64,000 nucleotides of DNA from Calocera cornea HHB12733. Lineage: Eukaryota; Basidiomycota; Dacrymycetes; Dacrymycetales; Dacrymycetaceae. A program made the position numbers and the translations under genes. The notes under the pieces are model-generated. The model saw only the letters and a list, made by a program, of their open reading frames with translations, ran no database searches and was not told where the DNA came from. Below, piece by piece: positions 1-64,000 of this stretch; the first letter of the stretch is position 1, and each line of letters begins with the position of its first letter. The stretch covers positions 135,776-199,775 of the forward strand of contig KV423914.1 in assembly GCA_001632435.1 (NCBI GenBank). The letters run 5' to 3'.

Positions 1-302
1 ACGGTAGAATAATTCATCCTCACGTGACTGCTCGCGTCAGCCCGAGAGCCTGGGCTCCCAAAGTTCGCGCCCGTTTGACGGCATCACCACGTTTCTTCCT
101 CCGAAACAGCTACATGTCCCCACGATATCGCTAGGGGGAAGAGCTTTTGGCGGTTCTCTATCGCTTTCATCGACCATCACGCGCTTGTTCGGCACGCATA
201 TATTGACCTTGAACATCAGCACTTGTAACGGTTCTCACGCGCATTGCCGGGCGATCCTCATTTCACTGCCTCGCGGACGGCAGAGTCCTCTGCGGCGAAA
301 TT
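1..302. other. 5' flank of MLH3, no gene recognised
   Basis: Only short overlapping ORFs with no recognisable domain are seen. The stretch is the presumed promoter and 5' leader of the MLH3 gene that begins at 303. Confidence 0.5.
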
Positions 303-3300
303 ATGCGTCGGCCAATCATAGAGCTTCTGCCGGAGGAGACGCGCTCCACGCTGCGATCGACGCAGATATTGACCTCCTTGCCGCAGCTGGTCTCTGAGCT
401 CGTGCAGAACAGTTTGGATGCCGGCGCGAGGCAGGTCGACATTGGCATCGACCCCGAGGCTTGGGCGTGCTGGGTCCGAGATGATGGCTGTGGTATACCG
501 AGAGAAGGTCTCAACTTGCTCGTGCAGGGAAAGGAGAAAGGAAGGTACGGTGCGTCATTTCGGACGCGCCGCCTCGTTTTGGCCGCTTGAAACCGCGCAT
601 ACAGGGACCTCCAAGACGTATGGAACCTCGAGTCTTCACGCGGCATCCACTTTCGGGTTTCGAGGAGAAGGTGCATCACCTGGGTGACAGGTGTGCCGGC
701 GTTGACGAACAATTTATGCAGCCCTTGCCTCCGCCATCGATTTGGCCTCAGTGGAGATCTCCTCGAGAACTGCTGAAATTGCCGAATCATGGTCTATCGT
801 CGTTCGGGTGAGCATTGAGATCCGGCCGTCCATTTATTTCGGTGTCTTATCTTCGTAGGGAGGGAATAAACTATATGCAGGACAGTCACTCAGATGGCGA
901 AGGGAACGGCCCGGAACAATCGTGAACATCAAGGATGCATTCTACAACGTCTGAGCAGATTCAGTTACGTCAATAATTGCAAGATCACTTATATGACCTT
1001 AGCTTCCTGTTCGGCGTTTGAGTCATCCAACGCCGACAGCAACACTACAACGCGTCAAGCGAAATATTGAGAACATGGCCTTGATGTTCCCGCATGTTGG
1101 CTTCACCCTGGAGAACAGTACCGCTGAACGGGACCACGGAGGGACCAAGACACGTCTTCTCACGATTGTCAAGGTATACAATCCACATCGTGATCTCGCA
1201 CTGACACCATTGATGCTACATCCGAGACCTCATCCACGCTCGATACCTTCAGCCAACTCTTCGGGAAGGCTCTAATTCAGGCATGTTTGGCACATGTGTA
1301 TGCACGCTGTCAACTGAATGGGGAATAGAATGTGGAGATAGTTCACGAGAAATCTGGCAATATCACGATCGAGGGATTTCTCAGCCAAGAAGGGACACGC
1401 TCAAAATCATACCAGTTCCTCTGTATATCCGCCGGCATGTGGCAGGCCGCATAAGCTGTGCTGACCGGACGGCAGATGTGAACTATCATCCAGTCACTTC
1501 GTGTGATTTACACAGCGTGATCGACGCAAAATTTGCTGCCACAAGCTTCGGGAGGAAGGTCTGCGGTTCTGTTCTCCATATGCGATTTAATACTAAATCC
1601 GACCAGGCCCTGGATGAGAGTGGAGAGCCGGCAACGTGCGCACGTAAGTTGCGTGCCAGCCAAAGACACGGTAAGATAACGAAGCGGTCGATAGCTTCGA
1701 GGGGCTCCCCGATGAAGAGTGACAGAAACCCGGTCTACGTTCTAAGCATCGGCGTGCCCTCAGAATCCCTAGACGTCACATTGGGCCCAGCCAAGACGGA
1801 GGCTTACTTTGAGGTACCTAGCTGGCATGGCGGCTGCGGTGTCAGAATCTGATGGGCACCCAGGATACGGAAACGGTTGTAAGCTTCCTGGGCCAGGTCG
1901 TTGAAAGCTTCCTTACCAGGAACGGATACCCACCACGGACAACTCGGAAACCACCTCTGCTTCACGGTGTGAATACTATCTCACCCGCTCCAGCAAAACG
2001 AAGACGACTCGAGGAGAGTCTTGCCGAAGCAAGGGCGCTGGTTCTTCCAGTCGGATCCGAGGACAACCAGGACCGCGCAAAGGGTGCCTCCACGAGGACA
2101 GATTCCCGGCCCGAATCAACCCAGTCCCCCCCAATGGCTTTTCCTGATTCGGTAGGCCCCGCCTGTCCTTCGAGTTCCAGTTGCTCAGGAGTAGGGGACA
2201 GAACATAGGGGCGGATGACTGTTGGACTCCATGGCGTGATCCGACCACCGGAGAGCTCTACATGATTGACAAGCGTTCTGGCAACTCCTTGCGACAAGAC
2301 CGAGGAGCACAGCGAGTGAAAGGAGAAGAAGAAGGCTCCGCAAATGGAGACCTTCCAGCCGGAACATCTTTGCTTGTCGACAGGCGCTGGCTGCGTGGCA
2401 TCTTCCAAGAGATGCATGAGATGAATGCACCTGAATGGATGTCGTCTATTTTCAAGGTCCGTCCCTATCCCCTCCGACAGGTGGAGTTAAAACCAAGCAA
2501 CACGTAGGCGTGGCCGAATCCCACCTTTGACTTGTTGACAGCTGCACGACCCCCTTTGGTGGGTGCGAGAAGAATTCAACGCTTTGAAGATGACCTCAAG
2601 ATGTGGGAAGAGCGTGGACCGAGCGTGAAATTACTTCGTCGAACATTCGAAGCCAGCGGCGCCGCAGATGTCACGGACATGTCCCAGGGAAGGTTATCCA
2701 AAGCTGGCCTTGCCCGAGCCGTCGTGCTCACCCAAGTTGACCGGAAGTTCATTGCTTGCAAGGTTCCTCTCAACGTACCAGGCGAAGAGGATGCGGACGA
2801 CATGCTTGTGCTGATAGACCAACATGCGGCGGATGAGCGAATTCGGGTGGAAGGCTTTCTGCGCGATATGTGCCTCCGCTTCTTGTATCACCACGACGGC
2901 TTCTCTGCGGCTATTCGTCAAGTGGAACCTCCTAAACCGATCGCGGTAACAGAGCAGGATGTTGCTTTCCTTCACAGTACACCGCAAGTGGCTGAGACTC
3001 TGGAACGCTGGGGTTTCAAGGTTTCGGCACCACTGAACATGTGTGCTGAGGCGACTTCCGATGGCGATAGTGCTGGTGCAAAGGTGCTAATCGCTTCTAT
3101 ACCGGACGTGGTGGCAGTGAAGCTGCTTCTGGGCGACGAGCTTCGTGAAGTGGTGAAAAGCTTTCTCTCCAAGCTCCAGGACGAGGGAATGGATGGTGTC
3201 CCTGCCATCCAGACCGGCGGTACCAATGCCGACCCCGACCATCCCACAGAGAGGGGAGATGTGGGGTGGATGAAAGCGCTCCGATGGTGCCCGACGGAGT

Positions 3301-3632
3301 TGGTAGACCTCGTCAATTCTCGGGCATGCAGAGGTGTTCCGAGCTACCATTATCCGGACTTTGACAATGCTGACATCTCGGATAGGCGCAATCATGTTCA
3401 ACGACTCGCTGAGCTTTTCTCAATGCGAGCGGCTCGTCCGACAGCTCAGCGAATGCGCGTTTCCGTTTCAATGCGCTCATGGAAGGTGAGCAATCTTGCA
3501 GTCTTCTTCGCGGCCCGCTTTCTTAGCTTCTTCAGGCCCTCGATGGTACCCTTGATGTACATGAGAAGCCAGTCCCAAGAGCGCCCGGTGGAGCCCGTGG
3601 ACTGGAAGCGCTTTCAAAAGATGGCTCTGTGA
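303..3632 (+). CDS. MLH3: DNA mismatch repair protein MLH3 (MutL family endonuclease)
   Basis: Nuclear MutL homologue that pairs with MLH1 in mismatch repair and meiotic crossover resolution. Proposed exons: 303-549, 605-670, 722-807, 859-948, 1003-1173, 1227-1280, 1329-1422, 1476-1558, 1607-1813, 1864-2151, 2202-2456, 2508-3333, 3386-3485 and 3536-3632. They give one frame of 887 residues. The N-terminal GHKL ATPase shows [11 protein letters not shown] (Mg/ATP-binding Asn), DDGCGI, the split TSK...FGFRGEALAS and [12 protein letters not shown] followed by LPVRR. The C-terminal endonuclease half has [12 protein letters not shown], matching DQHA(X)2E(X)4E, then ACRGAIMF and CAHGRPSMVP, the metal-site motifs of MLH3/PMS-type MutL. 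A charged linker separates the two halves. Intron 1281-1328 appears to be GC-AG. A further 51-nt intron starting at GTAAGT near 1646 is possible; removing it keeps the frame. [10 protein letters not shown] and CAHGRP favour MLH3 over PMS1. Confidence 0.92.
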
Positions 3633-4713
3633 ACTAATCCCTGAGTGCTGTGACAAAGCGATGCCCGTTGGCCCGAGCCTGCCATAGAATATATTACAAG
3701 TGTACATAATGAGAGCCGTGCGCGACAGATACTGATGTTAATGGTCCAATTCTGATTGTTACTTGGTTGTTCCACTAAGAATTCACCTTGGGAAGCCGGA
3801 GTGAATGATCTGAGTTTGCCTTTACTCCAGGCTTCTGTATACTAAAGGACCATCCTTTCTCAGGCTCCGCGCGCTGGTCGGAAGGTACGCAAATGACCAC
3901 CGACCAAACAACGACGCTGACCATCACTGTATAAGCAGAAAGTCATCTGAAGCAAGAAGACGTGATAACAAACTGGGCCATGAGGTAATCACCGCAGCCT
4001 AGAACGCAGTCAATGCAAACAGATCTGCGCATTCACTTTTGGGGGCTCGAATGCGCAGCAAGCTATGGTCTTACTACGGCAACGGTAGGCACGCAGTTGC
4101 ATGAGCGGCATTGCGCGTCCGTGCCGCGGGGAACGCAGCGCGACGCAGCTCGTTCTTCTGCCTGGGAGCCGGCCTGGGCGGGCGGTCTGAGGCTGCTTTC
4201 CCGGCGTCTCGACCGTCTCTATACATGAGCTGATGACGCTGATGCAACGCGCTGCGCGCGGGCGGCGACGGTCAAGGCCGGTCAGTCATCGGGCGGGCGG
4301 GTCGGCGGGTAGCTGATGGTCGTGGGAGCGGCTGGAGGGTGTACATGGACCTATGCACGGGCGTCGGCGAGCATGACGGAGACGGGACAATAAGAAGGAA
4401 TCCGAGGGTGGATGCTGGCAGTCGGAGAGAGCGGCCAGCAGACTGCATAATGAATGCCAAGGCGGTGGTGACCCCTACGGAGGTCGGGCTTCGGACGGCG
4501 CTGTCCGCCCCAACCGCGCGTTGCGGGCATTGTGTCCACCGCGCAAAGACGGCCGTACTCCGCCACCTGCGCGCACTCCACGTCTCAGCCCGGCTCCGTT
4601 CCATCGACGACCAACTGACCAAGCCGCAGCATTCAGCCTCTCTCTCTCCCTCCTCCCTCCTTATATCGCCGTCCATTAGAACTATCTCTAATCCACCATC
4701 CATCGCTCCCTGC
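3633..4713. other. Intergenic region between MLH3 and ORM
   Basis: No ORF here has recognisable protein features. From about 4600 a pyrimidine-rich stretch looks like the promoter and 5' leader of the ORM gene. An in-frame upstream ATG at 4339 would add a sequence without family similarity. Confidence 0.5.
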
Positions 4714-5689
4714 ATGCCATCCGCCCGTGTAATCCCCACCATAAACCTGCCCATCGCGACCACAACCGCCTCCGCCGCAAACCTGCCTTCCTCCGCCAGC
4801 TCGGCACACCACCACGTAAAGGGCAGGCAGCGATCAGCCAGCATCGTCACTGTCGAGCCTGTGGGTGGGGACAGCCTAGAGGAGGTACTGGACCAGAATG
4901 CCTACAAGAATATCAATTCAGAGTGGGTCAACTACAAGGGTGCGTCCCCGCGTCGGTCTCTTTTGACTAGCATACATCCTAACCCATCTGCACCGCTAGG
5001 CGCTTGGGTAATACACCCCGTCCTCATCATCGTTGGCAAGATACTGGTCGATGTCATCCCGGGCATGCACCAGGATGCCAGCTGGACGATTGTCAATCTG
5101 TCCTACCTCCTCGTGCGTCCCCCTCGCAGCATACATTAAGCTCGGCCGAATTCTGATTTGTTATCGACAGATATCCTACATCATGTTCCACTGGGTGACC
5201 GGCATCCCCTTCGACCCGGACATCCACGGCGGTGCATACGATGACCTGACTCTCTGGGAGCAGATCGACGAGGGGGCGCAGTACACGCCATCCAAGAAAT
5301 GGCTAATCTGCACGCCTATCGCGCTGTGCGTTTTATTGTCGCACGACCTTTCTTCCCTCGCTGATATTCAATCCTCAGCTTCTTAATATCCACTCACTAC
5401 ACGCACTACAATCCCTGGCTGTTCGCAATCAATTTTACCGCTCTCCTGGTCGTGCTCTTCCCCAAGTTGCCGCAGGTGCGCAATGGCTTGTGATTCCCCT
5501 CGAGTCACACTCACTAATTCGAATGCCTCGCAGTTGCATCGACAACGTATTCGGTTCTTGTATAGACCAGGCTATACCTCTGGCGCAGCGACGCCCGCCA
5601 CGGGCACACCCTCGCCCATCCCCTCGCCCAAGCTCGCCCCCGCCGGCACACCGCTAGACTACGCGATACCGCAGGGCAAGCTGCGGTGA
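4714..5689 (+). CDS. ORM1: ORM family protein (ORMDL), regulator of serine palmitoyltransferase
   Basis: ER membrane protein that represses serine palmitoyltransferase and so sets sphingolipid synthesis. Exons 4714-4939, 5000-5112, 5171-5325, 5379-5475 and 5534-5689 join into 248 residues. The ORMDL core is clear: NSEWVNYKGAWVIH, then HWVTGIPFDPDIHGGAYDDL, LWEQIDEGAQYTPSKKWL, THYTHYNPWLFAINF and LFPKLPQLHRQRI, with four hydrophobic segments. The Ser-rich N-terminus carries GRQRSASIVTVEP, resembling the region of yeast Orm1/2 phosphorylated by Ypk kinases. The C-terminal tail is rich in Pro, Thr and Ser. The start was chosen as the first ATG giving a plausible Ser/Thr-rich cytosolic N-terminus; an upstream in-frame ATG exists but lacks family similarity. 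Confidence 0.92.
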
Positions 5690-5934
5690 CTCCTACGCAA
5701 CGGCTCGCTCGGCCCCTCCCGTCGGCTTTCGTCCTCGTACTAATTCCGGATCTCTCCGTCTCTCACGTCTACGGCCAGCCTATCCATCTCGCTTTCCTTT
5801 GTCGCATACCTGTCCATTACCAGTCCTCAGTCGGTTGCATTGCTATCGCGCCACGCAAACTACTCAATCTCGTGTAGCTGTAATACATATGATATCAGCA
5901 ACAAGCCCTGCCTGTCGATGCTTTGGTCTATGAT

Positions 5935-7401
5935 CTATGATGAAGTTGTTGATGCCAATGGTGCTGCTACTAGCTCGTTGTACTCTCGTAGCCGCAGGAG
6001 ATTTCGGAGCAGCATGGTGATCGTCACTTTGCCGACCGCAGGAATATACAACGCCGCCTAAGGTTTTAGTCAGCACTCACCCCTCTCACGTTCATGTTCC
6101 ACTCACTCGTGTCCGTACATCGCTCTCAAAGTTCTTCTCGGATGCGACATTGACGCACAGGCACCCGTCCTTCAGCCATTCCGTCTTGACCTTGTACGAC
6201 TTGACGGGCACGGCGGAGATGACGACGTCCGATATGGCGAGGCAGTCCTTGAGCTCCATCTCCACGGGGTGAACCACATGCCTCGGGTGAAACTTGCGCA
6301 TGCTCTGCTCCTTCGGCCTTTTCGTGTACTCCTGGACCGAGTCAATATCGACCGAGAACACCCTCGCGCCGTCGTTGGACAGGAGCGCGGCCAGCGGACG
6401 GCCCACCACCTCGGACCGGTTGATGATCGTCACCGTCTTGCCGTACGCGCGGTCGCCGTACCGCAGGAGCTTGTTGTACACGCCCGCGTACTCGAGGCAC
6501 TTGACGACCGCGAGCGGCGTGCAGGGGAGGATGGACTTGACGTGCCCTGGCGGTGGGGTGTCGTCTGCGGTGGAGGCGGCGGCGGTGGGCTCGGAGAGCG
6601 TGGAGAGCGGGTTGGGCTTGAGCAGCTGGGAGGGCTTGATGAATCGGATACTGGGGGAGGGTCAGTATGAGGGGAACGAAGAGGGCGGGGACCCACTTAT
6701 GGTACAGGTTGTAATGGAACTTGAAGTTGAGGCCTTCGACGTCTTTTAATGGCGAGACGACCTAGCCCGTCGTCAGAGGAGCACGACACAGGTTACGGGG
6801 CTGCTCACCTGCTGCAGATACTGGTCCTGCCCTCCGCCGAAGATCGGATAGTACACCTAAGCGCTCCATAAGCACCCTGCACGCGCCTGTTCGCCCCACA
6901 TCAGCACACCATAATCCCATCCACGGCCTCATCCTCATTCGCCTCAATGATCGCCTCCTCCGCGCCCTCCCCATTCAGGCTCTCGTCGCCCCCCGCCCCG
7001 CCCACCTCCTTAAGCAGGTACTCCACGCCGAACTCCTCGCACATCTTCCGCGTGAACTCGGCGTACTTCCGGCTCGGCTCGCCCGCGGTCGAGAGCACAC
7101 CGACGAGCCGCGGCGGGCGGCGCTGGAACGTCGGTTGGGAGGCGACGAGCGAGAGGAGCTCGGACTTGAACTGCGCTGCGATGAGGTCTGCGCGCAGGAC
7201 GTGGCCGTCGCCCGGCCCTTCGGAGGGCGTGGGGGAGGCGGCGCGGGACATGGCTGATGCTGACAGTGCTCTGGCGGGCGGGGAGGAGGTGCTGGGACGG
7301 GGGAAGCGCCACCGAGGGGCGGCGCGAAAGCCTAATGAGAATGAGGTCGCTCGTGAGCGGGTGAGGGCGGTCGCGTGTAGGCGCGCGCTCCGCAGGTTCA
7401 T
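5935..7401 (-). CDS. MTD1: NAD-dependent methylenetetrahydrofolate dehydrogenase (MTD1)
   Basis: Oxidises 5,10-methylene-THF to methenyl-THF with NAD+ in one-carbon metabolism. Exons in transcription order are 7401-6910, 6856-6809, 6761-6697, 6650-6107 and 6057-5935, giving 423 residues. Recognisable stretches are DGIMVYYPIFGGGQDQYLQQ, SPLKDVEGLNFKFHYNLYHN, KSILPCTPLAVVKCLEYAG, INRSEVVGRPLAALLSNDGA (Rossmann dinucleotide site), ISDVVISAVP and the C-terminal YIPAVGKVTITMLLRNLLRL. The first 50 residues are rich in Arg, Ser and Ala and lack acidic residues, like a mitochondrial presequence. A second in-frame Met at 7251 (MSRAASPTPSEG) would give the cytosolic form typical of yeast Mtd1. It runs in the same direction as GLC8 upstream. 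Confidence 0.93.
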
Positions 7402-7746
7402 ATGCTCGCTCTCGACTCGCCGGTGGAGTTCCTCCTAGCCAGTCGGTCCTGTAGTGGAGGGCGGTGTGCACAAACGGGGAATGCAGTCGAACAGAACTTC
7501 ATGTCGCTAGCGGGGCGGGGCGGTAAAAACCTGCCAGACACCACCTCACGGACCTGCCCGAAAATGCGGGGTATAGCTTCCGCCCGTATCCTATCTTATC
7601 CTACTGTATCCAGCTCGGCGGGAGGGGACGAGGGATACGCATTTGCAATTGGTTGCATTGATATTGATGAACAGCGTAGGAGATACATGCAGGCTGAGGT
7701 GAAGGGGGCATATGTCCGTTGGGGGTGGCTGGATTCTGGCCGTGGC
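7402..7746. other. Spacer between MTD1 start and GLC8 end
   Basis: Holds the presumed MTD1 promoter (minus strand) and the GLC8 3' flank. No additional gene is seen. Confidence 0.5.
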
Positions 7747-8776
7747 TCATGAGCTGCTACTTGTGCTCACGGACGCACCGTCCGCAGCGCCGTTCGTGTA
7801 GCCGGCCGGAGAGGCTTCGGCCTCGGGGTATGCGCGCTCCTCGTCGTCCTTGTCCGCGTCGTCGTCTTCTTCTTCGGGAAGCATGCGCGCCATCTGTACA
7901 TGGCATATGAGATGGTGTGCACATGTGGGGAGCGAGGAGAAGTACCTTCATCGCCTCTGCTTCGTTTGAGTAATGCCTCCCGCGCGCCTTGACGAATTCC
8001 GCATGCTTCTTCGCCGCTATCGGTGCAATCAGCCAGGATTCACCGCACGACAGATGGTCACATACCCTCCTCGTCAAGCGGCTCCCCCTCCTCGACCTCG
8101 CCCCACTCCCCCTCCCCAACAGCGACGCGCGTGCCCTCCTCCCCAGGGAGGGAGAAGCTGGCGCTCCTGCTGCTCCCGCTGGAGGCGCTCACGCTCGGCC
8201 TCCCACTTCCACCGTAGCCGAAGCTCGTGCGGCGCTCGGGGCTCTCAGTGCGCGCTGCCCCTGGGGAAGGCGGGGCGGGCCCCGGGTGCGGGGAGGGCGG
8301 GACGGAGGACATGGGCGAGCGCTGGGTGAGCGAGAAGTCCGGGATGTCCTGGTCTGCAGTCCCATCCTCAGATAAGCGGGTCCGGAGGCGGGCAAGAGGA
8401 AAGGGGTGCATACTGGAGTACCCCTCGACCTCGTCCAGCTCGGCATTGTACCGCACATAGGGCGTCTTGGGCTCGGTGATCTTCATAAAGTTCTCGCCGG
8501 ACATGTCCGTCTCCGCAATGTTCTTCTCGTCCCACGACAGGCTACTCGAGACGGCGCGTGCACACGTCAGCATCTCCCGCTGAGCAGTGAGAAGACTCGG
8601 GGTGGGGTGGGGTGGGGTGGGGAAAGGACGCACTGGGCTCCGGCGTACGTGGACGGCATCGTCTGCAGAGGGGGCAGGGCGTTCTTGAGGATGCCCTTGG
8701 GCTTGGGGGCGGACCCGGGGGGCGGGGGGGAGTGGATCGGCCCGTTTGGGGCAGCGCTGGGGGGAGCGACGGACAT
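7747..8776 (-). CDS. GLC8: Protein phosphatase inhibitor 2 family protein (GLC8-like)
   Basis: Regulatory subunit of protein phosphatase 1, homologous to inhibitor-2 and yeast Glc8. Exons in transcription order are 8776-8634, 8541-8066, 8016-7946 and 7893-7747, giving 278 residues. The N-terminus has the PP1-contacting PKGILKNALPP, then LSWDEKNIAETDMSGENFMK followed by ITEPKTPYVRYN, which is the conserved WDExNI...M.I.EP.TPY block containing the regulatory Thr-Pro. The C-terminal helix is KKHAEFVKARGRHYSNEAEAMK, ahead of an acidic tail. The central 120 residues are Ser/Pro-rich and probably disordered. A possible 47-nt intron after GYS would destroy the frame and was not used. The first intron contains a G-rich repeat on the plus strand. 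Confidence 0.88.
8599..8622 (+). repeat. GGGGT pentanucleotide repeat, five G4 runs
   Basis: Five runs of four Gs separated by single Ts lie in the first intron of GLC8. On the plus strand this meets the G-quadruplex consensus; the GLC8 pre-mRNA carries the C-rich complement. Confidence 0.85.
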
Positions 8777-9272
8777 GTTGAGGAGTAGGTATGCAGCAAA
8801 CAGACCGTCGCTGGGTGGTACGGGTATGGGAAGAGTGGAGCAGGAGGAGGGAGAGAGGCGGGAGGGCGCGTGGTAGGGTGCAAGGGATGTGCGTCGTCAG
8901 GAGAGGGCTGAGCGGGCACCGCAAGTAAGGAGCAGCGGCAGGGCCCAGCGGCGGCATTTGAATTGCCTCGGGTGGGCGGACTCGGAGGCGTCCCACATTG
9001 CACGCAGCGGACAATGACGTCGTTCTCAAGCCACACTGCTCTCCGATGGGAACATCGGGGACATTCCTCCCCCACCTTCCACAGCACTGCTCGGACGCCC
9101 ATGCGCACAATGACATCCAATACGTAAATTGTATCCAATGGCTGCTCCCTCTGGCCGACGCAGGCGACGCGCCCGCCCTCATTCCCGTCCACAGCAACCG
9201 CAAAAGCAACCGCTCATCAAACCCTCTCCCCGGCATAACGACGCCCGACCCCGACGCCCACTCATGCAGATG
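8777..9272. other. GLC8 promoter and WDR89-like 3' flank
   Basis: Non-coding by my reading. Long ORFs crossing it on the minus strand are uninterrupted frames through GC-rich sequence and show no domain. Confidence 0.5.
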
Positions 9273-10771
9273 CTAAGGCTTATGCCTCCCATAAGGCTCG
9301 TAGCGCGTCTTCCTGCGTGACTGCTCCGGGCGTGCTGCGTTAGCCTCACGTTCGCACACTAGCGGTGTGGGTGCCGCGGTGGAAGGATGAGGCTGGCTCA
9401 CCCTATGCTCCCCGGGGCTCTTCACGCCCTGCTCGTCCCGCTGCCTAGCTCGGGCGAGGTCAACCTCGGCCTCCACCTCCACCTCCTCACTCCCATCCAC
9501 CTCCATAGTCGTACTCCCGCCCGCCTCCTCCCCTCCCACCGGCCCAGCAGCCCACGCAGCGAGCGCCCCGTCCTCCCCTCCCGAGAACACGCGCAGGGCA
9601 GCACGATCGAACAGCACCGAGCGCACTATTGCGCTGTGCCCTCCGGCATAGGTGCGCTCGAGCGCCCACCGGTCGGTGGAGGGCGCGCATATGTGGGAGA
9701 AGGAGCCGCTGCGGGCGTTTAGCACGTGCACGGAGGGAGCGGAAGGGAGGGGAGGGGGACGCACTCGTTCGACCCTGCGAGGATTTGGAGGTCGTCCCCC
9801 CGGAAATCGCACTGCACCACATAGTCGGTCGCCCACCCGCCCGCGACGGCCGCTCTTCGCGCATCTCCAAAGTCGTGCACCAGCGACAGCTGCCTCCCCG
9901 TCAGAGCCCTCATCCCCAGCCCAATGTTGGAGGGAGAGGACGAACCTCGGCGTCCCATAACGAGACTGTCTCCATATCGCTCCTGGCCCACACCCTCCCA
10001 CCGCCCTCCCCAGCCCAGCCGGCCTTCGCAACCGACACCCCCCAATTGGCAACCTCGACCACCGCCTCGTCCTCGTCCGCCTCCAGCGCATTGGTGAGGC
10101 TCAGGAGGCCGTCCGTGGACGCTGAGAGCAGGAGGTGCGGCTGGGAGGGGTGGAACGAGAGCGTCGGGATGTCGTCGCTGTGCGTTGAGCTGTGGGAATA
10201 CATCGGCGTCTCCGCTTTCCTCAGATCCCTGCACCACAGCCGTCGTCAGCTCCGCGAGTGCAAGTGCGATGCTATGTAGGAGGAGGAGAGCAGACCAGAA
10301 ATAGATAACAGCGTCATCCCCCGTCAGCTCCGACCCGGCCGCGACCAGCACCCCATCCCCGCTCCCCGCCACACTCAGGAGGGGTGCAGGCCGTTTGTGG
10401 CCTCCCTGGCTGAGTGTAGCCGCTGGGCGTCGCGCGCGCGGGTCCCACTGGAGGACGGACGCGTCCGCCGAGGCGGACAGGAGCTGCCCAGCGGGGAGGA
10501 CTGCCAAGGCACTGACGGCGCCCGTGTGCCCCGCGAGGGCGGCCGTCTCCCGCAGCGTGCCCTTGTCGACCAGCCCGAGCGCACTGTGCGGCGAAGAGTA
10601 GGCGACGGCGATGCTCTGCCCCAAGTCGGCGAGCTCGAGCACGTACACGCCTTGGTGCGGGACGGACACGTGCGAAGGGCGCAGGGTGCTGTGCCCCGCT
10701 GCGGGGACGAGGGAGGGCGCCGAGGGCCCGGCGTCGGCGTGGGCGGTGTAGGTCCGGTCGCCGTCGTCCAT
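9273..10771 (-). CDS. WD40 repeat protein, WDR89-like
   Basis: Exons in transcription order are 10771-10296, 10228-9946, 9889-9765 and 9708-9273, giving 439 residues with consistent phases. WD-repeat signatures include LAGHTGAVSALAVLPAGQLL followed by SASADASVLQWDPRA, then DAVIYFWDLRKAETPMYS, HSDDIPTLSFHPSQPHLLLS, SASTDGLLSLTNAL, GGHSAIVRSVLFDRAALRVF and SGGEDGALAAW. The order DLRK, HSDDIT-like, DEDEAV, GGW-DYVV, GGH-ATVRS, GGEDG and a basic KTRYEPY tail fits the WDR89 family, a poorly characterised seven-blade propeller. No enzyme function is implied. It is divergent from the small membrane-protein gene at 11394, with about 620 bp between starts. An upstream in-frame ATG would add an Arg-rich segment and was not chosen. 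Confidence 0.8.
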
Positions 10772-11393
10772 TTTCCGATGACCGATGTGGCAAGAGTGGG
10801 TGTGGGGAGATCTGCAGGCACGCCGCCGTCGATCGCGCACCCGCCGAGGAATGCGGCCAAGCAGGGCCGATCGGCGAGCCCAGGCGCGTTTGCGTTTGTT
10901 GACGTCAAGCCGCCGTGCAATGTTACGCGCGAGGGGAGGAGACGCGCGCGAGGGGTGGGCCCTGACGAGGAGACGGGCCAACTGGTGCCGATTGGCTGGC
11001 CGGGCCCCGTCCCACGCAGCCCGGCTTCACACGCCCACCAAAGGCATTCTTCCCCCCCCCATTCCTCCCCTGGACGAGCAACCCGCCCGCCAGCCGAGCT
11101 CGTTATCCTCCCCCTCCTCCTCCTCCCCCTCGCCCTCGCCCTCCCCGCCGGCTGTTCCCTCTCCCCCGCATCCCCGCCAGCACACAACACAACGCCGTCA
11201 TCGCCTCTCCCGCCGCACCGCCCCCACTCCGAGCGCAACGCACTCGGCAGCACACTTCACGCGCGAATCAGCGATCGCTCGCCAGACCTCCTCCCTGCCG
11301 TCACCGTTGGCCGTCCCCTACTCCCTGCTACCTGGTCGTCATCCACCCACCGCTTCCTCACTACCATCACCATCCCCCCACCCCCGTGCAAGC
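10772..11393. other. Divergent promoter region
   Basis: GC-rich, pyrimidine-tract-rich spacer between the WDR89-like gene (-) and the small membrane-protein gene (+). A 544-codon plus-strand ORF across it has no domain and is probably spurious. Confidence 0.5.
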
Positions 11394-11975
11394 ATGGACA
11401 TGGATTTATTACAAGGTACGTCCTCCCTCTTGGCTGCTCCCAGCCAGCAGCAAGATGTACAGACAGCCCATGCTCATGCGCGCGACAGAGGAGACCTGCC
11501 TGCAAGGGACGTCCAAGGGCGGCCTGCAGCGACCGAACCGGCCCCAAAGTACGTTCCCCCTCTTCATGTAGTTATGCCCAAGAGGCCATTGGGCAGGGAC
11601 TGACCGGCGGCGGCAGAGCTCCCCAGCGCCGAGAAGCCGCTCCTCCCGACGATAATCGTCACGCCCTCCTCGCCCTCCCTGCGCGCGCACGGGCACTTCG
11701 AGTTCCACCACCTGGTGTACGCGCCCCCGCCCCCGCCCCGCGCCCCGCACCCGCTGTTCAAGCCCTTCTCCTCCAACCCCAAGCGCGCGCGCTGGGTCTG
11801 CGCCCTCCTCGCCCTCGCCGCCCTGCTCGTCCTCTGGCACGCCTGGTTCCTCCGCGGCGAGACGCTCGCGGGGACCAGCACGTGGGACATGTACGTCTGG
11901 GAGAGGCTCCGCGAGCTCATGCGCACCCTCGCGCGCGTCCTGGGGCTCGTCACGGAGGAGTTTGTCGAGGCATAG
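11394..11975 (+). CDS. Small single-pass membrane protein, function unknown
   Basis: Not recognised. Proposed exons 11394-11415, 11489-11548 and 11617-11975 give 146 residues with good GTACGT donors and consistent phases. A version skipping the middle exon is also in frame. The last exon encodes LPSAEKPLLPTIIVTPSSP, a proline-rich stretch (YAPPPPPRAPHPLFKPF), a basic patch NPKRARW and one hydrophobic helix of about 20 residues (WVCALLALAALLVLWHAWFL), then an amphipathic C-terminus. Positive charges just before the helix suggest a cytosolic N-terminus. Exon 1 is very short and its start is the weakest part of the model. Confidence 0.55.
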
Positions 11976-12468
11976 CGCGCGGCCACGGACGAGGTAATGT
12001 GTACGTGGTGCCAAGCCCAACGGGTACATAGACGGTGTATATGGACTCTTCTTCGCTTCCCCTTCCCGCTTTCGTTCGTTCGCTCGCTCGCTCGCTTTAG
12101 TGTTCTACGTCGCATTTCTTCCTTAGCGTTGTGATAGTACGGACTACCGGGTCGTATGCATGTCCGCTCCTACTGTACTCATACTCGTGCCTGGAAAACG
12201 GATGGATCCATGATACCCCTGCTGCAGTGCACCGTACTGAACTGCAATGCAACGCACATGGTATGATGGTGCTGTTCGCACAGTCTTATTGCGTGGTTAA
12301 CTGGTTGATTGATTTGGCTTCACTTGCAACGGTACAGGTACAACTATGCGTCCACATCTCAGATACCCCGCGTGCCATGGCCACTCCCCCGGGTGTCGAT
12401 GTACGTGCCCCTAGACAATAGCGTGAGTGTGTGCTCCACTGAGGTACGCTGGCTTGCGCAAGCCGAAC
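11976..12468. other. Convergent intergenic spacer
   Basis: 3' flanks of the small membrane-protein gene and of the SBDS-domain gene. It contains a short TTCG/CTCG tandem stretch at about 12070-12096. No gene is seen. Confidence 0.5.
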
Positions 12469-12879
12469 TCACTTGGACTTGTTCGTATCGCCAAACTTGG
12501 GGTTATTGAGCGACTCGCTCGACTTGAGCGTGCCCTTCTCGAGCATGATCCGCGCCACCTCGTCCTCGTTGCTGGTATCGAACACGGTCTCGAGCGTCTG
12601 CTTCGAGGCCTTGCCGAGCACGCCCTGCGAGCCTTGGTTGCTGTGGTACACGCTGAACCCGTCCAGGATCTCCACGAGGGGGATGGTGCTGAGGCGGGGG
12701 AGGGGGAGCGGACGCGTCAGTCAGCACACGGTCCTTCGCTCGTCCCCGGTGATGAAGGGGGCTTACTGGTCCCCGTCCTTCCACTTCTGGTACGCCGCCG
12801 CGTCGTCGATGACCATGATCATCTCGTCCGTCGACTGCGGGTCGGGCTTGTACACGAGCTGGGAGACGGTCTTGGTCAT
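12469..12879 (-). CDS. RTC3: SBDS N-terminal domain protein, RTC3-like
   Basis: Exons 12879-12767 and 12688-12469 give 110 residues. The protein is a stand-alone FYSH/SBDS N-terminal domain: VYKPDPQSTDEMIMVIDDAA, AAYQKWKDGDHTIPLVEILD, then GFSVYHSNQGSQGVLGKASK followed by QTLETVF and VARIMLEKG. Length and layout match yeast Rtc3/Yhr087w, a 111-residue relative of the ribosome maturation factor SBDS without its C-terminal domains. RTC3 has been linked to RNA metabolism and stress. Assignment rests on the conserved G-x-QG-x-LG-x-ASK block and the single-domain length. Confidence 0.85.
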
Positions 12880-13755
12880 GATGGCTGCTTTCTGGTCTTT
12901 GCGTCGTCGGTTGGGTGGGGGCAGTATCGGTGCTGGTGGGTGGGAGTCGTGAAGGTAAAGGTGATAGGCTGGTCAAATGCGAGTGAAAACGCGTAGAACT
13001 GGTTTGGTCTGCAGACACCACGCCCGCCCAGCCCTGCTCCTTATAGGCTCCGCACACACTGCCTCCGCTCCTCGCCCACCAAGGAGGCAGGGGATGAGCG
13101 TCAGGTGATGTCATCCCCTCCTGCTTCTTCGCACCAGGCAAGTGCGCGCACAGCCACCGGCGCGGGAGCGGGTCGGCGGGTTGCCTTTTTCGGCGGGCTG
13201 ACCATCGCTAAACTGCCAACCGAGCTATATGTGGCTATGTAGCTGCTATAGGGGTCCTAGCACTCATTGCGACCCCCCATGCTACACAGTGCTATCGAGC
13301 ATACTGTTCATGACCCCAAAATCATTTGGATTTCTGTGGCATCAAGACACGTAGACTGTATTGACATACAGACATTCAGAACTTATAGTTTTAGGTATTT
13401 TGTATATGCCTTCTGCGCAGAATTTGCTTGGCCCAAAATGTCCATAGCGCCCATAGCAGCCGTAGGGGACCCCAGCTATCAGGGCCCACTGCATTTTTGT
13501 GATGACTGCTCGTTGCGTGTATGCGCTCATCAGGCAGGGAGTATAGGCGCTATGGCAACTACCGGGATGCGTGTGGAGTCGCTCTTTCCATGGGAGGCGC
13601 ATGCTTGGACACGGCGTGACTTTGCATGGCTCGGACAGTTCACATTACAAGTGGTTACTGCACAAGCAAGCCGGCTCTCTCCGACCGCATCACATGACGC
13701 CTCCCGTTCTGCCCCTAGCCCATCCCGCTCTCCCAGCTCAAGGCAACGCTGCCGC
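12880..13755. other. Gene-free AT-richer stretch
   Basis: 13200-13600 is visibly more AT-rich than its surroundings and contains short inverted and near-repeated motifs (variants of CTATAGGGGTCC and GTAGGGGACCC). It may be a decayed repeat. No coding signal is recognised. Confidence 0.4.
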
Positions 13756-14025
13756 TCAAAACGACTTGTCGGCCACCTGATCCGGCAGCCCCAGGCGCAT
13801 GCCCGTCCACCCCTCGTACTCGGCCTCCTCCAGCATCCGGCACCCGTCGCACAGGCCCGAGCGGGCGTACCGCACCTCCTCCCCGCGCTCGATCTTGTGC
13901 TTGTGCGCCGCGGACGGCGGGACGCTCCCGGAGAGCGCGTCCGTGCACGTGTGCAGCGCGTCGTCGGCGAGCTGCGTGTGCCCGCACAGCGGGTAGACAA
14001 CGATCGTCTGGCTCGTCGTGCACAT
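13756..14025 (-). CDS. Small Cys/His-containing hypothetical protein
   Basis: Single-exon ORF of 89 residues beginning MCTTSQTIVVYPLCGHTQ and ending LPDQVADKSF. It has a CGH motif near the start, a middle Cys (HTCTDAL) and a late CDGC pair, so a small metal-binding fold is possible. The start at 14025 was chosen because upstream sequence carries a stop just before it. The beginning resembles that of another small ORF at 16823-17293 (MCHIPQIVRKYECTHADQ). No known family is recognised. Confidence 0.45.
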   Translation of the reverse strand: MCTTSQTIVVYPLCGHTQLADDALHTCTDALSGSVPPSAAHKHKIERGEEVRYARSGLCDGCRMLEEAEYEGWTGMRLGLPDQVADKSF

Positions 14026-14929
14026 TAGTAGTGTAGAGTACGCTTCTTCGCTGCGGTGCATTGGAGAGCAATAAGCTTGCGTCCGTCGGCGCCTGTCGTG
14101 CACTCACTGTATGAAGCGGGACTCGCGGAATCGTAGTTGCTGTCTGTCCCCCTGTCCCCCGCCCTGTCCACTTGATATACAGCACGCCAAGCCGGGACTA
14201 CAGTGCGGTACAGCAGCACTGTGAACATCATCACGCTCCCACCCTCTGATCACGACTTGCCATGCTCGCCCCCGGAAATGCCGCAGCTCCATCTGCCTTC
14301 CCGCCGATCCCTCCTATCCGACTACCAACTTCCGACTTCCGACTTCCGACTTCCGAATTCCGAATTCCGACGGGTCATAGCCCCCTCGCACGTTCAGCTC
14401 TGCCCCTCTCGGGCGCCCCCTGCACATATGGCGAGCGGCGTCCGATAGACGGGAAGCGTCTGAGATGAGATAGGAGCGCCCTGCAGCGACGTATCAGGCA
14501 CCGCATCGATAGCCCGTCCACCCGTCCATGGGGGCAGCAGCGGCCCCAAGCGGCTTCGAACCTGATAACGGCCCGGCGTGCGATCTCGCCCTGCCCGAGC
14601 GCGACTTATATGGGCGGGGGAAGGAAAGGGAACGCGCTGCTTTGGGTTGCTTTGGGTAAAGGGAGGGCGTCTTCGAATAACGCAATACCAGCTGGTGGGG
14701 CGGCTTCTGCCGAATAATGGAGCGCGAACAACGAGGGCGGAGCGTCCGCTCCGTCGCTGCGCTGGCCAGGAACGGCAAGCCCGTTTATGGCATGAACTCG
14801 CAGCATCCGATTACGGGCATGACCAGCACACATAGATACGACCAAGCCAGGCAATATACAAAACAATAATAACAACAACAATATCGGTGGACGGGCTGAC
14901 CGTGACCGTGAAGGCAACGGTATGCAGTA
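14026..14929. other. Intergenic, with short tandem repeat
   Basis: No recognisable gene. Contains the heptanucleotide tandem repeat at 14328-14369. Confidence 0.4.
14328..14369 (+). repeat. Heptanucleotide tandem repeat
   Basis: Six consecutive 7-bp units: four copies of ACTTCCG followed by two of AATTCCG, which differ only at position 2. Confidence 0.9.
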
Positions 14930-15127
14930 TCAGAGCCCGGGAAAGAGCAGCGGCTTCTTCCTGCTGTCCTTGGCCTTCTTCGCCTTGTCTTCGGACATCT
15001 TCTGCAACCCGTCTTGAAGCGTCTGCAGGACCGACGGGGGTTTGGTGGCCTTCTGCGCTGGGGAGGGCTGGGTGCCCTTGGGCTTGGGCTTGGGCTTGGG
15101 CTTTGCGGGGGGGTTGCTGCTCGACAT
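14930..15127 (-). CDS. Short Lys/Pro-repeat ORF, hypothetical
   Basis: 65 codons starting MSSSNPPAKPKPKPKPKG and continuing with a predicted helix (SVLQTLQDGLQKMSEDKAKK). The Lys-Pro run comes from a short GGGCTT repeat in the DNA. No family is recognised, and it could be a chance ORF or one exon of a larger gene. Confidence 0.25.
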   Translation of the reverse strand: MSSSNPPAKPKPKPKPKGTQPSPAQKATKPPSVLQTLQDGLQKMSEDKAKKAKDSRKKPLLFPGL

Positions 15128-16822
15128 ATTGTGCTGACGCTTGGTCTTGGGTGAGAAGGGGGTCTTGTTGACGTTTGTATACTGTACCACTGGACAGGAC
15201 TTTGAAGAGAGACGTCACCGTGCGCCTGTACTCAAGGTAAGGATGAACCTACTTCCTGCTGCGCTTCCTGGACCTACGGAAGGAGTGGAAACGAGACCTT
15301 CGGACGCTTGGTTTGCCCCCAATTCTCCGTTCGCAGGTGCGCTCTTATACTCCTGGTAAGATGGCCCGATGTCTTACTTCCGAACACGCGGCCAACACTA
15401 CGCCAGCGGCGATATACAGGAGAAAGTCAAGTGATACATTATTGGAGTCAGCGGGCGGGGTTTGAACGGCTGCCGCTACGACAGCCATGGACCGTGGTAC
15501 AGTCGATGCGCAACGCAGTTTATATGATGAAGTGCACTACTACACGCGCCTGGGTCTGCTATTTCCTGTGCTGTAACTCCCGGTTGGGTCGAAATGACGG
15601 CACCAGAGGTCGATGATCTGATCCAGGATGGACGTCTTGCGCTGCTGCAGTGGCAGAGTGTGAACAGCAGTAGGCCGAGCCAGCCCGGCTGTGGCTGGGG
15701 CGGACATCGTCGCGGCCGGGGAAGGGAATCCGAGCTCTGGGGGATCGCTGCTGGGGATGGGCGCACCATCGAGTAGAAAACCGCCGTTCATCGAGAAGTA
15801 GGACATGTTTGAGGAGTGCATGCTGGACCAGGACGTGGGCATTTGATGAGTTTTCCCGTAGTTGGGGCGCTTTGAACTTCCACCGAGGTTAGACGTTGAT
15901 GTGTAATCATCCGACAGGGTAGAATGGAGGTGCTTACTGCTGGTCTGGGAGAGCGGTTCTTCGAGAGAGCTTGGTGTCACTAGCATAGACCCGGAAAACG
16001 AGATAGTTATAGCCATTCCAACTCTAGCTTGCCCGTGGGGTAGCTCCACTTGGAGGAGTTTTCTCCTATCTCAGGCTCTTCCTGTGGAAATATAGACCAA
16101 GCAACGGCAACGTTGGCCGCCCACTGACTTTGTGTCAGGTATGAGAAGTGTGTGTGTGACGACGGGCCAGAGGCCAGGACCCGGGACGTTGGGCAATGGC
16201 ATCGACGGTGATAGTGCGGTTCCACGTGGCGACTGGCTTCCGGATTTCCGCCTCGACAAATGCTAGATCTGTTGAATTTTCGTGGGTCCGAGAAACGAGA
16301 ACACAGCTTTCCATGTCAATGTAACCACCCCCCGAAACTCAAGAGGAGTTGTTGCCAATTGCGGCGGTGACTCAAAGGGAGTTGTTGCCAACATTTGGCA
16401 GAAACTCAGAAGTTCAATGATTGGTGCAACTTGTGGTCGACACGTCTGCGCCGCATTGAGTAAGTATGCACCCATGAACGTCCGTACAGTCGACTGGCGT
16501 GCTGCTGTCCACTCCTCCGTCCGGTGAGACAAATCGCCGCGAGTTGTTGACAGCCAGGGCGTTTCAGCTGCTCAGTCGTCAAGGAACATCCCCATTGTTC
16601 TGACAGCGTAACATGAGCAGGAACACAACAAGTCTGGCTGGCTGATTGCGGTGAATAGATCACTGACCGCTCATGTCAAGCACGCATATCCAGACATCGA
16701 TGACGAAGTCCCGAGAAGACTGGACTGGACGCCGTTTCGCAAGAGGCTGTCCTATGTGCAGAGAAATGGGATGGCATATTCTGTCGGTATTCACTACAGA
16801 CAATGCATAGCTACAACACCGA
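15128..16822. other. Gene-poor region with a weak minus-strand ORF
   Basis: A minus-strand ORF at 15540-16049 encodes a Ser/Pro-rich sequence including QRKTSILDQIIDLWCRHF. A GTAAGC donor inside it suggests an intron, but the splice I tried leads to a stop. No family is recognised. The rest shows only short ORFs. Confidence 0.3.
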
Positions 16823-17293
16823 CTACCATATATCACACTGGGAAAGCTCTTCATGGCCTGGATCACGAACGGGATCCTCCGGCAAGTCGCGTATGCTATG
16901 CTCGCCGACCACGAACGACTGATGGGCGAAGCTGCGCGAGCCATCTTGCGGCGAGCTGATTTTGTCTGGGCGTGCCTGGTGGCCGGCAGGATATGCAGAC
17001 AGAGCAGGTAAAACGGCTGCACTCGATGCAGACGCCGCTCGCGGCCACACGCCCCATTGCCAGCCGGGAGACTTCCCGCCCATGCTGCCCTTGCAGGTCG
17101 GACATTCTCCAGCGATGGCCGCCTCCGTCATCACCCACTGGAACGGCGGGCACATCTGAGGCCGACCAAGCGAGTCCAGCCCGTTCTGGTTGCAGCAGAT
17201 GATGATGAGGGGCGCGGCACCCCTCCTGTCGGCTGGCGTTTGGTCGGCGTGCGTGCATTCGTACTTCCGCACTATTTGGGGGATATGGCACAT
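16823..17293 (-). CDS. Possible small Cys-rich hypothetical protein
   Basis: ORF of 156 codons beginning MCHIPQIVRKYECTHADQ, with paired cysteines (IICCNQ, GECPTCKG). The beginning is like that of the ORF at 13756-14025. The latter half (after about residue 80) is compositionally different, so an unrecognised intron or an earlier end is likely. Function unknown. Confidence 0.35.
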   Translation of the reverse strand: MCHIPQIVRKYECTHADQTPADRRGAAPLIIICCNQNGLDSLGRPQMCPPFQWVMTEAAIAGECPTCKGSMGGKSPGWQWGVWPRAASASSAAVLPALSAYPAGHQARPDKISSPQDGSRSFAHQSFVVGEHSIRDLPEDPVRDPGHEELSQCDIW

Positions 17294-18249
17294 GTTGCTG
17301 CGGGAGTGTTAGCGGCTGCTTGATGGGCAGATCAAGCGGACGACATACGCTTTGACGGAGCGGCCGTGACCTGGAGTCGTTCTTCGATGCTGCGAGTCTT
17401 CCGACAGATGATTGAGTCGTCCACTTTTAAGACCACCCCAGGCCTACTTTATGTGTTAAGCTGCCCATGCAACGCCAGCGGGCATAGAACGGACAAAATA
17501 ATCAGCAACTGTCATATACGGTAAGAAGACTGTGGCAGAGTCCGCTGCACCTCCAGGTTAAGGGCGGATGGCGGCGAGCAGGAGGGTTGGGATCGTTTCG
17601 CCAGCACGCTTGTGCTTAACATATGTATATGTATACTCATGTTGCACCGGCCCCGGGTTGTTGGCCAAAGGGTCGCACACCTCGGTTGCTGTTCCTGTCG
17701 ACCAGTCCCCGTCGCACTTGTGACAAAGCGCATGGGGATGAGACATGAGTAAGGCGGCGACCACTGCAGTCTGTCGCCAACTCGGGCTGACTAACCCAGC
17801 ATTCAGGTTGTTGCTGATCGGCAGGCAGTGAGCACAACCAGCGCCAGTTGTCGTCGCGTACTTTGCGGCGAGGGAGGGGCGCCCAGTGCCTGGGTTGTCC
17901 CGGCACGTGAGTGACGGCGCCCGTCTGCCGCCGGCTTGCACAATAACCAGCTCCGAGTTGTCATGTAGCCACCGGCTGCGGGCGCCCATTACCCGCCGCC
18001 TCCTATGTACAGTACCACTCTTCCAACCCAAGAGCATAGCTTATTCCAAGCCTGTCCATCCATCCAATTACCCAGTCCATGCATATCACGCCAAGCGCAA
18101 CAAGCCGATAAACAGGAAAGAACCGAGTCCGGGTGAGAACCGGGCTGGGCTTGGTGGAAGTTGGTTGGTCGGAAGACGACCGCTGCGCGGTCCCCACTTG
18201 GATCAGGGTCTCTGCTGCGCAACCCAAAATTAGCGATAAGCGTGGCAAA
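17294..18249. other. Intergenic, with weak minus-strand ORF
   Basis: An ORF at 17558-18037 (-) includes ATTTGAGCAHCLPISN and MSHPHALCHKCDGDW, that is C..C and C..H pairs. It could be a third member of the small Cys/His group. No reliable gene model could be made. Confidence 0.25.
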
Positions 18250-18753
18250 TCACGCGCGGGCTTGGGCCCTTGCTGATGCGAGCCAATCACGGCGCAGCCG
18301 CTGTACGGCCCATCTGAGTACCGACAGCGCGGCGTGCAGGATCATTACAGAGAGGGTGAGGATGAGCCAGAACGTTGTGTGCGGTAGGACGGGTTTACTC
18401 GTGGGAGAAACGGGCTTGCCGCTGGTGGCGCGTGCCGTGCGTGGACCAGGCGGTGGGAAATGAAGTGCCGCGGGGTATGACGTCGTGTGTGCACGTGCGA
18501 GCGCTTCCGAATGAATGGGCGGGTCCATTCGCCTCTCTTCCTCGTCCTCCTGCCGTGGTATGGCCCACCTCCCGTTATTTATAGGCCGCCTTTCCTGTGA
18601 AACTGCACTCGCACTCGCTGCGGTGTGGACAGCACAGAGCTGCGATGTCTCGATGGAGGGGGCGCTGATCAGGTCGCCGATCGGGCTGGCTGACGACGTT
18701 GGGAGGGCAGACGACGGGGCGGGTGAGGTGAAGCCGCCTGACGTTATCGACAT
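18250..18753 (-). CDS. Hypothetical single-pass membrane protein
   Basis: ORF of 167 codons. The first 115 residues are Ser/Ala/Pro-rich and polar, followed by one hydrophobic segment (TFWLILTLSVMILHAALSVL) and a basic tail (RRDWLASARAQARA). The layout fits a tail-anchored-like membrane protein. An ORF overlapping its end (18003-18290, -) could be a spliced extension. No family is recognised. Confidence 0.35.
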   Translation of the reverse strand: MSITSGGFTSPAPSSALPTSSASPIGDLISAPSIETSQLCAVHTAASASAVSQERRPINNGRWAIPRQEDEEERRMDPPIHSEALARAHTTSYPAALHFPPPGPRTARATSGKPVSPTSKPVLPHTTFWLILTLSVMILHAALSVLRWAVQRLRRDWLASARAQARA

Positions 18754-19098
18754 TCCAGTCCTGGCCGGGATCGCTTTTCGATGGACATTAATATGACGCC
18801 CGATCTGCTCGTCTCAGCCACTCTCCCTCCCGCGCCGCACTGATTCGCTTACCCACCCCCGGTCTGTCTATTTCCAGCACGGTGACCCAGGCACGCCCGC
18901 GGTTCGCCGCCCACTCGGCGCGCTTCTGAGCAGCAGCGGTCGTGCACGCCTGGCAGGCCTACAGTCGTCGCACCCGCCCTGCTCCGGCTGCGCACTTTCA
19001 TTGCACGCTCCCGCCTTGCTGGGCCATCCCTCTCCCTCGCGACCACCCGGGACATTGGCAGAACAAGAACAACCGCAGGGTGCCGCACAATCACAATC

Positions 19099-21325
19099 AT
19101 GCCGTCCGCCTCCGCCTCCTCCTCCCCCCGGAGCCCACACGCCCCCCTCCTCGCACTACAGAACGACTCGCCCTCTTTACCGTCCCACACAGCCAGACAG
19201 GCACACCAGACACACTCCCGCTCATCCACAATGGACAGGATCGACCAGCTCATGAAGCAGGCCCGCTGGGCGTCGGGCAACAAGTTTCACGGCCTGGGAA
19301 CCAAGCGCGCCGTCATCATCTTCCTGGTCTGCAGCACGGCGCTCATCTTAACAGCTTCTTCATTCTGGGTACCAGTGCGTCCCGTTTCCCTTCTGTAACA
19401 AGTACAAATCTCACAGGACGCGCAGACACCACAGCTCTCCATCCCCGTTTCCACCGCTTCCAAGCAAGTCCCACAACCCGTCTCAGACATCAAATACGAC
19501 CTCGAGCCCCCACCGCGCATCCCGCCCGACCACCTGAACCCCCTGCCGCGGGAGTCGACCCTGCAGGAACGCCTCGCCGCGCTCCGCAACGCGCCCGGCC
19601 TGGGGTGGGAGCAGTCCGACTTTATCCGCTGGAACCTCGAGGTGAGCCCGATCCCAACTTTCCCCCAGCATATAGCTCACTCCCGGGCGGTAGACATGCT
19701 CCGACTTTACAAAGAACCAGAACAAGGACCTGCTCCTGAAGAGCAACCTGATCTGGGCGACGATGAATTCGTGCGTCCCTCTCCTACTCCAACCCTGTCT
19801 AATCCCCCACCGGGGTGTACTGACGAACATCGCAGAACGATGATCTACGAGGTTCGGGAGCGGATGGCCGGCTTCCTCGAGCAGCACTTGGACCGCGGGT
19901 CGTTCGACATCGTCCCTGTTCGCCAGGGCGGCCGGGGACTCGCGGGCGAAGGACGGGGAATCGTCTTCACCGCTGGCAACGCCGTAAGCGACGCACGTGA
20001 TTGGGGTGGTGCTTCGCAGCTGACCTCACTGCTAGGATACGCTATCCCGTGTTGTCTTGACCCTCAAGTACTTGCGGCAGAGTGAGCAGCCGGATTCCTT
20101 CTCAGAGGAAGGGGAAGCTGACTGTATGCGCCCCAGAGCTCAACTGCGACCTCCCCGCAGCGATCTACCACTTCCCGTCGGAGAAGCCGCCGGAGGACTC
20201 GCCGCTCGTCGCCGAGCTCGAGGGGCTCAACGCCAAGCTCGTCGAGGCGGTCGGGACGGTGCGGGACAGCTCCCGTACGAAGAACTACCACCTCAAGGCG
20301 ATGGCGATCGTCGAGTGCGAGTGGGCCGAGGTCATCTACCTCGACTCGGACAACATCCCCGCTGCGGATCCGGCGCTCCTGTTCGACGCGCCGAATTACC
20401 AGCGGCTCGGCGCCATGTTCTGGCCCGACTACTGGAAGACGTCCCCCGTCAATCCCATCTGGCAGATTATCGGCGTGCAGTGCCGCGACGAATGGGAGCA
20501 GGAGGCCGGCCAGATCATCATCGACAAGCGCAGGCATCTCGACGCCATGCTCCTCTCGCTGTACATGCTGCTCGACTGGAAGTTCTGGTACTACTTCTCC
20601 GATGGCGACAAGGATGTTTTCCGGTTCGCCTTCCTCGCGCTGAGGAAGCGGTGGGCGCTCCCGGGTCGGTGGGTCGGCGGCGGCGCGCTTCCGTCCAACT
20701 CAGCCACCGGCTTCTGCGCGCATACAATGGAGCAGTACGACCACACGGGCGAGCCCATGTTCGTCCACTACAACCTGCTCAAGCAGATCCCGAGCGGCAT
20801 CTGGCAGGGATTTACGTAAGTGTTTCCGTTTGTCCCTGTCCGATCGTATCGGAGCTTATGTCTCTCCGCAGCTGGGGCCGCACCAAGCAAGTCAAGGGCT
20901 ACCCAGGGCCCATGATCGAGCCCGGCCCGTACGCACACCACCCGGAGATCAGCCCGAACCGCTCGTCGTACATCGACCCGACCGTGCGCGGACCAGACGA
21001 CGTCGAGGCGGACATGCTGGCGAACGCGGACGACGACGGGAACTGCATCCAGCCCGCCGAGCCCGAGGTCCGCCGCCGCGCCATCCTCGAGAAGGGCATC
21101 CGCGTCTTCTTCCACGGCGGCCAGTGGTCCGCCCTCTGCATCGACTTTGACTGGTCCGACCCGCACCCGAACCGCGACTGGACGCCTGACGGGTCCAACG
21201 AGCTCGGCATCGACTGGAAGGGCAACCCGCTCGAGATCGTCTTCTGGGGAGATGACGCGCGGCTGGGCCACCTCGAGAGCGATGTCTATGGCTTGGGATT
21301 CGTCCCCGGCGCACCTGGCTTCTGA
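19099..21325 (+). CDS. Golgi alpha-mannosyltransferase, MNN1/MNN2 family (Mannosyl_trans3)
   Basis: Type II membrane glycosyltransferase expected to add mannose from GDP-mannose to glycans in the Golgi. Exons are 19099 (or 19231)-19374, 19417-19641, 19721-19770, 19836-19983, 20036-20081, 20137-20815 and 20872-21325. This gives 625 residues, or 581 from the ATG at 19231 (MDRIDQLMKQARW), which may be the true start. One signal anchor (RAVIIFLVCSTALILTASSF) precedes a proline-rich stem. The catalytic part has GIVF-AGN, then DTLSRVVLTLKYLRQ, VYHF-like AIYHFPSE, the DxD site in AEVIYLDSDNIPAADPALLF, AMFWPDYWKTSPVNPIWQII and SGQ-like QEAGQIIIDKRRHLDAMLLS. These motifs typify the MNN2-type family. 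Substrate linkage cannot be told from sequence. Confidence 0.9.
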
Positions 21326-21674
21326 GCATTCGATAGAACATACACGGACTAATCCCACCCCCGCATTCTGGCATCCCTACACCCGCTTGGCATTATTTAT
21401 CCTTATTGGGAGGCTCGGCGTATACAGTATATAGTGTACTTTTAGGATCGGCTTCGTTCGCACGCAGCGATAGACTTGTAGCATCTTCGCATTCCATGTT
21501 TGTAAACGCTCGTTTGTATGGCGGACAGGCAAACAAGACAAACGAAGCATATCGTGCCCACACGCAGCCTGCGAGTCATCATCATGAATTTTGGTATCTA
21601 GGATGCGTAGCGAGGTAGAACAAGTCCTAGTACAGGACAGCAGCATATCGGGAAGAAGCGCGAGACGTGATCGA
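21326..21674. other. Convergent 3' spacer
   Basis: AT-richer 3' flank shared by the mannosyltransferase gene (+) and NSP1 (-). No gene is seen. Confidence 0.5.
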
Positions 21675-24629
21675 TCACCAGCTCGTATTGGAGGACATGC
21701 CCAGCCTGGACCTCGTCGGCGTCCTCCTGGGCGTCGTCCTACGCTCGCTCTGCGCGAGCTGGGCCGGCACCGCACTAGCCACGACGGGCCCGTCCCCGCC
21801 GGCGGACTGGGCGGCGGTGCCCGCGACCATGAGCTCCGTCTGCCTGACCTTGTCCTCCAGCGCGCGCGTCTTGCTCTCGATCCACTGCAGCGTGCCCAGG
21901 TTCGAGTTGAGGATGGCGACGATCTGGCTCACGGGGTCCTCGGCCGCGGCGATGCTTGCCGGGTTGAGGCCGGAGGAGGAGAAGGAGAGGGAGGCAGCTG
22001 AGAGGCCCGCGCCCGCACCTGCACCGCCCGCACCAGCAGCGGAGAGCGCGTTGAGGGTGTCGATCATCTGGGCGAGGTTCCGGCTCATGTCGTCCAGCTC
22101 CCTGTTGAGCCTCTCCGCGAGCGCGTACGCGTCCTGGCGCGCCTTGTCCGCGGGCCTTAGGTCGCGCACGCCGCCCGTGCCCGCGTCCAGGCCCGAGGAG
22201 GTCAGCGTCTTGTAGGGCGAGGAGCCGAGGTTCTTCTCGAACATGGAGGAGAGGAGGGACTCGTACCCGTCGAGCGCGGCGGAGAGCTCCTTCTGCTGCG
22301 TCTCGACGTGCTCGAGCGAGCTGTCGACGAGCAGCTGCGTCCGCTCAGCGTCGTTCACGTCGCTCATGAGGTTCCCGATCTATTCACCCAGCGCACTTGG
22401 TCAGCACAGCCCACTCATCTCCAAACATGCGCAACGGAGAACGAAAGGAAGGAAGGAAGGAAGGAAAGCACGCACCAGCGCCCCATTCTCAAGCAGCATC
22501 CGATCCCACTGGGCGACCTCCCTCGCCAGCTCGCCAAACTCCCGCACAGAGCCCTCGAGGTCCTTCGACCACCGGTTCACGATATCCTCCATGCTGTGCC
22601 CCTGGAGGTGGGAGATCGAGGGCGAGGGGCGCGTCGTTGCTGCTGTTCCGGCGGCAGGGGCCGCGGTTGTCCCGGCGGCGGAGGCGGTGGGCGCGGCTGG
22701 GGCCGAGGGCACACCAAGCGCCGACGCGCCGAGCGTAGAGCTCCCCAGGGCCGGCGCATCCGCAGCTAGACGTAGCACAAATCCGTATCAGTATCAGCCA
22801 CACTCCAGACCTGCAGCTCGGAGCAGAATGCAAAATAACGCACGTCTCTTCCCCGCTCCGAGCAAGCTGAACCCCGATCCTCCCGCTCCTCCCGCTCCTC
22901 CCGCAGAGCCAGTGGTAGCAGGAGCAGGAGCGCCAAACGCGGGCAGACCAGGCGCAGGCTCCTTCCCCTTCTCCCCGCCCGCTCCCGCTCCAGCAGCAGC
23001 GCCAGCAGCGGGCGCGCCGGGCGCAGCACTAGGGAGCTTCCCAAACCCCTCGAACGGATTCTTCGGCGCGGCTGCCCCGGCCTCGGCCCCGGCCGCAGTA
23101 CCGGCCGCAGCGCCCGCCGCAGCGCCCGCCGCAGCGCCCGCCGTAGCACCCCCTGCAGCGGCAGGCGCAGCAGGCTTGGGGAGCCCGAAGCCCGCAAAGC
23201 CTCCCGGGCCCGCGGCCGTGCCGGTGCCGGTGCCCGCCGAGCCGGTCGTGGACGTGGCAGGGGCAGGGGCAGGGGCAGGGGCAGAACTGGGCTTTCCCAG
23301 GCCGCCGAAGAGGCCTCCTCCTGGTGCGGAGGGCGCGGTGGGTGCGGCGGCGGCGGCGGTGTTGGTGTTGCCGGTGGTGTTGGCTGCAGTGGTGGAGGGG
23401 GCTTCGCTAGGCGTTGAGGAGGCCGGAGGCTTGGGGAATGAGAACCCCGTGAATGCGCCCGAGCTGGTACTACCAGGGGCGGGAGCGGAGAACCCCGCGA
23501 AGCCTCCTGAAGCTGGAGCACCGGGCGCAGGAGCGCTGGGAGCGGCCGTTCCGCCCGCCGAGTCGGCGGGTTTGGGGCCGAGCCGAGAGAAGAGGCTGCC
23601 GCCGCTGGCGGGGGCGGTCGTGCCCGTCGAACCGGTGCTGCCGGTCGTGCCTGTCGCGGTAGTTGAGGGAGGAGCCCCAGCAGCAGCAGGTTTGTTGGCG
23701 AAAGCGGCGAACAGGCCTCCTCCCTGCGCCGAGGGGGCCGCGCTCGCACCGGCCCCGGCGGCTGCCGTGTCCCCGTGCGCGGTAGAGCTAGCAGGCGGCT
23801 TGGGGAAAGAGAACGCCCCCGCCGCCCCGGGCGCAGGGGCCGAGAAGCCGCCGAAGCCGCCTGTGCTGAGAGCGGTGGTGGTGCCGGTGGTGGTGGTGGT
23901 GTTTGTGCCGGTGCCGGTGCCGGTGGAAGAAGCGGGTTTGGCACCGAAGGCTGCGAAGAGACCGCCTCCCGGTGGGTTGGTGCTGGCTGTGGCTGGGGCG
24001 GCGGTGCTGGTGGTGCCGCCGGGGGCGTCGGCCGGTTTGGGGAATGAGAAGCCTGCGAAGCCTCCTGATGCGGGGGCGCCAGTGGTGGGAGCGGGCGGGG
24101 CAGCTGTGCCTGCAGGCGCAGAAGGCTTGAATGCTCCGAAGCCCGCGAACGCGCCTCCTGCAGGCGCACCCGGTGCGGGCGTCGTGGCAGCAGGAGGTGC
24201 CCCCGAGGCGGGGGCGGGCTGGGTGAACGCTGAGAAGAGCCCTCCTGCGGGCGCGGGGGTCGAGGCGGGGGGGGTGGACATGGGCGCGGAGGACTCGGGC
24301 GGCTTGGGGAAGGAGAAGGCGGTGAGCCCGCCCGTTGGGGCCGAGGAGGAAGTGGGCGGGGCGGGTGCGCCGGCGGAGGGAGCCGCCTGCCTGCCGAACG
24401 CGGAGAAGAGCGCTCCCCCGCCGGTGGAGGCGGGTGCGCCGAACGCGTTTGTGGAGGAGGGCGGGGCGCCGCCGGGCGTGGTGGACCCCGCGGGCGCGGT
24501 GGGGAATGAGAATGCCGGGGCGGGCGTGGAGAACGCGGGCAAGGCTGCTGCGGCTGGTGCGCCGGGCTGCCCGAACGCTGAGAAGGCGCCTGCTGCGCCT
24601 GTGCCTTGAGGGGGGTTGCCGCCGGACAT
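21675..24629 (-). CDS. NSP1: FG nucleoporin NSP1/NUP62
   Basis: Central-channel nucleoporin. Exons 24629-22844, 22765-22476 and 22379-21675 give 926 residues. The first 600 or so residues are low-complexity Ala/Pro/Gly/Thr sequence with many FG units (FSAFG, FAGFS, FGGFS, LFAAFG, FSFPKP), which bind transport receptors. The C-terminal coiled coil carries the Nsp1_C signature: SMEDIVNRWSKDLEGSVREF, LAREVAQWDRMLLENGALIG, SSLEHVETQQKELSAALDGY and DPVSQIVAILNSNLGTLQWI. This part forms the Nsp1-Nup57-Nup49 (Nup62) complex. Length is close to yeast Nsp1. The gene starts 515 bp from the HAC1-type gene on the other strand. The second intron contains a GGAA repeat near 22446-22468. Confidence 0.95.
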
Positions 24630-25143
24630 GATCGTCCCCTTGGTCGGTCTCGTGCAGCGAGTCGCGTTTTCAGACGGCGAGCACTCGCAGCGAACCGCAG
24701 CGAACAAGGGACGCACCACCGCACGCCTGGGTGGCGAGATGCCAGCGCCACCACGTGCAGGCGCAGAGTGGCGTCACAGTGGCGACCGCCGTCTTTTGCT
24801 CGAAGCTTCGCACGCGCCCGTGCCCGTCGTAACCGCGCAGTGCGGTGCATCGTGCGGTGTCACAGCCCCTGTTTTGCTCCCGTTGGCCGCAGCCCGCTTT
24901 AAGGGGGCGGGTTCCACGTCGCCCCCCCTGTCCGCCACGACCGCCCTCTGCTCGGAACACGTCCTTCCCTCCCTTTTCACCTACTCCCTCCACGCACACC
25001 CACTAGCTAGCCTAGTTGTACCACTCTCGCCCACCACGTCCCCGTCTCATCCTCATCGTCACCACCACCACCACCACCACCACCACAAACAACCAACGGC
25101 CTCCCCCGACCGCAAAATAATACCAACACCGCCAGAGAGAGCC
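24630..25143. promoter_or_regulatory. Bidirectional promoter between NSP1 and the HAC1-type gene
   Basis: 514-bp spacer between divergent start codons. A CAC trinucleotide run at about 25058-25085 probably lies in the 5' leader of the bZIP mRNA. No specific factor site is assigned. Confidence 0.5.
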
Positions 25144-26393
25144 ATGGACGCAATCGCACCCCACCTCCTCACGCGCCAGTCCTCCGTCGACTCCTCCGCA
25201 GACTCATCAAAGGACGACGACCACAACTCGCGCAAGCGGCGCAGGCCCAACGACCCCCCGCACGAGGCACCCCCGACCCCGGGGCCAGACGCCACCCCGG
25301 AGGAGCGCCGCGCCGCCCGCGCACAGAGGAACAGGATCGCCGCACAGAGCAGCCGCGACCGCCGCAAGGAGGAGCACCGCTACCTCCGCGACCGCATCGC
25401 CGAGCTCGAGCGGGAGAACCAGCTGCTCCGCGCGGGCCACTTCCTGCCCCACGCACTCACCAGCCCCGCGCCCTCCTCCGCCTCCCTCGACTCTCCGCCC
25501 ACCGCCGGCCCAGCCGACCAGTGGAAGCGCGACATCTCCCTCGACTCTCCGCCCACCGCCGGCCCAGCCGACCAGTGGAAGCGCGACATCGAGAGCGAGA
25601 ACCTGGAGCTCCGGTCAAAGGTCGCCAACCTCGAGCGCATGTTCGCCCTCATCGCACCCGCCGCCATGCACCCCCTCGCCTCCTCAAGTACTTCACCCCT
25701 CCCAGCCAGCGCAACCCCGGTCGCAGCACATACCCTTCAGAGCGTGCCCACTCGCCACCTAGCACGGGTGGCGACCGACTCCCTGGTGGAGTCGGCCCCG
25801 CAGCGGGTGGGCACCAATCCGCACTCTCCCCCCTTCCTCAGAACCCCCTCGCCCTCGACCGGGCACACGCAGACTGGCTCCTCTCCCTCCTCCACTCCGG
25901 CCACCCCCTCGCTGCCGCTCTCCCCGTCCCCGCCGCTCTCCCAGTCCTTTCTTCGCCTACGACGAAGACTGAGCCGGCCGCAGACGCGGTCCCGTCCTTC
26001 ACGCCGATGCTCGCATCCCCGTTCAACCAAGGACAGGCCCTCCCGCTTCCGCCTACGGATAGCACAGCAGCACTGGCCGCGGCCCTCCGCACGGCCGCCC
26101 TGGAGCTGACCTTCCTCCCGACGCCCTCGACGTCCTCGTACGCCGGCTCCGAGCTGGACTTTACCGAGTTCGCCCTCGAGCCCGTGCAAGTCCCCGAGCC
26201 GTCCGCGGCGGACGCAGCGTCGACAGCCCTCGTGGAGGAGATGATGAGCAAGTACCTGAACGACATGGTCTCGGACCAGAGCTGGGCCTGGGAGGCGTGC
26301 GGGCACGACACGAGCGATGAGACCAAGGACGTGATGACCACCCCCCTTACCACCACCACCACCAATGGAGCGACAGAAGTAAACGTGTTCTGA
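25144..26393 (+). CDS. HAC1: HAC1/XBP1-type bZIP transcription factor of the unfolded protein response
   Basis: Master regulator of ER stress genes. The basic region RRAARAQRNRIAAQSSRDRR, followed by a leucine zipper (RIAELERENQLLR), matches the HacA/XBP1 type (NR-x-AAQ-x-x-R-D/E-R). The reading frame from 25144 would end at 26109 after a tail without features. A different frame is open to 26393 and encodes an acidic, hydrophobic C-terminus (ALDRAHADWLLSLLHSGH, SELDFTEFALEPVQVPEP, MMSKYLNDMVSDQSWAW) typical of an activation domain. Removing 25763-25785 (23 nt) joins the two frames to give 408 residues, and these cut points fall in the loops of two adjacent hairpins. This is the arrangement of IRE1-processed HAC1/XBP1 mRNA. 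A conventional 53-nt GT-AG intron at 25688-25740 would give the same downstream frame and is not excluded. An 18-residue tandem duplication follows the zipper. Confidence 0.85.
25483..25590 (+). repeat. 54-bp in-frame tandem duplication in the bZIP gene
   Basis: Two adjacent 54-bp copies (25483-25536 and 25537-25590), identical by eye, each encode SLDSPPTAGPADQWKRDI just after the leucine zipper. Identity between copies implies a recent duplication or an assembly artefact. Confidence 0.9.
25744..25814 (+). promoter_or_regulatory. Predicted IRE1-type splice-site RNA structure in HAC1-like mRNA
   Basis: Closing stem GTGCCCAC (25744-25751) pairs with GTGGGCAC (25807-25814). Directly inside it, TCGCCACC (25752-25759) pairs with GGTGGCGA (25767-25774) around the 7-nt loop TAGCACG. 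Immediately next, CCGACTCC (25775-25782) pairs with GGAGTCGG (25788-25795) around CTGGT. All three 8-bp helices are perfect. Cuts after TAG (25762) and CTG (25785) free 23 nt and shift frame into the long C-terminus. The 3' site CTG/GTG fits the CNG/NNG pattern; the 5' site TAG/CAC keeps only the G before the cut. Confidence 0.75.
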
Positions 26394-27284
26394 GTACGGC
26401 ATTTCCTTTTTCCATCTCCCGATCTCTCCATTTCTTGTTATCCGCCTGTGTCCCGTCTCCCTTCTCCATAGTAGACACCAGTGGTCGTCCCCGCCTTTCC
26501 TCCTCCCTGTCTTCCCGACGCATCTGTACCCCTCCTCCTCCCCTCCACCGCACCCCGCTTCCTTCCCTCACCCCGCCTCCTCTCCTCCCCCTACCAAACC
26601 CAGACCCAGACACCCCCACCCTCTACGCTACGCGATCAGCTGCCTCCCCCCGGGTCGCAGGCGGCAGATTGCGAGAAATAGGGTACGCTTTGTCTGGCGA
26701 TGGGCTGAGGCGCGGGCTGGGGAGCGGGGCTGGGTGGGTGGGTGGGTGCTCCGTGTGCTGGTTGGTTGCGACGTTGGTTGCGAGGCTGGTGTATGAGCGC
26801 GGGTCTTAGGTAGTAATCGATTTGGTTGGGGACGTATATGCGCGTGTGTGGACAGCAAGTCGATTCCAGTCTGAACGCACGTCCGCCGAAGCGCAAGGTC
26901 CCGTGGTGGCACTCGAGCGCTGCTCAATATATGCAGTCGTTTGGGAGCATATCCGTGCGCCTCTGCCACAGTTCTTTCCCGATGAGCGAGCGCGGTGTCT
27001 ATGGTGGTGGAAAGTACCAAAGCCGTTCCTGGCATCACTACTGACTGACTGACAGTATTCATGCCGTCTAAGGAGACGGGCACACGGCACCGCACCGTTG
27101 CCAGCGCTGGACTGTCCCTCCCTCCCGCGACCTCTGGATAAGCGCAACCGTGCAAGGAAGATGAAGGCGCTACGGCCCAACGCCAATGTGACGGTGTCCA
27201 CCAGCAGTCCCAATACATGGCCAATCCAGTGCCTGCCCAGTACGGCGTCCCCCGCCCCAGACCCCACTCTCCAACCACAAGGAC
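26394..27284. other. Convergent intergenic region
   Basis: 3' flanks of the bZIP gene and of LCL2. Pyrimidine-rich after the bZIP stop. No gene recognised. Confidence 0.5.
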
Positions 27285-27746
27285 TCAAACCGCCCTCGCC
27301 AGCCTGTCCACATCCGCGCACCCCCCTGCGCCCCCGGCGCGAGCGCAGACGACGGTGTGCGCCCCCGTCTGCGCGTCGGGGACGAGGCACTTGATGTCCT
27401 GCACGCTTGGGCAGGGGCAGTCCGCGGGCGCAGGCACGCAGTGCAGCGTTGTTGGGCAGAGGTAGGCTGCGCAGGGGACTACCACCACATGTGCACAAAG
27501 AAGCGTTAGGACGACTCCGAGGGAAGGGGGTGGGAGAGAGGGCGCACCGGCGTCGGCCTGCGCTTGCCAGAGGGACTGCTGGCCACCGCCGGCGTGCTGC
27601 TGCGAGGGGTGGCCCTGCTGCCGCTGCTGCTGCTGGGTGTGAGAGCCGAAGAACTGGTCGAAGATGTTGAATTGGGCTGTGGCGAGGGGGAGGAGCAGCA
27701 GCGGGAGCAGTAGGTTGAGGGGGAGCGGGAGTGTGCGCGGTAGCAT
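27285..27746 (-). CDS. LCL2: Long chronological lifespan protein 2 (LCL2) homologue, secretory pathway
   Basis: Exons 27746-27548 and 27478-27285 give 130 residues. A clear signal peptide (LPLNLLLPLLLLPLATA) is followed by QFNIFDQFFG, a Gln-rich stretch, and the Cys pattern CAAYLCPTTLHCVPAPADCP with CPSVQDIKCLVPD. The order F-N-x-F-x-x-x-F-G then C-x-x-YLCP-x-TL-x-CV-x-x-P-x-DCPCP is diagnostic of the fungal LCL2 family, small ER/secretory proteins linked to ER-associated degradation and lifespan in yeast. It lies between the bZIP and TLS1 genes. Confidence 0.88.
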   Translation of the reverse strand: MLPRTLPLPLNLLLPLLLLPLATAQFNIFDQFFGSHTQQQQRQQGHPSQQHAGGGQQSLWQAQADAGAPSLPPPSLGVVLTLLCAHVVVVPCAAYLCPTTLHCVPAPADCPCPSVQDIKCLVPDAQTGAHTVVCARAGGAGGCADVDRLARAV

Positions 27747-27864
27747 TGTGAGGACGATGCGAGGTGGTTGGGGGTGGGTGAGACTTGTCGACGTGGTCGA
27801 GAAGAGCAGGGTCAGGGTCCACGCTCCCCGTCGCCTTGAACGACCACACCATCTGTACGCTCAT

Positions 27865-29044
27865 ATGTCCGACCCGGTATTCAAGAAGCGCTCGCGGCCC
27901 ACGAACGCAGGCAAGCGGCACCTAGGCGACTACGGCTCTGGCCCGTCCACGCCCGGGGCGGAGGGGACGCCGGAAGCGCGGGCCGAGGACGAGCGGACGG
28001 AGGAGGAGCGTCGGCTAGGGTGAGGATTTTGGCACAGCAATGCAATGCAGTGTGGCACGGGCACTGAGGTGGCCGAAAGGCCCTTGTAGGCTCGAGGACA
28101 TTATTGAGCTGCGCAAGTACCGCCAGGGGGCGAGGCACCAGGGGATCGACTCGGGGAAGCTGGGCAAGGGGGAGAAGCGCAAGAGGAGGGAGGAGGACAC
28201 GGCGGTGGAGGAGGAAGGGGGACTGAAGAGGCGCGAGTTTGAGAGCGAGGGGTGCGCCTGATCGCTACGGCGATATGCATGTGATGCTGATAATGGTGCA
28301 GGGATGCCGGAGAGGTGGACTCGATTGCAAAGAAGCTCAGGGCGAACAACTTTACGCAGCAGACGGGCGCGTTGGACGTCAACAAGCATATGTACGCGGC
28401 GGCGCATACATCCCTCTGGCATGGGCTAACGCGGATGCGCATGTAGGATGGAGTACATTGAACAAGAGCTGCAGAAACGCCGCGGGGACACCGGCCCAGC
28501 TGTCGTGGAGGAGAAGACGGGCGCGTATGACCCATACGCCCAGCTGTTCAAGGTCGACCCGAAGTTCAAGACTAAGTCCAGGACGGAGGAGGAGGAAGGG
28601 GGCGTGGCTACTAGTATGGCGATGCTTACGGCTATTCCCGAGGTCGACCTCGGCATGGAGTACGTAAATGGCGCTTTGGTAACGGACATGGTCGTGACGG
28701 TTGTAACAGAACGCGGTTGCGAAATATTGAAGAAACTGAAAAGGCGAAACGACAGGCCGCGGACCGAGCGCCGGTTAGGAAGCCCACCGAAGAGGACGAA
28801 GGGCTCGCGGCGTTGCGATGTGGGCCAATTCCACCGCCGGTCGAAGATAAACCGCTGACGAACTGTAACAGTCTTGCGCCGTACCAAGGAAGAGCAATCG
28901 CCTGCCATAGCGCTCATGAACGCGAGGTTGGAGGCGCAGGGATTTGCACCAACTCCGCCAACCAGGGCATCGCAGCCCAACAAACCGCGGACAGCCACGG
29001 ACGACAAGGCGGTGGAGCGGTTCAAGCAGAGGATGCAGAAGTAG
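27865..29044 (+). CDS. TLS1: Hep59/TLS1-like pre-mRNA splicing-associated protein (C9orf78 family)
   Basis: Exons 27865-28019, 28090-28251, 28302-28391, 28447-28659, 28710-28819 and 28872-29044 give 300 residues. The family pattern is present: LEDIIELRKYRQGARHQGID, NNFTQQTG-ALDVNKHMMEYIE, YIEQELQKRRG, YDPYAQLFKV, MLTAIPEVDLGMETRLRNIE and the C-terminal TATDDKAVERFKQRMQK. Members are nuclear, mostly disordered proteins tied to the spliceosome and, in fission yeast, to telomere and heterochromatin gene splicing. It converges on SF3B6, whose stop codon lies about 130 bp away. Confidence 0.85.
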
Positions 29045-29176
29045 CCGGTGCGATCGGCGGTGGGCCAGTGCTACGCCGGTGCGGTTGTTATTACAGTGTA
29101 TAGATACAGCAACGTGCCAAACAGCATGAGATCAACGAATTGAAAACGAGACTGCAAACGAGCACACCCAGACCGA

Positions 29177-29646
29177 TCACTCGTTCGGGATGTTGTGCTC
29201 CTCTTTGAGCCTCTGCAACTCCCGTTCTCTCTGCTCGAGCTCCGCCTTCTGCGCCGCAGCTTCCTGTCGTGTTGGCATATGGTAGAGCACCACGATGTAC
29301 CGCTCCTGGAGATGGAAGCCGTTCAAGTGGTCCAACGCGTTCTTTGCCTGTCACTGAGTCAGCTCGTCATTCACCTTGTAGTACAGGATAGTACGCACGT
29401 CCATAACATCATCATACACCACAAACGCCGTCCCTCTCGTCTTCTGCTCGTTCCCCAACCGTATCTGGCGGATGGTGCCGTACCGTCCGAACAGATCGTA
29501 CAGGTCCTCGCCGGTGATGGTATAATTCAGATTCTTCACGAACAGGATGCGGTTCGCCCCCGGTGGAAGTTTGTTCTGAGGACAGGTCAGGGGGATCGGC
29601 GGGATGCGAGTAGGGTGCTTACTGCTGGGCGTGCTGCTACAGACAT
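29177..29646 (-). CDS. SF3B6: Splicing factor 3b subunit 6 (p14 branch-site protein)
   Basis: U2 snRNP SF3b component that contacts the branch-site region and SF3B1. Exons 29646-29623, 29575-29399 and 29347-29177 give 123 residues, about the size of human p14 (125). It is a single [23 protein letters not shown] (RNP2 ILFVKNL), [20 protein letters not shown] followed by AFVVYDD (RNP1 region), and [20 protein letters not shown]. The p14-specific C-terminal helix follows ([18 protein letters not shown]). Short exon 1 encodes MSVAARPA. Confidence 0.95.
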
Positions 29647-29777
29647 GGTGGTCGATGACTCGCAAGATTCGTCTAGCGCCGTCGCCGACACTTGCCTCTC
29701 ATATTTCGCTTCCGTTGCTCCCTGAAGCTGATGATGATTGTTATCAGATAGCTTGTGCTCGACTCGGGAACTGTTTG

Positions 29778-29860
29778 GCCCCCGTGGCCTAATGGTTAAG
29801 GCGTCGGACTTCTAACTTATTGACATCCGAAGATTGCGAGTTCGAATCTCGCCGGGGGCT
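29778..29860 (+). tRNA. tRNA-Arg (UCU anticodon) with intron
   Basis: A 7-bp acceptor stem pairs GCCCCCG (29778-29784) with CGGGGGC (29853-29859). The D arm has AATGGTTAAGGC and the T arm has GTTCGAATC. The anticodon stem TCGGA/TCCGA encloses CTTCTA, then about 10 nt of intron (ACTTATTGAC) and A, placing TCT at the anticodon with the intron in the normal position one base after it. Confidence 0.93.
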
Positions 29861-30157
29861 GCTAGTTTTGAGGACCTTTGGATCAACATCTTCCTTGCCT
29901 ACGGGTGCAGTTGGCTCTTTCGTATGGACGACGTAGCGGTTGCGTGCACGTCGCTGACGTGTTTTCTCGTCCGACTGTTTGCCGCACTGGCGTCACTTTT
30001 ATATTCCTTTTAGTCACAGGAGGAATATCCATGTTATTATATGTACAACTCGGTGACGACCCACATCATTGCAACGGAAGCATTCGGCGCGGGCTTGCAT
30101 TCCTGTCCCTTGTCACTGCAGCACGCTGAACCGCGCATACGATCATCCCGTTCCAAC

Positions 30158-31387
30158 ATGGAGGACGATCCGTTCGACGCGTCCGTGTGGAGCACCAACG
30201 CTGCAAGCACATCAAAAGCCTCTGAAGAACCTGCACCTACCAAAGAAACACCTTCCGATACTATAGCATCCCTAGTTGAAGATGGCGATGGCTTCGACGA
30301 CTTCGACGACTTTGGCGCGCCTGCTGCTCCCATCGCTGACGGGGAAGCGGCGGATTTCGGGGACGATTTCGGAGAATTCGGGGAGACGATAGAGAGCGAG
30401 ACTGTGACATTCGTGCAGGATGAACCAGTTGAGCCAGCTCCGCCGACCGACCCGACAGAAGGCCTACCCCCGGCAATCGTACTCGATCCAATGCCCAGCA
30501 GGGAGGAGCTCGAGCGGCAGATCGACGCGCTCGTAGCCCCGATCTTCCCAATCGATACTGGACAGTTCTCGGATGAGCCGATACGAGAAGTCAATGGGAT
30601 TGGGCAAATGCTGGTCACAAAGGGGAGGTATGTGCGCTGTCCTCCATCCTTCGTTCTCGACTGAACCGAGCCGCAGTCGGGATCTGTACCGCACGCTTAC
30701 TGAGATACCCCCGGATATGACACGACCTGTCAACTGGACAATATCACGAATACGAAGACAGCAGCTGATTGCCCTTGGTGTGCCCGTTAATCTGGACGAG
30801 GTGCGTGCTTGTCTTGCATTTCGCACCTCGCGCGCGGCATTAACCATTAATCCAGGTGTTACCAACGTCAACCGCCAAACCGCTACCCACCCTACATATA
30901 ACCACCGATCCCACCGGGCGTCCCGCATCAGCTCCCCCGGGTCGACCATCCACTCCAGCTGGTCTGTCCTCTCGCGCCGCCACCCCTGGCCCCGGACATC
31001 GGACGCCAAACACCGGACCACCTCCCCTTGGACCAGCGCCCAAGCTCGATATGGACAAAGCCGAGGACGTGCTTCGTTTGTCCGAATGTGAGCATCCTCG
31101 ATCAAACCTAAGCGACGGTGCTGTATGCTAACTCCGTACCAGCGCAAATCTCTATCCTTCCGCTCTCCGCCGTTCAGTCACAATTGGCGGAGATCCGCGC
31201 AGTGACAGAGCAGGCAAACGCGTTGCTTGCCCATCTCCTTCAGAGCCGGGACGTGCTGCAACAAGACTCGGAGACGTACAACAATTTCATCGCGGAGCTC
31301 GTCGGCGTGGCGCAGAAGGCAAAAGCACCGGCGGTTAACCGCTGGGGGCGGAGAAAAGAGAAGTCGTCGTCGATGATGTCCTCGTAG
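30158..31387 (+). CDS. LAA2-like (DUF5102) clathrin/AP-1 accessory protein
   Basis: Exons 30158-30627, 30677-30800, 30856-31087 and 31143-31387 give 356 residues. The acidic N-terminus carries repeated Phe motifs (FDDFDDFG, DFGDDFGEFG), typical binding motifs for AP-1/GGA ear domains. A middle conserved block reads LYRTLTEIPPDMTRPVNWTI followed by SRIRRQQLIALGVPVNLDE, then a proline-rich linker and a C-terminal helical region (QLAEIRAVTEQANALLAHLL). The layout fits the fungal family of yeast Laa2/Ybl010c, an adaptor for AP-1 on trans-Golgi or endosomal membranes. The family call is from memory of the pattern. Confidence 0.7.
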
Positions 31388-31690
31388 ATTTGAGACATTT
31401 GTATTCTTATTGTGCAATCACAGCATATATTACCGCAATAACCACCGGTTCTACCCGCACCAGTGGTATTCGCTCACACCTGACGTCTCCGCCTTCTCCG
31501 CCTTTCTCCCGTCGCCGCTCGTTCGCGTCCGCTGCATTCCAAACCGTCGTTGTTTCCCATTTCGCCGCCAATGGGAATGATCTCCAGATAGGGGTACGAG
31601 AAGTTCTCGGAATCTCAAGATGCCAGCGCGGCAGCCAGATCGGAATCTGACTGCAGGTCTTTCCCTCGTACGTCTGTCATCCTTGAAATC

Positions 31691-32471
31691 ATGTCTGGCC
31701 GGACCGACAAGGGCAAGGCAAGAGCCGCAGTCGCCGACCCGGATGTCAAATATAGGGAGCGCTATTATGAGCTCAAGAAGCAGGTTCAAGAAATCGAAGC
31801 GGTAAAACTTTGACCGGCTTGACGTGACATGCAATGCTCATGCTGGGCAGGACAATGACAGCATTCACCTGGAAATTTTGAAAACGAGACGGAACATCCA
31901 ACGCGTTCGTATGGAGCGGGCGTAGGTCAACTATTATGGAGCTCGTACACCGTGGTGACAATCTGAACCAGCATCTTACTTGAACGGTTGTCGGTTATGC
32001 CTGATTTACCACCGGAACCGCTTCTGCATGCAAGAGGGTTGCAATCGAGTGATGAAATTGCACCGACCGCGGCGGCATTGCAGGCGTTAGTGAGAGAGGT
32101 AACCGTTAACTATGGAAATTTGCAGTGATATATCCTGAGAACGTTCACAGGGATTTGCAGGGGGTATACATGGTAATCCGCCAATATCAAACGGCTCGCA
32201 CACAGCTCCGCGTACCGCCGACGAGGAACCGGTATCGACGAATGAGCAGGCAAGCGGTGGTACGTTGCAGCCGTATCCACCCCTTCCACCACCGGAGCTA
32301 CCGGAGCCATCGTTGCTGCCTGCATTCCATCTTCGGCACCAGTTGGAAACGCAGCCGACGCAACAGCCCCTTCCACTTCCACGACCACAAATGACTTCCA
32401 ACGCCGGTGTAACTCGTACAACCGGTTCGCAGATTGCCTTCGGTCCCCCCGCTCCGGCCAGGATCGGGTGA
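31691..32471 (+). CDS. INO80 complex subunit F (TFPT-like) domain protein
   Basis: Exons 31691-31801, 31851-31921, 31972-32098 and 32151-32471 give 209 residues. The N-terminal coiled-coil domain VKYRERYYELKKQVQEIEAD, then NDSIHLEILKTRRNIQRVRM and ERAILLERL, has the K/R-Y-R-x-K-Y-x-ELK...EEND...R-x-I-x-R-x-R-x-ERA-LLERL pattern of INO80F/TFPT-like subunits of the chromatin remodeller. The remainder is proline-rich and probably disordered. The start is MSGRTDKGKARA. The 3' end lies 135 bp from convergent prefoldin 2. Confidence 0.75.
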
Positions 32472-32606
32472 TCTTCGTCATGGTATCCACAGATATGATG
32501 ATCTCATCTCACATATGATCGATTAGTGTCTTGATATTGCGAGGGTGCCCAGAATGTAGCATACACGAGCATGATTGATACAAAGTGAAGATGACCTGGA
32601 AACCAA

Positions 32607-33125
32607 TCATGTACGCTGAGGCGGCATTGGAACGATGCCATATTCCCGCTTGAATGTCGAAAACTCTTCCTCTCTCTTCTTATACTGCTCCACTAGGGTC
32701 TGCAGTACCTTTTGAATCTGTGCGCGCGTGAGTCTATAGGCAACATCATGAATTTCGGAGAGCCTACCCCGTCGCGGTTTGTCTGAAGGGCAGGCAAAAT
32801 GTCTTGGACCGTCCGCTCCACGAGAACGCCGCCGATCATACGAAAACACGGCCGACTTGGGTTCGTCTCATTGACCTCCTTTAACGTTTGCAGTACCAAT
32901 CTTCATAACGGTTTAGCGATTTCAAAAGAAAAGATGAAATGAACTGACTCATGCTCTTCTGCGTCGGATTCAAGTTCACCAACTTTTTCAGCTAACGACT
33001 GGATCTCTTGCTGATAACGCGAGTACCCGGCCTGTATCTCTGGAATGCGATTGAGTCGTAATACTATTGTGTATTCAGGGCTCTTCACCTTGATCTGTCA
33101 AGCCTTTCTTCACTGACTTCGACAT
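32607..33125 (-). CDS. GIM4: Prefoldin subunit 2 (GIM4)
   Basis: Beta-type prefoldin subunit of the hexameric chaperone that delivers actin and tubulin to CCT. Exons 33125-33089, 33039-32949, 32900-32768 and 32717-32607 give 123 residues. Two coiled-coil helices (YSRYQQEIQSLAEKVGELES; IQKVLQTLVEQYKKREEEFS) flank the beta-hairpin region CFRMIGGVLVERTVQDILPA, which is diagnostic of prefoldin 2. Exon 1 is only 37 nt (MSKSVKKGLTDQ). Divergent from the complex I gene, with start codons about 180 bp apart. Confidence 0.94.
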
Positions 33126-33305
33126 TGGCTTGCGTTATGCTTTGGTGCAACCCGAAACAAGCCGGAGGCAACAAGGCGAACTGACGGTACGGATGCATTT
33201 GGAAGGGTCAATCCCAATTCTGTGATTCCGATTGGCCCTGACAGCGGCTCCGTCGTTCTTTAACCCTTCCTCGTCGTCGACAACCCTCCCTTCCCAAGTG
33301 CGGCC

Positions 33306-34223
33306 ATGTCGCTCAGCCCCGTACGCGCAATCGTGCTCCGGCGCCTTGCAGCGCCTCGTGTACTTCCTGTACGAGCATTCTCAAGTGCGCCATTCAGAGC
33401 AGCGGAACAGTCTACCGCCAAGCCATCAACCAGCCCGCACAAGGTCGAGACGGACGGTGCATCGAGGTCGGCAAGCTCGCTCAAAGACCTCGGCCCCGGT
33501 GCTGCTCCCTTGTACCAAAGTCCATACGCCGGCGGCCCTTCGGCTTTGGACAAGGCTGCCGATCTCTTCTTCTTTACGGAGATCGTCAAGGGTATGCATG
33601 CCTGCTTGGTTGCATGATGTTGTTCTGACGGCGCGTCAAGGGATGTGGATCACCCTCGAAAACATGTTCCGGCCACCGTATACCATCATGTGCGCGGAGT
33701 CTTGACAGACAGCTGCATATATCTAACTCTTCCATAGGTACCCGTTCGAGAAGGGACCGATCAGCCCGCGATTCCGAGGAGAGCACGCTCTTCGACGGTA
33801 CAGCAATGGTGAGGAGCGCTGCATTGCTTGCAAACTCTGTGAAGCCATCTGCCCGGCCCTCGCCATCACAATCGAATCGGAAGCTCGTGAGGATGGCTCG
33901 CGTAGGACGACACGGTATGACATTGACATGACTAAGGTGCGTACTGTAATCAACACATGTTGTGCGAGATCCTGACACGTCCCAAAGTGCATCTACTGTG
34001 GATTATGCCAGGAAGCGTGCCCTGTCGATGCCATCGTAGAGAGTGCGTTACACTAATCACTGCATGGCAGACGTCCTCTGACACATGTACAGCTTCCAAC
34101 TACGAGTACTCTACCGAGACTCGCGAGGAGCTCCTCTACAACAAGGAGAAGCTTCTTGCGAACGGCGACAGGATGGAGCCAGAAATTGCTGCAAACATCA
34201 TGGCCGATCATGTGTATCGCTAA
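33306..34223 (+). CDS. NADH:ubiquinone oxidoreductase 23 kDa Fe-S subunit (NDUFS8/TYKY)
   Basis: Matrix-arm complex I subunit carrying clusters N6a and N6b. Exons 33306-33591, 33641-33689, 33738-33936, 33988-34042 and 34093-34223 give 239 residues. The N-terminus is an Arg/Ala/Ser-rich mitochondrial presequence. Then come [40 protein letters not shown] and two ferredoxin motifs, [12 protein letters not shown] and [12 protein letters not shown], each with four cysteines. The C-terminus has [18 protein letters not shown]. The length and the two 4Fe-4S sites match NDUFS8. Confidence 0.96.
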
Positions 34224-34381
34224 ACTGTTTGGCCTGTGTTGCTACAGCAGGCCAACATAATACAATATGCGCTAATGTACAATGTGTGGTATCATCATCG
34301 GAAAAAGCCTCGGATTTGTTGGGCAACCTCTTCAGGTGTCGCGCGGATATATTTCGAAGGATCTGAACAGCACTATCAGGT

Positions 34382-36613
34382 TTACATGCCAGCACCTGAA
34401 AGCGAAGTCATACTCTTCGTGAAATCGGCAGCCTGGTGGCGGGACGAGAATCTCTGGAATGCGGGCATGACCAGGTTGTTCACCTCCTCGGCCAGCTTTT
34501 CCCTGAGTTCTGCGTCCTGCTTGTTGAGCGGGAACGCTTGATGTGTAGTTGCAACTTCGGCGAGGCCGTCAAAGAACCCAGTCCACTGATCTTTCACCAC
34601 TTGTCTGCTTCCCTTCCCCTCACCGAGGTTGGAGAGGAGCGGTGACCAATTTGCCTCGAAATACGAATTCTTCGCCTGTCGGAATGCTGCGTTGAGCGCA
34701 TCCTGTGACTGGGCGGGCAGCAAGTCATCTATTGCCGAGCGGGGATTGAGCAGGATATTGGTGCGGATATAGGATAAGTTGTTCAGCATGAATATGGATC
34801 CCGTCTGAGCGCGTTTCAATGCTCTTGCACGACCCTCAAGCGCTCTGATCAGGATAGTCATGACATCATCTAGCTCTCAGATCAGGACGAGGAAGAATCT
34901 AGAGCAGGAGTGGAACGTACGAAGGTAGTGCTCCAAAATCGCGTCTTCATCAGTGGTAGGCTGCAGCGTTCCTAAGCTCGCATCGCCCATTCTCCAGTTA
35001 CCGTCACCGAGGGTCTTCAGCGCGGTGCTCACCGCATCCTGTACTTGAGGGAGCATTTCCAGATATTTGACAGTCTGTGTGTTATATTAGCATCGTGGCT
35101 TCTGAAGGCAGCCTGTGCTCACCGAAAGTGTGAAATCAGCCACGCCTACGCTCAATGTCATAGGGATCGCAGAACCGGCGGCACGAAGATCCGCTAGGAA
35201 CTCTGGGAAGCTTCGCAGGCAGATGGCTCTCAAAGAATGCAGGCTCTCGGCCAGCTCATTCTCCTTCCGAGCTGCACGCTGTCGCATGACAACATCCCAG
35301 CGTGGTTGAAGTGCTGAGACAGAGCTGTATTGCGTGAAGGCGAGGAATACATGAGCGCTCAGCGATCGGCGGACGGGTGCGTGGGCAGCCGACAAGACAC
35401 CAGATACCAGGGTGCATATAGGCGAGATGAAGGAGGCGTATGTCGACTGTAGCGCTTGTGGGCTCGAAAACGGAAGTAGCCGCTCCATGATATTGTGCTC
35501 CGCCTGTATATTTCCATCAGGACAGACGCTCTGACGTTGCGTAAGTGGCGCACCTCTGCCAAAGTAAGCACCCCAGCAACCCATCTACCCAGCAGACGAC
35601 CAGATTCGACATCGCCACCTGCATCTTTGTTCTCGACCCTTTCCAAGAGACGCTTTGAGGTTGGTTCAATGCATTTCTTCGCCCATCCTGCCCGCATCTC
35701 GGCATATCCAGCCTGGCAATCCTTCAGAGCGGCAGAAAGCCCGTATGAAGCAGGATGGGTCGGATGGGTAGAGGGAACGGGCAAAGTGCGCATGAAGGCG
35801 ACCAGCGGCTCGAGCGTACTGAGAACATGCGGTGGTATGGGTTGCATTTGAGCTATGCCGTAGGTTACTATCTGTCATTCCATTATGAATACGAATACGC
35901 ACGGGCAGATTGATACGATTCGGGATCGACGGTTGGCCCGGCGGAGGCTTCAGCGACCAGTTTCGTATAGAGCTGGCATAACTTCTTTCCTCCGGTTTCA
36001 ATAACCCTTCCCTGCATCTGAAATCAGAGCACGTAGCAGACCGTGGGTTCGGCACACACGGTATCCTTCACACTTCGTTCAGCACTGCCGAAGGCGATTT
36101 GTGCATTCAGACGCTCAATGGCATCGAAGTAGGATCGCAGGTGTTGAGGATTAGGTCTTCAATACAGTGAGACTAGGAACCAGAAGATAAGGAGTGCCAC
36201 AAACCCCCTTAATATCAAAGCCTCCTCCGCTGCGACACCTTCCTGTCGAGCAGCAATCCGGTCAATTGCTTGAATGGTCTTGTCGATATCTGCCGGTCTG
36301 GTTGAGCCAACGGAACTCGTGCGGAGCGGAGACACTCACTATCTGCTATTCGCGTTAACGATTGCGTAGAGGAGTGCAGCGGGCTGATAGACTTCTCCAG
36401 CCGTATGAGCCTCGTATCGAACTTGGACAAGATATCTACATGCAGCGTGAGATTCAAACAAGACCTTGGGGTGAGAACGAACTGGTCATTCGCTGAGATA
36501 TTTGAGAAGTTTTATTCAAATGCTGCTCAAGCTAGATACATGTCAACATGTTGTATATTGTGACACTTGACTGTCAGACTTACCAGCTCTATCTGGGCGT
36601 TGTCGTCGTCCAT
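34382..36613 (-). CDS. EXO70: Exocyst complex component EXO70
   Basis: Exocyst subunit that binds PI(4,5)P2 and Rho GTPases to tether secretory vesicles at the plasma membrane. Exons in transcription order are 36613-36584, 36531-36483, 36435-36340, 36289-36205, 36156-36060, 36017-35903, 35867-35554, 35503-35123, 35074-34921 and 34869-34382, giving 602 residues in continuous frame. N-terminal coiled coil: MDDDNAQIEL followed by LEQHLNKTSQISQRMT, then LSKFDTRLIRLEKSISPLHS. The C-terminal Exo70 domain has GSIFMLNNLSYIRTNILLNP, AKNSYFEANWSPLLSNL and LAEEVNNLVMPAFQRFSSRH. It starts 175 bp from the divergent phosphatase gene. Confidence 0.93.
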
Positions 36614-36788
36614 GATGTAGTGTGATGGTGGCGACGATGCCGTAACTAGGGCCCCTAACGAATGAAACGCGCTCAGTACACGCGCGCTGCCGCAGTCGCC
36701 TGCCTCGTCAACGTCAACTCATGGGCGCCTCATGATTGCTTTAACCCTCTAGATGATCACCTCGGCGATAACTTGATATTCTGTCACC
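36614..36788. promoter_or_regulatory. Short bidirectional promoter, EXO70 / INP5x
   Basis: Only 175 bp separate the two divergent start codons, so both promoters must overlap here. No specific site is assigned. Confidence 0.6.
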
Positions 36789-39700
36789 ATGCATCTCTAC
36801 GTGAGAGATGAGCCGAGAACATTGATGCTGGTGACGAGCTCGGAGGATGAGCGGCGAGGTTATCCATCACGAGTGCTATTGTTTCGGGCGGCGGAGGGGC
36901 GGGAGGCAGCATCGAAAGCGGTTGTGGAACTTCTGCACAAGAAGGACGTTGATCTGAACGGAGTCACCCGACTTTGCCACCGGCCCGTTCACGGCACTCT
37001 TGGGTTGCTCAACGTTGCCAATGGTGCGTGTTCGATCAGCCTTGCGACGAGATTGCGTACCCTGACGCATTCATCTAGAGCTCTTTCTGGCTGTCGTCAC
37101 TTCGGCAAGCGAAGTTGGCGATCTGCGAACTTCCAATGTCGAACCAGAAAGTGTAAACCGCATCAACACTGTCATGTTCTACAGTCTGAACTCGGCGACG
37201 TTTGACGACTTGAACATGGCGGCAACCGACATGCCCCTGAGCCCCTCCCTCCAGGACGTGTCAGATCCAGACCGAGACCCCTACGGGAACGCATACAACA
37301 ACCCAAGCACTCAGCAAGCGGCTTACGATCATCCTTGCGCCCCACTCTCGAAAATATTATCGGTTGGAACGTTCTACTATGCTGCATTGCCTTTCTGGGA
37401 TATTTCGTCGCGCCTGGAGAAGAGGCTGAAGCACAAGGCTGCTGCCAAGGATCTCAAAAGCTTCGATCAGAGATTCATCTGGAATGAACATGCCATTCAG
37501 AGTCTTCTGGACTTCAGAGATAGGCTGGATCAGACAGAGCGCGATGAGCTAGATCGATGCCAGTTCATTGTGCGTATACGGTTTACCCCGTTCCTTATTC
37601 TGCGGTTGACACAATGCCGAAGGTCCTTGCTATCCAAGGTTATGTCGGCACTTTCAAAATCGCACTACCTGCTCCCCCGTCCGAAGGCAAGCCAATTGTA
37701 GCGACTCTAAGCCTCATTTCACGGCTGGGATGGAAGCGCGCTGGAACTCGTAAGTGCACGTCGATCACAGAACAGGCATGAATCTTATGTACGGACAGGG
37801 TTCAACACAAGAGGGCTGGACGATGAGGGTAACTGTGCAAACTTTGTTGAGGTACGGCATGTATGCTACCGGAGGTGCACGTACTTACCGGCACCTTAGA
37901 CCGAGACCCTTTTCAGTACCGACGATGTCTGCTTGAGCTTTTGCCAAGTGAGAGGCAGTGTTCCAGGTTTGTGGCAAATTGTATTGTGATAAGTCTGGTG
38001 CTCATTGGCATGCCTAGTATTCTGGGAGCAGCAGGGTGTACAAGCGTTCGGTCAGCGTATCCAGATCACCAGGCCACCCCTGGCACAGCAGCCTGCATTC
38101 GAGCGACATGCGGCTCAGCTTGTCGAAGAATACTCGTCATTCCACGTCATTAACCTGCTCGGACAAAAAGAAAATGAGGCCGTGCTGACTGCGGCATACA
38201 CAGACCTTATGCGCAAAGCCCAAGCTAATGCGTCAGAAGATGCCATGGGCATGACCAATTTCGACTTCCATGCACATGTAAGAGTCGGCGGGCACGAAAG
38301 TGTTCAAGAACTAGCACGGCTCGAACCAGTCCGGAATTTCATAGAAAGAAGCGGGTTCACTATTGCAGATATGGACTTGGGAGAAGCAATCACTCAACAG
38401 CAGGGAGTGTTCAGAACAAACTGTTTGGACTGGTGCGCACCCTCCCCCCCCCCTCCTTGGACGCGTTGCTAAGTTTAACCAGTTTGGACCGAACCAACTT
38501 CGTGCAAGATATCTTCTCCCGCGAGATCTTGCAGATCTATTTCCGGCAGAACCATCGTATCAACGAGGGTTCCCATGCTGTGTGGGGCTACCACCGGGAA
38601 CTTTGGGCCGAGAACGGCGATGCTCTGTCCCGGATTTATGCCGGTACAGGCGCATTGAACACGAGCTTTACGAGAAGCGGCAAGCGAACACTTGGTGGTA
38701 GGCAAATCTCAGCGAACTTCATCATAAAGCCGACGAGTGACTTTCAGGCTTTCTCTCTGACGCTACCAAAAGCGTGGGCAGAATGTATATCAACAATTTT
38801 CAGGATAAGGGCAAGCAGGTAGCCATTGACATGTTTCTGGTAAGCCCTTGACATCCAAATTAGGTTCTTGTGATTTACTTGTGTCCAGGGCAACTTGGCC
38901 GGGCAAGAGCTGGTGACCATCTTCGATCCTATCCACGACGCTGTTCGTCTCGAGTTGGCTCAAAGGTTCGTGCACTGTGATGCAAGCCAACCATACGTTG
39001 AATGTCCGTTTTACCAGAATGTCTGAATATTCTGAGCGACGGCAAATTCTCGTCTTCACTGGTACCTGGAATGTTAATGGCCGAGTACGTAGGAGCTGTC
39101 TCTATTCCGGACGCCTGCTAACCCTCCATCAGCCGCCATCAGAATCGATCATGCCGTGGCTCTTTCCTCGACCAGGTTTATTCTTCCTAGAACATCTAAT
39201 GGCTCCGTACTGATTACTTCTATCAGACTCTGTGGAACCTGATATCATCGTGCTTGGATTCCAGGAAATTGTCCCGCTGACTGCGCAACAAGTGGTGCAG
39301 ACTGATCCGGAGAAGAAGTATGTAACAGTCGTTACCCAGTACTACTTCCTAACAGTTGATTAGACGTGATTGGGAATTGCTCATCCTCGACACGTTGTTG
39401 AATCGCCCGGACTCCAAGTCCGATTACATAATCCTTCGAAGCGAGCAACTGGTTGGGACGGCGCTGATTGTACTAGTCAAATCCGAACTAGCACCAGTGA
39501 TTAAGAATGTGGAAGGCGCAAGCAAGAAGGTCTGTGATTATTCTCCTTAAACTACCATAGTCACTGAACAAGCATTCACAGACCGGATTGCGTGGCATGG
39601 CAGGGAACAAAGGCGCGGTTGGAATACGGCTGGAATATTATGAAACACAATTTTGTTTCGTCACCGCCCATCTGGCGGCTGGGCATTCAAACGTCCAGGA

Positions 39701-40764
39701 ACGGAATGATGACTATCGAACAGTAGTGCATGGGTTGCACTTCCAGCGGGGAAAGACAATCAGCAGTCATGAGTACGCCTGTCCATAGACTGTAGCCAAT
39801 AACGTGACTGACAGCTGACAGCAATGTCATTTGGATGGCGGACACCAACTACCGAATAGACATGTCTAACGAGGAAGTCCGTGACCTAATTGAGCAAGAT
39901 GCACTGGACGCACTGCTAGCCGCTGACCAGCTCTCTCAAGCGCGTGACATGCGCGCTGCGTTTGCAGGCTATGAAGAGGGACCGATTCTATTCAAACCAA
40001 CATATCGTTATGATCTGCATTCCGACGACTACGACACAAGCGAGAAACAGAGAATACCTGCGTGGACCGGTTGGTACCTCAGAAAGACATATATTTCTTG
40101 GCTGATAGTCACTCAGATCGTATCCTGTATCGCGGGCCAGACCTTGATCTCGCGGTATACTCCAGGGCCGAGCTCAAAACGTCCGATCATCGCCCAGGTA
40201 TGCAGGTTGATTGACATCTGGATATGTTCTAGTCTCATGTTTTCCTTAGTCTTCGCCATATTCCATGCTCAAGTTCGCGTCATTGATGTGGCCAAGAGAG
40301 CAGCTTTGCGCGAGGAACTGCTTCTGAAGGTACGGACCACAAGCGAAGGCGAATCGTTAGACCAGAAGCTTCAGCGAATGACCGTCAACGGTGATGACTG
40401 TAAGCACAATCAGGAAGCATGGTCGTACGAGATACTGATGAAACTTCGATCAGTGCCGCCTCCCAGCTCAGACCAAGGTGCTTGGTGGAACAGCCTAGGT
40501 TCGCAGAATGGATGCACCAGCGCTGTCCTGAGGCTCATGCCACCTTTAGATCATCCTGACGGGGTGGTTCCCGCGATACCGCCCCCTCGGCGTCGGGTGA
40601 TATCCACCAACCCCTTCGACTTGGATATCGACATATCTTCATCTGAGTCAGATGAGGAGTTGTATTCTGCAGCAGCGACGTTACCGATACCCTTGACACC
40701 AAGCAGGAAGCCCATGCCACCACCTCCACCACCGAAGCCAGCGTCATTGTCATCACCTAGATAG
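36789..40764 (+). CDS. Synaptojanin-type phosphoinositide phosphatase (SAC1 + 5-phosphatase, INP51/52/53-like)
   Basis: Removes phosphates from PI(4,5)P2 and other phosphoinositides during endocytosis and membrane traffic. Nineteen exons (36789-37023 ... 37799-37874, 37917-37966, 38018-38432, 38483-38697 ... 40550-40764) give 1024 residues in continuous frame. SAC domain: FYYAALPFWDISSRLEKR, RFNTRGLDDEGNCANFVE, RGSVPVFWEQQG and catalytic NCLDCLDRTNFVQDIFSREI, assembled across an intron. 5-Phosphatase domain: VFTGTWNVNG, PDIIVLGFQEIVPL, GLRGMAGNKGAVGIRLEYYE followed by TQFCFVTAHLAAG, NVIWMADTNYRI, IPAWTDRILYRG and LKTSDHRPVFAIF. The C-terminus is proline-rich with an NPFD motif. Intron 37875-37916 (42 nt) is the least certain splice. 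Confidence 0.92.
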
Positions 40765-40862
40765 CCCATCACAATCTGAGTTGTAATAGATAACAACAAT
40801 GTAGCATTACATGCAGATGCACGACACATGAAAGAGAGGGCACGGAACAACCACATGCGTAC

Positions 40863-42749
40863 TCATATGATTCCTTGCTTCTTCAGATCCTCGTATGTCT
40901 TCCGGCTGTAGACGTTTCCGTCCTCGTCTTCCATTTCTTCCATGGTCTCGGTCTGCATGATCTCCAAACGTCCTTCTTGCTTCAACTTATCTGCGACTAT
41001 GAAGGGGTTAGCTCTGTTTAAACTTGAATGAGAAGACCGTGCTCACGTGCCAACGCATCTGCGATCTTAGTGATCTCGTGGAAGTGTTTTGTGTTGGGTA
41101 GACCTAATGCCTTGAGGCCAAATGTATGCTTTGATTCCTGGAAGTGCCGTTCGAAGTTTTTACTGCGTAGCGATCAGAACACCGAATTGTATGGTAGTCA
41201 AAGGGGCTCACCGTCCCATGTAAGTCTGGTCGGAACATATCTCGCACTGGTATTCCACACCCAACCCGTGAAGCTTGTAAAGCCAGTACGGAATTGGTTT
41301 TCCGTCCCATCCCATCGGTAGTTTCAGCGGGTTGTAGATCCTTTCTTCCTCCTCCTCTTCCTGCTGTCCATCTTCTGCCGGTGGTGCAACCTCGACCGGT
41401 TCTTCCTCCAACTCCAGTTCGCGTTCCCTCGACGTAAGAGCAAACCGCCGCTCAACGTTTGATTTCGTGTCCATGAGAACCGAGTTTAGTGATCGGAGCA
41501 GAGCGGTTGTTTGGTACGTCAGAAGGGCAAGCACGCGTCGGCGGGATTGAGGTTGCGAAGTACCATTGCCATTTGGAACCGATGCTGAAGATTCCCCGTT
41601 CAAGCGCTCGGCGGCTTTGATATGCTTCTTTGATTGCAGATGCGCATCGTAAACGGTTTGCTTTGAGTAGAATTTGTGGCCTACGTACGAAGATAAGTAT
41701 GCTTGACATAAGCATGCGGTTTGAAAGTACTCACAAGCTGCACACCAGATTCCCTCGCCGGCGGGTGCCGGTGTCCCATTCGTTTTTGTTTCCGCCGCAC
41801 CGTTCCCATCATCAATCTTTCCTGCCTCCCATAGTTGGTCAAACTCGTCTTCCATCTTCTTCAGTTTCTTGTCATTGTCATCTAATGGTTGTGTTCGGTC
41901 GAGGAAAGAGACGAGGTACGACTTCAGGGACAGCAGATATCTGCGCAAACAGTCAGCACCAGCGGTTCAGGAGAAGGCAACACGAGGGACGCACGCTTCA
42001 TATTCCTTTGTTGACTTGCAGTCCTTGGATAATTCATGCCCTATGGGCGCATCCTTAGTAGCAATCAGGGTGTCAAGGTACTGTAGGTACCCTAGCCGTT
42101 TTGTGAGGTACTTCAAATTGCAATAGAGAGTATGGTGTGTGTTGAGATCGAGGTAGCGCCCGAACGATTCTTCCCCCGTGAACAGTCGAGCAACGGCTAG
42201 ACAGGAAAGGGTGTCAGCATCCTCGTGCAACGCTGACACGAAGCAGGGCTCACGGTCATCCTCATCGTCGTATGCTTCCTCCTCATCACCAACGATGGCC
42301 GCAACCTCTTCCTCGATCCCACCGACAGCTGCATTAGGATATCTCGTGTAGTAGGTTCGTATTCGGCTCAGTCGAGAATAGAACTCGGTCAAGTCATCCT
42401 GCTTCCCAGGGATTACTTTCTCGGTCAGAATTTCGATCTCTTTGTGCCGTTCGCTGTGTATTGTCATGAGCCCTGGGGAAGATCTGAGAGGGAACGTGAC
42501 ATACCTTTCAGGATCGAGATACAGGTTATTGAGATCGACAGTTCGGTCCACAACGCGAGACAATAGATCCTTTGCCTTGTGCTGGTTGACGAGGTTGTGA
42601 CGGTGCTGCGACTTTGTCAGTACTCGGAACGGCGTCGTCACAATTGAACGTACCCCAGCGTTCGGACGTGCTAGTATATCAGACAACGCAAGCTGAAACC
42701 TCTCAACCTCCTCATGTGTTTGCCTCTGGACCTCGATGATCGAATCCAT
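40863..42749 (-). CDS. PRP9: Splicing factor 3a subunit 3 (SF3a60/PRP9)
   Basis: U2 snRNP SF3a subunit. Exons in transcription order are 42749-42654, 42605-42505, 42453-42254, 42196-41995, 41940-41735, 41680-41212, 41162-41047 and 40996-40863, giving 507 residues, close to human SF3A3 (501). N-terminal helices: [20 protein letters not shown] and [15 protein letters not shown]. The middle has [22 protein letters not shown]2H2 finger reads [20 protein letters not shown] followed by SKKH; a second, near the C-terminus, is [20 protein letters not shown] followed by FQESKH, the PRP9 signature. The C-terminus is [10 protein letters not shown]. It is divergent from eIF4A-III, start codons 203 bp apart. 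Confidence 0.96.
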
Positions 42750-42951
42750 TGGGAGCAGAGGATAATAAGGAATGCCGAGGGACAAGTGTGTCGTGAGGAA
42801 CTGACGCGCGGTGAAGGGGACTGGGAGTCAGAAGCTCCTCAGCCACTCGGAAGCAGAACAGAAGTTTCTCGCCACTGCGCGCGCGTTCAGTACCCTGCGA
42901 ACTTCGGTCGCGACCGCTCCCTAGCTCACCTCACCTTTGTTCTTGTCCATC

Positions 42952-44304
42952 ATGGCTGGCATCAACGCAGGTGACGACAAGCTTGTATTCGAGTCCAGTG
43001 AGAGTGTCAAGGTTGTTTCTACCTTTGATCAACTTGGTCTGAAGGAGGACTTGCTCCGTGGCATCTACGCTTACAGTACATCAAACCTCTCCTCCTAACT
43101 CATTAGGGATGCTAATGGTCCCTTCAGACTTCGAGAGGCCCTCTGCTATCCAGCAACGTGCTATTGCGCCAATAATAGCAGGTATGCTGTCCTTGCGGTT
43201 GACCCTATTTTTATATTACTGAACGATCCCCAGGCCGCGATGTCATTGCTCAAGCCCAGTCCGGCACTGGTAAAACAGCCACCTTCTCCATCGCCATCCT
43301 CCAAGCTATCGATACCTCCATCCGCGAAACGCAAGCCCTTATCCTCTCCCCCACACGTGAACTGGCAACACAGATCCAGTCCGTCATCCTCGCCCTTGGC
43401 GACTACATGAATGTACAGTGCCATGCCTGCATCGGCGGTACTTCCATTGGCGAGGATATCCGCAAGCTGGAGTATGGGCAGCATGTCGTATCAGGCACCC
43501 CAGGGCGTGTGTTCGACATGATCCGGAGGAGGCATCTGCGGACGCGCAATATCAAGCTGCTTGTGCTCGACGAGGCGGACGAGCTGCTCAACAAGGGTTT
43601 CAAGGACCAGATTTACGATGTTTACCGCTACCTCCCCCCCGCCACTCAGGTCGTGGTGCTCTCTGCCACTCTCCCTTACGACGTTCTCGAGATGACGACC
43701 AAGTTCATGAGCGACCCTATACGCATCCTCGTCAAACGCGATGAGTTGACGCTCGAAGGCATCAAGCAGTTCTTCGTTGCCGTCGAGAAGGAGGAGTGGA
43801 AGTTCGACACCCTTTGCGATCTGTACGACACTCTGACGATCACGCAAGCGGTCATTTTCTGCAACACAAGGAGAAAAGTCGACTGGCTTACGGAGAAGAT
43901 GCGGGCAGCTAACTTCACCGTCTCGTCCATGCATGGAGAGATGGCACAAAAAGAGCGCGATGCTATCATGCAGGATTTCCGGTCAGGTAACAGGTGCGTA
44001 CTAGCTCTTTGGTTTGTGCTACTTGATGTTCTGACACGATGTGTTGTGGAGTCGTGTTCTCATTACCACGGATGTCTGGGCCCGTGGTATCGATGTGCAG
44101 CAAGTTTCGCTGGTCATCAACTATGACCTCCCCTCAAACCGTGAAAACTACATCCACCGTATCGGCCGTTCGGGTCGCTTTGGTCGCAAGGGTGTTGCGA
44201 TCAACTTCGTGACGGTCGAGGATGTTCGTATCCTGCGCGATATCGAGCAGTACTACAGCACGCAGATCGATGAAATGCCGGTCAACGCTGCAGAGCTCAT
44301 CTGA
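42952..44304 (+). CDS. FAL1: DEAD-box ATPase eIF4A-III (FAL1), exon-junction/rRNA helicase
   Basis: Exons 42952-43075, 43128-43181, 43234-43993 and 44052-44304 give 396 residues. DEAD-box motifs are complete: Q motif ([11 protein letters not shown]), I AQSGTGKT, Ia PTRELA, GG/TPGR, II DEAD ([13 protein letters not shown]), [33 protein letters not shown] and [15 protein letters not shown]. The wording follows eIF4A-III rather than translation eIF4[51 protein letters not shown] and the ending [17 protein letters not shown]. Role: core of the exon-junction complex in most eukaryotes, 18S rRNA processing in yeast. Confidence 0.95.
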
Positions 44305-44458
44305 TTGTGTATGGTGTATGGCCACTCTCTCTGTCCGGTTTGTCTCTTATTTTCTGTATACTGCATTGTCCGAATGAGCATAAGAGTTCATGCTGCATCA
44401 TAGTGGTACTCTGCCAAAGCAATACATGACAATTATGGTACATTTTGGTCATCAGGCG

Positions 44459-45666
44459 TCAGCGCATTACAGGTGAGTCCGTGCGAGGTATTATAAGATC
44501 GTCTTCTCCATGAACCATTCTCCGAGAGGCCCGGCTGGAAGGGCGAATGCCTAGTCCAGCGGCATAGACCGCTTCGCTATCAGAGCCCCCGCCTCCAGCA
44601 GAAAGTTGCCCCGGCGGGGCGGTATGCGTGCGCGGAGGTGGAATGCGCAACGGCATGGAAGGCACTTTGCGCAAGCTCTTATATGCGTGTCCGTTGAGAG
44701 GCGGCGTGAGCAGCTGGAAATCGGAAGTGCCGTTGACAGAGGGGGACCATGGCGGTGGCAACGACATGGAGGTCAGAATAGGCGTGTGCAGCGGACTGCG
44801 ATTCGGCGTGCGCGGGGCGATGATACCTTCTGGGTTTCGCCGATCGCCTCGTCGTAGCCTCGGGAGCGCCGCGAAGATGGGATCGACAATGAGCGCCAGC
44901 AGGCTCTTGCGAGGTAGGGTGAGGGGGAACTCTTTCTTCGGTGATCCGATATCACCGGCAATAGGTGTCTGAGGAGGAAGGCCCGCCGCTTGAACACATG
45001 TCAATAGCTGCAAGACGACGAGGAGAGATGCCGAGTACTCACAGGTTGGGAGTGCGTTGTCATTGGCGCTGAGGCTGAGGAACAGGAACAATGGGACGAA
45101 CCAGACGCATATAGCGAAGAACGCGGCAATGTCCATGAACACCGGCGCCTCCGGAACCGGTTGCTGATACGGCATTCTCCCTCTCCCTCTAACGCGGGAC
45201 TCCTGAGTCCGTTGCGCGAAGTAGTGGAACCAGACGAAATGGTCGATGATGACGAGAACACAACTTCCCAGGAAACTCGGCGAGATGAGGGATATGAAGG
45301 GCCATGTATACGAGAAGTTCTGCAGGTAGACCCAATGGCAGAAGATCGAGAACGCAGTTAGGGTGAGAGGTAGTGCATCGAACATCCAGAGGGCGAGGTG
45401 TATGAGTATAATGGTCTGATCGATACATGAGCGACACCTTCAGTACAGCGTTTGAGAGTGCTCACATATATTGCTCTTGTGCCCACTATCTTCGCCGTTC
45501 TTGAATGCTCCTCGATGAGCTCCGACAGCCATAGAAGTCCACTCGCTGCAGGTCTCCATTAGACATGCGCTAGTCTCACCGATATCAGGTGCATACCGAG
45601 GCTCAAAGTGACGAACAGGCATCCTGCGATCGCCGCGGCATAGCTCATGGCATGGAGGAGGGTCAT
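44459..45666 (-). CDS. SVP26: ERV26/SVP26 (TEX261) family ER export adaptor
   Basis: Multi-pass early-secretory-pathway protein that loads certain Golgi enzymes, including mannosyltransferases in yeast, into COPII vesicles. Exons 45666-45597, 45545-45466, 45415-45043 and 44988-44459 give 350 residues. Family features: MTLLHAMSYAAAIAGCLFVT, ASGLLWLSELIEEHSRTAKI, FCHWVYLQNFSYTWPFISLI followed by SPSFLGSCVLVIIDHFVWF, and FMDIAAFFAICVWFVPLFLF followed by LSLSANDNALPT. The long Ser/Pro-rich cytosolic tail after residue 170 is larger than in yeast Svp26. A Golgi mannosyltransferase is encoded elsewhere in the window (19-21 kb). Confidence 0.92.
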
Positions 45667-46039
45667 AATGGGAATGTGCGCGAAGACACGTTTCGAGGTC
45701 GTCAGAGCGGTTCCTGACAAGTGCTGATATCGAAGACAGCCCGGGCCAGTCTGACTTGGGCTCTCAGGTCGTGAAGTGGGAAGGGTGGGTAATGGGAGAG
45801 AAGAAGAGGTCGTGTGGGGGAGATGAACTAGTGCGGGAGGGGGAGCGAGTAAGTAGGTTTGGCATTCACGCGTGATGAGGACGCGCTTTTCATGAACACA
45901 TCGTGGCAGCATCGCCACCGAACCCCCATCACCCGCAGCGACTCACGCAGGGGGTCTTCCGGGCGCCAACGAACGACTCGACCCCTCTACTCCCTCCCTT
46001 CGTTATCGCCCATCTACCTTTACGAACATTCCCTCCATC
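45667..46039. promoter_or_regulatory. Bidirectional promoter, ERV26 / DID2
   Basis: 374-bp spacer between divergent starts. No distinct element is assigned. Confidence 0.5.
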
Positions 46040-46918
46040 ATGAGCGGTAATCTTGAGAGTAAGCATTCTTCATTTTGAAGTGGCAGAAACGCTCTGATCA
46101 GGACCTCAGAGTCTCTGTTCCAGCTGAAGGTCGCCGCCCTTTCCCGATCCGTGTAACCGATGCTGATACGTCCAGTGAATAGTTCACCGCCAAGTCCCTG
46201 AACCGGCAAGCCAAGAAGGCGGCGACTGACGAGAAGGCTGAAAAGAACAAGCTGAAGAAGGTCAGTCCTTGATCCACTCCGGACCCATACCATCAGCTTA
46301 CGGAATTCGCTACAGGCGCTCCAACAAGGCAACAACGACGGTGCTCGGATCTATGCCTCGAACGCCATTCGCAAGAAAACAGAGTCTCTCAATCTGTTAC
46401 GTCTGGCTAGTCGGATAGATGCAGTTGCGAGTCGGGTGGAGACTGCTGTGACAATGCGCAATGTATGTCTTGTCCGAACCAATACGACGAACTGTCAAGC
46501 TGACTCAAGTCTGTAGGTCACCGGGAACATGACAAACGTGGTACGGGGTATGGATAGGGCGATGAACAGCATGAATCTGGAGACAGTATGTCGCTGGATA
46601 TCAAGACTACCCCGTCTTAAATTGACGGCTCGGCAGATATCGCTTGTTATGGACAAGTTCGAGTCCCAATTCGCCGATCTCGATGTACAGACGGGTTATA
46701 TGGAAGACACGATGAATGCGACCACCGCTGTATCTACTCCCCAAGATCAGGTCGACGCGCTCATGCAGGAGGTGGCCGACGAAGCCAACATCGAGCTGCA
46801 ACATGAGCTGGGAGCGAACGATGCAACAAAGGTACCCGATCTGACCGTCAAAGATAAGGTCAAAGAGGAGGATTCCCAGCTTGCAGAGCGCTTACGGGCG
46901 CTGAGACCTGCTGTATAG
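46040..46918 (+). CDS. DID2: ESCRT-III-associated protein DID2 (CHMP1/VPS46)
   Basis: Class E vacuolar sorting protein that recruits Vps4 for ESCRT-III disassembly. Exons 46040-46058, 46110-46129, 46183-46260, 46316-46462, 46517-46585 and 46637-46918 give 204 residues, the size of yeast Did2. The Snf7 core reads [40 protein letters not shown] and [20 protein letters not shown] followed by [20 protein letters not shown]. The C-terminal MIM1-type motif is [13 protein letters not shown]. Exon 2 is a 20-nt micro-exon (SLFQLK) and exon 1 is 19 nt. Confidence 0.95.
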
Positions 46919-47360
46919 CAGCTTCGTTTTGTCAACATGTCTTGCGAAGATTATGGTGGACATTTCCTCTATGTGTCCGGTGTATCATATACATATCAAC
47001 GTCGGTTTGGCATGCTAAAGTACCAATCAAGCTGTCACGTTCTGCCTCGCAACGGTATGCCTTCGGAAGTCTCTGTTCACGGCAGCCAGGTGATATGGTA
47101 AATCGACCTCTCGAGCGCTCTCACTCAGTTATTACTCGGCTTCAATGTGTGGAGTCGTGAACGCATCATTTATATTGACTCATATCCCCTTATAAATCGG
47201 CTTAACTGTGTGGAGTCGTAAACGCATCATTTATTGACTCATATCCCCAAGCGACATATGTAAGAAACGTTAACAGAGATAAATAGACGCCATGTCGGCA
47301 CTGCGGTATGTATTACTCTAACAGATGGTACAATGCACAACCAAAAGGCATTTCAACCTC
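46919..47360. other. Convergent intergenic spacer with direct repeat
   Basis: 3' flanks of DID2 and of the OPT transporter. Contains the direct repeat at 47137-47248; otherwise no feature. Confidence 0.5.
47137..47248 (+). repeat. Imperfect direct repeat, about 52 bp, two copies
   Basis: Copies at 47137-47189 and 47198-47248 share TGTGGAGTCGT-AACGCATC, the ATTTATTGACTCATATCCCC run (one 2-bp indel) and a CGGCTT start. Confidence 0.85.
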
Positions 47361-49669
47361 TTAACCGCAGTAGGCGTTGAGCGGGCAGCCAACAGCAGTA
47401 CCCTTATAAGCACCCGACACACCGCCAATCTGGAGGGCAGCGTTGACGACACCGCCGAGACCCTCACCAGCGATACCGCCGGCGGCGATGGCGTAGCCGT
47501 ACATGGCGAAGCCGGCAGGGCTCTTCTTCTTCCAGATGGTGGCGACGATGCAGCCAAACAGGGCGGCCATGGGGTAGGTGTTGATGGGCCCCAGGATGAA
47601 GGCGACACCGATGGCGTTCCAGTTGGGGAAGAAGTCGTGGTACTTCTCGGGAGCCCACTTGTACTTGACGAACGTCTGCACAACAACGAAGACACCCAAC
47701 ACAATGGCGGTGATGCCCGAAGATGTCGGAATGGGTAGGGATCCGGCCGACACAGCTACTGAGACTGCACGCCATGCACCAACATCGGGAGCGGGGAAGG
47801 AGCAAGTCGTGGAGCTGAGGGTGTTGATGCACGGGTAGGCGCTGGTGAAGACAACGTAGAGACCGCAGGAAAGGAAGATCGAGACGAGGGCACCAGCCAT
47901 CTGAGCGTACAGCTGGGCACGCGGCGAGGCGCCGATGAGATGGGTCGTCTTCAGGTCGGTAAGCATGTCGGCGCATTGGTACGAGGCGGCCAGGGCCAGC
48001 ATGCCGGTGAGGCCGTTGTTGAGCTGGTTCTCCCTGGGGGGAAGGCCGGAGCCCTTGGAGATACCACCGAAGATGAGCTGGGAGAAGTTGCCCATGGTCG
48101 TGACCGGGATGATCGACACACGACCGGCGCATTCGGCGCCGATGAGCGAGAAGATAAACGCAAAGATAATAGCGAGCAAAGTAACGCCTGGGTTGATGCT
48201 GAATTGGACCTTCAAGATGATCATTGAGAGCACAGTCGAGGTGAGGACTCCGCCGCCCCAGAGCCAGAGAGGAACCTGCTCGTCAATGGGCGAAGGATCC
48301 CAGATCTCCAAATCAGGGTTCACCACGCGCTCCTTGTGAGGGCGGATCTTGTCGATGAGGGGGGCGAGCATCATGCCGAATGAGGAGAGGAGGGACCTCC
48401 AGTTGGCACCGATTTCAGCGAGGGAAGCGCAGAGGAGGACCATGCATCCGGGCCAGATGAACCAGTACTTGGGAGACGGCGCATTGATGGGGTCGTCGAG
48501 GATCATGTTAGAGTAGTTGATGTACTCGGGATAATCCGGGGAGATGATGGTACCGACCGCCTTGCCGGTGACAATCAAAGCGGGGCCCATGATAGCCCAG
48601 GCGAGGAAAGCGCCGCCGGCGAAGGAAGCAGCCGAGTTCATGGGGATGATGAGACCAACGCCAATGAAAGCGGGGGTAAGCTCAAAGATCCAGCCCTATG
48701 GCACGATTTATGAGCAAAAAAATCTCCGAGAACTTGTGAGAAGAGACTTACCCAGCTCTCAACGCAGGCAATCCACTTCCAGCCGGCCTTGTAGAACCAC
48801 CACGACCAATGCCAGTCCCAGAGAATGCCGGGTGCAAACTCAGAGACAACCCTCCAGGTAATGGCAACGAGGAAGGTGTAGAGCAGGATCCAAGTCTTCT
48901 TCCTGGCCATTGCCGCCGCATTCTTGCCGACATGCAGGGAGCGAATGGTAAAGGCGGCAGCGATGCCGCTCGGGAATTTGAGCTTGAGCTTGCAGACGTA
49001 GAGGCGGCGCAGAGGCATCGTGAAGAAAATGCCAAAGTACGCGCAGCACAGAGTGAACGTGATTAGACGTCCCATGTCGTCGGCGGGCTTGGCGCCCAGC
49101 AGGCCGAGCTGATAGGCAGCGGGGAATCCGGAGGCGAAGAGAAGACCGAGGGAGCCGGCGGAGGTGGCAGCAGACTGGCACACAACGTTTTCCTTCGGAC
49201 CGAAGTATCCACCGCCGAACGCTTTGGGAAGCGCCACGGAGAGCGGCTTCAGGATGGCGAAACCGAGGATAGAACCGAAGAGGGAGGCACCGAAGTTCCA
49301 GCCCGTCTTGAGACCGAGATACATGTTGGAGGCGGAAATAACGGCACCGAGCGCGCAGCCAACAAAAACGGCACGGAAAGTCAGCTGACGTTCTTCCTTG
49401 GGAGCGTTGGGGTCCACGGGGAAGGGGTCTTCGGTGCCGAGCAAGTGCTCCGCAACTTCATGGTAACCGGAGGTGCCTGTAGTCACCTGCTGGAGGTCGG
49501 TCTCGGCGTACGCCTTCTTCTCATCGTCATCAAGATCTTCGGGAGGGGTGATCGATCCACTCTCCTGGAGGCCGGGGGTGGCCTCCAGTACGGGCTCGAT
49601 CGTCGAGCCGAAGAGGAAGCCAGGGTTGTGGTCGACATGGGGAGCCGGGTGCTCGAGATGGGGGGCCAT
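47361..49669 (-). CDS. OPT family oligopeptide transporter
   Basis: Proton-coupled peptide/metal-chelate transporter superfamily member. Exons 49669-48752 and 48695-47361 give 750 residues with about 14-16 hydrophobic segments. Conserved OPT features include SNMYLGLKTGWNFGASLFGS followed by ILGFAIL, GPKENVVCQSAATSAGSLGL, GMLALAASYQCADMLTDLKT followed by THLIGASPRAQLYAQMAG, and FILGPINTYPMAALFGCIVA. The acidic N-terminal 110 residues are cytosolic. The NPG-like and KIPPR motifs of the peptide-transport clade are not evident, so this belongs to the second fungal OPT group; substrate unknown. The gene has one intron, unlike its intron-rich neighbours. Confidence 0.93.
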
Positions 49670-50827
49670 CTTAGCGGTGTCTGCCGAGCAGGGGTGACGA
49701 TCAGGAGACAAGCCTGGTGGTTGGGACCGGAGTATTCAGTCCGGTCTTTTATACCCTGCAGGAGAGGAGGATAGGCAAGATAAGGTCGAGTTCCTGGCCG
49801 AGGCGAGTGGAAAGCGCCACGCGATGATAGCTCCAATACAAAGTTCTTGTCGACCGGAGTGGAATCCGGTCGTATGAGACGTTGTTCACGAAAGTGGACG
49901 AGTAAGTTGGAAAGGGCGGGAGGAGCGGCCAGGGCGGGGACATGGAGGGACGGGAGTACTAGCCCCGAAGCGCACCAATGACGAGACGGAAGCGCCGTCG
50001 AAACCCGATTGGGAAACCTGCGAACTCTGCCTGAGTGGATAGTCCAATGGCAAGATAAGATACTGGATTCCGACTGTAATCCGTATGGACCACTTAAAGA
50101 CATGTCGCCCAAAGCCCAGACAGGGTCCCATTCATTGCCGCCCGGCGGCTGTGTCAAAGAGGGGGTATGTATGGCGGAGTTTTTCTCGGAAGCGAATTCT
50201 CTTCGCCCGCAAAAATGAAGTCGGCTATCGAGCGCTTCGTCCCTCTTAGGCGCACGCGAGCTCACCGGGTCTCACTGGCCCGCCCGCCATATCCTCCTTC
50301 TACATGCTCTCATTGGTCAACCACAGCAACCCGCTTCTATCCCTTCCCCAGATTCACGAGACGACGTTATATTCTTTCGTTGCAAGGTTTGAACCAAGAA
50401 GCTACTCCCTCCTCGGCCGCCTTCCAGCCGGCGTACGGGGAAGTAAATTCCGCATGACTTGCACACAGTTTCCCTATTTATCGCACAAAACGCCAAGACT
50501 GTAGTCATGGCCAGTCGTAATTCAGGTACTGCAGGAAGGTCTCATCGTCAGCGCAAGGGCAAGCTTAAGGTGTCACTTGTCTGAGATCTCCCTCCACCGG
50601 GCTCGGGGCTCCCCCGGGCGGGGGGGGGGGCGCTTCCCAGGTCACGTGGTGGCAGTGTAGCCATGACTGACTCCGAGAGCGCGTTCCTTTCCCATGGACC
50701 CGGGCTCGACGCGTCCACCGCGTTGAACAACTACACGGCTACAACGCCTTGTTGGACTCCACACCGTCTCTTCTTTCCGGTATATCCCATGACCTGCGCC
50801 TCCACGCTCTAGCCACACGCATGATAT
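49670..50827. other. Divergent intergenic region, OPT / haspin
   Basis: OPT promoter (-) and haspin promoter (+). A G run lies at about 50620. No gene is recognised. Confidence 0.5.
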
Positions 50828-53611
50828 ATGGCAACCAAGACATTCACAACGTATGGCAAACGCTCAAGGCGCACCGTCGTAACGCCTCTTTTCGCTCCAC
50901 CGGAACCGAGCTCCAAGAGCCGGGCCAACGATACTGGGCTATCGCCGTCTCCAACTTCGACCGGTCCGTGCAAGGCGCAGAGCGGCACTGATAGTGCGGG
51001 GTTGGTCGATAACCAGCCAAAACCCAAACGAGCAGCTCGAAAACCGGGATTAAACAGGAGAAAGCCCCACCAGCATCTCGTAACACCCGGCAAGGGCCGC
51101 GTCTCGTTGCTCATTGCATCCGCATCTCGCTCCGTTGCAGGCCACAAACGCCTCCGCGCCGCACCTTCGCCAACAAAGGGTCGCAGGCGCTTCCAGGCGC
51201 CTGAAAACCCCGCACAGTTGCACAGAATATCCGCTCCGCCATCACCATTAAGGGAAACGGATGTCAACAGGATCCACCTCCCTCGACTCGACAATATCCA
51301 TGGGCCGCATTTTCCGGAGTTCGATCACATTGCAATCACCGATCACACCCTGTCTCCCGGTAAACTCGCCATCAACGCTGGTACCAAAGATCACCCTATC
51401 GATTTGTCGGGAAACGACGGAAACGACTCAGAGTTGTTTTCTTCGCTGCCCCTGACAAGGAAAACCACCGGAAGTCAACGGCGAACATCGAAAGACAAAG
51501 TTGAGATCGTAACCAAACCGGCTATCGGGGAGTTGCGCAGCCAAATCCCTTCGCGTAGTCATGATCCCTCCTTTGACCCTGCAAGAACATCTAGGCACGT
51601 TTATCTTGCCGATCAGAAGACCGACCCTGCAACCGGCGAGATTCATGATCCATGTAAGTCATTGACTTTTCCCCACACTTATATAATTGTATTCATTGCC
51701 CTTGTTGATAGTTCCTACGTCTGATACAATTTCCCCCTTGTCGATCAGTCGTGGGAGAAAGCTTCAACATGGTGTGGATGGAGCAACCGACGCCGCCGGC
51801 CCCTTCAGGCCGCTTCAAAGCCCCACCGTGGTGATCAACTCAATGGTTACGAGAAATCACCGACATGGATCACCTGAGATTCCGTCCTCTCCTGAGGCAT
51901 CGGTTAGTGGAGCGTCCAATCATGGGTCCCAAAGTTTCACGCCTCGTCACATGCCATACATGTCCGCAGTTTCGCACGCTCGGCTACCCAATCTCCGCAA
52001 GCCTTTGGTATTCGGATCATCACCGTTTCCCGGAAAACGACGTGATTCACCGTTCCTGAGGCGCGGAAATGGGCCGGTGGCTCCATCATTCGATGAACTC
52101 CTGACAACGTTTAGCGACTTATCGTTCAGTATCTCGATTATCGCCACACCAGCTTCGGAAAGAGCCCCGGCCCGTCCCAGTCGCATTAGTCAGCTTCTCA
52201 GGGCCTGCCACCAAGATGAGGTCTTGGACTTCTCAGATTTCGTTCGAGACTTTCCAGGAAAGTACTATGCAGCCAGCCCCCCCTACCACAAGGTGGGAGA
52301 GGCGTCTTATTCTGAAGTCTTTGGTGTCGGCGACATTGTGGTCAAAATAGTGCCATTGCTCGACGAAGAGGGCAATAACCACATTTCGGATGAGCGGCCT
52401 CCTGAAACGCCAGTGGAAGATGCGCTCCGTGAGATATTGTTCATCTCGAGAATGGGCAGCCTACAAGGCGGCTCTGGCTTCTCTGCCCTTCTAGGGTAAG
52501 TCACTGGAGCTAGCGCCGTAGTCTTATCACTGATTGTGAACTAGTGCACACGTCGTTCAAGGTGCCTACCCACTCCCGCTGCTCTCAGAATGGGATCATT
52601 GGGATTTGTGCAACGGTTCCGAAAGCATTCGACCTGGTGGGGTCATAACCGTTATGACGATTTACTAAGCTCACCAATACCTCCAGACTGTTTTCCAGAG
52701 TCGCAGCTCTACGCTGTGATTGAGATGTCATACTCTGGCCAAGAGCTAGAAAAGTACAAGTTCCCGAAAAAGTCAGCGTGGCAGCAAGCTGCATCCGTGT
52801 TTTGGCAAGTCGCACGCTCGCTTGAGAGGGCAGAACACCACCTTCGCTTTGAGGTGAGCACACTGCTAGTATTTCTGCCACACAGTACTGATGTAGAGCC
52901 CAGCACCGCGACTTGCACTGGGGCCAAGTCCTCATTTTGCCGGTGACAAATGCGGTGACCGAACCTACGGCTCCCATGGACGATTCCGGCCATGGTGTAG
53001 CAGTCACTGTCATCGATTTCGGTTTCTCCAGGATGCATGCACCCGATTCCAAGGATCCCCCCATTTATACACCGTTTGAACCGGAAGTCTTCGAAGGCCA
53101 AGGTAAGTTCCTCTACCCTTCCGGCAGCGGTGCGTAGCTCATGTCGGTGAATGGGGAGGCGACTACCAGTATGATAGTGTGTCACTATCGGCGTTTTACG
53201 TGAACATGCAGCTAATATTGCTACAGTTTACCGCATGATGCGGGATCACAACGGTGATGAGTGGGCGGACTATCACCCAATGACGAACCTTATGGCACGT
53301 GGGAAAAGCGCTGTGACTATCACTTTTCTGACGGTGTTCTCCAGTGGCTGCACTATCTCGCTGTCAAGCTGTTGAAGCACAAGGGTTTGAGAAAGCCTCT
53401 CTGTGGCAAAGGCACAGCGACTGCCGCGTTCGACTGCGAGACGCGGTGCCATTCCAGCTTACGCGCAGCGGAGGAGCTCCTTCGGGTGGTTGTGCAATCA
53501 CAGTCACGGCCGATGCCAGCAGGGAAAGAACGACGTGCAGTTCGTGGCCCCAAGTGGCAATGTGCTGGCGACTTATGTGCATGGGGCCGTGAGCAGCAGT
53601 GGATCAAATAA
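50828..53611 (+). CDS. Haspin-like serine/threonine kinase
   Basis: Atypical kinase that phosphorylates histone H3 Thr3 at centromeres in mitosis. Exons 50828-51653, 51712-52495, 52545-52636, 52687-52853, 52904-53102, 53159-53176, 53227-53294 and 53345-53611 give 806 residues. The first 450 or so residues are basic and disordered. The kinase domain shows YHKVGEASYSEVFGVGDIVV with KIVPL (VAIK-type Lys), ALREILFISRM (C helix Glu), LYAVIEMSYSGQELEKYKF, catalytic loop EHRDLHWGQVLIL, VTVIDFGFSRM and the haspin-specific VYRMMRDHNGDEWADYHPMT followed by NLMWLHYLAVKLLK. The metal motif reads IDFG, not the DYT usual for haspins. Intron 53295-53344 is GC-AG; exon 6 is 18 nt. Confidence 0.88.
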
Positions 53612-53703
53612 CCTGTAGCGATCATCTTGCTGTATTCATTTCATTTGCTGTCACAAAGATACCGCATGTATCCTCCATCCAAACTGACATCTGCCGCATC
53701 GCC

Positions 53704-55131
<1,428 letters not shown>

Positions 55132-55261
55132 AATAAGACAACAGCAACAGAAGGGGGAAGAACCGCAAGCAGGCAGCACGCAACAGTGACCGCCACACGA
55201 GACTTTTGAACTTGGCCGCCCTCTCCCTCACATGTTCGGCCGATCGCGTGCCACCCCACCA

Positions 55262-55314
55262 GGGGCATCTGAGCCACGGCTCCCCCACCTAGGCCGCACC
55301 ACTGCTTCCGCTTG
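55262..55314 (-). repeat. Probable unoccupied copy of the repeat that hosts the Harbinger element
   Basis: On the minus strand this reads GCGGAAGCAGTGGTGCGGCC, then TA, then GGTGGGGGAGCCGTGG. The same two blocks flank the transposon at 55961-58725 on the plus strand (left flank GCGGAAGCAATGGTGCGGCC, right flank GGTGGGGGAGCCGTGG). Confidence 0.75.
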
Positions 55315-55609
55315 NNNNNNNNNNNNNNNNNNNNNNNNNNNNNNNNNNNNNNNNNNNNNNNNNNNNNNNNNNNNNNNNNNNNNNNNNNNNNNNNNNNNNN
55401 NNNNNNNNNNNNNNNNNNNNNNNNNNNNNNNNNNNNNNNNNNNNNNNNNNNNNNNNNNNNNNNNNNNNNNNNNNNNNNNNNNNNNNNNNNNNNNNNNNNN
55501 NNNNNNNNNNNNNNNNNNNNNNNNNNNNNNNNNNNNNNNNNNNNNNNNNNNNNNNNNNNNNNNNNNNNNNNNNNNNNNNNNNNNNNNNNNNNNNNNNNNN
55601 NNNNNNNNN
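55315..55609. other. Assembly gap (295 N)
   Basis: Undetermined bases between the LEU2 promoter and a repeat-rich region. Confidence 1.
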
Positions 55610-55673
55610 GTCAAGGTACACATGGTTAGGAGTACTGGTTAGGCACAGTTCCACTAACTGTTAGGTTGCTTTG

Positions 55674-55730
55674 CCCAAACTGTTAGGGTTAGGGTTGGGG
55701 ATGGGTTAAGGTTAGGGTAGGGGTTAGGTA
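55674..55730 (+). repeat. Degenerate telomere-like TTAGGG repeats
   Basis: A run of imperfect units (GTTAGGGTTAGGGTTGGGG, GGTTAAGGTTAGGG, TAGGGGTTAGG) just after the gap. The canonical fungal telomere unit is TTAGGG, but this array is short and mixed. Confidence 0.75.
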
Positions 55731-55960
55731 GAATATTATATCTTAAAAGAAGATGGGTTTCACACAATGGAACACATGAAAAGGCCCAGGTGATAAAGAG
55801 TGTCATTGAAACAGAGAACATGGATGGATACAAGTAGCGATATGTATAAGTATTTCTACCCAAATTGCTTGTCCAAGTTGTGTTTTTCACTAGATTTGCC
55901 CGGAAATGGTGAAGTCGAAAGGTGAATGTCACGTGAGCGGAAGCAATGGTGCGGCCCTTA

Positions 55961-55976
55961 GAGCCCGTTCGGTAAC
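55961..55976 (+). repeat. Harbinger left terminal inverted repeat
   Basis: 16 bp, GAGCCCGTTCGGTAAC, directly after TTA. Confidence 0.93.
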
Positions 55977-56166
55977 AAGATTGACCCTGTATCTGAGGGG
56001 TAAATCTGTGGAGATACTTCCGCCTCAACCTGCGCAGATTTTGGCGCGTTCGGCTGGCAGCTCAGGCACAGATAGCACCTCGCGCCTCTCATTCAATCGC
56101 AGATTCAGGTCGTGACATGAATCTGGTGTAATCTCTGCTGCCTGTCCTTCACCCTTGCACACCTTC

Positions 56167-57244
56167 ATGGCCAAGAAAGACAAGCCCGAGTCCAGCAACC
56201 CTGCGCCAATTCGAAAGTGGACTGCAGCAGAGGAAGAGGCGCTGGTTGACCAGCTCTTGAGTGAGAAAGCGGAGGGCAATCAGGCAGAGAGCGGCTGGAA
56301 AGGAGTGGCATGGCAGGCCTGTGTAGATCGGCTGGCGCGCGAGTTCCCACAAGACGATGGGCTGAGAAAGGAGAAAGAGCATGTCAAATCAGCATGGCAG
56401 AGGGTACGTCAACTGGCGCCAGTTTGCAGCACACCATCTCATGGTCACCCAGCTCAAGAAAGCCTGGAAGACCTTGTCGGAGCTGCGCGCCAATGGCGGG
56501 TCAGGATTTGGGTGGGATGAAGAGCGGCAGATGGTTACAGCGAGTGATGAGGTGTGGAGGGAGTACATTGAGGTGCGCCAGTTGTCCAGCCCGGCATAGC
56601 ATTGTCTCAAACTAGCGCAGGCTCATCCCCATGCATCCCCCTTCAAGACGCGCCCTTTCCCCCTCTATGACAAGCTCACGGAGCTCAACCAGGCAGTCAC
56701 TGCAAACGGAGCCCATGCTCTCCACCTGGCGCAGGGTGATTCCGATGCAGAGGATGAGCTGGACGAGCTGGCTGATGACAGTGAGCCACCACGCTTGCAG
56801 AAACGCCGTGCGGCTTCCTCCCCTGCACCGGCACCCAAGCGTGTGCGTGCCTCTGGGGCACAGGGCTTTCTGGCAATGGCTGAGGCCGTCAAGGAACTGT
56901 CAGAGGCAATGGTGAGCACAACCAGCGCGGGTTTTGGTGCATCAGCCATGACCTCTCCGGAGCGTCATCGGCGCGCGGTCCAGCTGGTTGAGCAGGAGAC
57001 CGCTTTCTCAGATGATGAGCTGGTTGCTGCTATTGATCTCTTCACACGTGAGCGCACGGTTGGTGATAGCTATGCTGCTATCACCAGGCCCAAGCTGCGC
57101 ACCCTTTGGCTTCGCAAGAAGCTTGGTGAGCAACTGGCACCAGTTGATAGCACGTCCCCTTTCCTTTCCTTCCACTCATCTCCCCTTCCAGACTTCAGCC
57201 CCTACACTAGCACATCTTCATTCATGTCCTCCGAGCCCGTCTAA
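56167..57244 (+). CDS. Harbinger Myb/SANT-like DNA-binding protein
   Basis: Accessory protein expected to bind the element ends and help transposase enter the nucleus. Exons 56167-56403, 56453-56572 and 56621-57244 give 326 residues. The N-terminal trihelix reads RKWTAAEEEALVDQLLSEKA, then VKSAWQRLKKAWKTLSELRA, SGFGWDEERQMVTASDEVWR and HPHASPFKTRPFPLYDKLTE, the Myb/SANT-like (PF12776-type) pattern. An acidic linker, a basic KRVRAS stretch and a helical C-terminus follow. The exact 3' end is uncertain: a GTGAGC donor near the stop could start another intron. The last 23 bp overlap the transposase gene end. Confidence 0.82.
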
Positions 57245-58550
57245 TGGCCTGGTAGCTAGCCCACATTGCATCAGCAATAGTATCCCGGCGCCGGTTTGCC
57301 CGTGCCAATGCACCCCTGTCTGCACTTCTCCCTCGTGTCCCCTCAACCTCGCGCGGAGTGAGCAGGTCGACCTCTTCCTCTGCATCAAGCTCTGGGATAT
57401 CCTCTGCATCATGTGTCCGGATGAAGTTGTGGATGACAGCACAGGCTGGCACAATCTGCGCTTGTGTTGCTATTGGGTACTCGCTGCCATGTTGAATGAT
57501 GCGAAATCGCTTCTTGAAAATGCCAAATGCACGCTCAATGACATTTCGGGCCTGTGAGTGGCGCAGATTGAAGAGCTCCTTTGCATTTGCAGGCCTACTT
57601 TGCTCAGAACTGGCGCTGGTTTATGAGGGAAGCATATGCTTACCGTCCACTTTGTGCCAGTGCCCATTCCCGCAGATGATACCGCACCCCACGGTAGGGA
57701 ACAAGCAGGGCATCACAGTGTGAAAACCCTGCATCTGCCAGGTAGTATTTGCCCTCCGGAATTGCCAGATCATGACCATGTGCCTGGTCAAAGAGGGTAC
57801 AATCTGCAATACTACCTTCCCAGCCGGAAAGGATGTAGCAGAAGCGCATGTCAAATGTACAGGCGGCCAGTACATTGAGGCTGAGCTGGCCCTTTCGATT
57901 TCGAAATCGCGCACGTTCTTCTGTTGGTGGAATGGCAGTGATATGAGAGCCATCAATTGCGGCAAGGCAGTCCTTGAAGAAGGGGTGCATCTTGGGATCG
58001 AGCTCGAGCTCGGGAGGTGTCTGGTTTTCCGGTAGCCGCACATAGGCATTATAGATTGCAGGCATGGTGAACAAGCGCAAGATACGATGGAAGATTCTAC
58101 GTAGAGCTCAGCATGAACTAGCGCCTGTTTGATCTCAACTAGCATGGGTTTGGGGATAACATACTGTGATACTGTATCACCGCTCCGCTGGAAGAGCTCC
58201 TGCAGGCCACGGTTCGATTCTCCTTTCCGCACTGCAACCAAAAACAGCGCAAGTTGCTCTGTAACTCCTATAAAGCGGGTTGGGCGGAGGCCACCCACAG
58301 TGCATAGCATCGTACAAAGCCTGATGAAGACATGCTTATGCATCCCCAAGGTCTCACGGATGCGCGAGGGAGGTGCCTGCAACAGCTCCTCTACCCAAAC
58401 AGCGCCAGTTCGTATTGAGGTATGCCGCAGTTGCCGATCAAGATAGTGCTTCTCATAGTATGCGATGGCTGCTGAAATGGCGCAAATTGTTGCAAAGCCT
58501 GCCAGCCGTGCTCGTTGTAGGTGCTGCTGTTCGGGAGGGGCTTTGGGCAT
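57222..58550 (-). CDS. Harbinger DDE transposase (DDE_Tnp_4)
   Basis: Exons 58550-58165, 58096-57644 and 57597-57222 give 404 residues. The N-terminal helical region (TLGMHKHVFIRLCTMLCTVG, VTEQLALFLVAVRKGESNRG followed by LQELFQRSGDTVSQIFHRIL) is followed by the RNase-H-like core. The first Asp is in CLAAIDGSHITA, the second in YYLADAGFSHCDALL, and the Glu in ARNVIERAFGIFKKRFRI. All three catalytic acids are present. The splice at 58097-58164 uses a GTATGT donor and restores the family block GDTVSQIFHRILRLF. No disabling mutation is visible, so the element may be active or recently so. Confidence 0.9.
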
Positions 58551-58709
58551 GATGGGCACAATGTAAGACGCGAAAACCGGAAGCAGACGCGAACAGGATC
58601 TTGGGGCTGCCGAACAGCCCCCGACCTGCGCCAGATCATGATTTGCAGGAGATACGATCTGGGCTCCGGTGCAGCCCCCCAGATTCTACCTCACCAAATC
58701 CTGCACTCC

Positions 58710-58725
58710 GTTACCGAACGGGCTC
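58710..58725 (-). repeat. Harbinger right terminal inverted repeat
   Basis: Exact reverse complement of the left terminal repeat, followed by TTA. Confidence 0.93.
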
Positions 58726-59859
58726 TTAGGTGGGGGAGCCGTGGAGAAGATACCAGGGGCAGGGACGCATACCCTGGCCGGTAGCCCCTCTGCGGAGGCA
58801 GCGTTTCCCCGATGGCCCCCACGGGTGCAATTTCTCAAAGTAGCCCCTCCCAGACCGGAGCCGAGAGTCAACGCGTCTCGGAGTAGTGAGCATCCCAAAT
58901 GTTAGAGCATAATGAAGTGATTTGAAGTGTGTTCCGGCTTTTGAACATTCCTGGAGTGCCCAAACAGGCTATTTCAGTTGATTCTTGTGAGCTTCGAGAG
59001 AGAAAAGACATCTGCCAACGGTTTTTCTGCGTGATAGCTGCGATTAAGGCATACATGAATATTTTTGAGCAACCGGGGGTTTCATTTTCAACTCCAGTAT
59101 ACTACTGTTCCTCTTCAAGCAACGGCGATCCAAGCCACTCTGAACATCACTTTGTTGTGCTCCAACATTGGGATGCGCACAACTCCGAGGCGCTTTGATT
59201 CTCGGCTCCGGTCTGGGAGGGGCTACTTTGAGCTCGTTGGGGTGCATCAGGATGCTGAGGCGGCGGTTTCATAGACCACCTTCATATAGTAATGTATAGT
59301 ATACCTGCGTACGCGATGCCTGTACTGATAGATACCATGCAATGATGATTTAAGCACTGGTCGAGTGTCGACCAACGCATACCACCCTACGTAAACGATT
59401 CTCATGCTGGTTAGTTGACCAGCACTACCACCCTACCAAAGGGGATAGGCATCCTTGGCCGATCCGGGGTGAGCGTGGAAACAAGGAAAGACATCTACTG
59501 GAGAAGATGACCTGTTGATCAAAGCCGTTGACCAGCGGTGATCCAACAGTATGCCTGTGTGTGACCGTCACACAGCATCCAGATGTTGCAAAGCTCGTTC
59601 GATAGCAAAGAAAGGCGGAGAGATCAAAGAGGAACGACCCCAGCATACCCACGGCCGGTCAGCCGTGTCGCACGTGCACAGGGTCCTCACCTTTGAAGTC
59701 GGGGCCAGGACGAAGCAATACCGACTGCCTATGGTTGACAGTAGTACTGTATAACTCGAAGATATTACGAAGGAGTCAAGATGAAAGCAGTGAGGTATGC
59801 CTACATTGTCGGCTGGAGCGGTGGTCGCTCGGAGGGATAGACATGACCGCCAAGTTGTG
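58726..59859. other. Repeat-derived, gene-free region
   Basis: Continuation of the repeat hosting the Harbinger element, then the foldback structure at 58822-59250 and about 600 bp with no recognisable gene. Confidence 0.5.
58822..59250. repeat. Foldback (inverted repeat) element, arms about 105 bp
   Basis: The arm at about 58822-58930 and the reverse complement of about 59137-59250 share CAAAGTAGCCCCTCCCAGAC, CGGAGCCGAGA, CTCGGAGT and GCATCCCAA in the same order, with roughly 80-85% identity by eye. The spacer is about 205 bp. Confidence 0.8.
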
Positions 59860-60919
59860 CTAGTTGAGCTTGGCTTGAGAAAAGTCCATCTCTAGATGCG
59901 CGGCTTGAGCCTTCTTCAGCGCCTTTGCATTCCGCATGAGTATCATGAAGCACCGGCACATCTTCCATGCGTATATACCTCCGCCTTGTTCGCCTCGTCC
60001 GAAGTGGGTTTTCCCATTTGCTGTAAAGGCATTAGCTGGGCCAGGCACTCTATCCAAAGAGGACGCTCACCTTCTGCTGTTGGTCGAACTAAACGAAGGT
60101 CTGGTGAGTATGCCTAAGACGACCGAGGATAGCCAAGGTACCATCATCTTCTCAGTCATACCTGTGAGAGCATCTGATAAGAAAACCGGAGCAGGAGGGG
60201 ACAGCGCGGATCGCGTTTGGCGGTTGACGGGGGTCACTTGTTGGTTGCAAACACGTAAGGCGGGTAGGTACAGGAAAGGTAGCTATTTAAACTAATGCCA
60301 GGGCGCACGGAGCTCTTGCACGGGCCAGGTCTCTTATCAGCATCTCGTTAGAAGCTGCGAGCCCGCAGGTAACGGGAGCCGACTCACCGAGTCTCCCCAT
60401 CCAGATCCGATAGCTTGCTATTCTCCGGCTGGATCTTGGTGGTGTCGATCTTCGGGTGGTGCGTGAGCACATTCTCCCACCACTGCACCTTGTGCAGCTT
60501 CTCAAGATGAATGCAGAGTATTGACTGATCCTCTGCGGCCGATGTCAGCACCTCAGCCGTTGGCACCTTGACAGGACACAACACCGACTGTCCAAGTACT
60601 ATCCTCCACCTTGATTTCCTTACAAAGGTCGCCTTCCATGACTGGATGGGTCCCCTTCAGGGCAACGGTCAGGAACTTCTTCTGTATCTTGACGCGAAGA
60701 TGTTTGCGCCGTGTCCCTTTAGGCACGGGGAGAGCGATAGAGACCTCGCTCAGCTCCTATGTCCAGCGGTAAGGCAGCGCTGGAAAGAAGTGAGACGTGT
60801 TTCACAACTCGCTATATTCCCTGGTCACCCTCTTGCTCCTTCTTTTCGCTCTCCCTCTTGTCGGAATGGTATACATCGCGCTCGCCTTTCGTCATGTCAT
60901 CGTATGACTTTGTAGACAT
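59860..60919 (-). pseudogene. nudC-like (nuclear distribution protein C) pseudogene
   Basis: Relic of a dynein-associated CS-domain chaperone. Recognisable exons in order: 60919-60829 (MSTKSYDDMTKGERDVYHSD), 60779-60585, 60532-60388, 60161-60142, 60088-60071 (FDQQQK), 60020-59979 (QMGKPTSDEANKAE) and 59922-59860 (EMDFSQAKLN). CS-domain blocks include [40 protein letters not shown] followed by DSTW, and [18 protein letters not shown]. Two lesions are visible. A TAG stop at 60757-60759 stands where the family has Gln after LPYxWT. The join into exon 60161-60142 (TEKMM) is out of frame and meets TGA. Introns are retained, so this is not a processed copy. It is divergent from NOB1. Confidence 0.85.
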
Positions 60920-61256
60920 TGGGGGGGGAGGGGCAAGCGGGGAACTTAATGCGATAACCTTAGATAGTAGGTACTCACCAGGAGCTCCGACAGTTGGCCC
61001 CGACGCGTCCGCGGGATCCACTGGCACGGGGCGAGGGTAAAGGGTCTGAGACCGGGGCGAGCCCACGAAAACCATCCTGGCAGCTCGTGTCCACCATAGA
61101 CGCGCCTCCTCGGCTCCGGCGAAACATGTGCAGCGGCCCCGCCAAGGGCCCGAGTAGGGGTCCCCACAGTTTGGCGCCGCTTGACAATTTCACTACTCTG
61201 CTTGCTGCCTGCCATATACTGCATACACAATACCCGGACTCACTACACAATAGACA
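60920..61256. promoter_or_regulatory. Spacer between nudC pseudogene and NOB1
   Basis: 337 bp containing the NOB1 promoter. No specific element is assigned. Confidence 0.45.
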
Positions 61257-62680
61257 ATGGCAACGCATGCAGAAGCCAGCACATCACAGCCGCGGATCAA
61301 GCACCTCGTTCTCGACGCAGGGCCGCTGCTCTCGCTCGCCCCGCTGCGCGGGGTCGCAGAGCATTACTACACCACCCCGCAGATCATCGCAGAGCTGAAG
61401 GACCCGCGAGCGAGGACGCACTTCGAGAACCTGGGGATTACCGCGGGTGTGCAGGTGCAAGTTCGGCAGCCGGATTTGCTCTCTGTTGCACAGGGTATGT
61501 TGAGCGATCGACGTCGAATACGTGGGCTGATGGTGGGGCAGTAACGGCCACGGCGAAGAAGACTGGAGACTACTCGGTGCTCTCGCCAGCGGATCTGGGA
61601 GTGATTGCGTTGACACACGCTCTGGCGACCGATGAGGCTGCGAATGAGCCCCAGGAGACGCTGAACACGGAGCGAGAGGGTGCGGAGGAAGTAGTTGCTG
61701 AGGATAATGGAGCGGGGGTCGAAGAGGAGGAAGCAGGGGAAGGGGAGGACGAAGAGTCATCAGAAGAGGAAGCCGACACCAGCACCCTGCAAGAAGATCT
61801 CGACCACCTCGACCTGAACGGTCACCCCGGCACCTTAGATGACAGCACGGCGATCGAGCCTTCCGAAGCCGACGCTGCGACCGACTCGTCCCCCTCCTCG
61901 GACGGCGAAGGCGAATGGATCACCCCCGCCAACGTTTCTGTGCACAAGTCGCGGGCTCGCGAGCTGGTCCCTTCGACCGCTTCCGGCTCGCGGGAGGAGG
62001 ATCAGCAGCGGATGGGAGTGGCGTGCATGACTGCTGATTATGCGGTGCAGAATGTGCTGCTGCATATGGGGCTGAACCTTGTGAGCGTCGACGGGAAGAG
62101 GATTACCAAAGTTAAGAGCTGGGTGCTGCGGTGTCATGCGTGTTTCAAGTGCGTCCACTTCCCGTTTCTCTCGACATTGTGCTGAGCCAGAAGCAGGATA
62201 TGCAAGGACCCGAGCAAGAAGTTCTGCCCCTCATGCGGGAACGCAACCCTCCTCCGCACCTCGGTATCCACCGTCGCCGCTACCTCCTCCACCGAATTGC
62301 CCACCTTCCAAGTCCACCTCAAGCCGAACTTCCAGTACCGCACCCGGGGGACGATATACCCTATCCCGCTCCCCAAACCCGGCCAAGCAAAAGGCGGGAA
62401 CGCCGCCGGCTCCGGGCTAGTGCTGAGAGAAGATCAGCCCGAGTTCCAGCGCGCTTTACTGAGGGAGAAGGGCAGGCAGGCGAAGGAGGAACGGGTGATG
62501 GCCAGGGCTGTGGAAGCCGTGGCGAGGGGGGAGAGGCCGAGGGGCGAGGGCAGCTGGGAGGACCCGGATTGGGTGCCGGGGATGTTGTTGGGCGAAGGAG
62601 GACGGAAGAGGGGCGGGGGGCTGCCGAGGGTTGGGCATGGTAGGAAGAACCCAAATGAGGCGAGGAGGAGGAAGAAGTAG
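61257..62680 (+). CDS. NOB1: 20S pre-rRNA endonuclease NOB1
   Basis: PIN-domain nuclease that cuts 20S pre-rRNA to mature 18S in cytoplasmic pre-40S particles. Exons 61257-61494, 61542-62148 and 62197-62680 give 442 residues. PIN domain: IKHLVLDAGPLLSL (first Asp), YYTTPQIIAELKDPRARTHF (Glu) and YSVLSPADLGVIALTHALA (Asp). A long acidic linker follows (EEEEAGEGEDEESSEEEADT). The zinc ribbon is VLRCHACFKICKDPSKKFCP then SCGNATL, with four cysteines in CxxC pairs. The C-terminus is FQVHLKPNFQYRTRGTIYPI and the basic GHGRKNPNEARRRKK. The 3' half of the last exon is duplicated in inverted orientation just downstream. Confidence 0.95.
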
Positions 62681-63161
62681 CGCCCCGGTCTCGTTATACT
62701 AACTCTGGCTATGTCCCCGTACATCGTGTACTGTATACTATAATCAGTTCTCACATCACAGGGCCAGGGAGGATATGCAAACATGCCACAAGAACCAATT
62801 ACAGTATACAGTACACAATGTACGGGGACATAGCCAGAGTTAGTATAACAAGACCGGGGCGCTACTTCTTCCTCCTCCTTGCCTCATTTGGGTTCTTCCT
62901 ACCATGCCCAACCCTCGGCAGCCCCCCGCCCCTCTTCTGTCCTCCTTTGCCCAACAACATCCCCGGCACCCAATCCGGGTCCTCCCAGCTGCCCTCGCCC
63001 CTCAGCCTCTCCCCCCTTGCCACGGCCTCCACAGCCCTGGCCATCACCCGTTCCTCCTTCGCCTGCCTGCCCTTCTCCCTCAGTAAAGCGCGCTGGAACT
63101 CGGGCTGATCTTCTCTCAGCACTAGCCCGGAGCCGGCGGCGTTCCCCCCTTTTGCTTGGCC
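62381..63161. repeat. Large inverted duplication of the NOB1 3' end
   Basis: Arms 62381-62744 and 62798-63161 (364 bp each) are near-identical reverse complements around a 53-bp spacer. The left arm holds the last 100 codons of NOB1 and its 3' flank. The right arm carries the same codons on the minus strand with a few changes (for example GERLRGEG for GERPRGEG, GKGGQKRG for GEGGRKRG). Confidence 0.95.
62862..63161 (-). pseudogene. Truncated NOB1 C-terminal copy
   Basis: Minus-strand frame identical to the NOB1 C-terminus apart from a few substitutions, ending in RKNPNEARRRKK and a stop at 62862. It lacks the PIN domain, zinc ribbon and start, so it is a fragment created by the inverted duplication. 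Confidence 0.9.
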
Positions 63162-64000
63162 TCATAGGCCTATGACTCCTGCTGATAGGGGTTGCGGAAG
63201 ACATTGGAAGGAGTGATGCAGGGTTCACGTTCACTTGGAGTGGGGCTGCAGTTTGGGGACCCGGGTAAGAAGACTCGGCTGTCCAGCAGCGCGTTGTTGT
63301 GTGCGGTGATGACACGCTCTGACGCCAGATCATCCGAATAGCGAAATTCAATATTGAAATTTGCTATATTGAATTTTGCTATTCGGATGATCCGGCATCA
63401 GCTGGTTGCTTTCCAGGTGCGGTTTGTAGAAGCGCAGACTAGATCAGGGTGATGATGGTTGCCCCGTCCGCCTATGTCACAATGACAATGACTCAAGCCC
63501 GATGAGGGAGTTATTAATAAAGCGGCGGCCATCGGGGCAGGAGCGTCTATTATGATAATCATGACCTGGAAAGGATCCAAACAGAGCTGTAGCCGGACCC
63601 CGGGACGCGCTTCCCCTTTCCCAGCTGCGCCACTTGAGAGCTTCTAGCGCGGGCTGCGGCTGGTCTCGCAGATGAGGGAGTGGGCGACAGGGCGGGATCA
63701 AATATCTACGGTATTGGAGGCTGTTCGGGCATCAGCAGCCCACTCCCGCGGGTGTGCGAAAAAGCGGGACCCGAGTAGCAGCGAGCCGTTGGGGGGTCCG
63801 CACACCACTGCATCGCGACCGCCCACGCACGCCCCCCTCTGACAGCCCTGACCGCATTCCGCTTTCCTCGCGCAGACAAATAGCCCTCCTCACTCCCCCG
63901 CCCACCTCGCACAATACCACCACCTCCGCCCTCACCGTCCTCTGCTGTCTTCCCACCGCTCTCCTGCTACAGCACGAGACGATACCCGTCTGCTGCATAC
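63162..64000. other. No gene recognised
   Basis: Apart from the hairpin at 63328-63392, only short ORFs without features are seen. GC content rises again toward the window end, which may be the promoter of a gene outside. Confidence 0.45.
63328..63392. repeat. Perfect-like hairpin, 27-bp arms
   Basis: Arms 63328-63354 and 63366-63392 pair at 26 of 27 positions (GATCATCCGAATAGC then AAATTCAATAT), with an 11-nt loop. Weaker pairing continues about 9 bp outward (CTGACGCCA/CTGATGCCG). Confidence 0.92.

What the first reader, a model, noticed from the sequence alone, without database searches (positions are those of the whole stretch)
25744..25814. IRE1-type non-spliceosomal intron in a basidiomycete HAC1/XBP1 bZIP gene
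Seen: the bZIP frame and the long C-terminal frame are out of register, and the switch region folds into three perfect 8-bp helices with no unpaired bases between the first three strands. Two side-by-side hairpins sit inside a closing stem. Cutting after G25762 and G25785, both inside hairpin loops, removes 23 nt and joins the frames (206 codons + 1 nt, then 608 nt to the stop at 26393). Known: HAC1 and XBP1 mRNAs are cut by IRE1 in two neighbouring hairpin loops, after G, shifting frame into an activation domain. Inference: this is the organism's unfolded-protein-response switch. The 5-nt 3' loop and a 5' loop lacking the usual C(-3) and G(+3) would make it a divergent version of the site. 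Unspliced mRNA would give a 321-residue protein with a featureless tail.
Basis: partly seen in the sequence, partly recalled or inferred. Interest (0 to 1): 0.88.

Follow-up and report, generated by a model that had tools for sequence, protein, structure and literature searches.

The report
IRE1-spliced stress-switch intron in jelly fungus
A jelly fungus carries a gene for a stress-response master switch whose messenger RNA is very probably cut and rejoined by the stress sensor IRE1 rather than by the normal splicing machinery, using a 38-base piece whose first cut site departs from the textbook rule, apparently in the same way in related mushroom-forming fungi.

Summary
In detail: three perfect 8-bp helices, out-of-register frames and a frame-restoring excision lie at the stated coordinates, and the element folds best of 75 windows along the ORF against synonymous recodings. 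The gene is the HAC1/XBP1-type bZIP gene of Calocera cornea (Dacrymycetes). Relatives keep two blocks in the unspliced frame: TRHLARVA (the 5' hairpin) and [L/Q/P]QRV, which can encode the canonical IRE1 loop CNG|CAGC. In the window that loop is CCG|CAGC at 25798-25804, inside the 11 nt called unpaired. Predicted intron: 25763-25800, 38 nt, giving ...PTRHLAAGGHQS..., 403 residues. I predicted this junction, then found TRHLAAGG in 4 of 40 returned proteins, from Trametes, Cristinia and Gelatoporia; enumeration found no GT-AG or GC-AG join that makes it. The deposited C. cornea model instead removes 25688-25740, which relatives keep as protein. The 5' loop (UAG|CACG) lacks C(-3) and G(+3). IRE1 and ligase domains are in the genome. 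Excision itself is not shown for this fungus.

The parts
25144..25762 (+). exon 1: bZIP frame, 206 codons + 1 nt, ending at the 5' cut
   Evidence: bZIP_2 E 2.6e-08, bZIP_1 E 8.9e-08
25763..25800 (+). predicted IRE1-type intron, 38 nt (2 mod 3)
   Evidence: conserved [L/Q/P]QRV = CNG|CAGC; exact TRHLAAGG junction in four deposited relatives; inferred for this gene
25801..26393 (+). exon 2: C-terminal frame, 593 nt including stop; spliced product 403 aa
   Evidence: Dacryopinax P0002 is 64% identical over the whole 408-aa query, C-terminal frame included
25144..26109 (+). unspliced ORF, 321 aa plus stop
25744..25751 (+). closing stem, 5' strand
25752..25774 (+). 5' splice-site hairpin, 8 bp, loop UAG|CACG (25760-25766); encodes the conserved (T)RHLARVA
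25796..25806 (+). 3' splice site: CC-[CCG|CAGC]-GG, canonical 7-nt IRE1 loop on a possible 2-bp stem; cut expected after G25800
   Evidence: sequence; motif rule from PMC8104961 (passages); the 2-bp stem has a predicted probability of only 0.02
25807..25814 (+). closing stem, 3' strand
25688..25740 (+). 53-nt GT-AG stretch removed in the deposited model P0001 (SS|KRAHSPPS); judged a gene-model artefact

Best explanation
This is the unfolded-protein-response switch of the fungus. Unspliced mRNA encodes a bZIP protein with an Arg/Pro/Ser-rich tail. When ER stress activates IRE1, it cuts after G25762 (5' hairpin, UAG|CACG) and after G25800 (3' site, CCG|CAGC); a Trl1-type tRNA ligase then joins the exons (G|CA restores an Ala codon), removing 38 nt. 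The frame shifts into a 403-residue protein with a conserved C-terminal region (activation domain by analogy). Shown: the frames, the helices, the canonical 3' loop, the conserved blocks in relatives, the exact junction in four deposited relatives, and IRE1 RNase and ligase domains in the genome. Inferred: the cleavage, the ligation, stress dependence, and activity of the C-terminal region.
For: Frames and helices. Conservation: a T[RC]H[LS] block in 133 of 136 retrieved proteins; 101 of 136 match a pattern with both the TRHLARVA-type and QRV-type blocks. In those 101, at positions the pattern left free, the residue before QR is L 84, Q 15 or P 2: all have C at codon position 1 and all can be CNG; the residue before that is S 68, P 21 or A 12, all able to have C at codon position 2. 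Implied introns are 35-53 nt. Prediction test: TRHL-A|A-GG was written into the query before the search; of the 40 proteins returned, 4 have exactly TRHLAAGG: P0121 Trametes elegans, P0122 T. maxima, P0128 Cristinia sonorae, P0130 Gelatoporia subvermispora. Enumerating codons of the two blocks, 0 GT-AG or GC-AG joins give HLAAG, so I infer transcript-based models. Machinery: IRE1 RNase domain over Pfam cut-off; solved-structure matches are mostly IRE1, best 2rio_A E 3.9e-36 and 3fbv_A E 4.1e-36, with RNK.HH intact; RNA_lig_T4_1 domain E 7.7e-57 (its link to Trl1 is recalled). One match to the element in the genome.
Against: No transcript of this fungus was examined. No relative's DNA could be read, so base-pair covariation was tested only through proteins: the closing-stem association (P with G, S with D; Fisher p 3e-10) is not significant once the tree is considered. 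Thermodynamics do not favour the 2-bp stem at the 3' site (probability 0.02; the minimum-energy fold pairs the region differently). The 5' loop fails two of the four motif positions. The deposited model for the same locus uses a different intron, and I cannot see what supports it. Of 39 proteins judged to reach the C-terminal frame (classes A, C, D), only 4 use this junction. The pattern used itself demanded AR and QR[VIM] and allowed only a few letters at some positions, so conservation at those positions is partly built in.
Confidence: 0.86

Rival explanations
1. IRE1-type intron of 23 nt, cut after G25762 and G25785.
For: Hairpin 25775-25795 is perfect and adjacent to the 5' hairpin; frame outcome is the same.
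Against: Loop CUGGU is 5 nt and has G at +1; the yeast motif is CNG|(C/A)NGN in a 7-nt loop (PMC8104961, passages). The codons DS..E[ST] of this hairpin are seen only in P0003-P0005 among the listed relatives, whereas the [L/Q/P]QRV block is in 101 of 136 proteins. The four exact junctions fit a cut at CNG|CAGC.
Confidence: 0.05
2. Ordinary spliceosomal 53-nt intron 25688-25740 removed constitutively, as in the deposited model CALCODRAFT_478719.
For: GT...AG borders, a length I recall as usual for fungi, same frame result; P0001 is identical to the window's gene with this stretch removed.
Against: The stretch encodes residues kept in frame by C. viscosa (SATPVAADTLQNV), P0004 and Dacryopinax. 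The Dacryopinax model joins elsewhere (HLAPGG) and C. viscosa's model does not join at all. It leaves the RNA element and the conserved CNG|CAGC unexplained.
Confidence: 0.05
3. The element is an IRE1 decay (RIDD-type) site or structured pause site; the C-terminal frame is reached by ribosomal frameshifting.
For: Strong structure beside a frame change; the genome's IRE1 has the S. pombe-like interface pattern that PMC8104961 links to RIDD ability.
Against: In four deposited models TRHLA is followed directly by AGG, without the residues between two IRE1-like sites; frameshifting would keep them. No slippery site was sought.
Confidence: 0.03

Closest known systems
Cryptococcus neoformans HXL1 unconventional intron (PMC3154848, passages)
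   Same: Basidiomycete bZIP mRNA cut in an Ire1-dependent way; short intron (56 nt, also 2 mod 3); different C terminus before and after splicing.
   Different: The authors name conserved CAG at both borders as the likely splice sites; here the 5' border is UAG|CAC. Intron 38 nt here. They call Hxl1 without sequence homology to known Hac1/Xbp1 proteins.
XBP1 / HAC1 / hacA introns of animals and ascomycetes
   Same: Two cuts after G in loops of paired sites (PMC4891664, passages); intron removal changes the frame; the 3' loop CCGCAGC fits CNG|(C/A)NGN.
   Different: The 5' loop lacks C(-3) and G(+3); 3' stem possibly only 2 bp; extra 8-bp hairpin inside the intron.
Agaricomycete proteins named 'X-box-binding protein 1' by UniProt (for example Dichomitus, Grifola, Botryobasidium)
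   Same: Same family by profile search; TRHLA block present.
   Different: Names only; 92 of the 136 retrieved proteins read through the element and most of the rest join the frames elsewhere.

Membership tests
HAC1/XBP1-type IRE1 substrate | bZIP transcription factor encoded in the 5' frame | tested here: met
   bZIP_2 34.3 bits (cut-off 22.3), bZIP_1 32.6 (27.6)
HAC1/XBP1-type IRE1 substrate | a stretch whose removal between two IRE1-like sites fuses a different, conserved C-terminal frame | tested here: met
   (38 nt, 403 aa); excision itself not observed
HAC1/XBP1-type IRE1 substrate | 3' site loop CNG|(C/A)NGN, 7 nt | tested here: met
   CCG|CAGC 25798-25804; residue before QR is L, Q or P in 101 of the 101 proteins that matched the pattern
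HAC1/XBP1-type IRE1 substrate | 5' site loop CNG|(C/A)NGN, 7 nt | tested here: not met
   UAG|CACG: U at -3 and C at +3. Relatives with Leu-Ala-Arg would have the same if Leu is CTN and Arg CGN (99 of the 101 pattern matches have Leu; the pattern demanded AR); their DNA was not seen
HAC1/XBP1-type IRE1 substrate | hairpin stem at the 3' site | tested here: inconclusive
   2-bp stem possible; pair probability 0.02
HAC1/XBP1-type IRE1 substrate | IRE1 and an RNA ligase present in the genome | tested here: met
HAC1/XBP1-type IRE1 substrate | stress-induced, IRE1-dependent removal of the intron | not testable with these tools
   needs RNA
Spliceosomal GT-AG intron 25688-25740 | stretch is non-coding and treated as intron in close relatives | tested here: not met
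   C. viscosa, P0004 and Dacryopinax keep it as protein

The most novel reading that the evidence does not exclude
In Dacrymycetes and Agaricomycetes IRE1 reads the two ends of its intron by different rules: a canonical CNG|CAGC loop at the 3' end and a non-canonical UNG|CNCG loop at the 5' end, the latter made tolerable by a rigid junction in which stem, 5' hairpin and 3' site abut without spacers, and by an IRE1 dimer interface of the relaxed type (A/D/K at positions matching yeast 988/992/1059). Such asymmetry could impose an order of cutting, 3' site first.
Probability: 0.45. Interest if true: 0.7.

Novelty: new variant of a known kind. Interest (0 to 1): 0.6.

Why it matters
It gives exact, testable splice coordinates for the unfolded-protein-response switch in mushroom-forming and jelly fungi, where most of the deposited or predicted proteins retrieved here do not show the predicted junction (4 of 136 do). 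One genome paper (PMC4101180, passage seen) reports finding no clear Hac1/XBP1 orthologue in Pycnoporus cinnabarinus, while a protein of Trametes cinnabarina, which I recall to be the same species, is in this family (P0126). The apparent shared breach of the 5' loop rule offers a natural test of what IRE1 really reads in RNA.

Tried and rejected
The 23-nt intron was rejected on motif and conservation. The 53-nt GT-AG intron was rejected on protein conservation and differing models, not on RNA. A sequencing frameshift error was rejected because the frame offset recurs in relatives. Rfam: 7 matches up to E 10 in 25100-26500, none reaching its gathering score. Looking for relatives' DNA led nowhere: viral contigs 0 matches; genome contigs 2 bacterial contigs, not examined further and taken as chance. 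Protein-level covariation of the closing stem looked strong by Fisher test (44, 9, 1, 20) but rests on few independent changes (10 for P/S, 3 for G/D over 82 rows; of 6 supported independent pairs 1-2 go the same way, 0 the other, the rest unchanged; with pairs chosen by G/D there are only 2), so I do not count it. One search's counts in the real window were inflated by a run of N; one search repeats them without N. One search used a stricter pattern (91 of 120 proteins) than (101 of 136), which also took 7 TCHLA variants. The first sorting of gene models (4, 96, 5, 24, 4, 3) used too narrow a mark of the C-terminal frame; one search redoes it (4, 92, 9, 26, 2, 3) and is still rough (P0045 in the read-through class also looks joined later).

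Literature: I found no description of this intron in Agaricomycetes or Dacrymycetes in the listings of nine searches of an open-access library: 3 of 3 papers listed; 20 of 36; 9 of 9; 20 of 52; 20 of 30; 20 of 492; 20 of 156; 10 of 1,466; 10 of 24. I read passages only of PMC4891664, PMC3154848, PMC4101180, PMC8104961, PMC6222058 and PMC4836707. Hooks and Griffiths-Jones 2011, the likeliest place, is not held, so prior description is possible.

Full report
What was checked. The three helices, the two frames, the 321-aa unspliced product and the frame-restoring excision are exactly where the finding puts them. The 71-nt element folds at -46.3 kcal/mol, below all 200 dinucleotide shuffles (z -4.08). 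With the protein held constant, 1 of 2000 synonymous recodings folds as low, and among 75 overlapping windows of 72 nt along the ORF it ranks first (z -3.6; mean of all 0.09, sd 1.1). It is the only place on the + strand of the window with two adjacent hairpins inside a closing stem, each stem of 6 or more perfect pairs; simulated sequence gives a mean of 0.25 matches per 64 kb at 6 bp and none in 20 sequences at 7 bp. In a wider 251-nt context the total folding energy is not unusual (z -1.04).

What gene it is. The protein is a bZIP factor. The best database hit, P0001, is Calocera cornea HHB12733 CALCODRAFT_478719; it is letter for letter the window's gene with 25688-25740 removed. The genome is 32.1 Mb in 302 contigs. 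C. cornea is in Dacrymycetes, Agaricomycotina. The next hits include Dacryopinax primogenitus, Calocera viscosa and unnamed relatives. A profile search (query A1: the window's unspliced protein and 6 of the 8 first hits; P0001 and P0002 left out because their models skip the region) gave 511 proteins, of which the best 120 were listed and analysed.

The decisive pattern. Relatives read through the element in the unspliced frame as TRHLARVA[T/N]...[L/Q/P]QRV[G/D]. Of all 136 proteins retrieved in three searches, 133 have a T[RC]H[LS]-type block and 101 match a pattern with both blocks. Of the other 35, 32 have the first block and part from the pattern where their model joins something else, and 3 lack the first block (P0001, P0061, P0129). 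The first block is the 5' hairpin written in codons: R pairs with A, H with V, and the first base of L with the last of R, leaving the loop U-N-G-C-N-C-G. The variants that the pattern allowed fit this: R to C (7 of 101), A to V (12) and V to M (5) each permit a standard or G-U pair with a suitable partner; these positions were not free in the pattern, so they are weak evidence. Positions left free are more telling. The residue after RV[AV] is T 77, N 19, S 3, I 1, P 1: 100 of 101 can start with A, the base that pairs in the window. The residue before QR is L 84, Q 15 or P 2, amino acids with little in common except C at the first codon position and membership of the four that CNG encodes. A random set of three different residues drawn from these proteins shares C at position 1 in 2.3% of draws. 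With Q as CAG and R as CGN this spells CNG|CAGC, fitting the motif CNG|(C/A)NGN that PMC8104961 gives for yeast Ire1 (passages). In the window it is CCG|CAGC at 25798-25804. The 101 proteins are related and not independent.

Consequence. Cutting after G25762 and G25800 removes 38 nt, keeps the frame change, and gives a 403-aa protein reading ...SVPTRHLAAGGHQSALSPL.... The same logic implies introns of 35 to 53 nt in the 101 relatives, not far from the 56 nt of Cryptococcus HXL1 (PMC3154848, passages). The hairpin with loop CUGGU becomes an intron-internal stem; the residues that encode it (DSLVES) have counterparts in P0003-P0005, where DSLAES, DSLVET and DSPVES occur. The Thr in P0004 breaks one pair.

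A prediction that came back. I wrote the predicted junction into a Ganoderma protein (TRHLAAGG in place of TRHLARVATTDAPPGG) and searched with the stretch around it (40 proteins among 352 candidates). Four deposited proteins carry exactly TRHLAAGG: Trametes elegans, Trametes maxima, Cristinia sonorae (Agaricales) and Gelatoporia subvermispora (Polyporales). The search favoured this junction by design, and the other 36 proteins returned do not show it. Enumerating the codons of the two blocks (H-L-A-R-V on the left; S/P/A, a C-starting codon, Q, R, V, G/D/E on the right), no GT-AG or GC-AG join gives HLAAG, while the IRE1-type join does. I therefore infer that these four models follow transcripts; I saw neither their DNA nor their evidence. 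Over all 136 proteins (rough sorting): 4 exact junctions, 92 read-through, 9 with both blocks joined later, 26 with other joins reaching the C-terminal frame, 2 other, 3 without the block. Related species thus resolve the same frame offset in many different ways, as expected if the real border is not a splice site known to gene finders. Dacryopinax HLAPGG and Polyporales DAPPGG fit an AG acceptor at CAG|CGG with a GT further upstream (inference from codons).

The GT-AG rival. P0001 reads LASS|KRAHSPPS, the 53-nt join 25688-25740. The removed stretch encodes STSPLPASATPVAAHTLQS; C. viscosa keeps STVSVSATPVAADTLQN, P0004 STSSVTANPVAADTLQS and Dacryopinax SVQPTPVAPDIPQS in frame, directly before VPTRHLA. 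I judge it a modelling artefact, not excluded without RNA.

Structure at the 3' site. If C25796-G25806 and C25797-G25805 pair, the CCGCAGC loop is exactly 7 nt and all 71 bases belong to a four-way junction without spare nucleotides. Folding does not support this on its own: energy -42.3 against -41.6 for three helices and -46.3 for the best fold, pair probability 0.02. The ensemble also closes U25760-G25766 (probability 0.92), which would shrink the 5' loop to 5 nt. The 3' site therefore rests on sequence, conservation and the junction proteins, not on folding.

The odd 5' loop. UAG|CACG keeps G(-1) and C(+1) but not C(-3) and G(+3). Where relatives keep Leu-Ala-Arg, and if Leu is CTN and Arg CGN, they share the departure: of the 101 pattern matches, 99 have Leu and 2 Ser, and the TRHLAR string is printed for most of the 120. 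Their DNA was not seen, so this is inference. Cryptococcus is reported to have CAG at both borders. The genome's IRE1 aligns to the chain 3fbv, named as S. cerevisiae Ire1 in PMC8104961, with A, D and K at 988, 992 and 1059 (numbering counted by me from the alignment; exon border seen). This is the S. pombe-like pattern that the paper associates with relaxed recognition and finds in 175 of 230 orthologues, human included; it is common, and only permits the odd loop.

Machinery and copy number. The IRE1 RNase domain is on C22; the ligase domain RNA_lig_T4_1, which I recall from Trl1, is on C92; a DNA search of the genome with the element gave one match, the locus itself.

Verdict. An IRE1-type intron in a HAC1/XBP1 gene, conserved, with a corrected 3' site and a non-canonical 5' loop: a new variant of a known kind. 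Whether the Agaricomycotina intron was described before is not settled, because the main survey (Hooks and Griffiths-Jones 2011) could not be read.

Noticed in passing
25482-25590: Perfect tandem duplication of a 54-bp unit in the bZIP gene (LDSPPTAGPADQWKRDI twice); single in C. viscosa, P0004 and Dacryopinax.
   Followed up: partly
22797-24629 (- strand): Divergent neighbour: 611-aa Gly/Ala/Pro-rich repetitive ORF with many GLF and FSFPKP repeats (FG-nucleoporin-like by eye); no Pfam match up to E 0.1.
   Followed up: partly
55315-55728: Assembly gap (295 N in the window) followed by degenerate TTAGGG-like repeats at 55682-55728: an internal telomere-like stretch or a misjoin.
   Followed up: no
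P0126 (Trametes cinnabarina): This family's protein in Trametes cinnabarina, which I recall to be Pycnoporus cinnabarinus, whose genome paper reports no clear Hac1/XBP1 orthologue.
   Followed up: partly
25144-26109 unspliced tail: The unspliced tail is rich in Arg, Pro and Ser and is similar among the Calocera-type relatives, though it partly overlaps the conserved C-terminal frame.
   Followed up: no
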